NCBI GenBank assembly: GCA_947066955.1
Contig: CAMTAF010000005.1
Coordinates: forward strand, 1-63,855
Reading direction: 5' to 3'
From: an uncultured Hungatella sp.
Lineage (GTDB): Bacteria; Bacillota; Clostridia; Lachnospirales; Lachnospiraceae
DNA length: 63,855 nt
Shown: piece by piece, positions 1 through 63,855 of the stretch
Position numbering within the stretch: position 1 is the first letter of the stretch
Layout: each line of letters starts with the position of its first letter
Translations under genes and position numbers: made by a program
Notes under the pieces: model-generated
Databases searched by the model: none
What the model was told of the DNA's origin: nothing
The model's input: only the letters and a program-made list of their open reading frames with translations

Positions 1-1331
1 TCCGATCTGGCAAAATAGATGGCGCACACGATGATCTGAACCACAGTGGACATAGGGATGGCGAGCCCAACCTGGAACAGGGACACGCCGGGCTGTCTGC
101 TCATGAAGTAGGACACGGGGATTCTGACGCAGAAGGCCCCCATGATCCCCTGAAGCATGACAAAGGCGGTTTTTCCGCATCCGTTAAAATATCCGGTAAA
201 ACAGAAGAGGAAGGACACCAACAAGGTGTCAATGGCGTAGGCCCTTAAGTAATCCGCCCCGGCCAGGACGATCTGGCTGTCTTTGGCGAAAATGCCTGTC
301 AGCAGGGTTCCGTGGAAAAAGGACAGGTAGGACAGGATCAGGCCAAAGCCAAAGGATACGGCCATGCCGCAGACCATGCCCCTCTTGGCCCGGTCCATCT
401 TTCCGGCGCCGAAGTTCTGGGACACAAAGGCGGACATGGACTGGCTGAAGGCAGAGGGCATCATCAGGATAAAGGTGCACAGCTTCTCCGCCACCCCAAC
501 CCCGGCGGAGGCGATGACCCCCAGGCCGTTGATGATGGCGATGATTACCAGGAAGGAGATGCTCACCAGAAGATCCTGGAGGGCAATGGGAAATCCCAGG
601 ACCAGGGTTTGGCGGATCAGCTTTTTGTGAAACCGGATATTTGCCCGGGAGAAGGCAAAGGGGAGCTTCCGCCTGCGGATAATGAGCAGGGACAGGATGA
701 CGCTGATCCCCTGGGCCATGACAGTGGCCAGGGCCGCTCCTTTGGAGGCCATCCCCAGAACCGCCACAAAGAAGAGATCCCCTATGATATTGAACACGCA
801 GGCGATGAACACTGCCAGCAGGGGAGTCCTGGAATCCCCGATCCCCCGGAAGATGCTGCCCAGCACATTGTAAGCGATGATAAATACGGATCCGGCGCAG
901 CAGATGCGGACATAGGCAGTGGTTTGGTCAAATGCCTCCGCCGGGGCGCGCATGACCCGGGACAGTGCCGGAGCGCCTGCCACCATGACCAGGGTGATGA
1001 CCACGGCCGCTGCCGCGAACAGGCAGATGCTGCCTCCGATCACGTCTCCAGCCTCCTCTTCCTGTTTCTGGCCGATCTTCTGTCCCAGAAGGATGGTGGT
1101 TCCCATGGCCAGGCCGGTGATCACGGAGGTGACGGAATGCATAACCTGGCTTCCCGTTGACACGGCGGACACGTCTGCGGCAGAAGAGAACTGACCGACA
1201 ATAAGCAGGTCCGTGCCGCCGTACATGGCCTGGAGAAGAAGGGCGAAAAGCACCGGGAGCGCGAAGCGGAGCAGAGGCGCCAGTACGGGGCCTTCCGTAA
1301 ATAAAAGATTCTGCTGTTTTCGTTTATCCAT
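1..1331 (-). CDS. MATE family multidrug efflux transporter (3' end outside window)
   Basis: Reading the minus strand from an ATG at 1331 gives 443 uninterrupted codons running off the left edge, so only the last few residues are missing. The N-terminus has the MATE opening (a TEGPVLAPLLRFALPVL-type segment, then QAMYGGTDLLIVG), followed by repeated hydrophobic helices in two bundles, the usual 12-TM antiporter layout. A GGAGG lies 8 nt upstream of the start. Family members export drugs or other cations in exchange for Na+ or H+ across the cytoplasmic membrane. The substrate cannot be read from the sequence. A promoter and a terminator-like hairpin precede the gene, suggesting attenuation control. 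Confidence 0.9.
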   Translation of the reverse strand, partial: MDKRKQQNLLFTEGPVLAPLLRFALPVLFALLLQAMYGGTDLLIVGQFSSAADVSAVSTGSQVMHSVTSVITGLAMGTTILLGQKIGQKQEEEAGDVIGGSICLFAAAAVVITLVMVAGAPALSRVMRAPAEAFDQTTAYVRICCAGSVFIIAYNVLGSIFRGIGDSRTPLLAVFIACVFNIIGDLFFVAVLGMASKGAALATVMAQGISVILSLLIIRRRKLPFAFSRANIRFHKKLIRQTLVLGFPIALQDLLVSISFLVIIAIINGLGVIASAGVGVAEKLCTFILMMPSAFSQSMSAFVSQNFGAGKMDRAKRGMVCGMAVSFGFGLILSYLSFFHGTLLTGIFAKDSQIVLAGADYLRAYAIDTLLVSFLFCFTGYFNGCGKTAFVMLQGIMGAFCVRIPVSYFMSRQPGVSLFQVGLAIPMSTVVQIIVCAIYFARS

Positions 1332-1404
1332 GTGTGTTGCCTCCTGTTTTCTTTATCTTTATGGAATGTGTCAGCAGGGGATAACTGTGTCCTGTATGAA
1401 AAAA

Positions 1405-1442
1405 CGGATAAGGCAGCAGGCCAAGACCTGCCATCTTATCCG
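1405..1442 (-). terminator. Terminator-like attenuator hairpin in the MATE leader
   Basis: On the minus strand CGGATAAG pairs with CTTATCCG, with an inner GGCAGG/CCTGC helix, and six U follow (plus-strand A at 1399-1404). It lies between the minus promoter (1488-1516) and the MATE start at 1331, so transcription should often stop before the exporter gene. An ATG within the hairpin opens a short frame that runs to the MATE start region. Confidence 0.65.
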
Positions 1443-1487
1443 GCAAAATACTTTCAGCAGTAGATTCCCCTCCGATGAACAAATGGG

Positions 1488-1516
1488 ATTATAACAGAGG
1501 CTTTTCCTGTTGTCAA
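1488..1516 (-). promoter_or_regulatory. Sigma-A type promoter for the MATE gene
   Basis: On the minus strand TTGACA (1516-1511) and TATAAT (1493-1488) are separated by exactly 17 nt, which is consensus. The predicted start near 1481 gives a leader of about 150 nt that contains the hairpin at 1405-1442. In the rest of the 1332-1640 gap I see no gene. Confidence 0.75.
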
Positions 1517-1640
1517 GAGCGGCTTCCCGCAATAATTTAGAAAAAACTAATAATTTGTTCACACCATCTTCAGAGCTGCAAGGTATACTAAAACCAGGTC
1601 CTGCACAGGGCAGGGCCAACATCAATCACAAGGAGATTTT

Positions 1641-2051
1641 ATGAATATATTGTTTTTTCTCACACCTAAAAGCGAGGTGGCTTTTATCTACGACGACCAG
1701 TCTCTGCGCCAGGCCCTTGAGATCATGGAATTTCACCGTTACACGGCCATCCCCATAATCAATAAGCTTGGAAAGTACATAGGGACCATCACAGAGGGGG
1801 ATCTTTTGTGGGGGATCAAAAATGAATACAACTTAAGCCTGAAGGGGGCCGAGCAGATGCCGGTGACCACCATCCCCAGAAAATCGGACAATGCCCCGGT
1901 GTCCATCGATGCTACCATGGAGGATATGATCGACAAAGCTCTGAACCAGAATTTTGTCCCCGTGGTGGATGATCAGGGGAATTTCATCGGGATCATCACC
2001 AGGAAGGATATTATCCGATACTGCTACGAGAACATGAGAAAGGAAGGCTGA
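1641..2051 (+). CDS. Paired CBS-domain protein
   Basis: A 136-residue protein made almost wholly of two CBS repeats (about residues 15-70 and 78-134), with the typical AIPIINKLGKYIGTITEGDL and FVPVVDDQGNFIGIITRKDI segments. Stand-alone CBS pairs bind adenine nucleotides or c-di-AMP and act as cytosolic sensors. No catalytic domain is attached. AAGGAG lies just upstream of the ATG. The next gene, a kinase-fold protein, starts 4 nt after the stop, so the two are probably co-transcribed and may work together; that link is inference. Confidence 0.85.
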   Translation: MNILFFLTPKSEVAFIYDDQSLRQALEIMEFHRYTAIPIINKLGKYIGTITEGDLLWGIKNEYNLSLKGAEQMPVTTIPRKSDNAPVSIDATMEDMIDKALNQNFVPVVDDQGNFIGIITRKDIIRYCYENMRKEG

Positions 2052-2054
2052 ACG

Positions 2055-3062
2055 GTGAATTTTGGACAGCCGGACAGTTATAAAAAGGCGGCGGAGCAGG
2101 CCTGCCTCTGTTACCCTTTGGAGGACTCCGTGGATGTAAGCCTCCTGTATCTCTCGGAGAATGCCACATTTGTCCTGAGAAGGCTCTCGGACCGCCGGCC
2201 CTGTAAGGTTATGAGGGTTGCCAGGACAGGTTACCGTACCAAGGAGGAGATCCAGGCGGAGATCAGGTGGCTGGAACATTTAAGCTGTCAGGACAAGGTA
2301 AAGACGGCGGGCCTTGTAAAAAACAGGAGCAATGGTTTTCTCACTGTGGCAGAGGCAGGAGGGCAGACTTACGCCTGCCTTATGTTCGAGTACCTGGAAG
2401 GCGCGCACCCGGATCTTTGTGACGGACCGAGGGCCTGCGAGGATTTTTATCAGGTGGGCCGGATCGCTGCCCTTCTCCACACAGATACGGAAGAATGGAA
2501 GGAGAGTCAAAGCCTTGCCAGGCCCTGCTGGGATTACGGCCATATGATCGGGGAACAGGGATTGTTCGGCGACTGGAGAAACTGCGAGGAGCTGTCCGCC
2601 AACGACAGACAGACATTGGAGCAGGCCTGCGGCCGGATCCGGGGCAGACTTTCCCGATATGAGAGGTCCGGGAGAAATTACGGCCTGATCCACTCAGATC
2701 TGCGGGCAGCCAATCTTCTGAAAACCAAGGGCCAAATCCAGGTTATCGATTTCGACGACTGCGGGTTTGGCTGGCATCTGTATGATCTGGCGGCTTCTAT
2801 AAGCTTTGTGGAGGATCATCCCTGGGCCGGACGGTGGGCGGAGGCGTGGCTTAAGGGCTATCAGACCCTCCGCCCCTTAAGAAGGGAAGACCTTAATGAG
2901 ATTCCCACTTTCATTATGGCCAGAAGGATCCAGCTTCTGGCGTGGATCACCAGCCATGAGGACTCGGATCCGGTCAGAAGCCTGTATCCGAAATTTGCCG
3001 AAAACACGGCAGATCTGGCGCGGCGGTATCTGTCAGGCCACCGCCCGCCAGGGTACCGCTGA
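2055..3062 (+). CDS. Aminoglycoside phosphotransferase/choline kinase-fold protein
   Basis: 335 residues from a GTG start. The catalytic loop HSDLRAAN (residues 213-220) and metal-binding IDFDDCGFG (231-239) are those of the APH/choline-kinase superfamily, which moves phosphate from ATP to a small hydroxylated substrate in the cytosol. The N-lobe is recognisable but divergent. It follows the CBS protein with almost no spacing. The substrate is unknown: homoserine, choline, a sugar or a drug are all possible for the fold. No resistance role should be assumed. Confidence 0.75.
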   Translation: MNFGQPDSYKKAAEQACLCYPLEDSVDVSLLYLSENATFVLRRLSDRRPCKVMRVARTGYRTKEEIQAEIRWLEHLSCQDKVKTAGLVKNRSNGFLTVAEAGGQTYACLMFEYLEGAHPDLCDGPRACEDFYQVGRIAALLHTDTEEWKESQSLARPCWDYGHMIGEQGLFGDWRNCEELSANDRQTLEQACGRIRGRLSRYERSGRNYGLIHSDLRAANLLKTKGQIQVIDFDDCGFGWHLYDLAASISFVEDHPWAGRWAEAWLKGYQTLRPLRREDLNEIPTFIMARRIQLLAWITSHEDSDPVRSLYPKFAENTADLARRYLSGHRPPGYR

Positions 3063-3111
3063 CCTGGATGTGGGCCAGCGGCAGGGGCTTTGACGGGAAA
3101 CGGCGTGGATA

Positions 3112-4083
3112 TCAGTACACCAGGCTCATGACGATCCCCTGAGGGAAGTCGCCGTATTTTTCTCCGAATATATTGATGCCGCCTACATGGGCAGCGTCTT
3201 TTTTTATCTCGATCTTTAAGGCGATATAGGGCTTGGCGCAGATATCCAGATCATCCAGGGTGACAGAACTGTTCACAGGCTGCCCGTCCAGATAGCTGCC
3301 GTTTTGCCGCACAGAGAAGGTTTTTAAAAGACCGTACTGGGTCCTGCCGTTGGGCCAGGCCGCCGGCGTCAGGCGTCCCCTCCGCGCGCCGAAGTCCCCG
3401 GGGGAGCAGTAGGTGGCAATCTCGCGGCCATTGATGGAGACGGTGATGTCGGAGGGCCATTCTTCCAGGAACCCCGGGGCCTCGGAGCAGATCTCCATCT
3501 GGAAGCTGAGAGCGTGAAGCTCCAGAAGGGGATTGGCCAGGTTGGGAAAGCGGTATTCCACATACCCCTGCTGGAACCACAGAAGCTGGGCTTTGGTGTG
3601 CAGAGGCGAATAGAAGGAACGGATATTGTCATAGATATCCAGGATCCCGTTTTCGTCGGCCAGGCCGCAGGTGGGTTCAATGTCCACTTCGTGGTAATTT
3701 CCCACAGGCATGTCCAGGGTAATGGTGTTGTCGGCAATGTCGGCATCCGCGTCAAAAGTCTCCAGGTGAAAAGACTGCATGCTGCAGGTACAGACCCTCA
3801 TGGAACCGTGGAGCCCGGGCTGGGTTTCGGTGACAATGAGCCGGGCCTCCTCCAGGGTTTTGATATGCAGGGCAGTGGAGGAGACAGGCAGATGGAGGAT
3901 GTTTGCGATCTCCTGGAGGGACAAAGCGCTGTTTTTCAGAAGATTCAGGATATTCAGGCGGATAGGCGAGGAAAGAGCCTTTCCGATCTTCACAATATGT
4001 TCGTGGTGGTTCTCGTTGCTTAAATGCAGTTCAATATCTCTCTCTCCGATAATCTTTATAGGGGTTTTGGCTTTGCCGGGCAT
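3112..4083 (-). CDS. ArsR-like winged-helix regulator with long C-terminal sensor domain
   Basis: 323 residues. Residues about 35-105 form a winged helix: a GKALSSPIRLNILNLL opening, then a LSLQEIANILHLPVSSTALHIK recognition helix region. The remaining 200 or so residues are predicted beta-rich with many aromatic residues (for example WFQQGYVEYRFPN) and may bind a ligand, possibly a carbohydrate. Ordinary ArsR proteins are about 100 residues, so this is a fused type. It converges on the preceding kinase-like gene and no target operon is adjacent, so the target is unknown. Confidence 0.75.
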   Translation of the reverse strand: MPGKAKTPIKIIGERDIELHLSNENHHEHIVKIGKALSSPIRLNILNLLKNSALSLQEIANILHLPVSSTALHIKTLEEARLIVTETQPGLHGSMRVCTCSMQSFHLETFDADADIADNTITLDMPVGNYHEVDIEPTCGLADENGILDIYDNIRSFYSPLHTKAQLLWFQQGYVEYRFPNLANPLLELHALSFQMEICSEAPGFLEEWPSDITVSINGREIATYCSPGDFGARRGRLTPAAWPNGRTQYGLLKTFSVRQNGSYLDGQPVNSSVTLDDLDICAKPYIALKIEIKKDAAHVGGINIFGEKYGDFPQGIVMSLVY

Positions 4084-4146
4084 AATAGAAACTCCTTTCC
4101 TATAGCAAACTAGAAATTAATTACATATAAAATATAATGAAATATA

Positions 4147-4176
4147 TTGACGAATCCTGCGAAAAAATGGTAGTAT
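4147..4176 (+). promoter_or_regulatory. Possible promoter reading into a family C repeat
   Basis: TTGACG (4147-4152) and TAGTAT (4171-4176) are 18 nt apart. No coding start follows closely; transcription would enter the structured repeat at 4194. Weak match, so low certainty. Confidence 0.35.
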
Positions 4177-4193
4177 AAATCATAGCAGACCTC

Positions 4194-4332
4194 CATGCGC
4201 CCGGCAGCGGATAGGCCGTTACGTGCGAAAGTCTGGCGCGCGTGGCGTACCCAGGGACATGCCGTAATACAGGCTTTTGCGGAGCGGGCGCACTCTGTGC
4301 CGTATGGAAGATGCCGCTTCGCGGCCCTGTTT
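4194..4332 (+). repeat. Family C interspersed repeat
   Basis: G+C-rich block opening with TGCGCCCGGCAG, then GATA, and later GTCTGGCGCGCG. The same opening and order recur twice at 27184-27337. It lies in the 4084-4519 gap between the regulator and the SH3 lipoprotein; the rest of that gap is A+T-rich promoter DNA. Several short inverted repeats are visible (for example GCGCCCGGC near the start and GAGCGGGCGCA near the end). Its role is unknown. Confidence 0.6.
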
Positions 4333-4482
4333 TTCCACAGCTCAGAAGCGCTGAACTTTCAAAATAGAAATATAGCTGCGGAATGTTGCATATTTATTAT
4401 AATAAATCGAGAACAAAATTACAAGCAGAATAATTCGTATTTTGTCATAAAAACTTAAATAGATAAACGGGCGCCGCTGGTG

Positions 4483-4488
4483 TATAAT
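4483..4488 (+). promoter_or_regulatory. Extended -10 element upstream of the SH3 lipoprotein gene
   Basis: TATAAT at 4483-4488 is preceded by a TG one base upstream. No good -35 box is present. It lies about 30 nt before the ATG at 4520. Confidence 0.5.
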
Positions 4489-4519
4489 AAAGACAGTGTA
4501 AAACCATGGAGGAAGATTT

Positions 4520-5662
4520 ATGAAGAGACATTGGATAGTGTTTGCGGCAGCTATGATAGCTTTTGGTATTACTGCCTGCGGAAGCGGGGATGGGATCGTG
4601 ATCAACGGGACAACGGCGGCAGAGGCAGGCGGCAGCCAGGAGGAGACTTCCGGCCAGGTCTCTCAGGAGACGAAAGCCGGGACCATGATCGAGATCGTCA
4701 CAGATGAGACGTCTCCGGTGCCGGAGACAGCGGCCCAGTCCACGGAAGGGTACAGCCAGGAGGCGGCCACAGAGCCCGCCGCGCAGCCGGAGACAGCGGC
4801 AGTTCCCCAGACCACGGCTTCCACGCAGGCGTCGGTTTCCCAGACCACGGCCTCCGCGCAGACGTCGGTTTCTCAGACCACGGCTGCTCAGACAGCCGGC
4901 GCCGCCAGGCCCGCGGAGACAACGGCGGCCAGAACCTACAAGGTGACGGATGTAAAAAAGACGATGTATGCCACGGCATCGGTGCGGGTGCGTTCCAGCT
5001 ATTCCACCAGCTCCAGCGTGCTGGCAGGACTGTCTGAGGGTGAGAAGGTGGAGGTTACAGGCGAGTCGGAGAACGGCTGGCTTCGGGTCAATTATAAAGG
5101 CAATGTGGGCTATGTGTCCAAGAGCTATCTCACGGAGCAGGTTCCGGAGAGCACTGCCCAGGTAGCGTCAAACGGTCAGTCCTCAAGGGGCAATACAGGG
5201 ACCGGAGGCTCCGGAAACACCTCCGCAGGGGGTAACGGCGGGGCCGGACAGACATCCCAGAGCGGAACCGGGACAGGCACAGGCACCGGGGCGGGCAACA
5301 CGACGTCGGGAGGAAAGACAGGACCGGGGGGCAGCTCCTCCGGCGCCGGATCGTCAGGCAGCCCGGCGGGACCGGGAGGAAGCGGAGGCTCGGCGGGGCA
5401 GGGCAGTTCCCCGTCAGGACCGTCTGTCTCCGAGAGCAGCTCATCCGCGGGGAACAGCTCCTCGGGAACAGGCAGCAATTCAGTGACAGGAAGCGTCACG
5501 GCCCTGGATCCGTCAGGCGTCACTATCCAGACCAGCAACGGCACCACTTACCAGTTTGTGTGGGGCAGTGATGTCCCTGCCCTGGCGCCCGGGGAAAAGA
5601 TCCAGATCTTTTACGAGACCACCAGCACAGGGGAACGGCGGGTGGTAAGCTATTCCAAGTAG
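4520..5662 (+). CDS. Lipoprotein with bacterial SH3 domain and Gly/Ser-rich linker
   Basis: 380 residues. A signal peptide ends in the lipobox ITAC (Cys near residue 20), so the mature protein should be lipid-anchored outside the membrane. Residues about 30-135 are a Thr/Ala/Gln-rich spacer with repeated Q-T-T-A units. Residues about 140-208 form an SH3_3 domain (VRVRSSYSTSSSVLAGL, then GWLRVNYKGNVGYVSKSYL), which usually binds cell wall. Residues about 215-320 are extremely Gly/Ser rich, and a small C-terminal beta domain (about 325-380) follows. No enzyme domain is seen. Probably a wall-associated adaptor; function not established. Confidence 0.8.
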   Translation: MKRHWIVFAAAMIAFGITACGSGDGIVINGTTAAEAGGSQEETSGQVSQETKAGTMIEIVTDETSPVPETAAQSTEGYSQEAATEPAAQPETAAVPQTTASTQASVSQTTASAQTSVSQTTAAQTAGAARPAETTAARTYKVTDVKKTMYATASVRVRSSYSTSSSVLAGLSEGEKVEVTGESENGWLRVNYKGNVGYVSKSYLTEQVPESTAQVASNGQSSRGNTGTGGSGNTSAGGNGGAGQTSQSGTGTGTGTGAGNTTSGGKTGPGGSSSGAGSSGSPAGPGGSGGSAGQGSSPSGPSVSESSSSAGNSSSGTGSNSVTGSVTALDPSGVTIQTSNGTTYQFVWGSDVPALAPGEKIQIFYETTSTGERRVVSYSK

Positions 5663-5704
5663 ATTGATTCCATGTCCATATTTTTATAAAGTGAGGTGCT
5701 GACA

Positions 5705-6040
5705 ATGAAGATTATCTATGCGATCGTAAGCTCCGATGACGGCAACCGGGTCACAGAGGCCCTGAACGAACACCAGTATATGGTTACAAAGCTGGCTACA
5801 ACAGGAGGATTTCTGAAAAAGGGGAACTGTACCTTGATGGTGGGCACAGAGGCAGAGAAGGTTGATCATGCCATTGAACTGATCAAGGAGACCTGCGGCA
5901 AAAGACAGAAGATTACCTGCAATGTGCCGGCCCCCAACATTTCGTCCATCTCAGCCGGGTATATGATGATGCCCATGACAGTGGAATTAGGCGGAGCCAC
6001 CATATTTGTCACAGATGTTGAGCGGTATGAGAAGATTTAA
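5705..6040 (+). CDS. darA: Cyclic-di-AMP receptor, DarA/PstA type
   Basis: 111 residues with the PII-like fold of c-di-AMP receptor proteins: an MKIIYAIVSSDDG opening, a TKLATTGGFLKKGN segment that lines the nucleotide pocket, and a GGATIFV ending. The ATG at 5705 was chosen because it has a GAGGTG ribosome site; an upstream GTG in frame is less likely. Members of this family sense c-di-AMP in the cytosol; the downstream partner is not known for most species. The gene stands alone and ends in a strong intrinsic terminator. Confidence 0.92.
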   Translation: MKIIYAIVSSDDGNRVTEALNEHQYMVTKLATTGGFLKKGNCTLMVGTEAEKVDHAIELIKETCGKRQKITCNVPAPNISSISAGYMMMPMTVELGGATIFVTDVERYEKI

Positions 6041-6053
6041 GTTCCTAAAAAGT

Positions 6054-6091
6054 AAGGGAAGCATCCGAGATAGGGGATGCTTCCCTTTTTT
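6054..6091 (+). terminator. Intrinsic terminator of the c-di-AMP receptor gene
   Basis: A 13-bp perfect stem, 6054-6066 with 6075-6087 (GGGAAGCATCC against GGATGCTTCCC), is followed by a run of T to 6091. A family A repeat begins at the next base. Confidence 0.92.
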
Positions 6092-6345
6092 ATGCGCAGG
6101 CCCGTGCAGTGGAAGTTTGCCGCTAAAGCGGCGCACGGGCCGCGCGGCGAGTAGGGGAAAAGACCTCCCCTACTCGATTGCGCACGGGGCAGAAAGGAAA
6201 TGTGGCCGCTTGCGCGGCGAGTAGTGGGGAAAGCCTTCCCTACTCGATTGCACAGGCCCGTGCAGTGGAAGTTTGCCGCTAAAGCGGCGCACGGGCCGCG
6301 CGGTGAGTAGGGGGAAAAGACCTCCCCTGCTCGATTGCGCACGGC
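6092..6345 (+). repeat. Family A structured repeat, two full copies and one partial
   Basis: Copy 1 (6092-6185) and copy 3 (6249-6345) are nearly identical. Each has an outer stem GGCCCGTGC/GCACGGGCC enclosing GCCGCT-AA-AGCGGC, then a second stem GAGTAGGGG/CCCCTACTC, and ends in GATTGCGCA. The middle unit (6181-6253) keeps only the second hairpin. Related copies are at 13005, 22086, 42706, 47956, 59062 and 59828. No gene lies in the block. Confidence 0.85.
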
Positions 6346-6446
6346 CTCGAATATTCGGAATAAATGGATTAATTTTTGGAATAATTGCAATCAATTAATG
6401 CAATTTAAGAATAAAATAAAAATTTAAATAAATTGCAAAAAAAACA

Positions 6447-6475
6447 TTGACAAATATGGAGAGGTCTGGTAGAAT
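6447..6475 (+). promoter_or_regulatory. Consensus promoter with no coding gene behind it
   Basis: TTGACA (6447-6452) and TAGAAT (6470-6475) are spaced by 17 nt and sit in A+T-rich DNA. No ORF with a ribosome site follows before the terminator-like hairpin near 6730-6770, so it appears to drive an RNA. Confidence 0.8.
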
Positions 6476-6481
6476 AAAGAC

Positions 6482-6770
6482 AACAAAAGAAACACCAAGC
6501 CAGAGAAGATACCTGATCAAAAGGATTCAAGAACTGGCAAATAGGAAAGAAGGAGGTACGGACCACCGAAAAGTTAAATTTTGTTTCATTTATCACACAG
6601 AGCGGCAGGCTTTGAAAGATTGATGAGACCAGGATTCCTCCCGAACCTTGTTGAGTACATGGGTAAAAGACAGGGGGAAGGAAAGAGATTAAGGAAAGTG
6701 AGGTACAGTCCAGTGGACGAGATAGCGTGAAGGCGGATATCGATACGAAAGGGATCGGTATCCGTCTTTA
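6482..6770 (+). ncRNA. Structured non-coding RNA candidate of about 285 nt
   Basis: The candidate runs from the promoter at 6447 to a hairpin at 6730-6768 (10-bp outer helix AAGGCGGATA/TATCCGTCTT plus a 5-bp inner helix) followed by TTTAGTTT. Inside are a TTCCTCC/GGGGGAA helix (about 6635-6680) closing an ACC-TTGT/ACA-TGGGT hairpin, and a short hairpin GTCC-AGT-GGAC (6708-6718). Two similar segments, GGAGGTACGGACCA (6552-6565) and TGAGGTACAGTCCAG (6699-6713), recur. It lacks the SRP, tmRNA and RNase P signatures I know. The raiA/ARRPOF family is one possibility, not verified. Confidence 0.6.
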
Positions 6771-6813
6771 GTTTGTCCTGATATCTGTCAGGCCCTTCCG
6801 TGTGCGCCTCCCT

Positions 6814-7749
6814 CTAAGGTGTGACCCCCTCTAAGTCAAAGGGCGGGGTGTATTCTTCTTTGGCGCTGCTTTTTTTCTGCATGTAGCCCTTCGTCAAGCC
6901 CAGTTCCAGGGCAGCATCCACCACTTTTTCATATTCATAGGAAGTAACCCTGCGGTTGAGCTGGGGGAAATCTTTGGCATTGTCTCCAAGGTGGGCCGGG
7001 GTGTACTGGCTCAGAAGGCTGATATAGTACCGGGATCGAGGCAGAGTCTCGGCCATCCAGTGAAGGAGCCTGATGGAATCCTGTCTGGCTCCCGGAAGAA
7101 CCATGTGCCGGATGATTACCCCTGATTTCATGATGCCGTTATGGTCCAACACAGGCTCTCCGGTCTGCCGGATCATCTGGGTGATGGCCCTGGAGGCCCA
7201 GAAAAAATAGTCGCCGGCCCCGGAATAGGGGGCGGAGAGGGCAGAGTCCGAGTACTTTAGGTCGGGAAGCCAGATGTCTACATAAGGTTTTAAAGCCTCT
7301 ATAATTTGCGGGTCCTCGTAGCCGCCGCAGTTGTAGACCACGGGGATGGACAGGGCAGGACGGGCAAGGCGCAGGGCCTCTGTGACAGAGGGGAGATAGT
7401 GGGTGGCTGTAACTAAATTGATATTGTGGGCGCCCTGGTCCTGGAGGCGGAGGAAGATGCGGCTCAGCTCCTGGCAGGACACCTCCCGGCCAAAGCCCTC
7501 CCGGCTGATCTCATGGTTCTGGCAGAAGCAGCATCTTAAAGTGCAGCCGGCAAAAAAAACCGCGCCGCTTCCGTTGACGCCGCTGATGGCGGGCTCTTCC
7601 CAGTGGTGGAGAGCAGCTCTGGCCACTTTGGGGGTGACGCCGCTTTGGCAGAAACCTTGCCCGGCGCGGCGGTCCGCGCGGCAGTGCCTGGGGCACAGCC
7701 GGCAGCAGTCATAGGAGAAGGGAAAACTGTTATCCTGGTTCATATTCAT
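6814..7749 (-). CDS. Radical SAM protein, pyruvate formate-lyase activase-like
   Basis: 311 residues from the ATG at 7749; reading further upstream would run through the azlC region and is not supported. A Cys-rich head (DCCRLCPRHCRADR) precedes the radical SAM triad CTLRCCFC (about residue 75), which binds a 4Fe-4S cluster and S-adenosylmethionine. This architecture matches the PflA-like/AmmeMemoRadiSam-related group. The protein is cytosolic; its target is not given by context, since no glycyl radical enzyme is next to it. It is divergent from azlCD. Confidence 0.8.
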   Translation of the reverse strand: MNMNQDNSFPFSYDCCRLCPRHCRADRRAGQGFCQSGVTPKVARAALHHWEEPAISGVNGSGAVFFAGCTLRCCFCQNHEISREGFGREVSCQELSRIFLRLQDQGAHNINLVTATHYLPSVTEALRLARPALSIPVVYNCGGYEDPQIIEALKPYVDIWLPDLKYSDSALSAPYSGAGDYFFWASRAITQMIRQTGEPVLDHNGIMKSGVIIRHMVLPGARQDSIRLLHWMAETLPRSRYYISLLSQYTPAHLGDNAKDFPQLNRRVTSYEYEKVVDAALELGLTKGYMQKKSSAKEEYTPPFDLEGVTP

Positions 7750-7764
7750 TTGCACTCTCTTTCG

Positions 7765-7793
7765 TTGACAAAACATGGGGAAAAGGCTACAAT
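7765..7793 (+). promoter_or_regulatory. Promoter for azlCD
   Basis: TTGACA (7765-7770) and TACAAT (7788-7793) are 17 nt apart, about 55 nt before the azlC start. Confidence 0.75.
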
Positions 7794-7848
7794 CTATGGT
7801 ATCCAAAAAAAGGGAAAAATGCAAGGGGAAGCAGAGGAATGAAAGAGA

Positions 7849-8559
7849 ATGAATAAGGAAAAGACAGCTGCCCTTAAGTATGGGTTTCCCAGAACAATTC
7901 CCGTGATGGTGGGGTATCTGTTCCTGGGGACAGCTTATGGGATCTTGATGAAGGTAAACGGGTTCGGGATCTGGTGGGTCCTGGCCATGAGCGTGCTGGT
8001 GTACGCGGGAAGCCTGCAGTATGTGGGGGTGACTTTTTTGGCCTCCATGGTGAGTCCGGCGTACGGATTTCTCATGGGCCTGATGATCAATGCCCGGCAC
8101 CTGTTCTACGGCATCTCTGTGCTGGAAAAATACAGGGGCCTGAAAAAATTCAGGGCCTACCTGATCTTTGCCCTGACGGATGAGACATTTTCCATTGTCT
8201 GCAGTGAGCGGATCCCTGCCCGCATTGACAGGGAGTGGGCGTACTTGTGGATTTCCCTTCTCAATCATATCTACTGGGTGACCGGGAGCGCTGTGGGAAA
8301 TATCCTGGGAGGTTTTATAAATTTTGACACCAAGGGCCTGGATTTTGCTCTGACGGCTCTGTTTGTGGTGATTTTTACGGACCAGTGGAAGAGCCAGAAG
8401 GATCACAGGCCCGCGCTTGCAGGGGTGTTCTGCTCAGTGGTCTGTGTGAGGGTGTTCGGGTCAGGGGCATTTATCATCCCCGCCATGGCAGGGATTCTGG
8501 CTATATTGAGCCTGTGGTACAAGGGAAAGAAAAAGAAGGAGGCAGAGAGTCTTGGATAA
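7849..8559 (+). CDS. azlC: AzlC family branched-chain amino acid exporter, large subunit
   Basis: 236 residues, with several hydrophobic helices and the family hallmarks [26 protein letters not shown] and the [15 protein letters not shown] block. AzlC with AzlD exports branched-chain amino acids and analogues such as azaleucine across the membrane. The C-terminus is Lys-rich. The last 8 nt overlap the azlD start, so translation is likely coupled. No azlB-type Lrp repressor is adjacent. Confidence 0.9.
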
Positions 8560-8890
8560 AACCGCGATTATAAGAGGAGCCTTGATCGTGGCGGCTCTGG
8601 CGGCGGCTACGATGATTACCCGGTTTCTCCCGTTTCTTATGTTTCCCCGGGGAAAGAAGATCCCCGGCTATGTAGAGTACCTGGGAAAGACCCTGCCCTG
8701 CGCTACCATCGGCCTTTTGGTGGTGTACTGCTTAAAGGATGTGGATGTGTGGTCGGGAAGCCATGGGCTGCCGGAACTCATAGCCGTAGCTGTCATTGTG
8801 GTGCTCCACTGGTGGAAGGGCAGTTCCCTCCTGAGCATCGGCGTGGGGACGGCGGTATATATGGTGCTGGTTCAGACAGTGTTTGTGTAG
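8552..8890 (+). CDS. azlD: AzlD family branched-chain amino acid exporter, small subunit
   Basis: 112 residues from a TTG start within the end of azlC. Four hydrophobic helices and the motif [14 protein letters not shown] are typical of AzlD, the partner of AzlC. An AAGGAGG lies 11 nt upstream, inside azlC, supporting the TTG start. Confidence 0.88.
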
Positions 8891-8909
8891 AGAAATCCAG
8901 GGATCCGGT

Positions 8910-8949
8910 GCAGCCGGGCAGGGAGGACAGATCTTCCCTGCCCGGCTGC
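8910..8949 (+). terminator. Strong inverted repeat between azlD and the small minus-strand gene
   Basis: A 15-bp perfect stem (8910-8924 with 8935-8949, GCAGCCGGGCAGGGA and its complement) with a 10-nt loop. No long T-run follows on either strand, so it may be a weak or factor-assisted terminator serving both converging units. Confidence 0.6.
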
Positions 8950-8961
8950 GTATGGGCCGGA

Positions 8962-9138
8962 TTATTTTCCCTCCGGATTTTTGCCCTTTGGGGGAGTCAT
9001 GAAGGGGTAGATATCCTCGTAGGATTCCACCTGGGAGTCTGACTGGGGGAGAGCCGGGATCAGCCCGGTGCATTCAGTGGCCGAGGCCACGGGAGTCCCC
9101 ATAAGGTCGTCCTCTTCATCGTCTAAAAATATATTCAT
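8962..9138 (-). CDS. Small acidic hypothetical protein
   Basis: A 58-codon frame from an ATG at 9138, with GAGGTG upstream. The N-terminus is strongly acidic (MNIFLDDEEDDL) and the C-terminus is Pro/Lys rich (YPFMTPPKGKNPEGK). It has no membrane segment and no family I recognise. It follows pyrG on the same strand 47 nt later and may be co-transcribed with it. A good ribosome site and a clean stop support it as a real gene. Confidence 0.55.
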   Translation of the reverse strand: MNIFLDDEEDDLMGTPVASATECTGLIPALPQSDSQVESYEDIYPFMTPPKGKNPEGK

Positions 9139-9185
9139 CTCTGTTCACCTCGGGATTAGTGTGGCCAAAACAGAGCAAACTATAC

Positions 9186-10799
9186 TTAAGATTTCTGCGC
9201 AGCGTATTTTAAGGCAGCTTCAATGAATCCCCGAAATAGAGGATGAGGCTTGTTGGGGCGGGATTTAAATTCAGGGTGGGCCTGAGTCGCCACAAACCAG
9301 GGGTGTTCGGGAAGCTCGATCATTTCCACGATCCGCCCGTCCGGGGAGATGCCGGACAAGAGCATGCCGCTGGCGGACAGAGTGCTGCGAAAATCATTGT
9401 TTACCTCATAGCGGTGCCTGTGGCGCTCATGGATGGTCTCCTGACCGTAGAGCTGACGGGCTTTTGAGTCGCGATCCAGGACGCAGGGGTAGGAGCCCAG
9501 CCGCAGGGTGCCGCCGATATTCTCCACTCCGTCCTGTTCCGGCATAAGGTGGATGACAGGGTAATGGGTGGAGGGGTCCAGCTCCACGCTGTGGGCGCCG
9601 GTGAGTCCCACCACATTCCGGACAAATTCCACGATGGCCAGCTGCATTCCCAGGCAGAGGCCAAGGTAAGGAATTTTCTTTTCCCTGGCATATCGGATAG
9701 CCGTGAGCATGCCGTCTATGCCCCGGCTTCCGAACCCTCCGGGAACCAGGATTCCCTGGACGCCTGCCAGAAGTTCTTCCACATTTTCACGGGTCACGGT
9801 CTCCGAGTCGATCCACTGGATGGTGACCTTGGCATGGTTGGCCACGCCGCCGTGTTTTAAGGCTTCCACCACGGAGATATAGGCGTCGTGGAGCTGGGTA
9901 TATTTGCCTACCAGAGCCACGGTGACTTCTGTCCTGGGGTGTTTCCAGGCGTGGATCATGGCCTTCCACTCTGTCAGATCAGGCTCCGGACAGGGGAGGT
10001 TCAGGCACTGGCAGGCCGCCTGGGCTAAGTGTTCCTCCTCCATGGCCAGAGGGGCCTCATAGAGAAGGTCCACATCCAGGTTCTGGAGCACATGGGTCTG
10101 GGGCACATTGCAGAATAAAGCGATCTTGCCGCGGATCTGGTCGTCTAAAGGATGTTCGGTGCGGCAGACGATAATGTCCGGCTGGATGCCCATGCCCTGA
10201 AGATTCTTTACACTGGCCTGGGTGGGCTTTGTCTTCAGCTCTCCGGAGGCCTTCAGATAGGGGATAAGGGTGACGTGAATCAGGACGGCGTTGTCAGAGC
10301 CGACATCGTATTGGAACTGGCGGATAGCCTCAAGAAACGGCTGGCTTTCGATATCGCCTACGGTGCCGCCAACCTCGATGATGGCGATCTCCGTGTCAGT
10401 GTCAGAATAATTGCGGTGAAAACGGCTTTTGATCTCATTGGTGATATGGGGGATGACCTGGACGGTGCCGCCGCCGTAGTCGCCCCGGCGCTCTTTGGAT
10501 AAAACAGACCAGTAGACTTTTCCGGTGGTGACATTGGAATTTTTTGTCAGGTTCTCGTCAATGAACCGCTCGTAGTGGCCAAGGTCCAGGTCCGTCTCCG
10601 CGCCGTCATCGGTCACGAATACCTCTCCGTGCTGGACGGGGTTCATGGTTCCGGGGTCAATGTTGATATAGGGATCAAATTTCTGCATGGTGACTTTGTA
10701 GCCGCGGGCTTTCAGCAGGCGTCCCAGGGACGCGGCGGTAATGCCCTTTCCCAGGCCGGAAACAACTCCGCCGGTGACAAAAACATACTTCACAGACAT
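9186..10799 (-). CDS. pyrG: CTP synthase
   Basis: 537 residues, the normal length. The N-terminal amidoligase domain begins with [26 protein letters not shown] and contains the [15 protein letters not shown] loop; the C-terminal class I glutaminase has the PGGFGSRG oxyanion region, nucleophile Cys in LCLGMQLA and the AHPEFKSRP ending with His and Glu. It makes CTP from UTP with glutamine and ATP in the cytosol. A TATAAT-type -10 lies on the minus strand near 10850. No reiterative-transcription GGGC start or leader terminator of the Bacillus type is obvious. Confidence 0.97.
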
Positions 10800-10933
10800 A
10801 ATCTACAACCTCCTTCAGCATTTGGGGTGCAAAAAAATAACTTCCCAATTATACAACGATGCCTGTGAGAAATCCAGAGTTTTTTTCAAATATCCTGATT
10901 ACGAAAATTTATAATTTTTTTAGGACACTTTCC

Positions 10934-10962
10934 TTGATTTATGGGGAGACTGACACTATAAT
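10934..10962 (+). promoter_or_regulatory. Promoter for ftsH
   Basis: TTGATT (10934-10939) and TATAAT (10957-10962) are 17 nt apart. A fragment resembling the right arm of repeat family B (CACGGCGCGTGCCGATAAAG, near 10993-11012) lies in the leader. Confidence 0.78.
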
Positions 10963-11049
10963 AGTAAAGTATACCCTTAAAGCAGGAAGGCGGCACGGCG
11001 CGTGCCGATAAAGAGGGAGGCAGTTTTTTGAATAGGAGAATTGGGATTT

Positions 11050-12963
11050 ATGGACAACAATAGCAACAAAGGCGACGGCAGGAATTCCGGCCAGGGGCAG
11101 ACCATGCTGATCATACTGATCGCGGCGCTGATCACATTTGTCAGCATCTTTAAGATGGGAGACTACTTAAACGGAAAGCGGAGCACCCAGGAGATCCCCT
11201 ACAGCGAGTTTGTGCAGGCGCTGGAGGATGGAAAGGTAAAGGAGGTCCGGGTGAGCGGTTCTGAGGTGTACTTCAGGACCAGGGAGGACGCGGATGGGTA
11301 CCGGCCGGGCATTGAGTACATTTCTGTCAGGATGGAAGGAGGAGACCAGCTGACCCGCAGACTGGTGGAGGCGGGAGTTGAGGGACGCCAGGAGAATGCC
11401 AGCAACAGCGTGTGGCTGGAGAATCTCATCAGCTTTGCCCTGATGTTCGGTTTTTTGATCTTCTTTATGAATTTTATGATGAAGCGCATGGGCGGCGGCG
11501 GGATCATGGGCGTAGGCAAGAGCACGGCCAAGATGCACATGCAGAAGGAGACGGGAGTCACTTTCATGGATGTGGCCGGTGAGGACGAGGCCAAGGAATC
11601 TTTGGTGGAGATCGTGGATTTTCTCCACAATCCGGGAAGATACACCCACATCGGCGCCAAGCTTCCCAAGGGCGCTCTCTTGGTAGGCCCTCCGGGAACC
11701 GGCAAGACCCTTCTGGCCAAAGCTGTGGCAGGGGAGGCCAAGGTGCCCTTCTACTCCCTGTCCGGATCCGATTTTGTGGAGATGTTTGTGGGCGTGGGAG
11801 CTTCCCGGGTCCGGGATCTGTTCAAGCAGGCCCAGGATAACGCCCCCTGCATTATTTTCATCGACGAGGTGGATGCCATCGGCAAGAGCCGGGATTCCCG
11901 TTACGGCGGCGGCAATGACGAGAGGGAGCAGACCTTAAATCAGCTTCTGTCGGAGATGGATGGCTTTGATTCCTCCAAAGGGCTTCTGGTGCTGGCCGCT
12001 ACCAACCGGCCGGAGATCCTGGACCCGGCTCTTTTGCGCCCGGGCCGTTTTGACAGGCGGATTATCGTGGATAAACCGGATTTAAAGGGCCGTGTGAACA
12101 TCCTGAAGGTACATGCCAAGAATGTGGCTTTGGATGAGACGGTGGATCTGGAGGCCATCGCCCTGGCCACCTCCGGAGCCGTGGGCTCCGACCTTGCCAA
12201 CATGATCAATGAGGCGGCCATCCTGGCGGTGAAGAACGGCAGGGCGGCGGTGAGCCAGAAGGATCTGTTTGAGGCAGTGGAAGTGGTGCTGGTGGGAAAG
12301 GAGAAGAAAGACCGGGTGCTGAGCAAGGAAGAGAGGCGCATCGTGTCTTACCATGAGGTGGGTCATGCCCTGGTCAGCGCCCTTCAAAAGGATGCGGAGC
12401 CGGTGCAGAAGATCACCATCATCCCCAGGACCATGGGGGCTTTGGGATATGTGATGCAGGTGCCGGAGGAGGAGAAGTTCCTCAACACGGAGAAGGAACT
12501 GCGGGCCATGCTGGTGGGATGCTTAGGCGGCAGGGCGGCAGAGGAGCTGGTGTTTGAGACCGTGACCACAGGCGCGGCCAATGACATCGAGAAGGCGACC
12601 AAAATCGCCAGGGCCATGGTGACCCAGTACGGAATGTCGGAGCGGTTCGGCCTTATGGGCCTGGCAACCCAGGAGGATCAGTACTTAAGCGGCCGCATGG
12701 TGCTTAACTGCGGCGAGGCCACTGCGGCAGAGATTGACCAGGAAGTCATGAAGATGCTCAAAGCTGCCTACGAGGAGGCCAAGAGGCTCCTGAGGGAGAA
12801 CCGGGCTATCATGGACAAGATTGCGGAGTTCCTGATTGAGAAGGAGACCATCACCGGCAAAGAGTTTATGAAGATCTTCCACGAGTGCAAAGGAATCCCG
12901 GAGGAGAGCCGGGAGGCCGGGGAAGAAGAGAAGAAGGAAATGCCCTGTAATACAGAGCATTAA
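11050..12963 (+). CDS. ftsH: ATP-dependent zinc metalloprotease FtsH
   Basis: 637 residues from the ATG at 11050; a TTG 9 nt upstream is too close to the AGGAGA site. Two membrane segments (about residues 18-36 and 115-135) flank a short external domain. The AAA+ core has Walker A GPPGTGKT (about 213), Walker [13 protein letters not shown] and the second region of homology at RPGRFDRR. The zinc site HEVGH lies near residue 435. It forms a membrane hexamer that degrades misfolded membrane and regulatory proteins. The gene is monocistronic with its own terminator. Confidence 0.97.
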
Positions 12964-13004
12964 AAAGCGGCGTGATCCCTATAAAAGGGGTTACGCCGCT
13001 TTTT
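12962..13004 (+). terminator. Intrinsic terminator of ftsH
   Basis: AAAAAGCGGCGT and ACGCCGCTTTTT arms (12962-12979 with 12987-13004) flank a short loop, ending in T5. A family A repeat starts at the next base. Confidence 0.92.
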
Positions 13005-13078
13005 ATGCGCACGGGCCCCGAGAGGAGGTTTGTCAGCAGAGCTGACCGGGGCCCAGCGCGGCGAGCAGGGGGCGGGCT
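13005..13078 (+). repeat. Family A2 structured repeat
   Basis: Begins ATGCGCACGGGCCCC directly after the ftsH terminator. Outer arms GGGCCCCG/CGGGGCCC enclose GTCAGC-AGA-GCTGAC. The sequence differs from the family A1 arms but the pairing is kept. The second hairpin is truncated at the end of the neighbouring reductase gene. Confidence 0.75.
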
Positions 13079-13081
13079 AGG

Positions 13082-15229
13082 CTATTTGGCAGCTGCGGAT
13101 GCGTTCTGGCCGGCGATTCTTCCGAAGGTGAAGATATCGGCTTCCGCGTTGCCGCCCAACCGGTTGCCTGCGTGGATGCCGCCTGTGACTTCACCGGCTG
13201 CCCACAGGCCCGGGATCACGTTGCCCTCTGTATCCAGAACAGCGGCATCGGTGTTGATGACTACGCCGCCCATGGTGTGGTGGAGGGAGGCTTTTCTCGG
13301 GGAGATGCAGATGCCCACGGTGTCGTCCGCTTCGATGGCTTCCAGGTCGATGGCGCCGGAGAGGACTTCCTTGCCGAAATCGTCATCTTTCTGGGCCTCC
13401 ACATAGCTGTTGTAGGTCTCGATGGTGGCCCGGAGGGCTTCCTCTGTGAAGGCAGGGGCAGCGCCGCCGGCAGAGGTCTTGGTGGCTTCCGCCAGCTCGG
13501 CCAGGGTAGAGCCGTACCAGATGTGGCCGTTTTCCACAAGCTTTGACGGGACAGCGCCGAAAGTGGCGGGTTCGTCGTAAGCCAATCCCTTGCACACGCC
13601 GTTTTCGTCAGTGGGACCGGCATAAATAATATAGAAGATGCCGTTTTCCTGCTCCAGGGAGGCCAGGGTGAGAACGTCTCTCTCCGCGTACTCATTGACA
13701 AAACGGTTTCCGGATGCGTCGATCCAGATCTGTTCAGAGGCATCGCCCCACAGTCCGTCTGTCATGGTTCCCTTGAGGGCCGAGGAGGACGGCATCATCT
13801 GGGCGATCTCCAGGCCTGTGGTATCAGCGCCGATGTCGGTGGCCATAAGGATGCCGTCGCCGGTGTTGGTGCCCACGTTGGTGGTCAGAGTGTGGTCGGA
13901 CAGGCTGTCGCCCCAGTATTTGTCATATTCTTTTACCATAGGCGCGTTGGCGCAGTAGCCGCCGCTGGCCAGGATGACGCCCTGGGAAGCATTGATGGTG
14001 ACCTTGGTGCCGTCGGCCTGGACAGCCTCAGCCCCTGTCACTTTTCCGCTGTCATCGGTCAGAAGGGAGACAGCCGCGGTCTCGGTGTAGATCTCTACGC
14101 CCTCGGCCTTGGCAGCCTCGGAGAGAGAGCTGATGAGAGAGGTGCCTGCCGGGAAGGGATGGGTCCTGGGCCACATGGCTCCCAGAACCGTGAACAGGGG
14201 AGCGCCTGAGCCGCTGCTCACATCAAGCCCCAGGGTCTTCAGCCAGTTAAAAGTCTCAAGAGAATTTTCCGTCAAAGTCTTTGCGAGATCAAGGTCAGAG
14301 GCGATCCAGGTGCCGTCGTTGAGCTGGCGGAGGCCTCCGGTGTAGATGTGCCACATATGTAAAGCAGTGGAGTCAAAACCGGGCATATCCGCGCCTGGGG
14401 TCTTGCCTTCATTGGCTGCATAGAAATCCTTGATATCTGTCTGAAGCTGGGTCAGAACCTCCTCCCACTGGGGGAACTGGTCAAAACGGAGAGACTCATC
14501 CCCGGGATCCAAAGCCAGGTAAGAGTCCAGGGTGTTCTTCTGGGCCTCTGTGAGAACCGCGGTCTCCTGGGCCTGGGGATCAACGGTGTTGTAGGCACCC
14601 CCGGCCATCATGGTGTTGCCGCCTAAGAAGGAACTTTTCTCAATGAGAATGACTTTGGAGCCGTTCTGGGCCGCTGTTGCCGCAGAGCTTAAGCCTGCGC
14701 CGCCGCCGCCCACTACCAGGATGTCCGTATCCCATATCTGGTTGACGCCGGGCTGGGCGGTGTAGGCATTAGCCTTGAGCACATCCATGTCAAGACCGGC
14801 CTCTTTGGCCGCGTTCTCGGCTGCGGCCATGATGGCGCGGCTGGCGAAGGTTGCCCCTGTTACTGCGTCTAAAGTGGTTGTCTGGTGGTTTACGATCTGA
14901 TTGGGGATCCTGGCTACGGCAACATCGGCAACCCCGGCCGTCTCCTGATGTTCTGTGACAACGGCGTTGGTGATTACGCCATCCTTGATGGTCAGTTCCA
15001 CGGACACGGGCCCCTGCATGCCTGAGGAAGTGCCGGTAAATGTGCCGGAAATTCCCGCGTTGGGGGAAGCCGTGGTCTCCGGAGGCGCCGTGGTTTCCGG
15101 GGCCTGAGCCTGGGACTGGGCCTGAGTGGTGTCTGCCGGAGCGGTATCGGCAGCAGTGCCGGAGGAACAGCCGGCCAGGCTCACGGCCATGGTCAGGCAC
15201 AATCCGGCAGATAGGATTCGTTTCTTCAT
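13082..15229 (-). CDS. Exported flavin-dependent fumarate/urocanate-reductase-like lipoprotein
   Basis: 715 residues. A signal peptide ends in LAGC, giving a lipoprotein, followed by a Thr/Ala/Pro spacer. Residues about 60-145 are an FMN_bind domain with the flavin attachment motif DAVTGAT, where the last Thr carries FMN covalently. Residues about 165-715 form an FAD_binding_2 reductase with the dinucleotide motif ILVVGGGGAGLSSA and the C-terminal HAGNRLGGNAEADIFTFGRIAG. Relatives reduce fumarate, urocanate or similar acceptors at the outer cell face with electrons from a flavin chain. The actual acceptor is unknown. Confidence 0.88.
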   Translation of the reverse strand: MKKRILSAGLCLTMAVSLAGCSSGTAADTAPADTTQAQSQAQAPETTAPPETTASPNAGISGTFTGTSSGMQGPVSVELTIKDGVITNAVVTEHQETAGVADVAVARIPNQIVNHQTTTLDAVTGATFASRAIMAAAENAAKEAGLDMDVLKANAYTAQPGVNQIWDTDILVVGGGGAGLSSAATAAQNGSKVILIEKSSFLGGNTMMAGGAYNTVDPQAQETAVLTEAQKNTLDSYLALDPGDESLRFDQFPQWEEVLTQLQTDIKDFYAANEGKTPGADMPGFDSTALHMWHIYTGGLRQLNDGTWIASDLDLAKTLTENSLETFNWLKTLGLDVSSGSGAPLFTVLGAMWPRTHPFPAGTSLISSLSEAAKAEGVEIYTETAAVSLLTDDSGKVTGAEAVQADGTKVTINASQGVILASGGYCANAPMVKEYDKYWGDSLSDHTLTTNVGTNTGDGILMATDIGADTTGLEIAQMMPSSSALKGTMTDGLWGDASEQIWIDASGNRFVNEYAERDVLTLASLEQENGIFYIIYAGPTDENGVCKGLAYDEPATFGAVPSKLVENGHIWYGSTLAELAEATKTSAGGAAPAFTEEALRATIETYNSYVEAQKDDDFGKEVLSGAIDLEAIEADDTVGICISPRKASLHHTMGGVVINTDAAVLDTEGNVIPGLWAAGEVTGGIHAGNRLGGNAEADIFTFGRIAGQNASAAAK

Positions 15230-15266
15230 GATTGATCTCCTCCCTTTATCGATTGATTATAGGTAA

Positions 15267-15295
15267 ATTATACCTTATGAGAAGATATGCGTCAA
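15267..15295 (-). promoter_or_regulatory. Promoter for the flavin reductase lipoprotein
   Basis: On the minus strand TTGACG (15295-15290) and TATAAT (15272-15267) are 17 nt apart, about 35 nt from the ATG. GGAGGAGA is the ribosome site. Confidence 0.78.
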
Positions 15296-15529
15296 CTTCT
15301 GGTTTTCCCCTTTTAAGCAAAGGAAATCATCAGGCGATCAAGGACCGAATTTATACAAAATCGATAAATGAGAGCCTGAAAATTGCCTTTAATGCAGAAA
15401 TTTGAACAATACATGGAGAAAACGTGACATTTAAAACATAAATAATATAATAAAGTAAAAATGTAGATAAAAATGTAATGATTTAGTTGTGATAATTTAA
15501 CAAAAATATAAAAAAGAATAAGTTTATTA

Positions 15530-15559
15530 GTGACAAATAGCCCAATATTATGCTATACT
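15530..15559 (+). promoter_or_regulatory. Promoter of the sugar ABC operon
   Basis: GTGACA (15530-15535), an extended -10 (TGC before TATACT, 15554-15559) and an 18-nt spacer. The leader holds an inverted repeat ATATTAC/GTAATAT near 15630. The A+T-rich stretch 15296-15529 shows nothing else that I can name. Confidence 0.55.
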
Positions 15560-15680
15560 AATTATGAAATAAAAAAGTTTGTCACACTTTACAGTGATAA
15601 ACCAGACGGCCGGATTTCATATATTACATTTTTATCGTAATATAAAATCTCAAAACGCAAATTAAAAAGGAGAGGACAAC

Positions 15681-17021
15681 ATGAAGAAAAGGATTTCAGC
15701 GTTATTGGCAGCAGCTTTACTGGCAGGAGCTTTAAGCGGGTGCGGAGGCAGCTCTTCTGATCAGGCAGGCACAGCAACAGGAGGACAGACCTCATCTGCG
15801 GCAGGCGGGCAGACCTCATCTGCGGCAGGCGCCGGCGAGTCCAAGGCAGAGGCCTCCGGGGACAGAGTCACCATCAAGTTTGTCAACGGCTTTACAGGCG
15901 GAGACGGCGGCTTTATGACCAAGATCGTGGATGGATTTAACGAGTCTCAGTCCCAGTATTTTGTTGACCAGCTGATCACTGACGATCACTACACCAAGTT
16001 TAAGTCTGACAAGTTCGATCTGGTGATCATGCACGCGGACTGGCTGAGCACTTATATTCCCGACGGGCTGATCCGCCCTGTGGACGATCTGTACGAGAAG
16101 GCGGGGCTGAGCATTGACGACTGGGCCGAGGTTACCAAGAGCTATGTTCAGGTGGACGGCAAGCTGTGGGCGTTTCCTCTGGACAACTTCGGATATGTGA
16201 TGTTCTACAACAAACAGTATGTGGACACGCCGCCTACCAACTATGAAGAGCTGAAGGCCCTGTCCGAGAAGCTGGATTCCGCTAACACCAACGTGTGGGC
16301 CATGGGCATGCCGCTTGCGGGCGAGACTCAGTGGACCCTCATGAGCCTGCTGGCGCAGTATGACTATGATTATATGGGCGACGGATATCTGGACTTCAAC
16401 AGCCCGGAGGCAGCGGATATTCTGATGAACGTGCACAAGTGGATCTACGAGGATGGCATCAGCCCGGCTAATTTGGGAGTTGACGACCACTGCAACCTGT
16501 TTATCACCACGGCGGATGCGGACACCATGCAGATGGCTCTTTCCCTGACAGGACCCTGGGATTACAGCAACTTTGCGGCAGTGTTAGGCGACGACCTTGG
16601 CATCGCTCCAGTTCCTGTATTCGGCAATCATCAGGCAGTCAACGGATCCGGACACAACTTCGCGGTATCCTCCGCCTGCGAGGATGAGGCGGTTCTGGAC
16701 GGCATCGCGGCGTTTATGAAGTATGTGTACCAGCCGGATGTCCTGCTGAACTGGGCGGACGCGGGCCAGGCACCCAACTTTAAGGCAGCCATGGAAGCAG
16801 TAAAGGCACAGCCGGACAAGTATGCCACAGCCGTGAATACCTATAAGATCATCAACGACATCAAGGTTCTCCCTTCTTTCTACAATGTTAGAAACCAGGT
16901 GACCAATTTAAAGGAAACCGTATGGACAGAGATTGTGACCAATCCGGGCCTGACCTCTGAGACCCTGCTTCCGTTCCTGGAGAAAGCTACCAAGTACGCC
17001 GAGGAGATGGCGGAACAGTAA
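15681..17021 (+). CDS. ABC transporter sugar-binding lipoprotein
   Basis: 446 residues. The signal peptide ends LSGC, then a Ser/Gly/Gln spacer with a duplicated GGQTSSAA unit. The rest has the family 1 solute-binding fold (NGFTGGDGGFMTKIVDGFNESQ start, and VMFYNKQYVDTPPTNYEEL in the mid-region). It captures an oligosaccharide or related solute outside the membrane for the two permeases that follow. No ATPase gene is in the operon, so a shared MsmK-type ATPase is expected elsewhere. A hairpin after the stop probably keeps the binding protein more abundant than the permeases. Confidence 0.9.
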   Translation: MKKRISALLAAALLAGALSGCGGSSSDQAGTATGGQTSSAAGGQTSSAAGAGESKAEASGDRVTIKFVNGFTGGDGGFMTKIVDGFNESQSQYFVDQLITDDHYTKFKSDKFDLVIMHADWLSTYIPDGLIRPVDDLYEKAGLSIDDWAEVTKSYVQVDGKLWAFPLDNFGYVMFYNKQYVDTPPTNYEELKALSEKLDSANTNVWAMGMPLAGETQWTLMSLLAQYDYDYMGDGYLDFNSPEAADILMNVHKWIYEDGISPANLGVDDHCNLFITTADADTMQMALSLTGPWDYSNFAAVLGDDLGIAPVPVFGNHQAVNGSGHNFAVSSACEDEAVLDGIAAFMKYVYQPDVLLNWADAGQAPNFKAAMEAVKAQPDKYATAVNTYKIINDIKVLPSFYNVRNQVTNLKETVWTEIVTNPGLTSETLLPFLEKATKYAEEMAEQ

Positions 17022-17030
17022 GTGACCTAT

Positions 17031-17068
17031 GCCCGCGCGCCGCAGGGATGCGCACGGGCTTTGCTTTT
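17031..17068 (+). terminator. Intra-operon stem-loop behind the binding-protein gene
   Basis: GCCCGCGCGC (17031-17040) pairs with GCGCACGGGC (17050-17059), followed by TTTGCTTTT. Its position between binding protein and first permease is that of a partial terminator or mRNA-stabilising hairpin. Confidence 0.6.
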
Positions 17069-17129
17069 ACAGGAGGATTCAAGGACAGGATTATTCAATT
17101 TACACAGGCAAGTCAAACGGAGGGATCGC

Positions 17130-18020
17130 GTGAAAGTTAAGAAGAGTACCGCATTTGCGTTTGTAGTTCCATTTCTCGTCTTTTTTATGGCATTTTGGGT
17201 AATTCCATTTGTCTATGGACTGTATATCAGCCTGCACAAGTACAGTTTCGCCGTGGGCAGGCAGGAATTTGTAGGATTAAAGAACTATGCCAGAATTCTC
17301 GCCGGGGATTCCATCCACAAGGAAGCCTTTTACCTGGGCATGGGCAACACCATTAAGTTCGTGATCTGCACGGTCCCCATCCTGGTGCTGGGAAGCCTGG
17401 CCCTGGCTCTGATCGTCAATGAGCTGCCGGAGAAGGTAAAGAAGTACTACAGGGCAGTCTATTTTGCTTCTTATTCGGTATCTGTAACAGCGGTGGCTTC
17501 CACCTTTGTGTGGCTGATGAAGGGAAACGGAGGTTATCTCAACAATCTTATGAAGAAGCTGGGGCTGATCAGCGAGCCTATATACTGGCTGGAAAAAGAG
17601 CCTTTCGTGTGGATCACCCTGACGGTCGCCACCATCTGGTGGACCGTAGGGTACAACATGATGCTCTACATCAGCGCTCTCAACGAGATCGACGAGCAGA
17701 TGTACGAAGCGGCCAGAGTGGACGGCGGAGGATATTGGAAGACCCTGATCTACATTACGCTGCCCAACATCAAGTCAACCTTTTACTTCATCCTCATGAC
17801 CACGGTGATCGCGTCATTCAACGTCTACGGCCAGACAAGGCTGATCACCCAGGGAGGGCCGGGAGAGTCCACCAAATCCGTGATCATGGTTATAAACTCC
17901 ACCATATTGACAAACAATAACTTAGGCATCGGGACCGCCATGGCTATCCTCATGGGAGTGGTGATCCTCATCTGTACCCTGGGACAGAACTGGCTCACAA
18001 GAGAGCGGGACAATTTATAG
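17130..18020 (+). CDS. ABC sugar permease, MalF/UgpA type
   Basis: 296 residues from the GTG at 17130, which has GGAGGG 5 nt upstream; the open frame reaches further back but through the intercistronic hairpin. Six membrane helices, and the EAA loop (YEAARVDGGGYWKTLIYITLP) that contacts the ATPase. It forms the channel with the next gene product. Confidence 0.9.
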   Translation: MKVKKSTAFAFVVPFLVFFMAFWVIPFVYGLYISLHKYSFAVGRQEFVGLKNYARILAGDSIHKEAFYLGMGNTIKFVICTVPILVLGSLALALIVNELPEKVKKYYRAVYFASYSVSVTAVASTFVWLMKGNGGYLNNLMKKLGLISEPIYWLEKEPFVWITLTVATIWWTVGYNMMLYISALNEIDEQMYEAARVDGGGYWKTLIYITLPNIKSTFYFILMTTVIASFNVYGQTRLITQGGPGESTKSVIMVINSTILTNNNLGIGTAMAILMGVVILICTLGQNWLTRERDNL

Positions 18021-18032
18021 GAGGACACCGGA

Positions 18033-18866
18033 ATGATGAGTAAAAAAAGACTGAATACAATCATATTGGTTTTTGTGGCATCCGTGATCGCCTACCTGTT
18101 TCTGCTCCCCTTTATCTTTATGGTGTTTACCAGCTTTAAGGAGCTGGAGGATTCGCTCACAGCCACATCGTTGTTTCCCAAGCGCTGGACCATGGAAAAC
18201 TATGTGGAGCTGTTCCGCAATACCAACAGCTCTCCTGTAGTGCGGTGGCTGGGCAACACTGTCCTTGTGACGGTCACAGGAACCGCGCTGAGGCTTTCTG
18301 TCAGCACCACTGCGGCTTACGCCCTGTCCCGTCTGGATGTGCCGGGAAAGAAATTTATCGTGGGCGGTCTGGTGTGGGGCATGGCCATACCGGAGATCGT
18401 AACTTTGTTCCCTCTGTTTTACATCTTTAAGCAGATCGGCATGATCAACACTTACTGGCCTCTGATCCTGCCATCCGGCTCCGGAGTCATGGTGATCTAC
18501 TATATTTATACGTTTTTGCAGGACTTTCCCATGGAGCTGGAGGAGGCGGCATACTTGGACGGCGCTTCCATCATGAAGATCCTGCGCTACATCGTGCTGC
18601 CGTCTATCCGGCCGGTGCTGGTGACCCAGGGCTTTATCACATTCCTGGGGCTGTACAACAACTTCCTGTGGTCGTCTCTTGTGGTGAACCAGACCAAGAT
18701 GCAGACCGTGACCCTGGGACTGGCAACCCTGACCCTTGGAGAAAATGACAACAGGCCGGGGCTGATGATGGCTGCCACGGTTGTGGCCGTGCTTCCGGTG
18801 CTGCTGGTGTTTCTGTTTGCCAACAAATATATTGTGAGAGGATTTACCCGTTCCGGAATCAAGTAG
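18033..18866 (+). CDS. ABC sugar permease, MalG/UgpE type
   Basis: 277 residues with six helices and the EAA loop EEAAYLDGASIMKILRYIVLP. An AGGAGG lies about 9 nt before the start. It is the partner permease of the preceding gene, 12 nt downstream. Together they form a carbohydrate-uptake type 1 importer. Confidence 0.9.
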   Translation: MMSKKRLNTIILVFVASVIAYLFLLPFIFMVFTSFKELEDSLTATSLFPKRWTMENYVELFRNTNSSPVVRWLGNTVLVTVTGTALRLSVSTTAAYALSRLDVPGKKFIVGGLVWGMAIPEIVTLFPLFYIFKQIGMINTYWPLILPSGSGVMVIYYIYTFLQDFPMELEEAAYLDGASIMKILRYIVLPSIRPVLVTQGFITFLGLYNNFLWSSLVVNQTKMQTVTLGLATLTLGENDNRPGLMMAATVVAVLPVLLVFLFANKYIVRGFTRSGIK

Positions 18867-18885
18867 GGGGGTAAGGTAACAAGAC

Positions 18886-20184
18886 ATGGAACATCAAAAA
18901 CTGATCGTGATTTCCGCGGACGCCATGGTAGAGGAGGATGTGGAGGAATTTCAAAAACTGCCAAACTACAGGCGGTGGCTGGAAGGAGGGAGCCGGATCC
19001 GGAAGGTCCGGTCCATCTATCCCACGGTAACCTATGCCTGCCACACTACCATGGCCACGGGGAACCTGCCCTGGCGCCATGGGGTGGTGAGCAACTCCGA
19101 CTGGACCCGGATCGGGGAGGCGAAAATTCCCTGGAATTTTTTCCATGGGGCAGTGAAGACAGAGGATATCTTTGACGCCGCCAAAAAGGCGGGGCTGTCC
19201 ACTGCGGGGCTGTCCTGGCCTGTGTGCGGCCGCCATCCGAACATCGACTATCTCATAGCGGAGTATTGGAGCCAGTGGCCTGGAGATACCACTCTGGACG
19301 CCTATAAAAGGTCCGGTTCCAGCGACCAGGTGATGGAGGTGATCAAAAAGAATCTTCACGCCCTGGTGGAGAAGACCCACCCCATGTGCGACGAATTTCA
19401 TATCCTCTGCGCCTGCGATATGATACGCAGGTGGAAACCGGACCTTATGATGATGCATCTGGCCAACTTGGACGACTACAGGCATGAGAACGGGGTGTTC
19501 AACAGGAGGGTGACGGAAGGGATCCATGAGATGGACCGATGGCTGGGGATGGTCATGGATACGGTGGAGCAGGAGGGCCTGCTTCCGGTGACCAACTTAG
19601 TGATCACCAGCGACCACGGACAGCTGGATATTAAGCGGTGCGTCAATGTAAATGTATTATTGGAGCGAAAGGGATTTTTGATCGCCGGAGAGCAGGGCGA
19701 GCCAAAGGCCTGGGATGCCTACTGCCTGTCTAACGGGCTGTCGGCTCTGGTGTTTTTAAAGAGGCCCGAGGACCCGGTGCTTGTGCGCAGGGTGAGCCGG
19801 TATCTGGAGGAATTGCGGGATCAGGAGGTTTACGGGATTGAGGAAGTCCTCACTGCCGGGGAGGCCAGGGAGAGGTATCGCCTGGATGGAGACTTTTCCT
19901 TTGTACTGGAATCGGACGGGTACACGGCTTTTGGTACAGCCTGCAGCGGCCCCCTGGTGGTGCAGCCGGATGTCCGGGACTACCGCTATGGCAGGGCAAC
20001 CCACGGACATGAGCCGGAGAAGGGGCCTCAGCCCACATTTCTGGCAAAAGGTCCCGGGATCCGGGAGGGAACCGTGCTTGAGAGCGGAAGGCTGGAGGAT
20101 CAGGCGCCTACTTACGCAAAGCTTTTGGGAATTCCTTTTCCCGAGTGTGACGGAAGACCCTTGTGTCAGATCCTGAGAGAATGA
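18886..20184 (+). CDS. Alkaline-phosphatase-fold phosphodiesterase/nucleotide pyrophosphatase family protein
   Basis: 432 residues, no signal peptide. It starts LIVISADAM (first metal-binding Asp), has the nucleophile segment YPTVTYACHTTMATGNLPWRHG with the expected Thr, and the second metal site ITSDHGQLD plus the late THGHEP His. This is the NPP/PglZ-like AlkP superfamily, which cleaves phosphodiester bonds. Its place between ABC permeases and a GH2 enzyme suggests that the imported solute carries a phosphodiester, or that a phosphorylated sugar is processed in the cytosol; that is inference. Confidence 0.82.
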   Translation: MEHQKLIVISADAMVEEDVEEFQKLPNYRRWLEGGSRIRKVRSIYPTVTYACHTTMATGNLPWRHGVVSNSDWTRIGEAKIPWNFFHGAVKTEDIFDAAKKAGLSTAGLSWPVCGRHPNIDYLIAEYWSQWPGDTTLDAYKRSGSSDQVMEVIKKNLHALVEKTHPMCDEFHILCACDMIRRWKPDLMMMHLANLDDYRHENGVFNRRVTEGIHEMDRWLGMVMDTVEQEGLLPVTNLVITSDHGQLDIKRCVNVNVLLERKGFLIAGEQGEPKAWDAYCLSNGLSALVFLKRPEDPVLVRRVSRYLEELRDQEVYGIEEVLTAGEARERYRLDGDFSFVLESDGYTAFGTACSGPLVVQPDVRDYRYGRATHGHEPEKGPQPTFLAKGPGIREGTVLESGRLEDQAPTYAKLLGIPFPECDGRPLCQILRE

Positions 20185-20275
20185 GGCAGCCAGACTCAGA
20201 CTGCTGCCTTCCAACAAAATATTTCCAACTGCCCTGTGAGAAACAGGCAGCATAAAAAACGAGGGAGGATGAGCA

Positions 20276-22033
20276 ATGAGAAATGAATATCCTCGTCCAG
20301 AATTTGAAAGACATCAGTGGATGAGCCTGAACGGAACATGGGATTTTTATATTGGACAACAGGGAACCGAGAGACGAGAGATTCAGGTGCCTTTTGTGTG
20401 CCAGTCTGAATTAAGCGGCATAGGAGAGAGGATCCGGGAGGACTATGTGGTGTACGAGAGGACCTTCACCGTGCCGAAGGAGTGGAAAGGCAAGACGATC
20501 CTGATCCATTTCGGAGCAGTGGACTATCGATGCCGGGTGTATGTGAACCAGCAGTTCGCCGGCGAGCACACAGGAGGGCAGACCCCGTTCGAGTGGGATA
20601 TCACCCTCTATCTTGGCTGGCAGGAGGAACATGTGCGGGTGGAGGTCTGGGATCCTCTTGGGGACGAGACGATCCCGAGAGGTAAACAGTACTGGAAAGA
20701 AAAGTCGGAATTTATCTGGTATACTCCCAGCACGGGGATCTGGCAGAGCGTGTGGCTGGAGCCTGTGGACAAGACACGGTTTGACCGGATCTGGTTTACC
20801 CCGGATATTGACGAGGGCACGGTGACTGTGGACTATGTGCTGTCGGAAGGCAGCAAACTGCCCTGTGAGGTCGGGCTGGATATCACTCTGGGCGGAGAGA
20901 CCGTGTATCAGGGAACCATGGAATGCAGGGAGCGGAGAAATACCATTGCCATCGACGTGTTCCGGAAAAAGGCTCTGGCGGGGGCTTTCCATTTTGTGGG
21001 AAATTACTGGTCCCCGGAGAATCCGGTGCTGTATCAGGTCACTGCCAGGATTTTGGATGGCCCAAAGCTCTTTGATGAGGTGAAGACCTACTTCGGCATG
21101 AGGAAGATCCACATCGAGGAGGGGAGGATCTACTTAAACAATCAGCCCTACTATCAGAAGCTGGTGCTGGATCAGGGTTACTGGAAGGAGAGCCTGTTGA
21201 CAGCCCCCTCCGACGAGGCCTATGCGGCGGATATCCGGATGGCCAAGGCCATGGGATTTAACGGGTGCAGGAAACATGAGAAGGTGGAGGACCCAAGATT
21301 TTTGTACTGGGCGGACCACTTAGGATTTCTGGTGTGGGAGGCGATGAGCAGTTTCTGGTTCTACACCCCTGAGGGAGTGGAGTCTTTTGCCGGAGAGTGG
21401 ATGGATGTGATACAACGCGATTACAACCACCCATCCATCGTGGTGTGGGGGATGCTCAACGAGAGCTGGGGCGTCCAGCGCATCTACAGCAACTCCCAGC
21501 AGCAGTGCTACGCCCGGGCCCTGTACCACTTAGCCCGCAGCCTTGACGCCACCAGGCTTGTGATCTCCAACGACGGATGGGAGATGGTGGACACGGATAT
21601 CTGCGCAGTCCACAGCTACAAGCACGGGGAGAAGGATGACTTAAGGCAGCAGGAGATCTTTAAGGAATGCCTAAAGAGCGTGTCGGGGCTGCCCCGGATC
21701 GTGGAGAAGCTTCCCTTTGCCAAAGGCTACGAATATCAGGGCCAGCCGGTGGTGCTGACGGAATTCGGGGGAATCTCCATTGACAGGAGAGCGGCGGACC
21801 GGACCCCGGAGGAGGAAGAAGGGAGCTGGGGCTACACCAGCGTAGGCGAGGAGGAGTTCCTGGATGAGTACGAGAGGATTGTGGATGCGGTCTACGAGTC
21901 GGATCTGGTCCAGGGCTACTGCTACACTCAGCTCACGGACGTGGAGCAGGAGATGAACGGCCTGCTGGACTATGAGCACAAGCATAAGTTCGATCCCGCT
22001 CAGATCAAGCGGATCAACGATAAAAAAGCATAG
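20276..22033 (+). CDS. Glycoside hydrolase family 2 enzyme
   Basis: 585 residues, cytosolic. A sugar-binding jelly roll (about 1-160), an Ig-like domain (about 160-260) and a TIM barrel follow in GH2 order. The acid/base is the Glu of WGMLNESWG (about residue 399) and the nucleophile the Glu of VVLTEFGG (about 497). It hydrolyses terminal beta-linked sugars such as galactose, glucuronate or mannose; I do not see the Asn-x-Lys signature of beta-glucuronidases clearly. It closes the ABC operon and likely cuts the imported oligosaccharide. Confidence 0.88.
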   Translation: MRNEYPRPEFERHQWMSLNGTWDFYIGQQGTERREIQVPFVCQSELSGIGERIREDYVVYERTFTVPKEWKGKTILIHFGAVDYRCRVYVNQQFAGEHTGGQTPFEWDITLYLGWQEEHVRVEVWDPLGDETIPRGKQYWKEKSEFIWYTPSTGIWQSVWLEPVDKTRFDRIWFTPDIDEGTVTVDYVLSEGSKLPCEVGLDITLGGETVYQGTMECRERRNTIAIDVFRKKALAGAFHFVGNYWSPENPVLYQVTARILDGPKLFDEVKTYFGMRKIHIEEGRIYLNNQPYYQKLVLDQGYWKESLLTAPSDEAYAADIRMAKAMGFNGCRKHEKVEDPRFLYWADHLGFLVWEAMSSFWFYTPEGVESFAGEWMDVIQRDYNHPSIVVWGMLNESWGVQRIYSNSQQQCYARALYHLARSLDATRLVISNDGWEMVDTDICAVHSYKHGEKDDLRQQEIFKECLKSVSGLPRIVEKLPFAKGYEYQGQPVVLTEFGGISIDRRAADRTPEEEEGSWGYTSVGEEEFLDEYERIVDAVYESDLVQGYCYTQLTDVEQEMNGLLDYEHKHKFDPAQIKRINDKKA

Positions 22034-22039
22034 GAGAGA

Positions 22040-22085
22040 GATGCCGGAACTGTGGAAAGGTGACAGGATGCCGGCATCTTTTTTT
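22040..22085 (+). terminator. Intrinsic terminator of the sugar ABC operon
   Basis: GATGCCGG (22040-22047) pairs with CCGGCATC (22071-22078) and seven T follow. A family A repeat begins right behind. Confidence 0.85.
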
Positions 22086-22215
22086 ATGCGCAGGCCCGTG
22101 CTGCGGAAGTTTGCCGCTAAAGCGGCGCACAGGCCGCGCGGCGAGCAGGGGAAAAGCCTCCCCTGCTGGATTGCGCAGGCCCGTGCTGCCCCGTCCTGGG
22201 GGATGGGGCAGCAGA
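22086..22215 (+). repeat. Family A1 structured repeat with partial second unit
   Basis: ATGCGCAGGCCCGTGC start, GCCGCT-AA-AGCGGC hairpin, then GAGCAGGGG/CCCCTGCT hairpin and GATTGCGCA at 22169-22177. A second GGCCCGTGC start follows and degenerates by 22215. Confidence 0.8.
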
Positions 22216-22318
22216 TGGGGCGGGAAAAGACAAGTACTTAGTCGTTGATTTTATTCGTTTTTTGAAGTAGAATTATGCTAGTATGCAATCCCAAAAAACA
22301 TTGAGGAGGCTGCGCGAG

Positions 22319-22783
22319 ATGATTTTATACCACGGAAGCAAAGTGATTGTTGAATCACCTGAAATTCGGATTCAAAAGTACAACAAGGATTTCTACTTTG
22401 GGTTTTACTGCACGATTTATCCGGAGCAGGCAATCCGCTGGGCTACACGTTTTGATGGAATCGGTTATCTTAATGAGTATGAGTATACACCAAACGAATC
22501 CTTGAAAATCAAGCAGTTCCCGGAGATGAGTGAAGAGTGGCTGGATTTTATTGTGGCCTGCCGTTTGGGCCATTCCCATGGGTATGACATCGTGGAGGGG
22601 CCTATGGCCAACGACACAATTTTCAACTATGTGCAGAACTTTGTGGATGGGAAAATCAGCCGGGAGGCTTTTTGGGCGTTGGCAAAATTCAAAAAGCCTA
22701 CGCATCAGATCAGTTTTCACACAGCGCGTGGGCTGACGACCTTGGATTTTGTGAAAGGAGCGGAGGTTCATGATGAAAAATAA
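22319..22783 (+). CDS. DUF3990 family protein, predicted ADP-ribosyltransferase-like toxin
   Basis: 154 residues from the ATG at 22319, which has GAGGAGG 9 nt upstream. Hallmarks are ILYHGSK at the N-terminus, the YNKDFYFGFYCT segment (the family's D-F-x-x-G-F-Y-x-T), and DIVEGPMANDTIF, matching a D-x-V-x-G-P-x-A-(D/N)-D block. DUF3990 is thought to belong to the ADP-ribosyltransferase fold with an H-Y-E-like centre. It overlaps the next gene by 14 nt. The pair is visibly more A+T-rich than its neighbours, suggesting transfer. Confidence 0.75.
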   Translation: MILYHGSKVIVESPEIRIQKYNKDFYFGFYCTIYPEQAIRWATRFDGIGYLNEYEYTPNESLKIKQFPEMSEEWLDFIVACRLGHSHGYDIVEGPMANDTIFNYVQNFVDGKISREAFWALAKFKKPTHQISFHTARGLTTLDFVKGAEVHDEK

Positions 22784-23216
22784 CAGTTCGCTGTTTTATA
22801 CTTGCAGCCTGATTGAGTTTATCGGGCGGGAGCAGAAGCTGAAACGCTCGGAGCTGGTAAACCTGTTGGGAAGGAGCACCATTGCTCGTATCTACCGTTA
22901 TGCGGATGTGTTCCATTGCGAGCCAATTGAAAAAACAGCCGGGGATTTTATTGAGAATAGTAATATCCCGCAAGGCAGTTTTGATAATGTGGCCTCTTGC
23001 CGCTATATGGTGCCGGATTACTGGACGATTGGCGAAGTGTACGAGCGGCTGATTGAAGACGTCTGCGGTGAAGACCAAGATCATGTGGCAGAGCGGCTTA
23101 TGGAAGTATACACATCGTGGATTGACGATGCCCTATCCAATTACAACACGGATTTCTATTATCAGTCGCGCGGCTATATCTACCAGTGTTATAAAGAAGG
23201 GAAAATCTGTGATTAA
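22770..23216 (+). CDS. DUF3791-like partner protein, putative antitoxin
   Basis: 148 residues overlapping the DUF3990 gene. The N-terminal half (FYTCSLIEFIGREQKLKRSELVNLLGRSTIARIYRYADVFHCE) resembles DUF3791, a small family found next to DUF3990. The C-terminal half (about residues 75-148) carries additional helices ending YQCYKEGKICD, so it is longer than a minimal DUF3791 protein. The overlap and order suggest translational coupling and a toxin-antitoxin relation; function is not shown here. Confidence 0.65.
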   Translation: MMKNNSSLFYTCSLIEFIGREQKLKRSELVNLLGRSTIARIYRYADVFHCEPIEKTAGDFIENSNIPQGSFDNVASCRYMVPDYWTIGEVYERLIEDVCGEDQDHVAERLMEVYTSWIDDALSNYNTDFYYQSRGYIYQCYKEGKICD

Positions 23217-23250
23217 AAATTATGAAAGACCGCAAGGTGACGGAGGGAAG

Positions 23251-24429
23251 ATGGATATGTATCTCATTAAAAATGCAGGAGTTTATGCCCCGGAGGACTT
23301 GGGAGAATTGGACGTGCTCACAGGCGGCGGACAGATCTTGAAGATCGGAAAGAATCTCCCGGCTGAGGAAGCCTACGGCGTGGAGGTCATCGACGGCCGG
23401 GGAAAGGTGCTGATGCCCGGGCTTATCGACGCCCATGTGCACATCTTAGGCGGAGGCGGGGAGGGCGGCGCCAGAACCAGGACCCCGGAGCTGATGCTGT
23501 CGGATGCAGTCAGCGGAGGCGTGACCACGGTGGTGGGATGTCTGGGAACCGACGGCTGCACCAGGACCATGGAGAATCTTCTGGCCAAGGCAAAAGGGCT
23601 GGAGGAGGAGGGAATTACCACCTATGTGTACACCGGCTCCTATCAAGTGCCTGTAAGAACCCTGACGGGAAGCGTCATGGACGACATCATCCTTCTTGAG
23701 AAAGTGGTGGGGACAGGGGAGATCGCCATATCCGACCACCGCTCCTCCCAGCCCCGAAAGAAAGAATTTGCCAGGATTGTGGCGGACACAAGGGTGGGGG
23801 GCATCCTGTCAGGCAAGGCGGGGCTTGTGAATATCCATATGGGAGACGGGGAGGACCGGCTGAAATTCCTCAGGTATGTTGTGAAAAAGACGGAGATTCC
23901 TCCCTCAAACATGCTTCCCACCCACATCAACCGAAGCATGGCGCTGATGGAGGAGGGGATCGACTACGCAAAGACCCTGGGCGGGTATATTGACTTGACC
24001 ACCAGCTCAGACCCGGAGCACTTGGACCCCGACGAGGTGAAGGCCAGCGCAGGGCTTAAGATGGCGCTTGAGGCGGGAGTGTCCCCGGACCATGTGACCT
24101 TTTCCTCTGACGGCCAGGGCAGCCTTCCGGTGTTTGACGCTGAGGGGCGGTTTGCGGGCCTCGGGGTGGGGAAGGTGGCTTCCCTGTACCGGGAGATGAA
24201 AGACGCGGTGCTTGAGGAGGGCCTGTCCCTGACCGACGCTTTGAGGGCAGTGAGCAAGAACCCTGCGGCGCTTTTGAAGCTGCCCAACAAAGGAAGGATC
24301 GCGGAGGGCGCTGACGCGGACCTGGTGCTGGCGGACAGAGACACCCTGGCCATTGACACGGTTCTGGCAAAAGGAAGGGTGATGATGAGAGACGGACAGG
24401 TTCTGGCAAAGGGAACCTTTGAGAGGTGA
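23251..24429 (+). CDS. iadA: Beta-aspartyl (isoaspartyl) dipeptidase
   Basis: 392 residues from the ATG at 23251; a second ATG at 23257 has better spacing to GGAGGG and may be the true start. Amidohydrolase features: metal pair His-x-His in LIDAHVHILGGGGEGG, the carboxylated Lys in LSGKAGLVNIHMGDG, SDHRSSQP, and the catalytic Asp in FSSDGQGS. Length and motif order match E. coli IadA. It splits isoaspartyl dipeptides that arise from protein damage. The neighbouring carrier may import or export the substrate or product. Confidence 0.93.
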   Translation: MDMYLIKNAGVYAPEDLGELDVLTGGGQILKIGKNLPAEEAYGVEVIDGRGKVLMPGLIDAHVHILGGGGEGGARTRTPELMLSDAVSGGVTTVVGCLGTDGCTRTMENLLAKAKGLEEEGITTYVYTGSYQVPVRTLTGSVMDDIILLEKVVGTGEIAISDHRSSQPRKKEFARIVADTRVGGILSGKAGLVNIHMGDGEDRLKFLRYVVKKTEIPPSNMLPTHINRSMALMEEGIDYAKTLGGYIDLTTSSDPEHLDPDEVKASAGLKMALEAGVSPDHVTFSSDGQGSLPVFDAEGRFAGLGVGKVASLYREMKDAVLEEGLSLTDALRAVSKNPAALLKLPNKGRIAEGADADLVLADRDTLAIDTVLAKGRVMMRDGQVLAKGTFER

Positions 24430-24495
24430 CAGGCAGCTTAAAACCGCGTTTCCGACGACATGGCAGGTGACGCAAAGCGGCGCGTGCCGATACCA
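24429..24495 (+). repeat. Family B structured repeat, shortened copy
   Basis: Carries TTCCGACGACATGGCAGGT and GCGGCGCGTGCCGATACC, matching the right two thirds of the dapF-dapL copy; the left hairpin is mostly missing. It lies between the iadA stop and the AGGAGG of the YfcC gene. Confidence 0.7.
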
Positions 24496-24516
24496 AAAGG
24501 AGGAAGGTAAGACACT

Positions 24517-26031
24517 ATGGAGAAAAAGAAACGATCTTTTCAGATGCCTCACACATTTATTATCATCTTCGGGGTCATCCTATTTGCTGCTGTACTGACC
24601 ATGTTTATCCCCCTGGGGCAGTATGACACAAAAGAGATCACCTACATGCAGAATGGTTCCGAGAGGACAAGGACAGTCCTGGATCCGGACAGCTTCCGGT
24701 ATGTTTTAGATGACAATGGCAACAAGGTGACAAAGATCGCTCCTCTGTTCGGCACCGAGGATTTCGGAGGCCAGGGGATCTTGAACTATGTATTTGAAGG
24801 AATGACCGTAGGCGACAAGAACGGCACCGCTGTGGGGATCATCGCCTTCATCCTGGTGGTAGGCGGCGCTTTCGGCATCGTCATCCGGACAGGGGCAGTG
24901 GAAAGCGGCATCATGCGGGTGATCGCCGTGACCAACGGGAAGGAGATCCTACTGATTCCGATTCTGGTAGTGCTGTTCTCCTTAGGGGGAGCGGTGTTCG
25001 GCATGGGAGAGGAAGCCATCCCCTTTGTGATGATCCTGGTGCCCATGTTTATCGCTCTGGGCTATGACGCGGTCGTGGGAATCATGTGCTCCTATGTGTC
25101 CACCCAGATCGGCTTCGGATCCTCCTGGCAGAACCCTTTCAGCCTTGCGGTGGCCCAGGGAATCTCCGGCCTTCCGGTGATGTCCGGCGCCTGGTTCCGC
25201 ATCCCCATGTGGATCTTTTTTACAGGCCTTACCATTGTGTTCACCATGCGCTACGCGGTGAAGGTCAAGAAAAATCCGGAGCTCTCCGTGGCCTATGAGT
25301 CTGACGAGGCTTACCGGAAGGAATTTTCCAAGAAGGGAAACGATCTTCCGCCCTTTACCCTGGGACACAAGCTGGTTCTCCTGACCATCGCCGCCTGCAT
25401 GGCCTGGACCATCTGGGGAGTGGTGAGCCAGGGGTACTATATCCCGGAGATCGCCTCCCAGTTCTTTGTCATGGGGCTGGCGGCAGGCATCATCGGCGTG
25501 GCCTTTCACCTAAACGATATGAAGCTCAACGATATCGCCACATCCTTTGAACACGGTGCAGCGGACCTTCTGGGTGCGGCCATGTGCGTGGGAATGGCGC
25601 AGGGGATCATCATCATCCTGGGCGGCACCAGCGCCACCGACGGTACGGTGCTCAACACGATCCTCCACGGCATCAGCCAGGGCATGCAGGGCTTCCCGGC
25701 AGTGATCTCCGCATGGCTGATGTATGTGTTCCAGTCGGTTTTCAACTTCTTTGTGGTGTCCGGCTCGGGGCAGGCGGCCCTCACCATGCCTGTCATGGCG
25801 CCCCTGGCGGATCTTGTGGGAGTGGAACGCCAGGTGGCCGTAGTGGCCTTCCAGCTGGGAGATGCGTTCACCAACTTTATCGTGCCCACCTCCGGGTGTC
25901 TCCTTGGGGCCCTGGCGGCGGCGAAGCTGGACTGGGGCAAATGGGCCAAATTCCAGATCAAGTTCCAGGCAGTGCTGATTGTATGTGCTTCCGCTACCGT
26001 AATACTGGCAGTGGCGCTGGGATTGTCGTAA
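24517..26031 (+). CDS. YfcC family membrane carrier
   Basis: 504 residues with about 12 hydrophobic segments. The family pattern is clear: FGVILFAAVLTMFIPLGQYD at the start, GGAFGIVIRTGAVESGI, an EEAIPFVMILVPMFIALGYD block, GFGSSWQNPFS and a C-terminal LGDAFTNFIVPTSGCLLGAL. YfcC/ArcD-like proteins carry amino acids, peptides or short carboxylates. Following iadA, it may move dipeptides or aspartate; this is inference from position. Confidence 0.85.
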   Translation: MEKKKRSFQMPHTFIIIFGVILFAAVLTMFIPLGQYDTKEITYMQNGSERTRTVLDPDSFRYVLDDNGNKVTKIAPLFGTEDFGGQGILNYVFEGMTVGDKNGTAVGIIAFILVVGGAFGIVIRTGAVESGIMRVIAVTNGKEILLIPILVVLFSLGGAVFGMGEEAIPFVMILVPMFIALGYDAVVGIMCSYVSTQIGFGSSWQNPFSLAVAQGISGLPVMSGAWFRIPMWIFFTGLTIVFTMRYAVKVKKNPELSVAYESDEAYRKEFSKKGNDLPPFTLGHKLVLLTIAACMAWTIWGVVSQGYYIPEIASQFFVMGLAAGIIGVAFHLNDMKLNDIATSFEHGAADLLGAAMCVGMAQGIIIILGGTSATDGTVLNTILHGISQGMQGFPAVISAWLMYVFQSVFNFFVVSGSGQAALTMPVMAPLADLVGVERQVAVVAFQLGDAFTNFIVPTSGCLLGALAAAKLDWGKWAKFQIKFQAVLIVCASATVILAVALGLS

Positions 26032-26113
26032 GCTTGATCCGGCGGGCCGGCGTCACAGACGGCTGGTATCTCAGCGGTCACAGCGGTTAAGGGGAGAATC
26101 GTTGAAAATGATG

Positions 26114-26165
26114 GCAGAGGGGCTGTCGCGAAATGACAAACGTCGTTTCACGACAGCCCCTCTGC
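26114..26165 (+). terminator. Long inverted repeat between the YfcC gene and the J-domain gene
   Basis: GCAGAGGGGCTGTCG (26114-26128) pairs fully with 26151-26165, and GAAATGAC/GTCGTTTC extends the helix to about 24 bp around a 4-nt loop. There is no T-run, so it may be a bidirectional terminator or a repeat remnant between converging genes. Confidence 0.6.
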
Positions 26166-26200
26166 TATGGACAGGAGGAAGGCAAATGGGTCGCGATGGT

Positions 26201-26656
26201 TTAGAAAAACAGTATGCGGATGAGATTGATAAAGAAGAGGATGCCAATAAGGGCAATGGTGATGCGAAACTGCTGGTTTTTCTGCTCCATGCTCTGACGC
26301 AGAAGCTCTTTGCCTTCCTCATCTAAGGGTATATACTGGATCTCTGTTGCGGTTCTCACTTCAGTGTATCTCTGTCTGTGCGGTTCCAGTTCCCTGCTGA
26401 GCCGGTCCATCTCTTCATTGATCTGTTCCATGGTCTTTACCGGCTTTTTGCGCTCTTCGTCATAAGCCCTCCGTTTTTCCGGATCAGACAGGATCTCATA
26501 GGCTGTGGTGATCTCTCTGGCATTGATGCCCAGGAATTTTTGTCCCTTCAATTCACAGGCCTGCTTGATCCTGCGAAAAGCGGCGAGTATCTCTTTCTGG
26601 TCCGCGTCAGGACTTATGTTCAGCAAATCATAGTAATAGGTATTTTCCTTTCCCAT
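26201..26656 (-). CDS. J-domain-like membrane protein lacking the HPD motif
   Basis: 151 residues. The N-terminus has the DnaJ helices (YYYDLLNISPDADQKEILAAF and AYEILSDPEKRRAYDEE) but the loop that should read HPD is CELKG. Without HPD it should not stimulate DnaK ATPase. A charged helical middle (about 75-125) leads to one C-terminal membrane segment (ALIGILFFINLIRILFF). It is therefore probably a tail-anchored cytosolic protein. It stands alone, convergent to the YfcC gene and divergent from the ArsR gene. Confidence 0.75.
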   Translation of the reverse strand: MGKENTYYYDLLNISPDADQKEILAAFRRIKQACELKGQKFLGINAREITTAYEILSDPEKRRAYDEERKKPVKTMEQINEEMDRLSRELEPHRQRYTEVRTATEIQYIPLDEEGKELLRQSMEQKNQQFRITIALIGILFFINLIRILFF

Positions 26657-26726
26657 AAAGATCCCCCCCTTGTCACGTTGTTTCTCTTATTTTACCATAT
26701 TATTGAAGCCTCTGCTATGAAAAAGG

Positions 26727-26778
26727 ATTGACTTTTGAAAAATTTGTGATAATATAAACATATGAATAATTGTTCATA
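26727..26778 (+). promoter_or_regulatory. Promoter and ArsR/CzrA-type operator
   Basis: TTGACT (26727-26732) and TAATAT (26749-26754) are 16 nt apart. Just downstream, 26759-26778 is a near-perfect 20-bp palindrome ATATGAA-N6-TTCATAT, close to the known CzrA/SmtB operator. Self-repression by the next gene, relieved by metal, is the likely logic. Confidence 0.75.
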
Positions 26779-26800
26779 TAAAGAGAAAGGATGGAATCCT

Positions 26801-27181
26801 ATGACAGAGCATGAGAGAATCGAACAGGAAGTGCAGGAGGGTGTCTGTGAATTTATGCATGTCCACCAGGAGATCGTGGATAAGGTGGAGAAGGTACTGC
26901 CGGATGAGCAGCAGCTTCTGGATCTGTCGGAGTTTTTTAAAGTGTTCGGCGATTCGACCAGGATCAAGATCCTGTATGTTTTAAGCCAGTCGGAGATGTG
27001 CGTCTGCGACATCGCCACGCTGCTGCAGATGGGGCAGTCCGCCATCTCTCACCAGCTGCGGGTGTTAAAGCAGATGAGGCTGGTAAAATTCCGCAGAGAC
27101 GGGAAGACTGTATTTTACTCCTTATCCGACGACCATATCCAGACCATCCTGGCTCAGGGTATGGAGCATATCAGCGAGTAA
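26801..27181 (+). CDS. ArsR/SmtB family metal-responsive repressor
   Basis: 126 residues from the ATG at 26801. Winged helix with the alpha-3 metal motif SQSEMCVCDIATLLQMGQSAISHQLRVLKQMRLV, in which the C-V-C pair is the ArsR/CadC-type site, and a C-terminal His (DDHIQTILAQGMEH) in the alpha-5 region. It should repress itself and the following metal ATPase until Zn, Cd or a similar ion binds. A His/Glu-rich N-terminal extension could also bind metal. Confidence 0.88.
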   Translation: MTEHERIEQEVQEGVCEFMHVHQEIVDKVEKVLPDEQQLLDLSEFFKVFGDSTRIKILYVLSQSEMCVCDIATLLQMGQSAISHQLRVLKQMRLVKFRRDGKTVFYSLSDDHIQTILAQGMEHISE

Positions 27182-27183
27182 AG

Positions 27184-27337
27184 CCTTTGTGCGCCCGGCA
27201 GCTGATATACTGCTGTATTAGGAAAAGTTTGGCGCGCGCACTTGGCATACCTGAATACAGATCGCCTTTGGCGATGGAATTATCAGGGGAAACCTTTGTG
27301 CGCCCGGCAGTAGATATGCTGCTGTAAAGAAAAGTGA
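27184..27337 (+). repeat. Family C repeat bounded by two direct copies
   Basis: CCTTTGTGCGCCCGGCAG followed by GATAT and CTGCTGTA occurs at 27184-27218 and again at 27293-27327, with GGCGCGCG and an ATCGCC-TTT-GGCGAT hairpin in between. It lies between repressor and ATPase genes and ends just before the ATPase ribosome site. Compare 4194-4332. Confidence 0.7.
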
Positions 27338-27347
27338 GGGGAATATT

Positions 27348-29237
27348 ATGACAAAGAAGCAGAAAAAGATGATTAGAAGGCTGATCATAAGCGCGGTATT
27401 TCTTGTAGGGGGAGTGGTGACAGAGGGGATGCACCCTGTGGACTGGGTGTTATTTCTTGTATCCTACTTAGCTGCAGGGTATGACATTCCTCTGAAAGCC
27501 CTGAGGAATATCCGCAACGGGCAGGTATTTGACGAGAATTTTCTTATGACCATAGCCACCTTCGGGGCCATCGGAGTGGGAGAGCTGGAGGAGGCCGTGG
27601 CGGTCATGCTGTTTTACCAGGTTGGGGAGTTGTTCAGCGACTATGCGGTGAACCGTTCCAGAAGGTCCATCACGGACCTGATGGATATTAACCCGGACTT
27701 TGCCAACGTGATCCGGGATGGGGCCGAGGAGCAGGTGGAGCCTGACGAGGTGGAGATCGGGGAAAGGATCCTGGTGAGGCCGGGGGAGAAAGTGCCTTTG
27801 GACGGAGTGGTGACAAAGGGGAATTCCAGCCTGGATACGAAAGCCCTGACAGGGGAGAGCATCCCTGTAGAGGTGACGGAGGGGGAGCCGGTGGTCAGCG
27901 GTTCCATCAATTTAAGCGGGGTCCTGGAGGTCCAGGTGACAAAACTGTTTGACGATTCTACGGTGGCAAAGATTCTGGAGCTGGTGGAGAACGCCAGCTC
28001 CAGAAAGGCCAAGGCAGAAAATTTTATCACCCGGTTCGCCAGGGTGTACACGCCTGTGGTGGTGGTGCTGGCGCTGATCCTGGCTCTGGTTCCACCGGTG
28101 ATTCTGGGGCAGTCCTGGTCAGTGTGGGTGTACCGGGCGTGCAGCTTTCTGGTGGTGTCCTGCCCCTGCGCACTGGTGATCTCTGTCCCCTTAAGCTTCT
28201 TCGGGGGCCTGGGAGCTGCTTCCAAACAGGGAATCCTGATGAAGGGCAGCAACTACCTGGAGGCTATGGGAAATTTGGATACCGTGGTATTTGATAAGAC
28301 GGGGACCCTGACTACGGGGAAATTCCAGGTGACAGAGGTGGAGCCGGCGGGAGCCTGCGGCGCCGGAGAGCTTTTGGAGCTGGCCGCTTATGGGGAATAC
28401 CATTCAAACCACCCCATCGCCTTGTCGGTGAAGGAGGCTTATGAGAGAGAGAATCAGGGAAAAGAGCTGATGCCCCATAGGATCCTGTCGGTGGAGGAGA
28501 TCGCCGGCCACGGGATGCATGTGAGGCTTGAGGAGGAAGGAGGAGACCAAAAGTCCGGCGGCCAGAGGGATCTCTATATTGGCAATGAGAGGCTGATGGA
28601 GCGCCGGGGACTCTCTGATTTCCCCAGAGGGAAAGCCCTGGGAACCACTCTCTATGTGGCGGACCAGGGGGGATATCTGGGTTCCATCATCATTGCGGAC
28701 ACGGTGAGGGATGATGTTCCCCAAGCCCTGAAGGGGCTGCGGGCAGCAGGCGTCAGGAGCCTGGTGATGCTGACCGGAGACCGGGAGGCCGTGGGCAGGG
28801 CAGTGGGTGAAAAGCTGGGGCTTGACAAGGTGTACGGAGGCCTTCTCCCCGGGGACAAGGTGCAGAAGGTGGAAGAGCTCCTGGGCCAAAAGCCGGCAGA
28901 CAGGACCCTGGCTTTTGTGGGAGACGGCATTAACGACGCCCCGGTGCTGGCCAGGGCCGATGTGGGGATCGCCATGGGAGGCATCGGGTCGGATGCGGCT
29001 GTGGAGGCGGCGGATGTGGTGATCATGAACGACGAGCCCTCCAAGATCGTGGACGGCATCCGGATCGCCAGGAAGACAGTGGGAATCGTCCGGCAGAATA
29101 TTGTGTTCGCCATCGGGGTGAAGGTGCTGGTGCTGGCGCTGGTAGCCTGCGGCATGGCCTCCATGTGGGCGGCAGTGTTCGGCGATGTGGGCGTGTCGGT
29201 GCTGGCGATTTTGAACGCGGTGCGGGCGTTGGATTAG
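27348..29237 (+). CDS. cadA: Heavy-metal P1B-type ATPase (Cd/Zn/Co/Pb exporter)
   Basis: 629 residues. Metal-channel motif SCPCALVIS, phosphorylation site DKTGTLTTG, TGES actuator loop, the HP element SNHPIALS, and GDGINDAPVL are all present. There is no N-terminal HMA metal-binding domain, so it is a short form. It exports divalent soft metals at the expense of ATP across the cytoplasmic membrane. The gene follows the ArsR repressor, supporting metal-induced expression. CadA versus ZntA specificity cannot be told from sequence alone. Confidence 0.9.
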   Translation: MTKKQKKMIRRLIISAVFLVGGVVTEGMHPVDWVLFLVSYLAAGYDIPLKALRNIRNGQVFDENFLMTIATFGAIGVGELEEAVAVMLFYQVGELFSDYAVNRSRRSITDLMDINPDFANVIRDGAEEQVEPDEVEIGERILVRPGEKVPLDGVVTKGNSSLDTKALTGESIPVEVTEGEPVVSGSINLSGVLEVQVTKLFDDSTVAKILELVENASSRKAKAENFITRFARVYTPVVVVLALILALVPPVILGQSWSVWVYRACSFLVVSCPCALVISVPLSFFGGLGAASKQGILMKGSNYLEAMGNLDTVVFDKTGTLTTGKFQVTEVEPAGACGAGELLELAAYGEYHSNHPIALSVKEAYERENQGKELMPHRILSVEEIAGHGMHVRLEEEGGDQKSGGQRDLYIGNERLMERRGLSDFPRGKALGTTLYVADQGGYLGSIIIADTVRDDVPQALKGLRAAGVRSLVMLTGDREAVGRAVGEKLGLDKVYGGLLPGDKVQKVEELLGQKPADRTLAFVGDGINDAPVLARADVGIAMGGIGSDAAVEAADVVIMNDEPSKIVDGIRIARKTVGIVRQNIVFAIGVKVLVLALVACGMASMWAAVFGDVGVSVLAILNAVRALD

Positions 29238-29285
29238 AACATGTACACAGAGGAGGAGACAACGGATAAAAAATTAGGAATTCCC

Positions 29286-29314
29286 TTGTGCAATCCCGAT
29301 CCAGCATATATAAT
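29286..29314 (+). promoter_or_regulatory. Promoter for the nucleotide-sugar dehydrogenase
   Basis: TTGTGC (29286-29291) and TATAAT (29309-29314) are 17 nt apart, about 50 nt upstream of the ATG. Confidence 0.65.
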
Positions 29315-29362
29315 AGAAATAAGCAATACCGATACAACAGGACAACACGGAGGAAATATTTT

Positions 29363-30643
29363 ATGGATACAGTCGCGGTTCAAACCCCCGCTTTGAACAG
29401 GGAGCTTACCATCGCCGTAGCGGGAACCGGCTATGTGGGATTATCCTTAGCAGTGCTTTTATCCCAGCATCACAAGGTCTACGCGGTGGACATCGTGCCG
29501 GAGAAGGTGGAGAAGATCAATGCCAGGATCTCGCCGATTCAGGACACTGAGATTGAGGAGTATCTGGCAGAGAAACCCTTGGATCTCACAGCCACTTTAG
29601 ACGGGGAGGCGGCCTATGGGCAGGCGGATTACGTGATCATCGCGGCCCCCACCAACTATGACAGCCAGAAGAACTTTTTCGACACCTCGGCTGTGGAGAA
29701 GGTGATCGAGCTGGTGATGGCTTCCAACCCGGAGGCAGTGATGGTGATCAAGTCCACGGTGCCTGTAGGTTACACCGAGTCTGTGAGGAAGAAGTACCAT
29801 ACGTCAAAGATCCTGTTCAGCCCGGAATTTTTGAGGGAGTCCAGGGCATTGTATGACAATCTCTACCCCAGCAGGATCATCGTGGGGGTTGATGAGAAGG
29901 ATGAGAGCCTTGTGAGGGCAGCCCACACCTTCGCCGGCCTTCTGAAGGAGGGGGCTTTGAAGGAATCCGTGGACACGCTGTTTATGGGCTTCACGGAGGC
30001 CGAGGCGGTGAAGCTGTTCGCCAACACCTACTTGGCCCTGCGGGTTTCCTATTTCAATGAGCTGGACACCTACGCGGAGATGAAGGGGCTTGACACCCGT
30101 TCCATCATCGAGGGGGTCTGCTTGGACCCGAGGATCGGCTCCCACTACAACAACCCGTCTTTCGGCTACGGAGGCTACTGCCTGCCAAAGGACACCAAGC
30201 AGCTTTTGGCTAATTATTCCGATGTGCCGGAGAACTTAATCGAGGCCATCGTGGAGAGCAACCGCACCAGGAAGGATTTTATCGCGGACAGGGTGCTGAC
30301 CATGGCAGGTTACTACGATTATTACAGCCGCAACGCTTACGACGTGAGCAAGGAGCGGACCTGCGTGGTGGGGGTATACCGGCTTACCATGAAGAGCAAC
30401 TCCGACAATTTCCGCCAGTCCTCCATCCAGGGCGTCATGAAGAGGATCAAGGCCAAAGGCGCCGTGGTGGTGGTCTATGAGCCCACCCTGGAGGATGGCA
30501 GCACATTTTTCGGAAGCCAGGTGGTCAATGACCTGGAGAAATTCAAGTCCATGTGCCAGTGCGTCATCGCCAACCGGTACGACAGCGCTTTGGACGACAT
30601 AAGCGAGAAGGTTTACACCAGAGACTTGTTCCGAAGAGATTAG
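29363..30643 (+). CDS. ugd: UDP-glucose 6-dehydrogenase family protein
   Basis: 426 residues from the ATG at 29363 with GGAGG 8 nt before it. The NAD-binding motif [13 protein letters not shown], the [10 protein letters not shown] segment, [17 protein letters not shown], and the catalytic Cys in [14 protein letters not shown] identify a UDP-Glc/UDP-Man(NAc) dehydrogenase, most like the UDP-glucose enzyme. It makes UDP-glucuronate for surface polysaccharide. It is a little longer than the minimal 388-residue form. No glycan cluster is attached. Confidence 0.88.
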
Positions 30644-30773
30644 ATTCACAGTGCCCCCATGCCCCGTTTTTTGCGGCTTGGGGTCGGGGCGCTGAGCTTT
30701 CCGGTACAAAAGACAACATAACATATTGACAGCAGGCCGGGACACCGGCAGTTACAGCGAAAAGAGGATGATT

Positions 30774-31433
30774 ATGCCCGTATACCGTTTAAGACAGAAT
30801 GAAATCAGTTTTCCGGCCCCAACCCTTGCCAGGGACGACGGTCTTCTGGCTGTGGGCGGGGATCTCAGTGTAGACCGGCTGCTGCTGGCCTACACCCACG
30901 GCATTTTTCCCTGGTATAATCCGGGGGAGGAGATTCTGTGGTGGTGTCCAAAGGAACGGTTTCTCATTTTTCCGGGGGAGATCCATATATCCCATTCCAT
31001 GAAAAAGCATATCCGGAAACATGAATTTAAGATCTATTTGAACCGGGATTTCCAGGATACCATGCACCACTGCCGGATGAAGAGAGAGTTTGAAGAGGGA
31101 ACATGGATCAGCGACGAGATGGAGGAGGCCTTTCTGGAGCTGCACAGGGAAGGGTATGCCGTCAGCGTGGAGGTATATGAGGAAGGAGACTTAGCCGGAG
31201 GACTTTACGGCGTAGCCATAGGAAAGTGTTTTTTTGGTGAGAGCATGTTTTCGGAGAAAAAGAACGGCTCCAAGGTAGCGCTGATCGCGTTTTCCAGATT
31301 TCTGGAGCAGAGAGGGTTTCTTTTTATAGACTGTCAGTTCCACACAGATCATCTGGAGAACATGGGAGGGCAGTACGTGCCATGGGAGACCTTTGAGAGC
31401 CTTTTGCAGGAAGGAATTCACGTTTCCTGTTGA
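30774..31433 (+). CDS. aat: Leucyl/phenylalanyl-tRNA-protein transferase
   Basis: 219 residues from the ATG at 30774, 6 nt after AGAGG; an in-frame ATG at 30768 is an alternative. Aat motifs: FPAPTLARDDGLLAVGGDLS, YTHGIFPWYN, WWCPKERFLIFP, GGLYGVAIGKCFFGESMFS, and DCQFHTDHLENMGG. It attaches Leu or Phe from tRNA to proteins with N-terminal Arg or Lys, marking them for ClpAP-type degradation. This gene is common in proteobacteria and less usual in Clostridia, so its presence is notable. Confidence 0.93.
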   Translation: MPVYRLRQNEISFPAPTLARDDGLLAVGGDLSVDRLLLAYTHGIFPWYNPGEEILWWCPKERFLIFPGEIHISHSMKKHIRKHEFKIYLNRDFQDTMHHCRMKREFEEGTWISDEMEEAFLELHREGYAVSVEVYEEGDLAGGLYGVAIGKCFFGESMFSEKKNGSKVALIAFSRFLEQRGFLFIDCQFHTDHLENMGGQYVPWETFESLLQEGIHVSC

Positions 31434-31458
31434 CAAATTTCGAGCTTGCTGTTATATT
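31430..31458 (+). promoter_or_regulatory. glnA promoter overlapping the end of aat
   Basis: TTGACA (31430-31435) covers the aat stop codon; TATATT (31453-31458) follows after a 17-nt spacer. The start would be near 31465, a few bases before the leader hairpin. Confidence 0.8.
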
Positions 31459-31470
31459 TTACAGGTGGAC

Positions 31471-31524
31471 GAGGACGTTATAAGGCAGTCATTGGGGACA
31501 ATGGCTCTTGTAATGTCCTCTTTT
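31471..31524 (+). terminator. Terminator hairpin in the glnA leader
   Basis: GAGGACGTTATAAGG (31471-31485) pairs over about 15 bp, allowing G-U, with 31505-31520 ending GTCCTC, and TTTT follows. An inner CATTG-GGGA-CAATG hairpin sits on top. It lies between the glnA promoter and the start at 31561, so it can serve as an attenuator as well as the aat terminator. Confidence 0.7.
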
Positions 31525-31560
31525 ATCATATATCATAGCATTTGAGAAGGAGAATGTGGG

Positions 31561-32898
31561 ATGGGAAGATACACCAAGGAAGATATTATTCGGCTGGTGG
31601 AAGAGGAAGACGTGGAATTTATCAGGCTTCAGTTTACCGACATCTTCGGGATGCTGAAAAATGTGGCAATCACCTCGGGGCAGCTTGAGAAGGCTTTGGA
31701 TAACCGCTGCATGTTTGACGGATCCGCCATCGAGGGGTTTGTCAGGATGGAGGAGACGGATATGTACCTGTATCCGGATCTGGATACATTTGAGATATTT
31801 CCCTGGAGGCCTCAGCAGGGCAAGGTGGCAAGGCTGATCTGCGATGTCCACTGCCCCGACGGAAGTCCCTTTGAAGGCGACCCCAGGTATGTTCTGAAAA
31901 AAGTGCTTAAGGAGGCAGAGTCCATGGGCTACCGGTTCAATGTGGGGCCGGAGTGCGAGTTTTTCCTGTTCCACACGGACGAGCAGGGACTGCCCACCAC
32001 CACCACCCACGAGATGGCGGGATATTTTGATGTGGGCCCCATCGACTTAGCGGAGAATGTGCGCAGGGATATTGTGCTGAACCTAGAGGATATGGGGTTT
32101 GATATCGAGTCCTCCCACCACGAGATCGCTCCGGCCCAGCACGAGGTGGATTTCCTCTATGAGTCAGGGCTTAAGGCCGCGGACAATATCCTGACTTTCA
32201 AGATGGCGGTGAAGACCATTGCCAAGCGCCACGGCCTCCACGCCACCTTCATGCCCAAGCCCAAGGCAGGGGTCAACGGCTCCGGCATGCACATCAACAT
32301 GTCCTTAGACGATCTGTCAGGAAAAAACCTGTTTGCCGATGACTCTGACGAGAGGGGGCTGAGCAAACTGGCTTACCAGTTTCTGGCGGGGATTCTGTAC
32401 CATATAAAATCCATGACCATATTGACCAATCCCCTGGTGAACTCCTACAAGCGCCTGATTCCGGGGTACGACGCCCCCACCAACATCGCCTGGTCCACGG
32501 CCTCCAACAGGGGGCAGCTGATCCGGCTTCCCTCGTCGAGGGGGAGCAGCACCAGGATCGAGCTCAGGAGTCCGGATTCGGCCATGAATCCTTATCTGGC
32601 TTTGGCTGCGTGTCTGGCGGCGGGCTTGGACGGAATCAAAAAAGAGATGACCCCTCCGAAGCCTATCAGCCGCAATGTGTCGGCCATGACAGAGGAGGAG
32701 ATCAAGAGCCTGGGCATCAGCTGTCTTCCTGAGACTCTGGGGGAGGCGATCGAAGAATTTGAAAATGATTCCTTTCTCCGGGAGGTTCTGGGTAAACATA
32801 TTTATACCAAATATCTGACAGCGAAGAAAGAGGAGTGGGATCAGTTTCGGTCCCAGGTGACGGACTGGGAGATTCAGCAGTATCTGTACAAGTATTGA
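31561..32898 (+). CDS. glnA: Glutamine synthetase type I
   Basis: 445 residues, the length of the short GSI-alpha type found in Firmicutes. Hallmarks are FDGSAIEGFVRMEETDMYL, the metal Glu in GPECEFFLF, the ATP site region MPKPKAGVNGSGMHIN, and NSYKRLIPGYDAPTNIAWS. The adenylylation Tyr loop of the beta type is absent, as expected. It makes glutamine from glutamate and ammonia. The ANTAR regulator immediately downstream and the leader terminator point to nitrogen-linked antitermination. Confidence 0.96.
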   Translation: MGRYTKEDIIRLVEEEDVEFIRLQFTDIFGMLKNVAITSGQLEKALDNRCMFDGSAIEGFVRMEETDMYLYPDLDTFEIFPWRPQQGKVARLICDVHCPDGSPFEGDPRYVLKKVLKEAESMGYRFNVGPECEFFLFHTDEQGLPTTTTHEMAGYFDVGPIDLAENVRRDIVLNLEDMGFDIESSHHEIAPAQHEVDFLYESGLKAADNILTFKMAVKTIAKRHGLHATFMPKPKAGVNGSGMHINMSLDDLSGKNLFADDSDERGLSKLAYQFLAGILYHIKSMTILTNPLVNSYKRLIPGYDAPTNIAWSTASNRGQLIRLPSSRGSSTRIELRSPDSAMNPYLALAACLAAGLDGIKKEMTPPKPISRNVSAMTEEEIKSLGISCLPETLGEAIEEFENDSFLREVLGKHIYTKYLTAKKEEWDQFRSQVTDWEIQQYLYKY

Positions 32899-32968
32899 GC
32901 TAAGTAACAATTCAGGGGCTTATCTGAACGGTTACCAGCATAACGCGGTTTACCTGGAGGTGAGGGGT

Positions 32969-33517
32969 GTGACGAACATCATTGTAGCGTTTTCCAAGCA
33001 GGAGGACGCGAAGAGCATTAAGAATATCCTTATGCGCAATGGCTTTCAGGTAGTGGCAGTCTGTACCTCCGGGGCCCAGGTGCTCAACAGTGTGGAGGAT
33101 TTAAACGGAGGAATTATCGTCAGCGGTTACCGGTTTGAGGATATGCTGTACCGAAGCATCCGCGAGTATATGCCCAGGGGCTTTGAGATGCTTTTGGTGG
33201 CCTCGCCCAATCGCTTCGGGGGAGAGATGCCCAGGGATATCATGTCTCTGCCCATGCCTGTGAAGGTCTGCGACCTGGTGAGCACAGTGGAGATGATGTG
33301 TCAGGACCAGATCCGGAAAAAGAGAAAGCAGCGGCAGCAGCCGGCCAGGCGCAGCGACGAGGATGCCCGGGTGATCGCCAAGGCAAAGGAACTGCTCATG
33401 GACCGCAACGGGATGACAGAGGCTGAGGCTCACCGTTACATCCAGAAGTGCAGCATGGACAACGGCACCAACATGGTGGAAACGGCTCAGATGGTGATCA
33501 GCCTTAACGATATATGA
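32969..33517 (+). CDS. ANTAR-domain antitermination regulator
   Basis: 182 residues from the GTG at 32969 (GGAGGTGA upstream); a GTG at 32960 is also in frame. Residues about 1-115 resemble a receiver domain (IIVAFSKQEDAKSIKNILMRNG start) but have no clear phospho-acceptor Asp in the usual place, so it may be a pseudo-receiver. Residues about 125-180 are an ANTAR helical bundle (ARVIAKAKELLMDRNGMTEAEAHRYI, then MVETAQMVISLNDI). ANTAR proteins bind paired RNA hairpins and prevent termination. It sits directly behind glnA. Confidence 0.85.
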   Translation: MTNIIVAFSKQEDAKSIKNILMRNGFQVVAVCTSGAQVLNSVEDLNGGIIVSGYRFEDMLYRSIREYMPRGFEMLLVASPNRFGGEMPRDIMSLPMPVKVCDLVSTVEMMCQDQIRKKRKQRQQPARRSDEDARVIAKAKELLMDRNGMTEAEAHRYIQKCSMDNGTNMVETAQMVISLNDI

Positions 33518-33531
33518 CGGAGGAGCCAGAG

Positions 33532-34332
33532 ATGAGATTTACAAAGATGCAGGGGGCAGGCAACGATTATGTGTATGTCAACTGCTTTGAGGAGACGGTG
33601 GAGGACCCGGCGGCAGCAGCTATCCTTGTGAGCCACAGGCGTTTCGGCGTAGGCTCTGACGGCCTGGTGCTGATCTGCCCTTCCGACACTGCAGATGTGA
33701 AGATGAGGATGTTCAATGCCGACGGCTCCGAGGGGAGCATGTGCGGCAACGCCATCCGGTGTGTGGGAAAGTATGCCTGGGACCACGGGCTTGTGTCCTC
33801 CCCCAGGATAACCGTGGAGACATTAGACGGACTCAAGGCGCTGGACATGGAGACAGAGGATGGCAGGGTGGTCAGTGTCTCCGTGGATATGGGGATACCC
33901 GAGGTCACCTCCAAGGTGCCGGAACCCATCACGGTCCTTGGGGAGGAAAAAGAGTTTGTGGGAATCTCCGTGGGAAATCCTCACGCAGTATACTTCTGCC
34001 AGGACATTGATTCCCTGGAATTAGAGAAGATCGGCCCGGCCCATGAAAATCACAGCCGCTTTCCGGGGCGGGTGAACTCTGAGTTCGTCCAGGTGGTGGA
34101 CAGAGGCCATATCCGCATGAGAGTGTGGGAGAGAGGCAGCGGCGAGACCTGGGCCTGCGGCACCGGGGCCACAGCCAGCGCGGTGGCCGCCGCGCTCATG
34201 GGCTACACAGACCGCCAGGTGAGAGTATCCCTCAAAGGCGGTGATCTGGTGATCACATGGGACAGAGAGTCCGGCCATGTGTTCATGGCAGGGCCTGCCG
34301 TTGAAGTATTTTCAGGAGAGATCAAGGTTTAG
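33532..34332 (+). CDS. dapF: Diaminopimelate epimerase
   Basis: 266 residues. The two catalytic Cys lie in SMCGNAIRCVG (about residue 70) and WACGTGATASA; the start has KMQGAGNDYVYVN. It converts LL- to meso-diaminopimelate for lysine and peptidoglycan. The start overlaps the end of the ANTAR gene region by spacing only 14 nt. The stop codon TAG is the first part of the family B repeat that follows. Confidence 0.96.
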   Translation: MRFTKMQGAGNDYVYVNCFEETVEDPAAAAILVSHRRFGVGSDGLVLICPSDTADVKMRMFNADGSEGSMCGNAIRCVGKYAWDHGLVSSPRITVETLDGLKALDMETEDGRVVSVSVDMGIPEVTSKVPEPITVLGEEKEFVGISVGNPHAVYFCQDIDSLELEKIGPAHENHSRFPGRVNSEFVQVVDRGHIRMRVWERGSGETWACGTGATASAVAAALMGYTDRQVRVSLKGGDLVITWDRESGHVFMAGPAVEVFSGEIKV

Positions 34333-34430
34333 GAGGAAGACAAACGCGCAGCGTTTTTAGGATGTCTTCCGACGACGTGGCAGGTGCCGCAGAGCGGCGC
34401 GTGCCGTTACCGAAAAATTAGGAGGAAGAC
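34329..34430 (+). repeat. Family B structured repeat between dapF and dapL, with 13-bp direct flanks
   Basis: The block begins TTAGGAGGAAGAC (34329-34341) and the same 13 bases recur at 34418-34430, where they supply the dapL ribosome site. Between them are AAACGC-GCA-GCGTTT, a GGAAGAC/GTCTTCC helix around it, and TGCCGC-AGA-GCGGCG. The left flank provides the dapF stop codon. Related copies lie at 60853 and 62262 (minus strand) and 24429. Confidence 0.85.
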
Positions 34431-34433
34431 CAA

Positions 34434-35657
34434 ATGGTTCGAGTAAATGAAAATTATCTGAAACTGCCGGGAAGCTACCTGTTTTCTGCCATCGGAAAAA
34501 AGGTCAGCGCCTATTCAGAAGCCAACCCGGATAAAAAGGTGATCCGTCTTGGGATCGGAGACGTGACCCAGCCCCTGGTCCCGGCTATTGTAGAGGCCCT
34601 GCACCGGGCGGTGGATGAGATGGGGAGGGCGGAAACCTTCAGGGGCTACGCGCCGGACCTAGGATACGGATTTTTGAGGGAGGAGATCGCGAAAAAGGAT
34701 TATCAGGAAAGAGGCTGTGCCATCAGCGCGGATGAAATCTTTGTGTCCGACGGGGCAAAAAGCGACTGCGGAAATATCCAGGAGATTTTTGCCGGGGACT
34801 GCCGTGTGGCGGTCTGCGACCCGGTGTATCCCGTGTATGTGGACTCCAACGCTATGGCGGGGAGGGCGGGGGATTACGATGAGAAGGCCGGCATGTGGAG
34901 CAATATCATCTATATGCCCTGCACCGCAAAGAACGGCTTTGTCCCCCAGCTGCCCGGGGAGCGGCCTGATCTGATTTACCTGTGCAATCCCAACAATCCT
35001 ACGGGAACCACTTTAAACCGCAGCCAGCTGAAGGTGTGGGTGGATTATGCCAGACAGGCAGGGGCGGTGATCCTCTACGACGCGGCCTACGAGGCTTACA
35101 TTTCAGAGGAGGACGTGCCCCACAGCATCTACGAGATTCAGGGGGCAGAGGACTGCGCTGTGGAGTTCCGGTCATTTTCCAAAAATGCCGGATTTACAGG
35201 GATCCGCCTGGGCTTTACGGTGATCCCCAAGGGCCTTAAGTGCGGCGGAGTGTCCCTCCACGGCCTCTGGGCCAGGCGTCACGGGACAAAGTTCAACGGA
35301 GCGCCCTATATTGTGCAGAAGGCGGCCATGGCCGTATATTCTGATGAGGGGAAGGCCCAGTTAAAAGAGCAGGTGGCCTATTACATGAACAACGCCAGAG
35401 TGATCCGCGGCGGTTTAGAGAGCGCTGGGTATCAGGTGTACGGCGGGGTCAGCGCCCCTTATATCTGGCTGAAAACGCCGGATGGCATGAGTTCCTGGGA
35501 TTTCTTTGACTGGCTGCTGGAAAACGCCAATGTGGTGGGCACCCCGGGAAGCGGCTTCGGCCCCAGCGGGGAAGGATATTTCCGGCTGACGGCATTCGGG
35601 ACTTATGAGAATACGGCAGAGGCCATGGAGAGGATCAGAAGATTGAAGAGATCATAA
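34434..35657 (+). CDS. dapL: LL-diaminopimelate aminotransferase
   Basis: 407 residues, fold type I PLP enzyme. The opening ([19 protein letters not shown]), [35 protein letters not shown] and the PLP Lys in [12 protein letters not shown] are the DapL pattern. It makes LL-diaminopimelate directly from tetrahydrodipicolinate and glutamate, bypassing the acyl routes. It pairs with dapF just upstream, so the segment holds two successive steps. Confidence 0.96.
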
Positions 35658-35674
35658 GGAGGAGGGACAGGGAA

Positions 35675-36124
35675 ATGGATGATATTGACAGGAAGATACT
35701 GAAAATTTTACAGGACAATGCCAGGACATCGTTAAAAACCATTGCGGAGAAAACGTTTTTGTCCTCCCCGGCAGTGTCCGCCAGGATCGAGAAGCTGGAA
35801 AAAGACGGGATCATCGCAGGCTATCACGCCATGGTGGATCCCATGAAGCTGGGTTATCATATTATCGCGTTTATTAATCTGGATGTGGTTCCGGAGGACA
35901 AGCCCAAGTTCTATGCTTACGCGGCGGAGATGCCCAATGTGCTGGAGTGCAACTGCGTTACAGGGGAGTATTCCATGCTGATGAAGGTGGCGTTCCAGAG
36001 CACCATGGAGCTGGATATTTTTATCGGGCAGCTGCAGAAATTCGGAAAGACCAGCACCCAGATCGTGTTCTCCACCCATGTGGGCCCAAGGGGGGTGGAT
36101 GTGGAGAGCGACGGGCTGGCGTGA
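35675..36124 (+). CDS. Lrp/AsnC family transcription regulator
   Basis: 149 residues. The helix-turn-helix (DDIDRKILKILQDNARTSLKTIAEKTFLSS) is followed by an effector RAM domain with the VTGEYSMLMKV segment. These octameric regulators answer to amino acids. Located 17 nt behind dapL, it may sense lysine or another amino acid and control this operon; the effector is not known. Confidence 0.9.
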   Translation: MDDIDRKILKILQDNARTSLKTIAEKTFLSSPAVSARIEKLEKDGIIAGYHAMVDPMKLGYHIIAFINLDVVPEDKPKFYAYAAEMPNVLECNCVTGEYSMLMKVAFQSTMELDIFIGQLQKFGKTSTQIVFSTHVGPRGVDVESDGLA

Positions 36125-36152
36125 GGCCTGCCGTGGGAAAACGGGCACAGAT

Positions 36153-36196
36153 AATGCCGCCGCAGCCAGGGAGAAGGCCTGGAACGGCGGCATTTT
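36153..36196 (+). terminator. Terminator after the Lrp gene, shared with the converging HAD gene
   Basis: AATGCCGCCG (36153-36162) pairs with CGGCGGCATT (36185-36194), with an inner CCAGG/CCTGG helix and T's following on the plus strand. Confidence 0.85.
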
Positions 36197-36205
36197 TCTT
36201 GGGGC

Positions 36206-36886
36206 TTACGGGGCGTGTTCCCGGGAGGGACAGGGGGAGATGCCCAGGAGGCCCGGGATTTCTTTCAGGCTGCTGATCTCCATGTGAGCCAGGGAGCGGT
36301 CAAAGCCGAACCGGTCGTCTATGAGGGCGGCTATGACCATGCCGGCTCTGGAGGCGGCAGTGATGCCTAAGGTGGAATCCTCGATCACCAGACATTGCCC
36401 GGGATCCACACCCAGCTGAGCGGCAGTGTAATTGTAGATCTCCGGGTTGGGCTTGCTCTGCTTAAACTGGCCTCCGCTGACAACGGTGTCAAAATAGCAG
36501 GCAATCTGGTTTTCCTTTAGGACCCGCTGGATAATATCCATCTGGGTGGAGGAGGCCAGAGCCAAAAGGTATCCCCTGTCTTTGAGAAGCTTTAGAACTT
36601 CTAAAGACTCAGAGCGGAAGATGGCCCGATAGTCCATGTGTGAAAATACATCAATTGAGGCTTTGTACTCGTTCTTAAGCTCCTGCCAGGTCTGGCCGTT
36701 TCCCACTGCCCGGGCCAAAACCTGCCAGGAATCCTCCCTGGAGGCGCCCACCATCCCGTAGAGCTGTTCAATGGCGACCGACGGGTTCTTTGTGCGGGCA
36801 AAAGAGAGGACATACTGCAGATAGCGCATCTCGCTGTCAATGAGGACACCGTCCATATCAAAAATCACTGCTTTTATGTCTGTCAT
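36206..36886 (-). CDS. HAD family hydrolase, beta-phosphoglucomutase-like
   Basis: 226 residues. Motif I FDMDGVLIDSE, motif II ALASST, motif III Lys in SKPNPEIY and motif IV VIEDSTLGITAA define a subfamily IA HAD phosphatase or phosphomutase. The substrate is probably a small sugar phosphate. Its ATG overlaps the stop of the preceding kinase-like gene by 4 nt, so the two are translationally coupled. Confidence 0.85.
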   Translation of the reverse strand: MTDIKAVIFDMDGVLIDSEMRYLQYVLSFARTKNPSVAIEQLYGMVGASREDSWQVLARAVGNGQTWQELKNEYKASIDVFSHMDYRAIFRSESLEVLKLLKDRGYLLALASSTQMDIIQRVLKENQIACYFDTVVSGGQFKQSKPNPEIYNYTAAQLGVDPGQCLVIEDSTLGITAASRAGMVIAALIDDRFGFDRSLAHMEISSLKEIPGLLGISPCPSREHAP

Positions 36887-37524
36887 AAATAACCTCTCAT
36901 CTCAAGATAGCGGCGGATCAGGGCTACCGTGTTCCCGCTGCCCAGGGTGGCGGTGTTGATGGTAAGGTCGTAATTTTCCGGGCTCTCCCAGCTGCGGCCG
37001 GTGTAGTAGCGGTAGTAGTCCCGGCGCTCTTTGTCTATCCGCTTAATATTTTTTGGGACATCGGCGGCATCATAGTATTTGAGAGCGGTGATGCGGTTGA
37101 TCCGGTAGTCCAGATCAGCGTAGAGGAAGACGCGGACCAGGTTCAGGCCGTCTATGCCTTCCAGGACATAGCTGGCGCACCGGCCGATGATGATGCAGGA
37201 CTCCTCGGCGGCCAGCTTGCGGATGACCGCGGACTGGAAGCGGAACAGGTTGTCCGAGGAGATTAAGTCCGACCCAAAGGAAGGCTGGGTCAGTTCCGGC
37301 TTTAGGGTATTGATGATGCGGTAGAGCAGGCGGTCCCCTGCCTTTTCGTCAGCCAGGTGGAAATAGCTCTCCTTTAAGCCGCTCTCCTGGGAATTCATGC
37401 GGAGAATGTCTTTGTCATAAAATGGGATGGAGAGGGACTTGGACAGCTGCTGTCCGATCTCACGGCCGCCGCTGCCGTACTGGCGGCCGATGGTGATGAT
37501 CAGATGGTTGTGGGGACTTGTCAT
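36883..37524 (-). CDS. Cytidylate kinase-like family protein
   Basis: 213 residues from the ATG at 37524 with AAGGAGG upstream. It opens LIITIGRQYGSGGREIGQQL, the P-loop of the cytidylate-kinase-like group common in gut Clostridia, and has CIIIGRCASYVL and an R-x-x-Y-Y region. The authentic Cmk is a different gene, so the substrate is uncertain. It is coupled to the HAD hydrolase behind it. Confidence 0.82.
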   Translation of the reverse strand: MTSPHNHLIITIGRQYGSGGREIGQQLSKSLSIPFYDKDILRMNSQESGLKESYFHLADEKAGDRLLYRIINTLKPELTQPSFGSDLISSDNLFRFQSAVIRKLAAEESCIIIGRCASYVLEGIDGLNLVRVFLYADLDYRINRITALKYYDAADVPKNIKRIDKERRDYYRYYTGRSWESPENYDLTINTATLGSGNTVALIRRYLEMRGYL

Positions 37525-37576
37525 GGTATGGATACCTCCTTTTGTGTGGGGCACAGGGTTGGCCCGGTGCTGCTGC

Positions 37577-38374
37577 TCACTGTCTATAGGGACAGTATAC
37601 ATCACTCTCCCGGACAATTAAAGTGGTATATCCGGAATTTTTTAATTCCTGTTCCATGCGGGCGGCATTGTCCAGGTTTAAGAAGGCCCCCACCCGCACC
37701 TTGTGCAGGTTGTTGTCGTGAATCTGGAAGGCCGGGTAGCCCTGGGACAGAAGGCTCTCAAGCTGATCGGCAGCAGCCTGTTCGTTCCGGAAAACCCCGG
37801 TCTGGACCTGATAATACTGGGGGCAGGCCTGCTGCTCCTCCTGGATAGTCTTTAGGATGCCGTCGGCAATAGCCTGGGCGACGGCATCAAAATTGCGGTC
37901 AAAAAACTGGTTGTCAGCGTCATTGTCAATGAATCCCGCTTCCACCAGCACCGCGGGCATCTGGGTCCGGCGCAGCACCACAAGGCCGGGGCGCTCAATA
38001 ACCCCCAAGTTGGCAAAGCCGGCCTGTTCCATGGCAGAGTTGATGTTGCGGGCCATGAGAGCCGGGACTCCGCTGTCCTGGTAGACAAGGGTCTCTGCCC
38101 CGGAGGCGGAACCAGGAACCGGCATGGCGTTTCGGTGGATCGATACAAAGTAATCAGCTCCGGACCGGTTGGCGATCTGCGCTTTCTCATAAGGGGTGTT
38201 GTAAACATCCGAAACCCTGGTGTAGACCACGTCGATTCCGTGCCGTGCTAGGATATTTCCCACAGCCAGCGCCAGGTTTAAGCTGTCGTTTTTTTCCTGC
38301 CTTCCTAAATAAGTGGCCCCAGGCTCCGGGCCGCCGTGGCCGGCATCTAAGATGACTTTTACGTTTTCAGCCAA
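37577..38374 (-). CDS. N-acetylmuramoyl-L-alanine amidase with SPOR domain
   Basis: 265 residues from a TTG start with AAGGAG about 9 nt before it. Residues about 5-175 are an Amidase_3 domain with zinc ligands in LDAGHGG, the Glu of ND-type region and FVSIHRNA, plus the catalytic Glu in VLVEAGFIDN. Residues about 185-255 are a SPOR domain (YQVQTGVFRNEQAAADQLESLLSQGY) that binds denuded glycan. No signal peptide is visible, as for CwlC-type enzymes that act on the mother cell wall at spore release. That role is inference. Confidence 0.88.
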   Translation of the reverse strand: MAENVKVILDAGHGGPEPGATYLGRQEKNDSLNLALAVGNILARHGIDVVYTRVSDVYNTPYEKAQIANRSGADYFVSIHRNAMPVPGSASGAETLVYQDSGVPALMARNINSAMEQAGFANLGVIERPGLVVLRRTQMPAVLVEAGFIDNDADNQFFDRNFDAVAQAIADGILKTIQEEQQACPQYYQVQTGVFRNEQAAADQLESLLSQGYPAFQIHDNNLHKVRVGAFLNLDNAARMEQELKNSGYTTLIVRESDVYCPYRQ

Positions 38375-38473
38375 GATGAAGAACTCCTTCCGAAAATAGA
38401 TTTCTGTTATTATGGATATGTGGGGAAGCCGGGATGGTATACTCCTTTTTCCTCCGGAATATCAGCAAACCGG

Positions 38474-39778
38474 TCAGGCAAGCTCCGCGATCCTTGTGAT
38501 GCCTACGTAAATGTGAGAGATTTTGTACCAGGTGGGAAAATCGGTCACTCCGGTCTGGGGCAGGCCGAAGACGGATTGAAATTCCCGGACAGAGGCAGCG
38601 GTGTTGGGGCCGTAGAAACCGTCCGGGGCCACCCGCGGTATAGCGCTGTAGACTGTGGCGATGGCGTCAAGCTGTTCCTGGAGCTGCATAACCTTCTGGC
38701 CCGAGGAACCGATGGTCAAGTTCTCCCCGGGCCAGGAGGAGGGAATCCCTGAGATCTGTTCGGCTGTATTGATGTAGATGCTGGATCCGTAAAAATGGCG
38801 GAGAATCTCAATGGGGCTGTAGCCTCTCTCGCCCAGGGAGCAGGAACCCCACTGAGTCATCCAATTAGGACACGTAACCTGCCTTCCGTCACAGTACTGG
38901 GTTAAAATAGGTTGCTTCACCCCGGGCCTGGAGAGGTAATTGTCAAAAATCTCATCCACTACCAGGGAGATGCTCTCATAGATATTCCGGCCATAGATCC
39001 ACTTGTGGTCGTAGGCTGTGGAGGATGTGATGGTGAAGTCGTAGCCCTGGTTCCGGTACCACTCCGTATAGACCCTGTTCAAGGTAAAGGACATGATGGC
39101 CAGCACATTGGCGGTGATAGTGGCCTGAGGCCAGGTGGCATAGATCTCGCTGGAAGCCACATTTTTAATATAGTCCCGATAGGGCACATAGTAGTTGGGG
39201 GCTGATGAGTCAGTGGGCGGCCCGTCGTGAACCACGATGGTCTGGGGCACCACCACGCGGCTTAAAACAATCTCCCCCGATTCTCCCATGGGCTTGACTT
39301 CGGCCTCGGCGATCTTGGGAGGGTAATTTCCGTACAGAGTGTGTTCCGGGATGGTGATAGACTGATCCAAAGGCTCAGGATCGTCTTCAGGCTCTAAAGT
39401 GACGGGCTGGATAGCGGTGGAGTCGGGGAGGATCTCGGTGCCGGTGATGGTTTGAGGCTTGAAGCCGGGAGCCGAGATCTCTAAATTGTACTCAGAATAG
39501 GGACGGTTATCGCCGGGGGTAAGGCTGTACTCCAGGGGCGGGGCGTCTAAGGCAACCTGCTCTGTCTGGCCGGAACTGTTGGTGACCACCTCTTCTATGG
39601 TGCTGTCAGGCCGGTCAGAGTTTACAATCCGCACCGTGGCGTTTTGAATAGGAAAATTATTGATAATGGACACCACATTGACCTGGAGAAGGCCGTGGCT
39701 TCCCGCCTCCGTGGCGCAGGCGGAAAGGCTCTGCCGCTTAAGACAGGGGGACGGCTGGAAGAGAATATTGTTTTTCAT
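38474..39778 (-). CDS. SleC-like spore cortex-lytic protein with peptidoglycan-binding domain
   Basis: 434 residues. Residues about 30-120 form a beta-sandwich pro-region, about 190-290 a SpoIID/LytB-like core (ITANVLAIMSFTLNRVYTEWY and FTITSSTAYDHKW), and about 345-420 a PG_binding_1 domain (IGSSGQKVMQLQEQLDAI). Order and length match clostridial SleC, which is processed by Csp proteases and digests spore cortex during germination. No csp gene is nearby. The strong FTITSSTAYDHKW block supports the call. Confidence 0.78.
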   Translation of the reverse strand: MKNNILFQPSPCLKRQSLSACATEAGSHGLLQVNVVSIINNFPIQNATVRIVNSDRPDSTIEEVVTNSSGQTEQVALDAPPLEYSLTPGDNRPYSEYNLEISAPGFKPQTITGTEILPDSTAIQPVTLEPEDDPEPLDQSITIPEHTLYGNYPPKIAEAEVKPMGESGEIVLSRVVVPQTIVVHDGPPTDSSAPNYYVPYRDYIKNVASSEIYATWPQATITANVLAIMSFTLNRVYTEWYRNQGYDFTITSSTAYDHKWIYGRNIYESISLVVDEIFDNYLSRPGVKQPILTQYCDGRQVTCPNWMTQWGSCSLGERGYSPIEILRHFYGSSIYINTAEQISGIPSSWPGENLTIGSSGQKVMQLQEQLDAIATVYSAIPRVAPDGFYGPNTAASVREFQSVFGLPQTGVTDFPTWYKISHIYVGITRIAELA

Positions 39779-39849
39779 AGAGGGTCCTCTTGGAAAATGG
39801 TTACTGTCAGTGTATTCTCGGGAGGGGAAAATGGTTCATAAAAAACCCA

Positions 39850-39878
39850 TTGAATCAAAGCCGAAACAATGATATGAT
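39850..39878 (+). promoter_or_regulatory. Promoter for the CPBP protease and glycosyltransferase genes
   Basis: TTGAAT (39850-39855) and TATGAT (39873-39878) are 17 nt apart, about 50 nt before the ATG. Confidence 0.6.
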
Positions 39879-39929
39879 AAAAGGCGATACGCTAAGTTTA
39901 ACAAAACACACCAAAGGAGCAGCCGCGAG

Positions 39930-40559
39930 ATGATAATGACCCTGTGGACCCTGCTGTGGCCCATGGTTTTTTACGGATTGTCCGTTGACCTGTTCTGTCT
40001 GCTTTTCAGGCAGCAGGGCGCATTGGCAGGCACCCTGGCAGGAGCCCTGGCAGCAGCGCCGTTTCTGCTTCGGGAATATATAAGGGGCCCGTCTTTTGAA
40101 AAATGGAGTTTTGAGGGCGGCAGGAAGGCAGCGGTTTTCTGGGTTTTTATGGGAATAGCGGGCTGTCTCGCAGTGAATACTCTGATTAAAGCGGCCGGTA
40201 TTTTTAGACTATTTCCGGCATTTTCCCAGACAGCGGCCGGGCTGTATCAGTCGCCCCGGTGGCTTTTGACAGCGGCAGTGGGGGTGGGAATCCCTGGGGC
40301 GGAGGAGCTGGTGTTTCGGGGGCTTTTGTTTGCCAGGCTGAGGGAGCGCATGAGCTTTTTCGCGGCAGCAGGCCTGTCCGCGGCGCTGTTTGCCCTTTAC
40401 CACGGCAATATTCTCCAGGGAATCTACGGATTTTTCATGGGACTGCTGTTTTCTTGGGCCATGGAGAGGGAGAAAACCATAGGGGCGCCTCTGGTGATGC
40501 ACATGGCAGCCAATTTTACATCTTTGGCTGTGACAGCAGTTCAGAGTATATTATTATGA
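39930..40559 (+). CDS. CPBP family intramembrane metalloprotease
   Basis: 209 residues, with about six hydrophobic helices. The Abi/CPBP motifs are EELVFRG (motif 1, about residue 124), ALYHGN (motif 2) and HMAANF (motif 3), all with the needed Glu, His and Asn. Such proteins cut or modify substrates within the membrane. The glycosyltransferase begins 18 nt downstream. Confidence 0.85.
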   Translation: MIMTLWTLLWPMVFYGLSVDLFCLLFRQQGALAGTLAGALAAAPFLLREYIRGPSFEKWSFEGGRKAAVFWVFMGIAGCLAVNTLIKAAGIFRLFPAFSQTAAGLYQSPRWLLTAAVGVGIPGAEELVFRGLLFARLRERMSFFAAAGLSAALFALYHGNILQGIYGFFMGLLFSWAMEREKTIGAPLVMHMAANFTSLAVTAVQSILL

Positions 40560-40577
40560 TACTAGGAGGAAAGAGAC

Positions 40578-41597
40578 GTGAAGCTGCTATCGGTAGCCAT
40601 TCCGTGTTACAATTCCAGCGACTATATGAGGCACTGTATCGAATCCCTTTTAGAAGGCGGAGACCAGGTGGAGATCCTGATCGTGGACGACGGTTCCACA
40701 AAGGATGATACAGCCGCCATTGCCGACGAGTATGAGAAAAAGTATCCCGGCATCTGCCGGGCTATCCACCAAGAAAACAAGGGACACGGCGGAGCAGTGA
40801 ACACAGGGCTTAAAAATGCGGAGGGGGTCTATTTTAAGGTAGTGGACAGCGACGACTGGGTGGACCGGGGAGCTTACTTGGAGATCCTAAAGACTTTAAG
40901 GCAGCTGGCGGACCAGGCGGAGCCTGTGGATATGCTCATCTCTAATTTTGTGTATGAGAAACAGGGGGCAAGGAGGAAAAAAGTCATGAATTACCGGACC
41001 GCCCTTCCAAAGGATCAGGTGTTTACCTGGAAGGATGTGAAGGTGTTCATGCTGGGGCAGTATATCCTGATGCACTCTGTGATCTACCGCACAGAGCTGC
41101 TGCGTCAGTGCGGCCTTAAGCTGCCGGAGCACACCTTTTATGTTGACAATATTTTTGTGTACCAGCCTCTTCCCCATGTGAAGACCATGTACTATCTGGA
41201 TGTGAATTTTTACCGGTATTTTATAGGCAGGGATGATCAGTCGGTGAACGAGCAGGTGATGATCGGAAGGATCGACCAGCAGATCCGCGTGAACAAGCTG
41301 ATGATCGACTACTTTGTGGAGGCTAAGCTGCGCTGGGGAAAGCTGCGCCATTATATGATCCGGTATCTGGAGATTATGATGGTCATCTCCTCGATTCTGG
41401 CCATCCGCTCCGGCACTGAGGAAGATATGGCCAAGAAAAAAGAACTGTGGCAGTACGCCAGAAAGAAAAACCTGATGATGTATTTAAGGCTCAGGTTCGG
41501 CTTCCTGGGGCAGGGCATGAATCTGCCGGGAAAGGGAGGCCGGACCGTGTCGGTGGCAGGGTACAAGATCAGCCGCAAATTTTTCGGGTTCAATTAG
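40578..41597 (+). CDS. Family 2 glycosyltransferase
   Basis: 339 residues from a GTG start behind AGGAGG. GT-A fold: SVAIPCYNSSDYM, the DXD-like motif VVDSDDWV (about residue 93) and HGGAVNTGLKNA before it. It probably transfers a sugar from a nucleotide donor to a cell-surface acceptor; no membrane helix is obvious. Acceptor unknown. Confidence 0.88.
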   Translation: MKLLSVAIPCYNSSDYMRHCIESLLEGGDQVEILIVDDGSTKDDTAAIADEYEKKYPGICRAIHQENKGHGGAVNTGLKNAEGVYFKVVDSDDWVDRGAYLEILKTLRQLADQAEPVDMLISNFVYEKQGARRKKVMNYRTALPKDQVFTWKDVKVFMLGQYILMHSVIYRTELLRQCGLKLPEHTFYVDNIFVYQPLPHVKTMYYLDVNFYRYFIGRDDQSVNEQVMIGRIDQQIRVNKLMIDYFVEAKLRWGKLRHYMIRYLEIMMVISSILAIRSGTEEDMAKKKELWQYARKKNLMMYLRLRFGFLGQGMNLPGKGGRTVSVAGYKISRKFFGFN

Positions 41598-41643
41598 GCC
41601 GGCCACAGGAAAATCATTGTGGCGATGCCAAGGGGAATGGTGT

Positions 41644-41672
41644 TTGCAATTGCTGCTGACCTGGGTTATATT
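41644..41672 (+). promoter_or_regulatory. Promoter for the YitT gene
   Basis: TTGCAA (41644-41649) and TATATT (41667-41672) are 17 nt apart. A 26-codon frame (ATG 41718, stop TGA overlapping the YitT ATG at 41795) lies in the leader and could couple translation, though its ribosome site is poorly spaced. Confidence 0.55.
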
Positions 41673-41794
41673 GGTTTTGAAAGCAGGAATGCCCAAAAAC
41701 TCAAAAATTAGAGGGGCATGCCTAAAAAAATAAAGAAACAGGAGGCAGCAGGAAGGCTGTGCCTGTTGTCGGCATGGCTGATTGCTGAAGGGTC

Positions 41795-42661
41795 ATGACA
41801 AAAGAATTTAAGAGTCCGGTGATGAAAACCTTGTGGGAGTATGGGCTGATCACCGCAAGCATCTGGATTATGGTAGTGGGAGTGTATTTTTTCAAGTTCC
41901 CCAATCATTTTGCCTTTGGAGGAGTCACCGGATTTTCCACCGTGGTCAGCGCGGTTACCAGATGGTCGGCAGGAGGGTTCACTTTTGCGGCCAACATGGT
42001 GCTGCTTTTGGTGGGTTTTTTGGCAGTGGGCCGCCAGTTTGGGGTGAAGACGGTGTATGCCAGCGTGCTGATGTCCGCTCTTCTGGCACTTTTGGAGAAA
42101 GTGTGTCCCATGAACGCGCCTCTGACTTCGGAACCTGTGCTGGAGCTGGTCTTTGCCATCTTCCTGCCGGCGGTGGGGTCGGCCATTCTGTTTAACATCG
42201 GAGCTTCCAGCGGCGGGACGGATATCATCGCCATGGTGCTGAAAAAGTACACCAGCTTTAATATCGGGACAGCTCTGTTTCTGGTGGATCTCTTTGCGGT
42301 GGTGTGCTCGTTTTTCATCTTCGGGCCCGCCACAGGATTGTTCTCCAGCTTAGGGCTTATGGCCAAGTCCCTGATGGTGGACGGGGTCATCGAGAATATT
42401 AATCTGTGCAAATGCTTTAACATTGTCTGCGACGACCCGGCGCCTATCTGCGATTATATTATCAACAGCTTAAACCGAAGCGCCACGGTCTATGAGGCCC
42501 AGGGGGCATTTACCCACCACAAGAAGACAGTGGTGATGACCACCATGAAGAGAGGGCAGGCGGTGAGGCTGCGCAATTATATCCGCGCCGTGGAGCCCAC
42601 GGCTTTCATGATGGTGACCAATTCCAGCGAGATCATAGGAAAAGGTTTTTTAAACGGCTGA
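41795..42661 (+). CDS. YitT family membrane protein (DUF161/DUF2179)
   Basis: 288 residues. About five membrane helices (residues about 12-200) include the family blocks NHFAFGGVTGFSTV and NIGASSGGTDIIAMVLKKY. A C-terminal cytosolic DUF2179 domain (about 205-288, with TTMKRGQAVRLRNYI) follows. YitT-type proteins are common in Firmicutes; the transported or sensed molecule is not established. Confidence 0.88.
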   Translation: MTKEFKSPVMKTLWEYGLITASIWIMVVGVYFFKFPNHFAFGGVTGFSTVVSAVTRWSAGGFTFAANMVLLLVGFLAVGRQFGVKTVYASVLMSALLALLEKVCPMNAPLTSEPVLELVFAIFLPAVGSAILFNIGASSGGTDIIAMVLKKYTSFNIGTALFLVDLFAVVCSFFIFGPATGLFSSLGLMAKSLMVDGVIENINLCKCFNIVCDDPAPICDYIINSLNRSATVYEAQGAFTHHKKTVVMTTMKRGQAVRLRNYIRAVEPTAFMMVTNSSEIIGKGFLNG

Positions 42662-42675
42662 GCAGGGCATACGTT

Positions 42676-42705
42676 AAAAAACGCATCCGGAAGGATGCGT
42701 TTTTT
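42676..42705 (+). terminator. Intrinsic terminator of the YitT gene
   Basis: AAAAAACGCATCC (42676-42688) pairs perfectly with GGATGCGTTTTTT (42693-42705). A family A repeat starts immediately after. Confidence 0.93.
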
Positions 42706-42798
42706 GTGCGCAGGCCCGTGCAGTGGAAGTTTGCCGCTAAAGCGGCGCACGGGCCGCGCGGCGAGTAGGGGGAAGCGCCTCCCCTACTCGATTGCACA
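42706..42798 (+). repeat. Family A1 structured repeat
   Basis: GTGCGCAGGCCCGTGC start, GCCGCT-AA-AGCGGC hairpin, GCACGGGCC closing arm, then GAGTAGGGG/CCCCTACTC and GATTGCACA. Nearly identical to the copies at 6092 and 6249. Confidence 0.85.
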
Positions 42799-42943
42799 TG
42801 GGGCGGGGCCCGGAGCAGGTATTGGCAGGATTTGTACCCATGGTATCAGAATGCTCTTGTATTTTTTCGGATTTTTCTTTATAATATAAACTATATATTC
42901 AGAATTACCTAGAAGTCATCATTTGATTGAGGAAGGAACCAAG

Positions 42944-44992
42944 ATGAGCAAGGAACAACAGTTTAAACAGAAAATACTGATCGCGGACGACTCTGAGATG
43001 AACCGGGCGATCCTGGCTGATATGCTGGAAAGCGAATACGAGATTATCGAGGCTGAAAACGGAGTTGAAGCGATTGCCGCTATCCAGAAATACGGCCCCG
43101 AGCTTTCCCTGATTCTGCTGGATATTGTGATGCCTGAGCTTGACGGCTTCGGAGTGCTGGAGGTGATGAACCGGCACCACTGGATCGACGAGATCCCGGT
43201 CATTATGATATCGTCGGAAAGCAGTTCTTTCCATGTGGAGCGGGCGTACAAGCTTGGAATCACGGATTACATAAGCAGGCCTTTTGACGCGGTCATCGTC
43301 CACCACAGGGTGGTTAACACCATAGTCCTGTACGCTAAGCAGAAAAAGCTGGCAGCTCTGGTCATGGAGCAGATTGACGAGAAAGAGAAGCAGAGCAGCC
43401 TGATGATCGATATCCTCAGTCATATAGTAGAATTCAGAAACGGCGAGAGCGGCCTTCATGTGCTTCACATCCGCTCTCTGACAGAGCTTTTGCTGAAGCA
43501 TCTCAACCAGGTATCAGACAAATACCGTTTTACGAAAGAAGAGATCTCCATGATCTGTATCGCGTCGGCGCTCCACGATATCGGCAAGATCTCCATCCCC
43601 GGAGAGATTCTCAACAAGCCCGGGCGCCTGACAAAGGAAGAGTTTGATATCATGAAGACTCACACCACCATCGGGGCCGAGATGCTGGAGAAGCTGTCCT
43701 TCCACCAGGAGGAGCCTTTGGTGAAAGAGGCCTACGCCATCTGCCGCTGGCACCACGAGCGGTATGACGGCAGGGGTTATCCTGACGGGCTTAAAGGCGA
43801 CGAGATCCCGATCCACGCCCAGATTGTGGCCCTGGCCGATGTCTACGACGCGCTCACAAGCGAGCGTGTGTATAAAAAGGCCTTCCCTCACGAGGAGGCG
43901 ATCCGCATGATCTGCAACGGGGAGTGCGGCGCGTTCAATCCCCTGCTGCTCCAGTGTCTTCGGGAGATCGCCGACACCCTGCAGGAGAACCTAAACAATA
44001 CCAAGACAGGGCAGATCGACGAGCAGGAGCTTCAGGATATCCTGGAGGAGAAGCTTCATCCCAAGGATAATCCTGTCTCGGAGAGGACGATCCAGCTTCT
44101 GGAGCATGAAAGGATGAAGAGCAGTTTCTACGCTTCCATGTCAGAGGAGATCCAGTTTGAGTACAGCATTACGCCTCCCATGCTCACTTTGTCAGAGTGG
44201 GGCGCAAGGCGTCTGGGGCTTCCGGAGCTTATTATGGATCCCCTGGGGGATGAGAGGGTGACAGCCATCATGGATCCGGAGGATATCAAGAAGCTGGGGG
44301 ATATTCTCCATAACACATTTCGGAAGAATCCTGTGGTGAAGTATGACTGCAAAGCCAACACAGGCGGCGAGGCAAGGTGGATAAGAATTGTGGCCCAGGC
44401 CCTGGAGTCTTTGGAGGATCCGCCGGTGTACACAGGAGTTATCGGAAAAGCTGTTGATATCCATGAAGCCCGGCTGCGCCTTGACGCTCTGGAGAGCATG
44501 GTTTCTCACGATGCTCTGACAGGGCTTTTGACCATAGAATACGCGGAGAAGAGGATCCGGGAGCGCCTGGCCATGAGCGCGGGAGAACGCTATGTGCTTT
44601 TGCTCCTGGATGTGGATCACATCAAGGAAGCCAATGACAGCCGGGGAAGGATGTTCGGAGACCAGATCCTGGCCCATGTAGCGAATATTGTGCGTTCCAG
44701 CGTGGGGGAGGAGGATGTCGCCGCCAGGATCAGCGGAGATGAATTCCTGATTCTGGTAAAGGGCAGGTCTGATGAGAAAGAGGCGGCCCGGTGGATCATG
44801 TCGGCCCTGGAAGGGGATTACGAGGGATTCAAGGTTTCGGTATGCGTAGGAACCGTTGCTGTGGAAGAAGGGGAAGCGGATTATGATAAACTGTTTAAAA
44901 AGGCAGACAAAGCCCTGCTGATGGCAAAACGGGGCGGTGCGGGACAGTACCGCGGCTATAATGACTGTATGATGGAGGAGAAAAACCTATGA
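42944..44992 (+). CDS. Response regulator with HD-GYP and GGDEF domains
   Basis: 682 residues from the ATG at 42944 (GAGGAAGGA upstream). Receiver domain about 7-125 with the phospho-acceptor Asp in LLDIVMPELDG. HD-GYP phosphodiesterase about 150-345 with HDIGKISIPGEI and the full HHERYDGRGYP motif. A PAS-like region about 380-505. A GGDEF cyclase about 515-675 whose signature is SGDEF, an accepted active variant. It could thus both make and break c-di-GMP in the cytosol under phosphorelay control. The Hpt gene overlaps its last 4 nt. Confidence 0.9.
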   Translation: MSKEQQFKQKILIADDSEMNRAILADMLESEYEIIEAENGVEAIAAIQKYGPELSLILLDIVMPELDGFGVLEVMNRHHWIDEIPVIMISSESSSFHVERAYKLGITDYISRPFDAVIVHHRVVNTIVLYAKQKKLAALVMEQIDEKEKQSSLMIDILSHIVEFRNGESGLHVLHIRSLTELLLKHLNQVSDKYRFTKEEISMICIASALHDIGKISIPGEILNKPGRLTKEEFDIMKTHTTIGAEMLEKLSFHQEEPLVKEAYAICRWHHERYDGRGYPDGLKGDEIPIHAQIVALADVYDALTSERVYKKAFPHEEAIRMICNGECGAFNPLLLQCLREIADTLQENLNNTKTGQIDEQELQDILEEKLHPKDNPVSERTIQLLEHERMKSSFYASMSEEIQFEYSITPPMLTLSEWGARRLGLPELIMDPLGDERVTAIMDPEDIKKLGDILHNTFRKNPVVKYDCKANTGGEARWIRIVAQALESLEDPPVYTGVIGKAVDIHEARLRLDALESMVSHDALTGLLTIEYAEKRIRERLAMSAGERYVLLLLDVDHIKEANDSRGRMFGDQILAHVANIVRSSVGEEDVAARISGDEFLILVKGRSDEKEAARWIMSALEGDYEGFKVSVCVGTVAVEEGEADYDKLFKKADKALLMAKRGGAGQYRGYNDCMMEEKNL

Positions 44993-45351
44993 GCTTAATA
45001 GATTGTTACAAATCTCTGGAAGGGGATTACGATGATGTGCTGGGGCGTCTGCGCAGCGAGAAACTGGTTCAGAAATTTGTTCTCAAGTTTTTAAATGACG
45101 GAAGCTATGACCTTTTGTGTTCTTCCCTTGAGGCAAAGGATTATAAGGAAGCGTTTCGGGCTTCCCATACCATAAAGGGGGTCTGCCAGAACTTAAGCTT
45201 TACGAAGCTGTACCGCTCAAGCCATGAGCTGACAGAGGCCCTCAGGAACGGCTGGAGCCCGGAGGCAGATCCGCTGGTGGAGCAGGTAAAAAAAGATTAT
45301 GAACAGACGGTAACCGCTATCCGGAAGCTGCAGGCTGAGGTGGGAGGCTGA
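44989..45351 (+). CDS. Hpt phosphotransfer protein
   Basis: 120 residues, all helical. The phospho-accepting His lies in ASHTIKGVCQNLSF (about residue 53), the standard Hpt motif. It is the expected shuttle between the hybrid kinase encoded downstream and the HD-GYP/GGDEF regulator upstream. Coupled to the regulator by an ATGA overlap. Confidence 0.9.
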   Translation: MSLIDCYKSLEGDYDDVLGRLRSEKLVQKFVLKFLNDGSYDLLCSSLEAKDYKEAFRASHTIKGVCQNLSFTKLYRSSHELTEALRNGWSPEADPLVEQVKKDYEQTVTAIRKLQAEVGG

Positions 45352-45397
45352 GAGAGGTCTTGCCTGCCTCGGGGCATCAAGGCTTGGAGATTTTGAT

Positions 45398-47929
45398 ATG
45401 AGAGATAAAATAACCCGATTTTTAGCGGTCAGCGTTGTAGGGTTGACGCTCCTGTGCGCCGCGGTATTTGTTTTCCTGGCACGGTATATGAACAGCACCA
45501 GTGCCCAGACCATGCGAGAAGTGGGAACGATCTATATGACAGGGATGAACGAGCGGATCTCTATGCATTTTCATACCATGATCGAACAGCGTCTGGCGCA
45601 GGTGGAAGCCTTGCTGGAGTTTTATGGGGCGGATGGGAGCGACAAGCAGGCAGTGGACAGAGAGCTGGCTTACGGGGCAAAGGCCAGAGGGTTTGAGAGT
45701 CTGGCGCTGTGTTCGGATGACGGCCGGTTTGAGATGCTCTACGGGAACGCCATAAAGATTACGGATCCGGAACCATTTATGGAGTCTTTGAGGAACCAGG
45801 AGAAAAAGATAGCAGTGGGAACGGACGCTGACGGAAAAAACATGGTCTATCTGGGGGTTCCCGCAGCCTATGCCATGTCCGGCAAAGAGACCGGCAGGGC
45901 TCTGGTAGCCGGCCTTCCCGTTGACTATATCAGAGACATGCTCTCCCTGGACAAAAGCAATACCCTTGTGTATTCCCATATCATCCGGAAGGACGGCAGC
46001 TTTGTCATCCGGGGCGGGGAAGCCTTCCGGCAGAGCTACTTCCAGCGGATAAGGGCTATTGTGGAGGAAGCGGGCGGCAGCAACGGGGAACAGTATGTGG
46101 AGGAGCTGTCCGCGGCCATGGCGGAAAATCGGAATTACTCCCAGGTGCTGGAGATCGGAAAGGAGCGGCGCCACCTGTACTGTGCCAAGCTTCCGTATTC
46201 AGAGTGGTATCTGGTGACCATTATGCCCTATGACACCCTCAACGAGACCATCGGACGCCTGAACCGGCAATGGGGGTACATGGTTTTTTTGAGCTGCGGC
46301 ATTGTCCTGCTGAGTCTGCTCCTGTTCTTTGTGAGATATTTTAAACTCACCAGAATGCAGCTTAGGGAGGTGGAGGAGGCCCGCCGGGAGGCCGTGGAGG
46401 CCAACAAGGCAAAAAGCGAGTTCTTGTCTAATATGAGCCATGACATCAGGACTCCTATGAACGCTATTGTGGGGATGACGGCCATCGCCATCACAAATGC
46501 GGATAATCAGGCTCAGGTTCAGAGCTGTCTCAGGAAGATCGCCATGTCCAGCAAACATCTCCTGGGACTGATTAACGATGTGCTGGATATGTCCAAGATT
46601 GAGAGCGGAAAGATGACCCTGAACATGGATCAGGTATCCCTCAGGGAGGCCATGGACAGCATTGTCAGCATTGTGCAGCCCCAGATGAAAGCCAAGAACC
46701 AGCAGTTTGAAGTGAGAATCTATGATATCTCCGCGGAGCATGTGTGCTGTGACAGCGTTCGGCTGAACCAGATTCTCTTAAATCTTCTGTCTAATGCCAT
46801 CAAATTTACGCCGGAGAAGGGGTGTATCTCTCTCTCCCTCTGGCAGGAGCCTTCTCCCAAGGGAGAGGACTACAGGAGATGCCACATTGAGGTGGCGGAC
46901 AACGGGATCGGCATGGCGCCGGAGTTCAAGGAAAAGATCTTTGAATCCTTTGTCAGGGAGGACCGCACCAGGGTTCACAAGACGGAGGGGACCGGACTGG
47001 GGCTGGCTATCACCAAGTATATCGTGGATGCCATGGGCGGGACGATTCAGGTGGAGAGCCGGCAGGGCGAAGGATCCCGGTTCTGTGTGATTCTGGATCT
47101 GGAGAAAGCAGTGGTCCAGGAGGTAGACATGGTTCTTCCCAATTGGAGCATGCTGGTGGTGGATGATGATCATATGCTCTGCCGCAGTACCGTATCCACC
47201 TTAAAAAGCATCGGGGTGGAGGCGGAATGGACTTTGGACGGGGAGAGCGCCCTTGACAAGATCGAGCAGCGCCACAGGGAGCATCGGGATTATCAGATCG
47301 TGCTCATAGACTGGAAGCTTCCGGGAATCGACGGCATCGAGACAGCCAGAAGGATCACGAGGATGCTGGAAAAAGAGATTCCCATCATCCTGATATCCGC
47401 CTATGACTGGAACGACATTGAGGAGGAGGCCAGGGCAGCGGGGATCGACGGGTTTATATCCAAGCCCCTGTTCAAATCCACCCTGTTCTATGGTCTGCGG
47501 GACTATATGGGGATGGCGGAGAAGAACAAGGAGGAGCCGGGCAGGGATCTTAAAGGCTGCAGGGTTCTTGTTGCGGAGGATAATGAACTGAACTGGGAGA
47601 TCGCTTCCGAGCTTCTGTCGGAGCTGGGTCTGGAGCTGGAATGGGCGGAGAACGGGCAGATCTGCGTGGACAAATTCAAGAGCTCTGCTCCCGGCTATTA
47701 TGACGCTGTGCTGATGGACCTGCGCATGCCCGTGATGACAGGCTACGAGGCGGCCGATGCCATACGAAGGATGGACAGGCCCGACGCGGATATCCCCATC
47801 ATCGCCATGACCGCCGACGCTTTTGCCGAGGATATAAAACGGTGTTTGGAACACGGGATGAACGCACATATGGCAAAGCCCATCGACGTGGGGGAGACTG
47901 CCAGGATGCTGAAAAAATTTATCAAATAA
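45398..47929 (+). CDS. Hybrid sensor histidine kinase with two receiver domains
   Basis: 843 residues. A membrane segment (about 12-30), an extracellular sensor region of about 250 residues, and a second segment (about 290-312) precede the kinase. HisKA: SNMSHDIRTPMNAI (His about 351). HATPase: NLLSNAIKFTP, ADNGIGM and GTGLGLAI. Receiver 1 has Asp in VLIDWKLPGIDG; receiver 2 has Asp in VLMDLRMPVMTG. With Hpt and the HD-GYP regulator it forms a complete relay. The ligand is unknown; the sensor region is dCache-like in size. Confidence 0.93.
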   Translation: MRDKITRFLAVSVVGLTLLCAAVFVFLARYMNSTSAQTMREVGTIYMTGMNERISMHFHTMIEQRLAQVEALLEFYGADGSDKQAVDRELAYGAKARGFESLALCSDDGRFEMLYGNAIKITDPEPFMESLRNQEKKIAVGTDADGKNMVYLGVPAAYAMSGKETGRALVAGLPVDYIRDMLSLDKSNTLVYSHIIRKDGSFVIRGGEAFRQSYFQRIRAIVEEAGGSNGEQYVEELSAAMAENRNYSQVLEIGKERRHLYCAKLPYSEWYLVTIMPYDTLNETIGRLNRQWGYMVFLSCGIVLLSLLLFFVRYFKLTRMQLREVEEARREAVEANKAKSEFLSNMSHDIRTPMNAIVGMTAIAITNADNQAQVQSCLRKIAMSSKHLLGLINDVLDMSKIESGKMTLNMDQVSLREAMDSIVSIVQPQMKAKNQQFEVRIYDISAEHVCCDSVRLNQILLNLLSNAIKFTPEKGCISLSLWQEPSPKGEDYRRCHIEVADNGIGMAPEFKEKIFESFVREDRTRVHKTEGTGLGLAITKYIVDAMGGTIQVESRQGEGSRFCVILDLEKAVVQEVDMVLPNWSMLVVDDDHMLCRSTVSTLKSIGVEAEWTLDGESALDKIEQRHREHRDYQIVLIDWKLPGIDGIETARRITRMLEKEIPIILISAYDWNDIEEEARAAGIDGFISKPLFKSTLFYGLRDYMGMAEKNKEEPGRDLKGCRVLVAEDNELNWEIASELLSELGLELEWAENGQICVDKFKSSAPGYYDAVLMDLRMPVMTGYEAADAIRRMDRPDADIPIIAMTADAFAEDIKRCLEHGMNAHMAKPIDVGETARMLKKFIK

Positions 47930-47955
47930 ATAAGACCCGACGGTTACACTGCGAT

Positions 47956-48034
47956 CCGGTAGGGGGAGGTTTTTCCCCCCTACTCGCCGGGCCCCGGCCA
48001 GCTTTTGCTGGCAAATTTCCTCTTGGGGTCCGAA
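47956..48034 (-). repeat. Family A2 structured repeat, minus orientation
   Basis: Reading the minus strand: GGACCCC, then GCCAGC-AAAA-GCTGGC, closing CGGGGCCC, followed by GAGTAGGGG-type and CCTCCCCCTA arms. The core loop AAAA and the paired stem match the copy at 59062. Confidence 0.75.
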
Positions 48035-48122
48035 AGTCAGGGGCAGACGAGCGAGCGCTCCTTATTTGGAGAATGCACACCTTTGGGACAGACTTAAATA
48101 CAGCACCAAAAAGGACGGACAG

Positions 48123-48228
48123 AAAAAGACCCATCAGTGAGCTTGCCGGCGTCTGATGGGTCGATTGATGATTGCACAAGCAACCGTTGATCGTCCAAGA
48201 GTGGCAGCAACACCGCCACCCTTTTTAC
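48123..48228 (-). ncRNA. Small RNA candidate with its own promoter and terminator
   Basis: About 105 nt on the minus strand. It begins near 48228, shows a GTGGC/TGCCAC hairpin (around 48203-48222), and ends in a perfect 10-bp terminator GACCCATCAG/CTGATGGGTC (48162-48153 with 48137-48128) followed by U5. A short GTG frame crosses it but has no convincing ribosome site. No overlap with a coding gene is seen, so it is either a regulatory RNA or the RNA part of an unseen pair. Confidence 0.55.
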
Positions 48229-48234
48229 AACTTC

Positions 48235-48264
48235 ATCTTAGCACGATAAAAAAAACAAAGTCAA
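48235..48264 (-). promoter_or_regulatory. Promoter of the small RNA candidate
   Basis: On the minus strand TTGACT (48264-48259) and TAAGAT (48240-48235) are 18 nt apart in A+T-rich DNA. Confidence 0.6.
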
Positions 48265-48365
48265 CCGAAAATTAAACTGCCTTTTCAGCATTTTCTAACA
48301 TAGTTCCCAACTGCCCAACATAATTTCTTCATGTCCGCTGTCAGTAACATAAATAAAATGCACGC

Positions 48366-48397
48366 AAAAAAGAGCACCTTTCTCTCAAATGTGCTCT
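48366..48397 (-). terminator. Terminator behind tRNA-Met
   Basis: AGAGCAC (48371-48377) pairs with GTGCTCT (48391-48397); on the minus strand six U follow, and on the plus strand four T, so it can work both ways. Confidence 0.8.
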
Positions 48398-48403
48398 TTT
48401 TAG

Positions 48404-48477
48404 TAGCGGAAGGGAGATTTGAACTCTCGACACCACGGGTATGAACCGTGTGCTCTAGCCAACTGAGCTATTCCGCC
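48404..48477 (-). tRNA. tRNA-Met (CAT)
   Basis: The minus strand folds as a 74-nt cloverleaf: acceptor GGCGGAA with TTCCGCT (first pair G-U), D arm GCTC/GAGC, anticodon stem CACGG/CCGTG with loop TTCATAC, and T loop TTCAAAT. CCA is not encoded. The T stem GAGAG/CTCCC has one A-C mismatch. The elongator form is most likely; tRNA-Ile2 also reads CAT. Confidence 0.92.
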
Positions 48478-48630
48478 TTATTAGATTGATATCAATACCC
48501 TTGCCGTCTTCGCGACTGCTTTGTTAGTATAATTGATATTGGGATGATTGTCAACACTTTTTTCACTTTTTTTGTAAAAATTTTCAAGGGATTTTTAAGG
48601 AAAAGGCAAGGAGCCGCCAGTGGGGCAGCC

Positions 48631-48659
48631 TTGCGGCTGATGACAAAATATGTTATACT
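48631..48659 (+). promoter_or_regulatory. Promoter for the diacylglycerol-kinase-like gene
   Basis: TTGCGG (48631-48636) and extended -10 TGTTATACT (TATACT at 48654-48659), spacer 17 nt. The A+T-rich stretch 48478-48630 shows nothing else. Confidence 0.6.
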
Positions 48660-48685
48660 GGAAAACAATTGGAGAGGAGGCTGTC

Positions 48686-49603
48686 ATGTATTATTTTATT
48701 GTAAACCCTGACGCCGGAGGCGGCCGCAGCGGCAAAGCATGGAAAAAATTAGAAAGGCAGCTGAATCATCTGAGGATCGAATACCAGGCATTTCTCACGG
48801 GGAAACCGGGAGATGCCATGGCGGAGGCTGTAAGGCTGACGAAAGGGTGCAGAGAGCCAAGGGTCATTATCACGGTAGGCGGGGACGGGACTATGAATGA
48901 GGTTTTAGACGGCCTGGATTTCTGCGGCCCCGTGACCCTGGGATACATTCCCACAGGTCTGGGCAATGACCTGGCCAGAAGCTTAAAGCTGCCCCGAAGA
49001 CCCTCCAGATGTCTGAAGAAGATTCTTAATCCCAGATATCACAAGCTTTTGGACTACGGGGTGATGTGTTACGGGGAGAGGATGGAGCACAGACGGTTTC
49101 TGGTCAGCGCCGGCATCGGTCTGGACGGGGCGGCATGCCAGGAGCTGGCAGATCCAAAATGGAGGCAGGCTCTCGGCGGCCTGGGGAAACTATGCTGCGG
49201 CGTTGTGGGAGTGAAGCAGCTTATGCTGGCCTGTCCTGTGAAAGGACACCTTCTGCTGGATGGGGCTCAGAAGGTGGAGCTGAACCATATTTATTTTATC
49301 TCAGTCCATATCCAGCCCTTTGAGGGGGGCGGGTTTAAGTTTGCCCCTTCCGCGGACCCCTGCGACGGCAGGCTGACTCTCTGCGTGGTCCATCACAGCG
49401 CCAAGGTCAGGCTGATTCCCTTTTTCATCAGCTCTCTTATGGGACATCAGAAGAAATACAGGGGGGTTCGCTGTTACAACTGCCAGGAGGTGGAGATCTG
49501 CCTGGATCACTCTATGCCGCTTCACGCGGACGGAGAGAGCTGCGGTTGCCAGCAGGAGGTTCAGTTCAGGTGCATACCGGGCAAGGTGAGGATGATTGTG
49601 TAG
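48686..49603 (+). CDS. Diacylglycerol/lipid kinase family protein
   Basis: 305 residues from the ATG at 48686 (GAGGAGG upstream). It starts YYFIVNPDAGGGRSGKAW and has the nucleotide-binding GGDGTMNEVLDGL (about residue 68) and TGLGNDLARSL. This is the DagK/YegS group, soluble enzymes that phosphorylate diacylglycerol or related lipids. Probably recycles diacylglycerol formed during wall polymer synthesis. Confidence 0.88.
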   Translation: MYYFIVNPDAGGGRSGKAWKKLERQLNHLRIEYQAFLTGKPGDAMAEAVRLTKGCREPRVIITVGGDGTMNEVLDGLDFCGPVTLGYIPTGLGNDLARSLKLPRRPSRCLKKILNPRYHKLLDYGVMCYGERMEHRRFLVSAGIGLDGAACQELADPKWRQALGGLGKLCCGVVGVKQLMLACPVKGHLLLDGAQKVELNHIYFISVHIQPFEGGGFKFAPSADPCDGRLTLCVVHHSAKVRLIPFFISSLMGHQKKYRGVRCYNCQEVEICLDHSMPLHADGESCGCQQEVQFRCIPGKVRMIV

Positions 49604-49663
49604 GAGACAGGGCCTGGGCCCCGCGGCAGGGAAAGACAAGAATTGACAGGAAAGGAAAGAATC

Positions 49664-50257
49664 ATGAGAATAGGACAGGGATATGACGTGCACCGCCTGA
49701 CAGAAGGGAGAAAGCTGATTCTGGGAGGGGTGGAGATTCCGTATGAGAGAGGGCTCCAGGGACACTCCGATGCCGATGTGCTGGTCCACGCGGTGATGGA
49801 TGCCCTTCTGGGCGCCGCGGCCCTGGGGGATATCGGGCAGCATTTCCCCGACACGGACCCGGCATATGAAGGGATCTCCAGCATTGAACTGCTGAAGCAT
49901 GTAGGGGCTTTGCTGGAGGAGAAAGGGTATGTGGTAGAGAATATCGATGCCACCATCATCGCCCAGAGACCAAAGCTGGCAGCTTACCGGCCCCGCATGG
50001 CGGAGAATATCGCCGGAGCTTTAAAGATTTTGCCGGACAGGGTCAGCGTGAAGGCCACCACGGAGGAAGGGCTGGGATTTACAGGGAGCGGCCAGGGAAT
50101 CGCGTCCCAGGCCATTACCTTATTGACATCTCCAACCGATTACTGTTATGATTACAGCATAGAGGCAGACAGATGTTCCGGGCGCTGCTGCGGGGCATCC
50201 GCGGGACATGGCGCCGCGAATAATCAAGTTGAGGAGGAAGACCATGAAGATCTTTAA
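49664..50257 (+). CDS. ispF: 2-C-methyl-D-erythritol 2,4-cyclodiphosphate synthase with C-terminal extension
   Basis: 197 residues from the ATG at 49664. The IspF core (about 1-157) has the zinc site [25 protein letters not shown] and the family signature near the end, [19 protein letters not shown]. It makes the cyclic intermediate of the MEP isoprenoid route. Normal IspF ends near residue 157; here about 40 more residues, Cys-rich, run 14 nt into the cysS gene. No obvious frameshift is visible. Confidence 0.9.
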
Positions 50258-51653
50258 TACGCTGACCGGGAGGAAGGAAGAGTTTGTCCCCTTAGAGCCG
50301 GGAAAGGTGAAGATGTATGTCTGCGGGCCGACGGTATATAACCTGATCCACATCGGCAATGCCAGACCCATGATCGTGTTTGACACGGTGCGGCGTTATC
50401 TGGAATATAAAGGTTATGAGGTGAATTTTGTTTCAAATTTTACGGATGTGGATGACAAGATCATAAAGAAAGCAGCGGAGGAAGGCGTGGATTCGGCGGT
50501 GATCTCCAGACGGTATATCGAGGAGTGCCGAAAGGATATGGAGGCTATGAATGTGAAGCCGGCCACCGTCCACCCAAAGGCCACAGAGGAGATCGACGGG
50601 ATGCTGGAGCTGATCCAGACCCTGATCGCCAAAGGACACGCCTACGCGGCGGCCGACGGGACCGTGTACTTTAGGACCGGTTCCTTTAAGGATTACGGGA
50701 AATTGTCCCACAAGAACTTAGATGAGCTGCAGTCGGGCTTCAGGGAGATCAAGGTTACAGGGGAAGAGGGCAAGGAGGATCCCTCGGACTTTGTGCTTTG
50801 GAAGCCCAAGAAAGAGGGAGAGCCTTACTGGGAGTCCCCCTGGTGCCAGGGAAGGCCGGGCTGGCATATCGAGTGCTCGGCCATGTCCAGAAAGTACCTG
50901 GGAGAGCAGATCGACATCCACGGCGGCGGCGAGGACTTAATCTTCCCCCACCATGAGAACGAGATCGCCCAGAGCGAGGCCGCAAGCGGCAAAGAGTTTG
51001 CCAGATATTGGATGCACAACGGATTTTTAAATATCGACAACAAAAAGATGTCAAAGTCCCTGGGGAACTTCTTCACGGTCAGGGAGATCGGGGAGAAATT
51101 CGATCTCCAGGTGCTGCGGTTTTTCATGCTCAGCGCCCATTACCGGAGCCCCTTAAATTTCAGCGCCGATCTCATGGAGTCGTCGAAGAACGGACTGGAG
51201 AGGATCCTCAACGGGATCGAGAGGCTGAGGGAGCTTAGGGAGAGGGCAGGGCAGAGCGCTGCCAGCCGGGAGGAAGAGAAGCTGTGCCAGGCTGTGGGAG
51301 AACTTCGGGCCAAGTACGAGGCGGCCATGGAAGATGACTTTAACACGGCAGATGCGGTCTCCGCGGTGTTTGAGGTGGTGAAGCTGGCCAACTCCACTGC
51401 AGATCAGGACAGCAGCAGGGAATATACGGAGTATCTTATCGAGACTTTAGAGACCTTGTGCGGCATCTTAGGCATCATTACCCGGCGGAGGAAAGAAACC
51501 CTGGATGAGGAGGTGGAAAAACTCATCGCCCGCAGGCAGCAGGCCAGAAAAGCAAAGGATTTTGCTCTTGCGGATCAGATCCGGGGGCAGCTTTCCAGTA
51601 TGGGCATTATCCTGGAGGACACAAGAGAAGGGGTCAAATGGAAGAGAGCATAA
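50244..51653 (+). CDS. cysS: Cysteinyl-tRNA synthetase
   Basis: 469 residues from the ATG at 50244, with GAGGAGGAAG upstream. Class I motifs: a HIGH-like HIGN in [12 protein letters not shown], and KMSKSLGNF. The zinc ligands include Cys28 of the CGPTVYN segment and the later [10 protein letters not shown] and HHENEIAQ. It charges tRNA-Cys in the cytosol. Overlaps ispF at the start and mrnC at the end (16 nt), so the four genes form one tight operon. Confidence 0.97.
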
Positions 51654-52096
51654 AGACGGCCCGGGGGTTTACAGACTGCTGCCAGGAAAGGCTGAAGCTA
51701 AAGTGGGTGGATCCGGATACCTACTCGCCCTTGGCCCTGGCCTACATGGGAGACGCGGTCTACGAGATTATCATAAGGACTCTGGTGATGAACCGGGGCA
51801 ATATGCAGGTGAACAAGCTGCACAAAAAAAGCTCCGGCCTGGTGAAGGCCCCGGCTCAGGCAGCTATGATACGGCTTTTGGAGGAAGATCTGACAGAGAA
51901 GGAGCTGGCTGTGTTCAAGCGGGGCAGGAACGCCAAATCCATGACCACGGCAAAGAACGCCTCTGTCATGGACTACCGGATGGCCACGGGCCTGGAAGCC
52001 CTCACAGGCTATCTGTATCTCACAGGACAGTATGAGCGACTTCTGGACCTGATCGGGTTGGGGCTGGAGAAGATAGGAGAACTGAGGACAGAATGA
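51638..52096 (+). CDS. mrnC: Mini-ribonuclease III
   Basis: 152 residues: a lone RNase III catalytic domain without the dsRNA-binding domain. LALAYMGDAVYEIIIRTLVM carries the acidic catalytic residues, and VDPDTYSPL precedes it. In Bacillus it matures 23S rRNA. Placement between cysS and rlmB is the conserved Firmicutes order. Confidence 0.93.
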   Translation: MEESIKTARGFTDCCQERLKLKWVDPDTYSPLALAYMGDAVYEIIIRTLVMNRGNMQVNKLHKKSSGLVKAPAQAAMIRLLEEDLTEKELAVFKRGRNAKSMTTAKNASVMDYRMATGLEALTGYLYLTGQYERLLDLIGLGLEKIGELRTE

Positions 52097-52833
52097 ACGA
52101 GGATAATCTTTTGATAGAAGGGCGGAATGCGGTGATTGAAGCATTCCGGTCCGGCAGGACTATCGACAAGCTGTATATTCAGGATGGATGCAGGGACGGC
52201 CCCATACAGACCATCTTGCGGGAGGCAAAGAAACAAGACACAATCGTCACCTTCGTGTCAAAGGAAAGGCTGGATCAGCTGTCTCTCACCAGAAACCACC
52301 AGGGAGTGGCGGCTTTTGCCTCCGCTTACAGGTACGCCCAGGTAGAGGACATTCTGGCCAGGGCCAGGGAAAAGGGAGAACCGCCCTTTATCCTGCTTCT
52401 GGACGGCATTGAGGATCCCCACAATCTGGGGGCCATCATCCGGACAGCCAATCTGGCAGGCGCCCACGGGGTTATTATCCCTAAGCGCAGGGCAGTGGGG
52501 CTGACGGCCACTGTGGCCAGGACATCGGCGGGCGCTTTAAACTACACCCCGGTTGCCAAGGTTACCAATTTAAAGGCTGTCATGGAGCAGCTGAAAAAAG
52601 AGGGGCTGTGGTTTGTCTGCGCGGACATGGGCGGGCAGGTGATGTACAGCCTGGATCTGACAGGCCCCATAGGCCTGGTAGTGGGCAATGAGGGCGAGGG
52701 CGTCAGCAAGCTGGTGAAGGAGACCTGCGACATGACGGCCGCGATCCCCATGAAGGGGGATATCGACTCCCTCAACGCCTCTGTGGCAGCAGGGGTTCTG
52801 GCATATGAGATCGTGCGGCAGAGGCTTGGGTGA
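52093..52833 (+). CDS. rlmB: 23S rRNA (guanosine-2'-O-)-methyltransferase, TrmH/SpoU family
   Basis: 246 residues. An N-terminal substrate-binding part (EGRNAVIEAFRSG) and a SPOUT domain with LLDGIEDPHNLGAIIRTA, GLVVGNEGEGVS and PMKGDIDSLNASVAAGVLAYE. It methylates a ribose in 23S rRNA. Starts in the last 4 nt of mrnC. Confidence 0.93.
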   Translation: MNEDNLLIEGRNAVIEAFRSGRTIDKLYIQDGCRDGPIQTILREAKKQDTIVTFVSKERLDQLSLTRNHQGVAAFASAYRYAQVEDILARAREKGEPPFILLLDGIEDPHNLGAIIRTANLAGAHGVIIPKRRAVGLTATVARTSAGALNYTPVAKVTNLKAVMEQLKKEGLWFVCADMGGQVMYSLDLTGPIGLVVGNEGEGVSKLVKETCDMTAAIPMKGDIDSLNASVAAGVLAYEIVRQRLG

Positions 52834-52894
52834 GGCCGGCGGATCTTTTAAGAGAGACATAAACGACAATTCAAGAAAATAGAGGTGTGTCAAT

Positions 52895-53899
52895 ATGAAA
52901 AGAAGACAATGGACAGTATTTTTAGGTGGAGCCGCTGTCTGCGCCGCTCTGGGCATAGGAGGATGCGCCCCGGCGGCCGGGCAGGCCGAGACAACAGCAG
53001 CACAGACACAGGCGGAAACAGCCCTGCCGGAGACGGCGGGAGAACTGGCAGTCATTGAAGACAGCGCGGTGCCCCTGTACTCCAAACCCCAGGGAAGCTA
53101 TGTGCGCATTCCCACCGCATCCGGCTCCGTAACCTATGCCAACGGTCCTGTGACCGTGGATGCATCCAATTCCCAGAACGGCTACGTGATGATAAAGTAC
53201 ACCGGCAATGTGGGGCGGATCAAGGTGCAGATCGACAAGGACGGCCTCACCTACACCTACGACCTCAACGCCAGGTCGGCCTACGAGGTGTTTCCTCTGT
53301 CCGAGGGCAACGGAACTTACTCCATCAAGGTTTTTGAGCAGGTGCAGGGCAACAGCTATTCCCAGGCATTCAGCCAGACCATCAACGTGTCCCTGGCCAG
53401 CCAGTACGAGCCGTTTCTCTACCCCAACCAGTACGTGAACTTCTCCGACGGAAGCGCGGCTGTGCAGAAGGCCGCGGAGATCTCCGCAGGCGCCACCGAT
53501 GCCCTGGGCGTGGTAAACAATGTGTACAACTATGTGATCAACAATACAACCTATGACACCGCCAAGGCAAACTCGGTGCAGAGCGGTTATCTGCCCAGTG
53601 TAGACCAGACCCTGGCCTCCGGCTCCGGCATCTGCTTTGACTACGCGGCCCTCATGGTATCCATGCTCCGCTCCCAGGACATTCCGGCAAAGCTGGTGAT
53701 CGGCTACACCGGAAGCGTCTACCACGCGTGGGTGAACGTGTACATTGACGGTGTGGGCTGGCTTGACAACTACATCTACTTTGACGGCACCAACTGGTCT
53801 CTGGCGGACCCGACCTTTGCCTCCACCGGCGGGCAGAGCGATTCCATCAAGCAGTACATCGGCAACGGCGCCAACTACCAGCAGAAATACTGCTATTGA
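52895..53899 (+). CDS. Transglutaminase-like domain lipoprotein
   Basis: 334 residues. The signal peptide ends IGGC, giving a lipoprotein. A short Thr/Ala spacer and a beta-sandwich (about 60-165) precede a transglutaminase core (about 205-315) with the Cys-His-Asp triad in SGICFDYAALM, YHAWVNVYI and LADPTFAS. It could cut or cross-link peptide in the envelope. It ends 15 nt before pilC, hinting at a link with the pilus-like operon. Confidence 0.85.
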   Translation: MKRRQWTVFLGGAAVCAALGIGGCAPAAGQAETTAAQTQAETALPETAGELAVIEDSAVPLYSKPQGSYVRIPTASGSVTYANGPVTVDASNSQNGYVMIKYTGNVGRIKVQIDKDGLTYTYDLNARSAYEVFPLSEGNGTYSIKVFEQVQGNSYSQAFSQTINVSLASQYEPFLYPNQYVNFSDGSAAVQKAAEISAGATDALGVVNNVYNYVINNTTYDTAKANSVQSGYLPSVDQTLASGSGICFDYAALMVSMLRSQDIPAKLVIGYTGSVYHAWVNVYIDGVGWLDNYIYFDGTNWSLADPTFASTGGQSDSIKQYIGNGANYQQKYCY

Positions 53900-53914
53900 T
53901 AAGGAGAGACGTTC

Positions 53915-54967
53915 ATGAGCAAGAAAACAGAGCAGAAGTATACGTATCAGGAGCTCTCTGCATTCTGTCTCCAGATGTCCCTTCTTTTGAAGGGCGCGGT
54001 CCCTCTGGATGAGGGACTGCGGATCATGGCGGATGACGCGGCCAGCGAGGATGAAAAGAACAGGCTGCTGTTTCTGGCGGATGAGATCGAGCTGGGGGCT
54101 CCGGTATTTGAAGCTTTGGAAAAGACGGAAAGCTTTCCCGAATATGTTGTAAAGATGGCAAAGCTGGGCGACCAGACAGGAACCCTGGACCACATGATGG
54201 AGGCCCTCTCCGTCTATTACGACAAGGAGGACCGGATGATCCGGAATATCCGCAACGCGGTGACATACCCGATTATGATGGTGCTCATGCTTCTTGTGGT
54301 GCTGTTTGTGCTGTTCACCAGGGTTATGCCTATTTTTGAGGAAGTGTACGAGCAGCTGGGGGCCCAGATATCGCCGGTGTCCCAGACAGCCATCCGCCTG
54401 GGCGGAGTGTTCAGCGGCGTTGCCCTGGCGGCGGCAGGCGTGACGGCGGTAGTGGTGCTGGGACTTTTCATCGCCTCCAAGTTCGGAAAGAAAGTACATA
54501 TCGTGGAGAACCTGATCGAAAAGTTCAAGCGCTCCAACAAGACAGCCCTCCTCACGGCCAAGAGACGGTGCACTTCTGTTCTGGCTCTGACTCTGGAGAG
54601 CGGTCTGGAGCTTGAGAAAGGCATTGAGCTGGCAGAGGAGCTGGCGGGCAACAGCAAGATCGAGGAGTATCTGACAGCCTGCAAGGAAAGCCTTGAGATC
54701 GGCAAGGGCTACGACGAGGCCATGAAGGATTCCGGCATGTTCAGCGGTTTCCAGATCCAGATGATCAAGGTGGGCAACCGCAGCGGAAAGCTGGACTCTG
54801 TGATGAATGAGATTTCCCAGGGATATGAGGAGGAGGCGGATGCCTCCATTGACAACACCATATCCAGGCTGGAGCCAACCATCGTTGCGGTGCTGGCGGT
54901 TTCCGTGGGACTGGTGCTTCTGTCGGTGATGCTCCCCCTGGTAGGCATATTGTCAGCAATAGGATAG
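53915..54967 (+). CDS. pilC: Type IV pilus/type II secretion inner-membrane platform protein
   Basis: 350 residues, GspF/PilC family. Two GspF repeats (about 10-130 and 205-330) each carry the fold; three membrane segments (about 112-140, 162-188, 320-345). Motifs include FCLQMSLLLKGAVPLDEGL and the repeat copy TLESGLELEKGIELAEEL, plus FSGFQIQMIKVGNRSG. It anchors the pilus motor in the membrane. It is shorter than typical PilC (about 400), as in some Firmicutes. Confidence 0.88.
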   Translation: MSKKTEQKYTYQELSAFCLQMSLLLKGAVPLDEGLRIMADDAASEDEKNRLLFLADEIELGAPVFEALEKTESFPEYVVKMAKLGDQTGTLDHMMEALSVYYDKEDRMIRNIRNAVTYPIMMVLMLLVVLFVLFTRVMPIFEEVYEQLGAQISPVSQTAIRLGGVFSGVALAAAGVTAVVVLGLFIASKFGKKVHIVENLIEKFKRSNKTALLTAKRRCTSVLALTLESGLELEKGIELAEELAGNSKIEEYLTACKESLEIGKGYDEAMKDSGMFSGFQIQMIKVGNRSGKLDSVMNEISQGYEEEADASIDNTISRLEPTIVAVLAVSVGLVLLSVMLPLVGILSAIG

Positions 54968-54970
54968 CAG

Positions 54971-55309
54971 GTGGAGACAGTGAAACAGTTGAAGAACAGT
55001 TGGAAAACCATAGGGGGATATGTGCTGTCGGCAGCAGTGTTCGCAGCCGTCATAGGCGTGTTTCTTCAGGGAGTTTTGTCCATGTCCGACCGCATGGAGC
55101 GGGAGGGGGCGGAGACCTTGAGGAGCGCCGTGGCCAGGGCCTCGGTACAGTGCTACGCCATCGAGGGCAGATATCCGCCTTCTGTGGCGTATCTGGAAGA
55201 GAATTACGGGGTAAAGATCGACCGGGAGCGGTTCGATGTGTTTTATGAGGGATTTGCCTCCAATATCATGCCGAGCATCACGGTAAATTCCAGGATCAGG
55301 GAAGAGTAA
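54971..55309 (+). CDS. Small membrane protein of the pilus-like operon
   Basis: 112 residues from a GTG start. One N-terminal membrane segment (GGYVLSAAVFAAVIGVFLQGVL) followed by a helical, charged domain with YAIEGRYPPSVAYLEENYGV. It resembles a pseudopilin in layout but lacks a clear prepilin-peptidase site. The Y-P-x-S-x-x-Y-L-E pattern is seen in small pilus-associated proteins of gut Clostridia. Function unknown. Confidence 0.7.
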   Translation: METVKQLKNSWKTIGGYVLSAAVFAAVIGVFLQGVLSMSDRMEREGAETLRSAVARASVQCYAIEGRYPPSVAYLEENYGVKIDRERFDVFYEGFASNIMPSITVNSRIREE

Positions 55310-55323
55310 AGGAGGGGAAGCGT

Positions 55324-55818
55324 TTGAAAAAACAGGAACACCACAACAAGCAGACCATGAACCTTCTCTTCACCATGCTCCTGTTCCTGGTGTTTGTGCT
55401 GAGCGCTCTGTTTACGGTTCTCATCGGCGGAAAGGTCTATGAGAACATCAACAGCCGTATCGAGGAGAATTATTCCGGCCAGGTAGTGTTAAACTATGTG
55501 GCCAACAAGGTGAGGCAGAACGACAAGGCGGACAGCATATCGGTGAGGGACATTGAAAACACCGCTGTGCTGGAGCTGTGCCAGGAGATCAACGGGGTCA
55601 GCTATGTCACCTGGATCTACTGCCGGGACGGGGCGGTGAGGGAACTGTTCACCAACGCCGGCAGCGGCCTGGGGCTGGCGGACGGCCTTGAGATCATTGA
55701 CTGCGAGGGCCTTACCTTCCGGCAGGAGGGAGATATCCTGGAGGTGGAGGTGGCGGATCAGTCCGACACAAAGCTGCTGCTGAATATCAGAAGCGGAGGC
55801 GTGATCGATGAAAAATAA
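55324..55818 (+). CDS. DUF4860-like membrane protein
   Basis: 164 residues from a TTG start with AAGGAGGGG. One membrane segment (about 14-36) and an outer domain with KVYENINSRIEENYSGQVVLNYVANKVRQND and DCEGLTFRQEGDILEV. This matches the DUF4860 pattern found beside pilin-like genes in Lachnospiraceae; likely a minor pilin analogue. The last 11 nt overlap the next start. Confidence 0.7.
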   Translation: MKKQEHHNKQTMNLLFTMLLFLVFVLSALFTVLIGGKVYENINSRIEENYSGQVVLNYVANKVRQNDKADSISVRDIENTAVLELCQEINGVSYVTWIYCRDGAVRELFTNAGSGLGLADGLEIIDCEGLTFRQEGDILEVEVADQSDTKLLLNIRSGGVIDEK

Positions 55819-56230
55819 ACGGGATTCAGGAACCGCGCTGTTTCTCATGGAGATGATCGCGGTGGTATGTTTCTTTATCTTGTGTGCCAGCATCTGCATC
55901 CTGGTGTTCGTGAGAGCCAACAACTTAAGCCGCCTGGCCAGAGATACCAACCAGGCCTCCCTTGCCGCGGAGAGTGTGGCGGAGATCTGGAAGGCAGAGG
56001 ACAGGGAAGGCCTGACGGCCAGGTTCCACATGACCCAGGACGGGGACGCGGGGGTGATCTACTGGGACTCCCAGTGGAATGTGACAGAGGAGGAGAGCCC
56101 CACAGGCTACGCCGCCAGGGTAGAATTGGACACAGGGGAGCGCACAGAGGAGGCACAGATCCAGATCCTGCGCTCAGAGGACAAAACAGAACTGTTTTTG
56201 CTCACGGTCAAGAGGCTTCCTGACCGTTGA
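55808..56230 (+). CDS. Pilin-like membrane protein
   Basis: 140 residues. The N-terminus (GTALFLMEMIAVVCFFILCASICILVFV) is a single membrane helix containing an E five positions after a G-T pair, reminiscent of a type IV prepilin with an atypical cleavage site. The outer part is mostly beta. It may be a minor pilin; no homology certain. Confidence 0.65.
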   Translation: MKNKRDSGTALFLMEMIAVVCFFILCASICILVFVRANNLSRLARDTNQASLAAESVAEIWKAEDREGLTARFHMTQDGDAGVIYWDSQWNVTEEESPTGYAARVELDTGERTEEAQIQILRSEDKTELFLLTVKRLPDR

Positions 56231-56255
56231 CCCTCATATGGAAGGAACTTTGGCT

Positions 56256-56735
56256 ATGAATGACAAACAGTCGGGAGGAAGGGCCAACATCGGCACCTCT
56301 TCCCTTATATTGATTTTTATTATATTATGTCTGACGATTTTCGGACTTCTGTCTTTGAGCAGCGCGGGAAGCGACTGGAATCTGGCCCAGAAGAACGCCC
56401 AGTCCATCAAGGGATACTATGAGGCGGACAGCCAGGCTGTGGAGTTCGCGGCCATGGTGGAGGCAGAGCTTTTGGAGTGCGCCTTAAGTTCCTCCTCCGA
56501 GGAGGTGTACCAGCACATGGTAAAGGAGAGGATGAAGGAGAAGCTGGGCGGCTGCTATGACGAGACATCCAATACTGTCTGGAAAGATGTGGATATGCTG
56601 TATGGACAGAAGCTTCATGTGGAATTAGAGATAACCGGTGAAGAAGAGAGAGGGTACCGGATACTGGCCTGGAATGTCTACCAGTCGGAGGATTACGAGA
56701 TAGACAGGTCCATGCCTGTGTGGAGCGGCAGTTGA
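56256..56735 (+). CDS. Membrane protein of the pilus-like operon, pilin-like
   Basis: 159 residues from the ATG at 56256, which has AAGGAA 9 nt upstream; a further ATG at 56238 lacks a site. One membrane helix (SSLILIFIILCLTIFGLLSL) then a helical domain SQAVEFAAMVEAELLECAL and a beta-rich end. It is similar in layout to the two preceding genes, and likely part of the same assembly. Confidence 0.65.
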   Translation: MNDKQSGGRANIGTSSLILIFIILCLTIFGLLSLSSAGSDWNLAQKNAQSIKGYYEADSQAVEFAAMVEAELLECALSSSSEEVYQHMVKERMKEKLGGCYDETSNTVWKDVDMLYGQKLHVELEITGEEERGYRILAWNVYQSEDYEIDRSMPVWSGS

Positions 56736-56753
56736 CGAGGGAGGAAGAAACTT

Positions 56754-57818
56754 ATGGATATAGTAGAATTGCTCAGTGTAGCGGTAAACAAACAGGCATC
56801 GGATATCTTTCTGGTAGCAGGCATGCCTCTTTCCTACAAGGTAGGAGGAAGAATCGAGTATTACAAAGAGGAGAAGCTGTTCCCTGACCAGATCGACGAG
56901 ATGATCACACAGCTTTACACCATAGCCGGAAAGCGCAGTATGACCAAGATTCAGGAGACAGGGGACGACGATTTCTCATTTGCCCTCCCCCATCTGTCCC
57001 GCTTCAGGGCCAATGTTTTCAGGCAGAGAGGATCTCTGGCAGCCATCATACGTATCATCACCTTTGACCTGCCGGATTATGAGAAGCTTCATCTGCCCAG
57101 AACCATCATTGATGTGGCTAAGATGACAAAAGGCATGGTGCTGGTGACAGGACCTGCGGGCAGCGGCAAGAGCACGACCCTGGCCTGCATCATCAACGAG
57201 ATCAACAAGACGAGAAATGCCCATGTGATCACTCTGGAGGATCCCATCGAGTACCTCCACCGCCACGACAAGAGCGTGGTGTCCCAGAGAGAGGTGGGGA
57301 GCGATACGGAGAGCTACGTGACCGGGCTCAGGGCAGCCTTGAGGCAGGCCCCCGATGTCATCCTCTTAGGAGAGATGAGGGACCACGAGACCATCAAGAC
57401 CGCCATGACCGCGGCGGAGACAGGGCATCTGGTGATATCCACCCTCCACACCGTGGGGGCCGCCAACACCATGGACCGCATCATCGACAGCTTTCCGCCT
57501 GAGCAGCAGCAGCAGATCCGGGTGCAGATCTCCATGGTCATGGAGGCAGTGATCTCCCAGCAGCTGATCCCCACCCTGGCAGGCGGGGTTCAGCCGGCTT
57601 TTGAGATCATGTTCTTTAACAATGCCATCCGCAACATGATCCGGGAGTCCAAGATCCATCAGATCGACAATGTCATCGCAACCTCCCAGAAGGAGGGGAT
57701 GATCGCCATGGATGCCAGCCTGATACAGATGTACCAGCAGAAGGTCATTTCAAAAGAGAATGCCATCATCTACAGCAACAACAGCGAGCTGATGGCCAAA
57801 AAGATCGAGAGGCTCTGA
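56754..57818 (+). CDS. pilT: PilT family secretion/retraction ATPase
   Basis: 354 residues. N-terminal PAS-like region (about 1-95), then the GspE core: Walker A GPAGSGKST (about residue 133), Asp box VITLEDPIEYLH, Walker B DVILLGEMRDHETI, and His box STLHTVGAANTMDR. The order and length are those of PilT rather than PilB. In pili it drives retraction; with no PilB here it may be the only motor. The gene ends one base from the converging DUF4397 gene. Confidence 0.93.
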   Translation: MDIVELLSVAVNKQASDIFLVAGMPLSYKVGGRIEYYKEEKLFPDQIDEMITQLYTIAGKRSMTKIQETGDDDFSFALPHLSRFRANVFRQRGSLAAIIRIITFDLPDYEKLHLPRTIIDVAKMTKGMVLVTGPAGSGKSTTLACIINEINKTRNAHVITLEDPIEYLHRHDKSVVSQREVGSDTESYVTGLRAALRQAPDVILLGEMRDHETIKTAMTAAETGHLVISTLHTVGAANTMDRIIDSFPPEQQQQIRVQISMVMEAVISQQLIPTLAGGVQPAFEIMFFNNAIRNMIRESKIHQIDNVIATSQKEGMIAMDASLIQMYQQKVISKENAIIYSNNSELMAKKIERL

Positions 57819-57819
57819 C

Positions 57820-58782
57820 TTAGTCGGCCACTGTCAGGACGCGGAAGCCCATGTCGGACCAGGTATTTCCTAAGAGATAGGAGGTGTAGCGGCCTCCGGC
57901 GGAGATGTCCGCCTGATAGGAGACAAGGGGTTCGCTGGAAAAGCTTCCGCCGGACAGAGTGCCTATGACGATAATCGGCAGCTCCCGAACCACGGAGAAG
58001 GTGGCGGCCCCGGTGATGTAGAACTGATAAGAGCCGGCTATGGCCTGTTTGTAGGAGGTCACTTCCCGGAAACCTACGTTGCGGAATACGGCATCGTGGC
58101 TGTAGAGCATCACGTCATAGCTGGATCCGCTGTAGGACATATTGGCCACCCGGTAGCAGCCGGTGTTGTAGTTCATGTTGCTGCATCCTGTGTCGGAGAC
58201 CTGGCTCATGGCAAGGCCGCCGGCAGCAGTGTCCACCAGGACCAGGGTGTATTTCTGGCCGCCTGTGAAGGGGAAGGTCTGCTGGAGCAGCACGGTTCTT
58301 AGGCCTGAGGCCCGCCTGACGGTCACGGTGTGGAACCCGTCGGACAGCTGCCCGTAGTCGGAGATGGTGCCGAAACGGGCATTTGATGCGTAGATTGTAT
58401 GATCAATGGACACGTCCACCGGGAAGGTGTTGGTGGAAGCGTTGAGAAACCGTACTTGGGCGTTGGCTGCGGAGCTGCAGCCGGCGCAGGGCATGCAGCC
58501 GGGGCAGGATGGAAAAACCGGAAGGGTGACGGAAGGGGCCGACCAGGAGGAATTGCCGGGATAAGCCGGGATGCCGCCCTCGGGAGCCACAGGGTTCATG
58601 AGCCCGTAGTCATTGTCTGAGCCGCCGCCGGAGGGGGAGCCGCTGTATGCGGGGATCCCGCCCTCAGGAGCAACGGGCAGGGAGATTCCGTAATCATTGT
58701 TGGATCCGGATGCCGGGGAAGCGGCATCGAAGTCTTCCGGCGATAAATGGGCGCTGGAATTGTTGGTGCTGTTTTCAGCCAT
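57820..58782 (-). CDS. DUF4397 domain protein with duplicated N-terminal repeat
   Basis: 320 residues, no signal peptide seen. Two copies of NDYG...PVAPEGGIPAY lie at about residues 29-45 and 57-74, then a Cys-rich PSCPGCMPCAGC segment, then a DUF4397 beta domain repeated twice (about 107-205 and 215-318; each opens with V-R-F/V-A-N then D-V). This kind of protein may be a spore coat or surface protein, but there is no direct evidence. Confidence 0.75.
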   Translation of the reverse strand: MAENSTNNSSAHLSPEDFDAASPASGSNNDYGISLPVAPEGGIPAYSGSPSGGGSDNDYGLMNPVAPEGGIPAYPGNSSWSAPSVTLPVFPSCPGCMPCAGCSSAANAQVRFLNASTNTFPVDVSIDHTIYASNARFGTISDYGQLSDGFHTVTVRRASGLRTVLLQQTFPFTGGQKYTLVLVDTAAGGLAMSQVSDTGCSNMNYNTGCYRVANMSYSGSSYDVMLYSHDAVFRNVGFREVTSYKQAIAGSYQFYITGAATFSVVRELPIIVIGTLSGGSFSSEPLVSYQADISAGGRYTSYLLGNTWSDMGFRVLTVAD

Positions 58783-58873
58783 AGAGAAGCCTCATTGTTG
58801 TTTTACTTTAAACTATGAGTAAAAACGGTTTTGGTGCCAGGCAAAAGTATTTTGGGGAAAATAAAATTTTCTG

Positions 58874-58902
58874 TTGACAAACAGCGCTTGGCGTGATAAT
58901 AT
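58874..58902 (+). promoter_or_regulatory. Promoter for tRNA-Thr
   Basis: TTGACA (58874-58879) and TAATAT (58897-58902) are 17 nt apart, about 40 nt before the tRNA. Confidence 0.78.
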
Positions 58903-58940
58903 ATCTAAGGCTTGAGTACAAACTTCAAGTTCAGAGAGAG

Positions 58941-59013
58941 GCTGATGTGGCACAGGTGGTAGCGCACCTCATTGGTAGTGAGGAGGTCACGGGTCCGAGT
59001 CCCGTCATCAGCT
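58941..59013 (+). tRNA. tRNA-Thr (GGT)
   Basis: A 73-nt cloverleaf: acceptor GCTGATG/CATCAGC, D arm GCAC/GCGC (one A-C mismatch), anticodon stem CCTCA/TGAGG with loop TTGGTAG, T arm ACGGG/CCCGT with loop TCCGAGT. Position 55 is C instead of the almost invariant T. No CCA is encoded. A promoter and a strong terminator frame it. Confidence 0.88.
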
Positions 59014-59022
59014 CTGAAAAGG

Positions 59023-59060
59023 AAGGCTTTTCGAGGTGTGAGACTTCGAAAAGCCTTTAT
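59023..59060 (+). terminator. Intrinsic terminator behind tRNA-Thr
   Basis: AAGGCTTTTCGA (59023-59034) pairs perfectly with TCGAAAAGCCTT (59046-59057), followed by TATTT. Confidence 0.93.
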
Positions 59061-59061
59061 T

Positions 59062-59150
59062 TATGCGCACGGGCCCTGAAAGGAGTTTTACCAGCAAAAG
59101 CTGGCCGGGGCCTGGCACGACGAGTAGGGAGAAAGCCTCCCATACTCGAA
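59062..59150 (+). repeat. Family A2 structured repeat
   Basis: Starts TATGCGCACGGGCCC directly after the tRNA-Thr terminator. CCAGC-AAAA-GCTGG forms the inner hairpin and GGCC/GGGGCC the outer arm, then GAGTAGGGAG/CTCCCATACTC. Confidence 0.78.
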
Positions 59151-59173
59151 TCCTTTTTCCGGCATAAAATAAT

Positions 59174-59202
59174 TTGACAGACGTATAATAACAAGATATA
59201 AT
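59174..59202 (+). promoter_or_regulatory. Promoter of the yefM-yoeB pair
   Basis: TTGACA (59174-59179) and TATAAT (59197-59202), 17-nt spacer. The region 59205-59225 carries TACGAAAAATCATACGA, short repeated TACGA units that could be the antitoxin operator. Confidence 0.8.
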
Positions 59203-59241
59203 AAAAGTACGAAAAATCATACGAATTTGTGAGGTGATGTT

Positions 59242-59562
59242 ATGTTGGCAGTAAAAAGCATGGATGTACGTGAAAATTTTAAGGAATGGTGTAATAAAGT
59301 CATTGGCGGGGAAACGCTTATTGTATCAAGGCCTAAAAATGAAAATGTAGTAATTGTATCCGAAAAAGAGTATAACGAAATGGCGAAAGCAAAACACAAT
59401 GCGGAGTATCTAGCCATGCTGGACAAAAGTTTTAAGCAACTGGAGGAAGGGAAAACCATATCTTTCAGCATGGAAGAATTGCGGGCAATGGAATCTGATG
59501 ATTGGAAACCTACGCAAAAAGTATTAAATTGGATGAAGCAGATGGAGCAGGAAAATGAATGA
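59242..59562 (+). CDS. yefM: YefM/Phd family antitoxin
   Basis: 106 residues. The N-terminal Phd fold (MDVRENFKEWCNKVIGGETLIVSRPKNENVVIVSEKEYNEM) binds DNA; the rest is a flexible, acidic segment that should hold the toxin. The ribosome site is GTGAGGTGATG. It overlaps the toxin start by 8 nt. Base composition is clearly A+T-richer than neighbours, as expected of a transferred module. Confidence 0.88.
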   Translation: MLAVKSMDVRENFKEWCNKVIGGETLIVSRPKNENVVIVSEKEYNEMAKAKHNAEYLAMLDKSFKQLEEGKTISFSMEELRAMESDDWKPTQKVLNWMKQMEQENE

Positions 59563-59818
59563 TTTAACTTTTACAGATAAAGGTTTTGCTGACTATGTAT
59601 ATTGGCAATTTGAAGACAGGAAAACCGTTAAGCGAATCAATAATCTGTTAGAAGATATTAAACGAAACGGAGTAATGCAAGGAATCGGAAAACCTGAACC
59701 ATTAAAGCATCGTCCTGGATATTCCAGACGGATTGATGAAAAGAATCGGTTAGTGTACGATATTGATGAATTACAAAATATCAAAATTATATCGTGCAAA
59801 GGCCATTATGATGATTAA
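59555..59818 (+). CDS. yoeB: YoeB family toxin, ribosome-dependent mRNA interferase
   Basis: 87 residues, the usual size. RelE/YoeB fold: a DRKTVKRINNLLEDIKRNG helix, GIGKPEPLKHRPGYSRRIDEKNRLVYDI and the C-terminal GHYDD, with catalytic His and Tyr matching the HY of E. coli YoeB, plus the basic Arg in SRRI. It cleaves mRNA at the ribosome when the antitoxin is lost. Confidence 0.92.
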   Translation: MNDLTFTDKGFADYVYWQFEDRKTVKRINNLLEDIKRNGVMQGIGKPEPLKHRPGYSRRIDEKNRLVYDIDELQNIKIISCKGHYDD

Positions 59819-59827
59819 GAGCAAAAA

Positions 59828-59885
59828 GGGGTGAATCCTGTCAGCAAAGCTGACCAGAGCCCGTGCTCTATTGCGCGCGGGCTCC
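59828..59885 (+). repeat. Family A2 repeat, partial
   Basis: GTCAGC-AAA-GCTGAC hairpin followed by GAGCCCGTGC and GCGCGCGGGCTC arms. The left outer arm is lost. Lies between yoeB and the end of manA. Confidence 0.65.
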
Positions 59886-59897
59886 AAATAAAGTCTG

Positions 59898-60830
59898 TCA
59901 GCAGTGCGTGGCCACCAGCTCCATAGCTCCCTGAGCATGGATTACGCCGTAGCCGGAGGGCGCCAGGATGTGATCCCCGGCCTTTACCTCATACTTGTCT
60001 AAAAAGCCGCTTCCCGCGGTGACGTCGATGAGCATGAAAGGATAATTCTGGCTGATGGCCGCATGGGTTTTCACGTTCCAGCAGTTTACGGTAAAATAGG
60101 GGCCTGCCACCAATGTGCACACCTGATAGCCGTTGTGCTCCTCTGTCTTCCCTCTGGTGTCTTGTTCCGTGTACGGACAGGTGATGACATCCAGGCTCTG
60201 CTTTAAATGAAGCTGTCTGGGCCTGCCGTTCTGGAGGCGGCCATAATCATAGAGGCGGTAGGTTGTATCGCTGTTCTGCTGGACCTCCAACAGCAGGGTG
60301 CCTTTGCGGATGGCGTGGACCGTGCCTGAGGGGATGTAGAAAAAGTCGCCTTTATGGATGGGGAATCTTCTGAGAAGAGAGTCCCACTGGCCGTTCTTTA
60401 CCATATTCTCCAGCTCCTCGCGGCTTTTTGCATGATGTCCGATGATGATGTCCGCGTCTTTGTCACAGTCTAAGATGTACCAGCATTCCGTCTTTCCCTG
60501 GCTGCCGTTCTCGTGAACCTGTGCGTAGGCGTTGTCCGGGTGTACCTGGATACTGAGGTGGTCGTTGGCATCAATGATCTTTACCAGAAGGGGAAATTCC
60601 CTTCCCTCCATGCCCCCGAACAGCTCCCGGTGCTGGTCCCACAGCTGCCCTAAACTCTGTCCCTTATAAATGCCGCCCCGGACCGTGCTCTGACCGTTGG
60701 GATTGGCGCTGATGACCCACGCTTCCCCTGTGTCGTCGCCTGGGATGGGATATCCGTAGGTCTCCCTCATCCTGTGGCCGCCCCAGAGGACTTGTTTAAA
60801 GAAAGGGTTAAAAAAGATAAGTTCATTCAT
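59898..60830 (-). CDS. manA: Mannose-6-phosphate isomerase, class I
   Basis: 310 residues from the ATG at 60830 (AGGAG upstream). Cupin metalloenzyme: LVKIIDANDHLSIQVHPDN with the zinc His and Gln, GKTECWYILD with its Glu, and YIPSGTVHAIRKGTLLLEVQQNSDTTYRLYDYGR. It interconverts mannose-6-P and fructose-6-P. In this operon it may also act on other phospho-sugars released by the GH1 enzyme. Confidence 0.93.
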   Translation of the reverse strand: MNELIFFNPFFKQVLWGGHRMRETYGYPIPGDDTGEAWVISANPNGQSTVRGGIYKGQSLGQLWDQHRELFGGMEGREFPLLVKIIDANDHLSIQVHPDNAYAQVHENGSQGKTECWYILDCDKDADIIIGHHAKSREELENMVKNGQWDSLLRRFPIHKGDFFYIPSGTVHAIRKGTLLLEVQQNSDTTYRLYDYGRLQNGRPRQLHLKQSLDVITCPYTEQDTRGKTEEHNGYQVCTLVAGPYFTVNCWNVKTHAAISQNYPFMLIDVTAGSGFLDKYEVKAGDHILAPSGYGVIHAQGAMELVATHC

Positions 60831-60852
60831 AGGAGACTCCTCCTTTATTAAG

Positions 60853-60933
60853 ATAACGGCATGCGCCGCTCTGCGGCACCTGCCAAGACGTCGGAAGGCA
60901 TGCTGAAAACGCTGCGCGTTTGTCTTCCTCCTA
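60853..60933 (-). repeat. Family B structured repeat between EIIC and manA
   Basis: Minus strand: TAGGAGGAAGACAAACGC opens it and supplies the EIIC stop codon TAG. AAACGC-GCA-GCGTTT, then GCCTTCC, and TGCCGC-AGA-GCGGCG follow, as in the dapF-dapL copy. Confidence 0.85.
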
Positions 60934-62244
60934 GTTTTCAGAACCGGCCTGCTGCTCCATAAGCCGGTCATTAATTTTTACAAATGGCAGATACAACAGC
61001 ACGCCGATGACAATGATGAGAAGCTGAACGATCACTGCCCGGAAATCTCCTCCTGTAGCCAGATAGCCGCTTAACAGAGGCGGAGTGGTCCAGGGGATGT
61101 AGACAACACATTCGTTCATAAAGTTAAGAGCCGTGGCGGCGTAGCCGATGATGATGCCGATGGCGGGCAGAAGCACAAACGGGATGATCATAGTAATGTT
61201 GTAAACGATGGAGTAGCCAAAAATAACTGGCTCATTAATATTGAACAATCCCGGAGCCGCGGACATCTTGCAGATGGCCCTGGTAGCTTTATTGCGTCCA
61301 AAGAGCAAAGTGGCGATGATCAGGGCGATGGTAGAACCGGAGCCTCCCATCATGCCGAAGGCAGGCACAAAGGCCACATTGATGATATCGGCCACAGGCT
61401 CTCCTGCTGCGTACGACGCCATAGCCTGAGTCATATTGATGATCAGAAGAGGCTCCAGGATGGAACCGTAGATCACCGTCTGGTGAATACCGAACAGCCA
61501 CAGGAAATTGCCCAGGGAGTAGAGCAGCACACAGCCGAAGAGTCCGGTAGTGACACCTCTCAAAGGCTCCTGGATTACGGTTGTGATGATGGTGATCAGG
61601 TCTGTATGGAACACGTTGTGCAGGATGGCGGAAATGATTCCAAACAGCGACATCACCAGAATAAAGGGGATCAGTATGGAGAAAGATTTGCCCACAGCAG
61701 GGGGAATACTGTCCCCCATATTGATCTGAAGTTTTTTGATGCGCGCCACGTAGACAAACAGCTCTGTAGCAGCCAGCCCAATGAGGATGCCGGCAAACAT
61801 GGCCTGAGTGCCTACATTGCTGAAGGTCAGGACTCCAGACACGGTCACGGCCTCAGAAGCTCCCACCGGCGTGACGCTGACAGAGCCCGGCATCATAACA
61901 ATCAGGGAAGCAAGAGAAACCAGGGCAGCGGCGACAGGATTGTCATAGCCTCTGTTCCGGGAGAGGCAGTAGCCGATGATTGTGGCAATCAACAGAGAGC
62001 TGATGTTCAAGGTTCCGTTGACCAGCATGTTGCCCCAGTACTGGGCACTCTCCAAAGCGGGGCCGCTTAAGATCCACTGGAATATCGTGTTGTTGAACAG
62101 CACCGCCAGACCTGCCAGTATATAGAGAGGCATGATGGTGGCAAAGGCGTCCCGAAGAGAGCTTAAGTGGATCTGGCTGCCAAGCTTTGCCGCGAATTCT
62201 GTAAATTTATCTACAAATTTTGAATTTTCTAAAGAACTTCCCAT
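60931..62244 (-). CDS. celB: PTS cellobiose/beta-glucoside EIIC permease
   Basis: 437 residues, about ten membrane helices. The lactose/cellobiose EIIC pattern includes LYILAGLAVLFNNTIFQWIL, GDSIPPAVGKSF, LGNFLWLFGIHQTVIYG and FNINEPVIFGYSIVYN. It carries a beta-glucoside in with phosphorylation. EIIA and EIIB are not in the window, so they must be supplied from elsewhere. Confidence 0.92.
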   Translation of the reverse strand: MGSSLENSKFVDKFTEFAAKLGSQIHLSSLRDAFATIMPLYILAGLAVLFNNTIFQWILSGPALESAQYWGNMLVNGTLNISSLLIATIIGYCLSRNRGYDNPVAAALVSLASLIVMMPGSVSVTPVGASEAVTVSGVLTFSNVGTQAMFAGILIGLAATELFVYVARIKKLQINMGDSIPPAVGKSFSILIPFILVMSLFGIISAILHNVFHTDLITIITTVIQEPLRGVTTGLFGCVLLYSLGNFLWLFGIHQTVIYGSILEPLLIINMTQAMASYAAGEPVADIINVAFVPAFGMMGGSGSTIALIIATLLFGRNKATRAICKMSAAPGLFNINEPVIFGYSIVYNITMIIPFVLLPAIGIIIGYAATALNFMNECVVYIPWTTPPLLSGYLATGGDFRAVIVQLLIIVIGVLLYLPFVKINDRLMEQQAGSEN

Positions 62245-62261
62245 GTCAATCCTCCTTTTTT

Positions 62262-62344
62262 CGTTATGGGCACGCGGCGCTTCGCGCCACCTGCCAGTAC
62301 GTCGGAAGGCATCTTAAAAACGCTACGCGTTTGCCTTCCTCCTA
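62262..62344 (-). repeat. Family B structured repeat between the GH1 gene and EIIC
   Basis: Minus strand: AGGAGGAAGGCAAACGCG-TAGCGTTTT, then GCCTTCC, then GGCGC-GAA-GCGCC. Compared with the dapF copy, GGAAGAC/GTCTTCC is changed to GGAAGGC/GCCTTCC and GCCGC/GCGGC to GGCGC/GCGCC: both arms changed together. Its left end encodes the last residues and stop of the GH1 gene. Confidence 0.85.
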
Positions 62345-63732
62345 TCCCTCTGCTCGATGAGGTTTTTGATCCAGTGGGCAGATTTCTTTAACCTGCGTGA
62401 ATAGTTGTCCATGAGATCCACCTCGATAAATCCATATCGATTCTTAAAAGCATTGGCCCAGGACCAGTTGTCGATGACGCCCCAGTAGTGGTAACCTACG
62501 CAGTTGGCTCCCTCCTCGATGGATTTCATAACCCACTTTAAGTGGTCCTCTACGAATTCAATCCGGTAGTCATCCTGAATCTCGCCGCTTGCGTCCCGGA
62601 AGCGCTCCTCGTGTTCAACTCCCATGCCGTTCTCGGAGATGAAGAACTTCATATCCGGGTATTCTCGCTTCATCTTCATGCCGAAATCGTAGATTCCCTT
62701 GGGGTAGATCTCCCATCCCCGATAAATATTCATCTTTCTCTCAGGCCAGATGTAGGGGTCTGCGAACTTGGGATAGCCGGCCTCGTCCGTCTTTGTCAGA
62801 GGGGCCTGAACACGGTTTGGCTGATAATAATTAAACCCTAGCCAGTCTACCTGACCGCACTTTAAGATCTCCTGGTCGCCCGGGCGAGTCTCGGGAGCCA
62901 GCCCACAGTCCTTTAAGGTATCCAGCACATCCTGAGGCAGTGTCCCGGAAGTACACAGATCCAGCCACCAGCGGTTTTGGATACCATCGGTCATCCGGAC
63001 AGCCTCTAGATCCTCAGGAGAGGGATTTTCTCTGGTATAAGGAGGAGCGAAAGCGTTGATCAGCCCAATCTGAGCATCAGGCATCATGTATCCTTCTTCC
63101 TTGGCCTTGTTAAATTCGCGGACAGCCAGACTGTGGGCCAGAGATATGTGGTACTGTACCTGCATTCCCTTTTTGGGATCCTTGATAAACGGATACCACA
63201 CGCCATGGCGATATTCCTGATCCGGTTCCACGATGGGCTCGTTAAAGGTGAACCAACAGCGGATCTCCTTGCCAAACTCTCTGAAGGCGGTTCTGGCGTA
63301 GGTGGCATAAGCTTCCACCACTTCCCGGTTCAGCCAGCCCCCTCTGGCAAACAGATAGGCAGGCATGTCAAAATGGTACAGATTCATGAACAGCTCGATC
63401 TGATTTTCCTTTGCGCAGGCGCAGACCTTGTGGTAAAAGGCCGCTCCCAGAGGATTCAGCTTCTGATCCTGATCCATGAGGCGGGTCCACTGCATGGAGG
63501 TTCGGAAAGAGTCCAAATGGAGGCTCTTAAGGAGTTTGATGTCCTCCTCATACTTCTCGTAAAAATTGTTGCCCACATAGCTGCCCACCTTGTTGTAAAA
63601 ATCGGAGATGGAGAGATCAGACCAGTGATCCCAAAAGCTCTCCAGCCGGTTGTCTTTCTTGTAAGCACCTTCTGTCTGAGGACCGGACATGGCAGCACCC
63701 ATGAAGAAATTTTCTGGAAGTGAAACTTGCAT
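62323..63732 (-). CDS. bglA: Glycoside hydrolase family 1, 6-phospho-beta-glucosidase
   Basis: 469 residues. TIM-barrel GH1: FMGAAMSGPQTEGAY start, acid/base Glu in WFTFNEPIVEPDQ and nucleophile Glu in FFISENGMG. It should hydrolyse phosphorylated beta-glucosides delivered by the adjacent EIIC. The last five codons (K-A-N-A region, stop TAG) lie inside a family B repeat, so the C-terminus was altered by it. Cytosolic. Confidence 0.92.
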   Translation of the reverse strand: MQVSLPENFFMGAAMSGPQTEGAYKKDNRLESFWDHWSDLSISDFYNKVGSYVGNNFYEKYEEDIKLLKSLHLDSFRTSMQWTRLMDQDQKLNPLGAAFYHKVCACAKENQIELFMNLYHFDMPAYLFARGGWLNREVVEAYATYARTAFREFGKEIRCWFTFNEPIVEPDQEYRHGVWYPFIKDPKKGMQVQYHISLAHSLAVREFNKAKEEGYMMPDAQIGLINAFAPPYTRENPSPEDLEAVRMTDGIQNRWWLDLCTSGTLPQDVLDTLKDCGLAPETRPGDQEILKCGQVDWLGFNYYQPNRVQAPLTKTDEAGYPKFADPYIWPERKMNIYRGWEIYPKGIYDFGMKMKREYPDMKFFISENGMGVEHEERFRDASGEIQDDYRIEFVEDHLKWVMKSIEEGANCVGYHYWGVIDNWSWANAFKNRYGFIEVDLMDNYSRRLKKSAHWIKNLIEQRDRRKANA

Positions 63733-63776
63733 ACGCTTCTCCTTTCTAATACGATTTATAAATTATAACTTTTAAA

Positions 63777-63796
63777 AAATAAGTTATGACTTATTT
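63777..63796 (-). promoter_or_regulatory. Palindromic operator upstream of bglA
   Basis: AAATAAGT-N4-ACTTATTT is a perfect 8-bp inverted repeat. On the minus strand it lies just downstream of a TATTAT -10 (63804-63799) with TTGCAT (63826-63821) as -35, 16-nt spacer. Such a site fits a GntR-type sugar repressor; the regulator is not in the window. Confidence 0.7.
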
Positions 63797-63855
63797 ATAT
63801 AATATCATAATTTTTGAAAAATGCAAGAGTATTTTAGAAAAAAATTAATTTTTTT

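Follow-up and report, generated by a model that had tools for sequence, protein, structure and literature searches.

BOX, RUP, Correia and ERIC are MITE-like repeats of bacteria: non-autonomous, multi-copy, intergenic and structured. The mobile GC clusters of yeast mitochondria are short hairpins that have small fixed target sequences and form tandem arrays, and the mechanism of their movement is not known. REPs are single hairpins of 21-65 nts that have a GT[AG]G foot and come with a RAYT gene, and their hairpins reportedly raise mRNA stability (PMC6006769). The Rfam entry GA-cis (RF02987), filed as a candidate RNA, has the same sequence and two-hairpin structure as the repeats that we analyze here. 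Mobility, insertion locked to the SD, tandem arrays and a copy burst are not described in that entry. The original description of GA-cis is reportedly that of Weinberg et al. 2017. In the open literature that we searched, GA-cis is named only in the Rfam 15 paper, and a literature search on similar elements, including mobile GC clusters, found no relevant report.

The window, by which we mean the whole stretch of DNA that was analyzed, is 63,855 nts of contig CAMTAF010000005.1 (GCA_947066955.1) from an uncultured Hungatella sp., a gut bacterium in the Lachnospiraceae. A preliminary description placed three copies of a “family B” repeat, all sense to transcription, at dapF/dapL, EIIC/manA and bglA/EIIC, and we find near-full copies at these three junctions (Table 1). 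A fourth copy is partial, with a diverged hairpin 1 and an intact linker and hairpin 2, and it is missing from a syntenic relative (L225). Pfam backs the gene names (DAP epimerase, class I/II aminotransferase, PTS EIIC, GH1 and type I phosphomannose isomerase), where the class I/II aminotransferase is read as DapL by genomic context. The description also had two copies supply the TAG stop of the preceding gene. This is the case for dapF and EIIC, whose stops are made of a native T and the AG of the element, and bglA also ends on a TAG of the element.

Table 1. Coordinates of GA-cis copies, SDs and stop codons in the window.
Feature	Position	Strand	Basis or remark
Partial GA-cis copy before DcuC-family gene	24449..24494	+	Repeat comparison, HMM match, Pfam DcuC
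GA-cis element, dapF/dapL	34328..34415	+	RF02987, 43.4 bits, above gathering score
dapF TAG stop, formed at the element's AGGAGG edge	34330..34332	+	Sequence
dapL SD AGGAGG, directly 3' of element	34420..34425	+	Sequence
manA SD AGGAGG, directly 3' of element	60839..60844	-	Sequence
GA-cis element, EIIC/manA, two hairpins	60848..60935	-	5' AGGAGG edge is the high-coordinate end; fold
EIIC TAG stop, formed at the element's AGGAGG edge	60931..60933	-	Sequence
EIIC SD AGGAGG, directly 3' of element	62251..62256	-	Sequence
GA-cis element, bglA/EIIC	62259..62346	-	80% identity to EIIC/manA copy; fold; alignment
bglA TAG stop, within element, hairpin-1 loop	62323..62325	-	Sequence

The family B repeats belong to the Rfam family GA-cis, whose RNA has two hairpins and covaries strongly. 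The gathering score of the RF02987 covariance model is 34.7 bits. The EIIC/manA copy falls under it with 30.6 bits and the bglA/EIIC copy is not among the matches listed; both are close homologues of GA-cis copies that pass the cut-off. The EIIC/manA and dapF/dapL copies are 93% identical over 80 nts, and the bglA/EIIC copy folds with -40.5 kcal/mol (z of -3.4). In this genome and its congeners, GA-cis matches reach 73.7 bits, and the likeness spans the full 88 positions of the family. An overlap with RgsA at 60780-60967 has a score far below the cut-off, and we judged it to be due to chance.

The element starts with (T)AGGAGGA, followed by hairpin 1 (GGAAGGC...GCCTTCC enclosing AAACGC-GCGTTT), a single-stranded and near-invariant CCGACGA linker, hairpin 2 (GGCA..GCCGC/GCGGC..TGCC), a GATACC-like end and a short A-rich tail, after which come AGGAGG and the start codon. 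The paired arm changes that had been reported between window copies are real: the dapF copy has GGAAGAC/GTCTTCC and GCCGC/GCGGC where the bglA copy has GGAAGGC/GCCTTCC and GGCGC/GCGCC, and the EIIC/manA copy is intermediate, with GGAAGAC facing GCCTTCC. These changes are instances of a family-wide covariation. In an alignment of 35 copies, taken from the host and from other genomes of the genus, two-sided changes occur in 14 of 24 pairs (78 cells in all, compared to 21.0 +- 5.0 in shuffles). The covariation score is 0.262; shuffles score 0.106, and sliding the 3' partners gives no more than 0.143. The consensus two-hairpin structure has 89.7% of the cells paired, with two-sided changes in all three helices. 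In 5 of the 35 aligned copies, hairpin 1 is swapped for a longer and different inverted repeat, as in TTGTGAAAC-GCA-GTTTCACAA and TTGGGAAAC-GAA-GTTTCCCAA.

The window holds other repeats. A second interspersed family (GCGCACGGGCCC...CCAGCAAAAGCTGG...) appears at 59055-59150 (+), with related copies near 12995, 47986 (-), 6082 and 42696; the genome has at least 43 matches to it, some of them adjoining on one contig (C58). A third family (TTTGTGCGCCCGGCAG...) has two tandem-like copies at 27181-27330 (+), another at 4187-4223, and 26 genome matches. At 26111-26200, a near-perfect 27-nt inverted repeat precedes ACAGGAGGAAGGCAAATGGG, a sequence similar to the GA-cis 5' edge (a weak HMM match, E of 2.7). 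Two small adjoining ORFs at 59243-59819 (+) resemble by eye a putative antitoxin-toxin pair of the YefM/YoeB type.

An HMM search of 1.225 Mb of the same genome (33 stretches, some of them picked because they hold copies) found 114 copies at 90 sites, 79 of which are classifiable using gene calls from a simple codon-usage caller that was built for this analysis and may be wrong in single cases. At 78 of the 79, the element lies on the sense strand directly upstream of a gene start, and the sole exception in orientation is a decayed copy. Random orientation and location, which the preliminary description had set as the outcome that would speak against it, did not occur. Its placement of the element just before the next ribosome site also holds. 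The SD beside the element is AGGAGG in 88% of the cases, compared to 23% at other genes. The sequence AGGAGGAAGGC, which is the element's own 5' sequence, serves as the SD in 12% of the cases beside elements and in 0.2% elsewhere. What did not hold as a rule is a position inside operons. Same-strand and divergent sites stand at 63:15, the same ratio as for gene starts overall (770:202), thus operons are not preferred as such, and the rule of placement is directly in front of an SD, not in the interior of an operon.

The occurrence of the hexamer alone does not account for the location. Intergenic AGGAGG followed by a start codon and an ORF carries an element in 63 of 273 cases, while intergenic AGGAGG without a start is almost empty, with 2 of 110 (Fisher p = 2e-8). 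The stop codon of the upstream gene is inside the element at 16 of 63 co-directional sites and at its 5' edge at another 19 of the 63, as expected if an SD overlapping the previous gene was split. An independent set, from a pattern scan of GTDB genomes of other Lachnospiraceae (including Butyrivibrio, Hungatella and Enterocloster records), has a sense start within 60 nts at 49 of 59 sites, 46 of them with an SD, compared to 14 of 59 sites with a start in the reverse direction, one of them with an SD. There the start codon is typically 19-26 nts past the element, with a median of 22 nts. The scan shows that the family is wider than one genus. For same-genus loci, the sense count is 20 of 29 and the opposite one is 3 of 29.

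The host genome has about 120 copies above the Rfam-model cut-off. With a model built in this analysis it has at least 150, as all 150 scored candidates match (at most 150 candidates per genome were scored, making the counts lower bounds). A density of 54 copies per Mb across twelve contigs (643 kb, including the window's own) extrapolates to approximately 230 copies in 4.2 Mb. For 25 other species of the genus, 0-13 copies were detected in each, compared to the at least 150 in the host; ten of these congeners have none detected at E <= 1e-6 (26 genomes compared including the host), and one (G006) has 6 copies in 769 kb. A search with the Rfam model of 16 genomes from other families in the order had zero matches. 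These counts show a burst of copies in the host genome. Some contigs of this genome end within GA-cis copies (C6:2-35 and C10:1-32), so the repeat probably breaks the assembly.

Comparison with congeners, using one genome per species, identifies at least three junctions with an empty site, where the native SD is cut such that X-AGGAGG-Y becomes X-[AGGAGG-element]-AGGAGG-Y. At bglA/EIIC, seven congeners read GAGAGACAAGGAGGATTAATATG or similar with no element, their SD being within the 3' end of bglA or just past it, and the host has the same flanks around the element. At an ABC-transporter junction (on contig C27), congener G006 reads CACCATGAAGATGAGGAGGAAATTGAGTGATGAAA, while the host has CACCATGAAG, three units, and then AGGAGGAAGAGATAGAGTGATGAAG; from these flanks no native codon was lost. 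The third case is a junction on contig C49. At all nine testable junctions, the best syntenic relative is without the element. Other copies persist. The dapF/dapL junction has a diverged copy in G006 and none in most other congeners, and the junction between a GntR-like gene and an ABC ATPase has GA-cis in four congeners (L131, L132, L133 and L138), where the number of tandem units goes from one to at least four. As far as the compared sequences go, sites mostly not conserved among congeners show putative recent insertions, and not fixed switches of particular genes. The EIIC/manA junction is more than a simple insertion, since relatives (L164-L166, L169 and L171) have there a terminator-like hairpin and a promoter-like stretch that are gone in the host (window 60831-60935). 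This loss may put manA under the bgl promoter.

Head-to-tail arrays occupy 21 of the 90 sites, 18 of them double and three triple. Units within an array are 93.7% identical, compared to 83.7% between arrays (0 of 2000 permutations), which argues that arrays grow or are homogenized locally.

We consider it probable that GA-cis copies are a small non-autonomous amplifying (mobile) element, inserted at SDs in sense orientation such that the site still has a working SD afterwards. Such an element explains the pattern better than a tuning of translation or of mRNA stability. A new copy would enter in sense orientation at the SD hexamer AGGAGG of a gene. The native 5' flank would remain on the left, followed by AGGAGG, hairpin 1, the CCGACGA linker, hairpin 2, GATACC and the short A-rich tail, and the right side would retain AGGAGG, the native spacer and the start codon, so that the downstream gene keeps a strong SD. 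The right-hand SD could be native or brought by the element, as its likeness to the element's 5' end allows either. Where an upstream gene overlaps that SD, its last codons would be replaced and its stop codon taken from the element. With AGGAGG left at both ends, head-to-tail arrays could form and be homogenized locally. We infer that copies spread by insertion, through a recombinase of some kind or microhomology-driven copying, and that the fitness effects are near neutral. Beyond AGGAGG, the per-position similarity of the two flanks is at chance, and a longer target-site duplication was rejected. A reverse transcriptase as the mobilizer was rejected, with two matches in the host, 13 in a genome with few elements (G003), and no trend with copy number.

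More tentatively, GA-cis could be what is seen of an undescribed insertion system for which the SD itself serves as attachment site, acting on DNA via a recombinase or at the mRNA level. If so, the sense orientation and the survival of the downstream gene would follow from the mechanism itself and not from selection, and the attachment site would be one that occurs before many genes.

An unlikely alternative to an amplifying element is a cis-regulatory RNA that selection keeps for its control of translation initiation at the next gene, for instance by a trans factor on the CCGACGA linker. The tight spacing to the start codon, the compensatory changes in the arms, the exclusive sense orientation, the near-invariant unpaired linker, the locus common to four congeners and the cis role suggested by the Rfam name are all in line with it. 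The downstream genes have no common theme: twenty sampled proteins bear no relation to one another (siroheme synthase-like, alanine racemase, NAPRTase, aconitase, LysR, flagellar rod, ABC transporters and others), and no shared function or pathway was found among these 20 and the window genes, which speaks against a metabolite riboswitch, for which a conserved association with genes of one pathway is required. In silico, the downstream SD has a mean unpaired probability of 0.46 next to the element and 0.47 next to a shuffled one, and of 0.37 when the element is deleted. A switch that hides or frees the SD is rejected by the near-equality of the first two values, and the third makes possible a general insulation against upstream pairing that would not be specific to the GA-cis sequence. 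The mostly unconserved sites, and the contrast between the host and congeners with few copies or, in 10 of the 26 genomes, none detected, also go against a selected regulator. The earlier suggestion that the element tunes translation of the next gene or mRNA stability thus finds no support in the unrelated downstream genes, the unchanged SD accessibility and the mostly unconserved sites, and an effect on expression of either kind is possibly secondary at most.

We give even less credence to an element of mRNA processing or stability, in which REP-like intercistronic hairpins set the segmental stability of the mRNA. The folds are stable, and a gain in mRNA stability has been reported for REP hairpins (PMC6006769), but a hairpin that acts on stability alone requires no sense orientation and no placement approximately 20 nts from the start codon, and at 15 of 78 sites the genes on the two sides are not co-directional. 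Most doubtful is a derivation from REP/RAYT or IS200/IS605, with both hairpins recognized as ssDNA by a Y1 transposase cutting at GGAG/GGAGG: the tetranucleotide-like GGAG at the foot of hairpin 1, the two subterminal hairpins, the arrays and the lack of target-site duplication past the target agree with it, but a search for the Y1 transposase (PF01797) had no match in the 92%-complete genome that holds the burst (the same search was positive in 6 of 14 control genomes), the foot is GGAG, where described REPs have GT[AG]G (PMC6006769), and no copy flanking a transposase was seen.

On the reading as an amplifying element, a catalogued and nearly unstudied RNA family would be a recently amplified repeat tied to ribosome-binding sites, which would change the reading of GA-cis and perhaps of other high-copy “cis-regulatory” motifs. 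With an SD on both sides and a stop for the previous gene, it shows a route by which a repeat can enter compact operons and leave the next gene intact. The approximately 230 natural insertions in one genome are a ready experiment on the interval between stop codon and SD.

Amongst the known systems, the yeast mitochondrial GC clusters are similar by analogy from their description (hairpins, short targets and arrays); they belong to an organelle and, unlike GA-cis, have no known link to the SD. REP/BIME repeats with RAYT (TnpA-REP) share with GA-cis that they are short, structured, interspersed, high-copy intergenic repeats, found as singles and in clusters, with a tetranucleotide-like foot. 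GA-cis differs from them in having two hairpins in 80-90 nts and an AGGAGG foot, in arrays that are head-to-tail only, and in a sense-only location at SDs. Membership in REP/RAYT was rejected by the genome's lack of a PF01797 match and by the foot, which is AGGAGG and not GTAG/GTGG. BOX, RUP, Correia and ERIC are like GA-cis in being non-autonomous, multi-copy, intergenic and structured. A MITE moved by a DDE transposase was rejected, as the flanks are alike only in AGGAGG and, by inspection, the ends are not mutual inverted repeats across variants. Compared to these four families, GA-cis lacks terminal inverted repeats, past AGGAGG it has no clear target-site duplication, and its orientation to the gene and its distance to the start codon are fixed.
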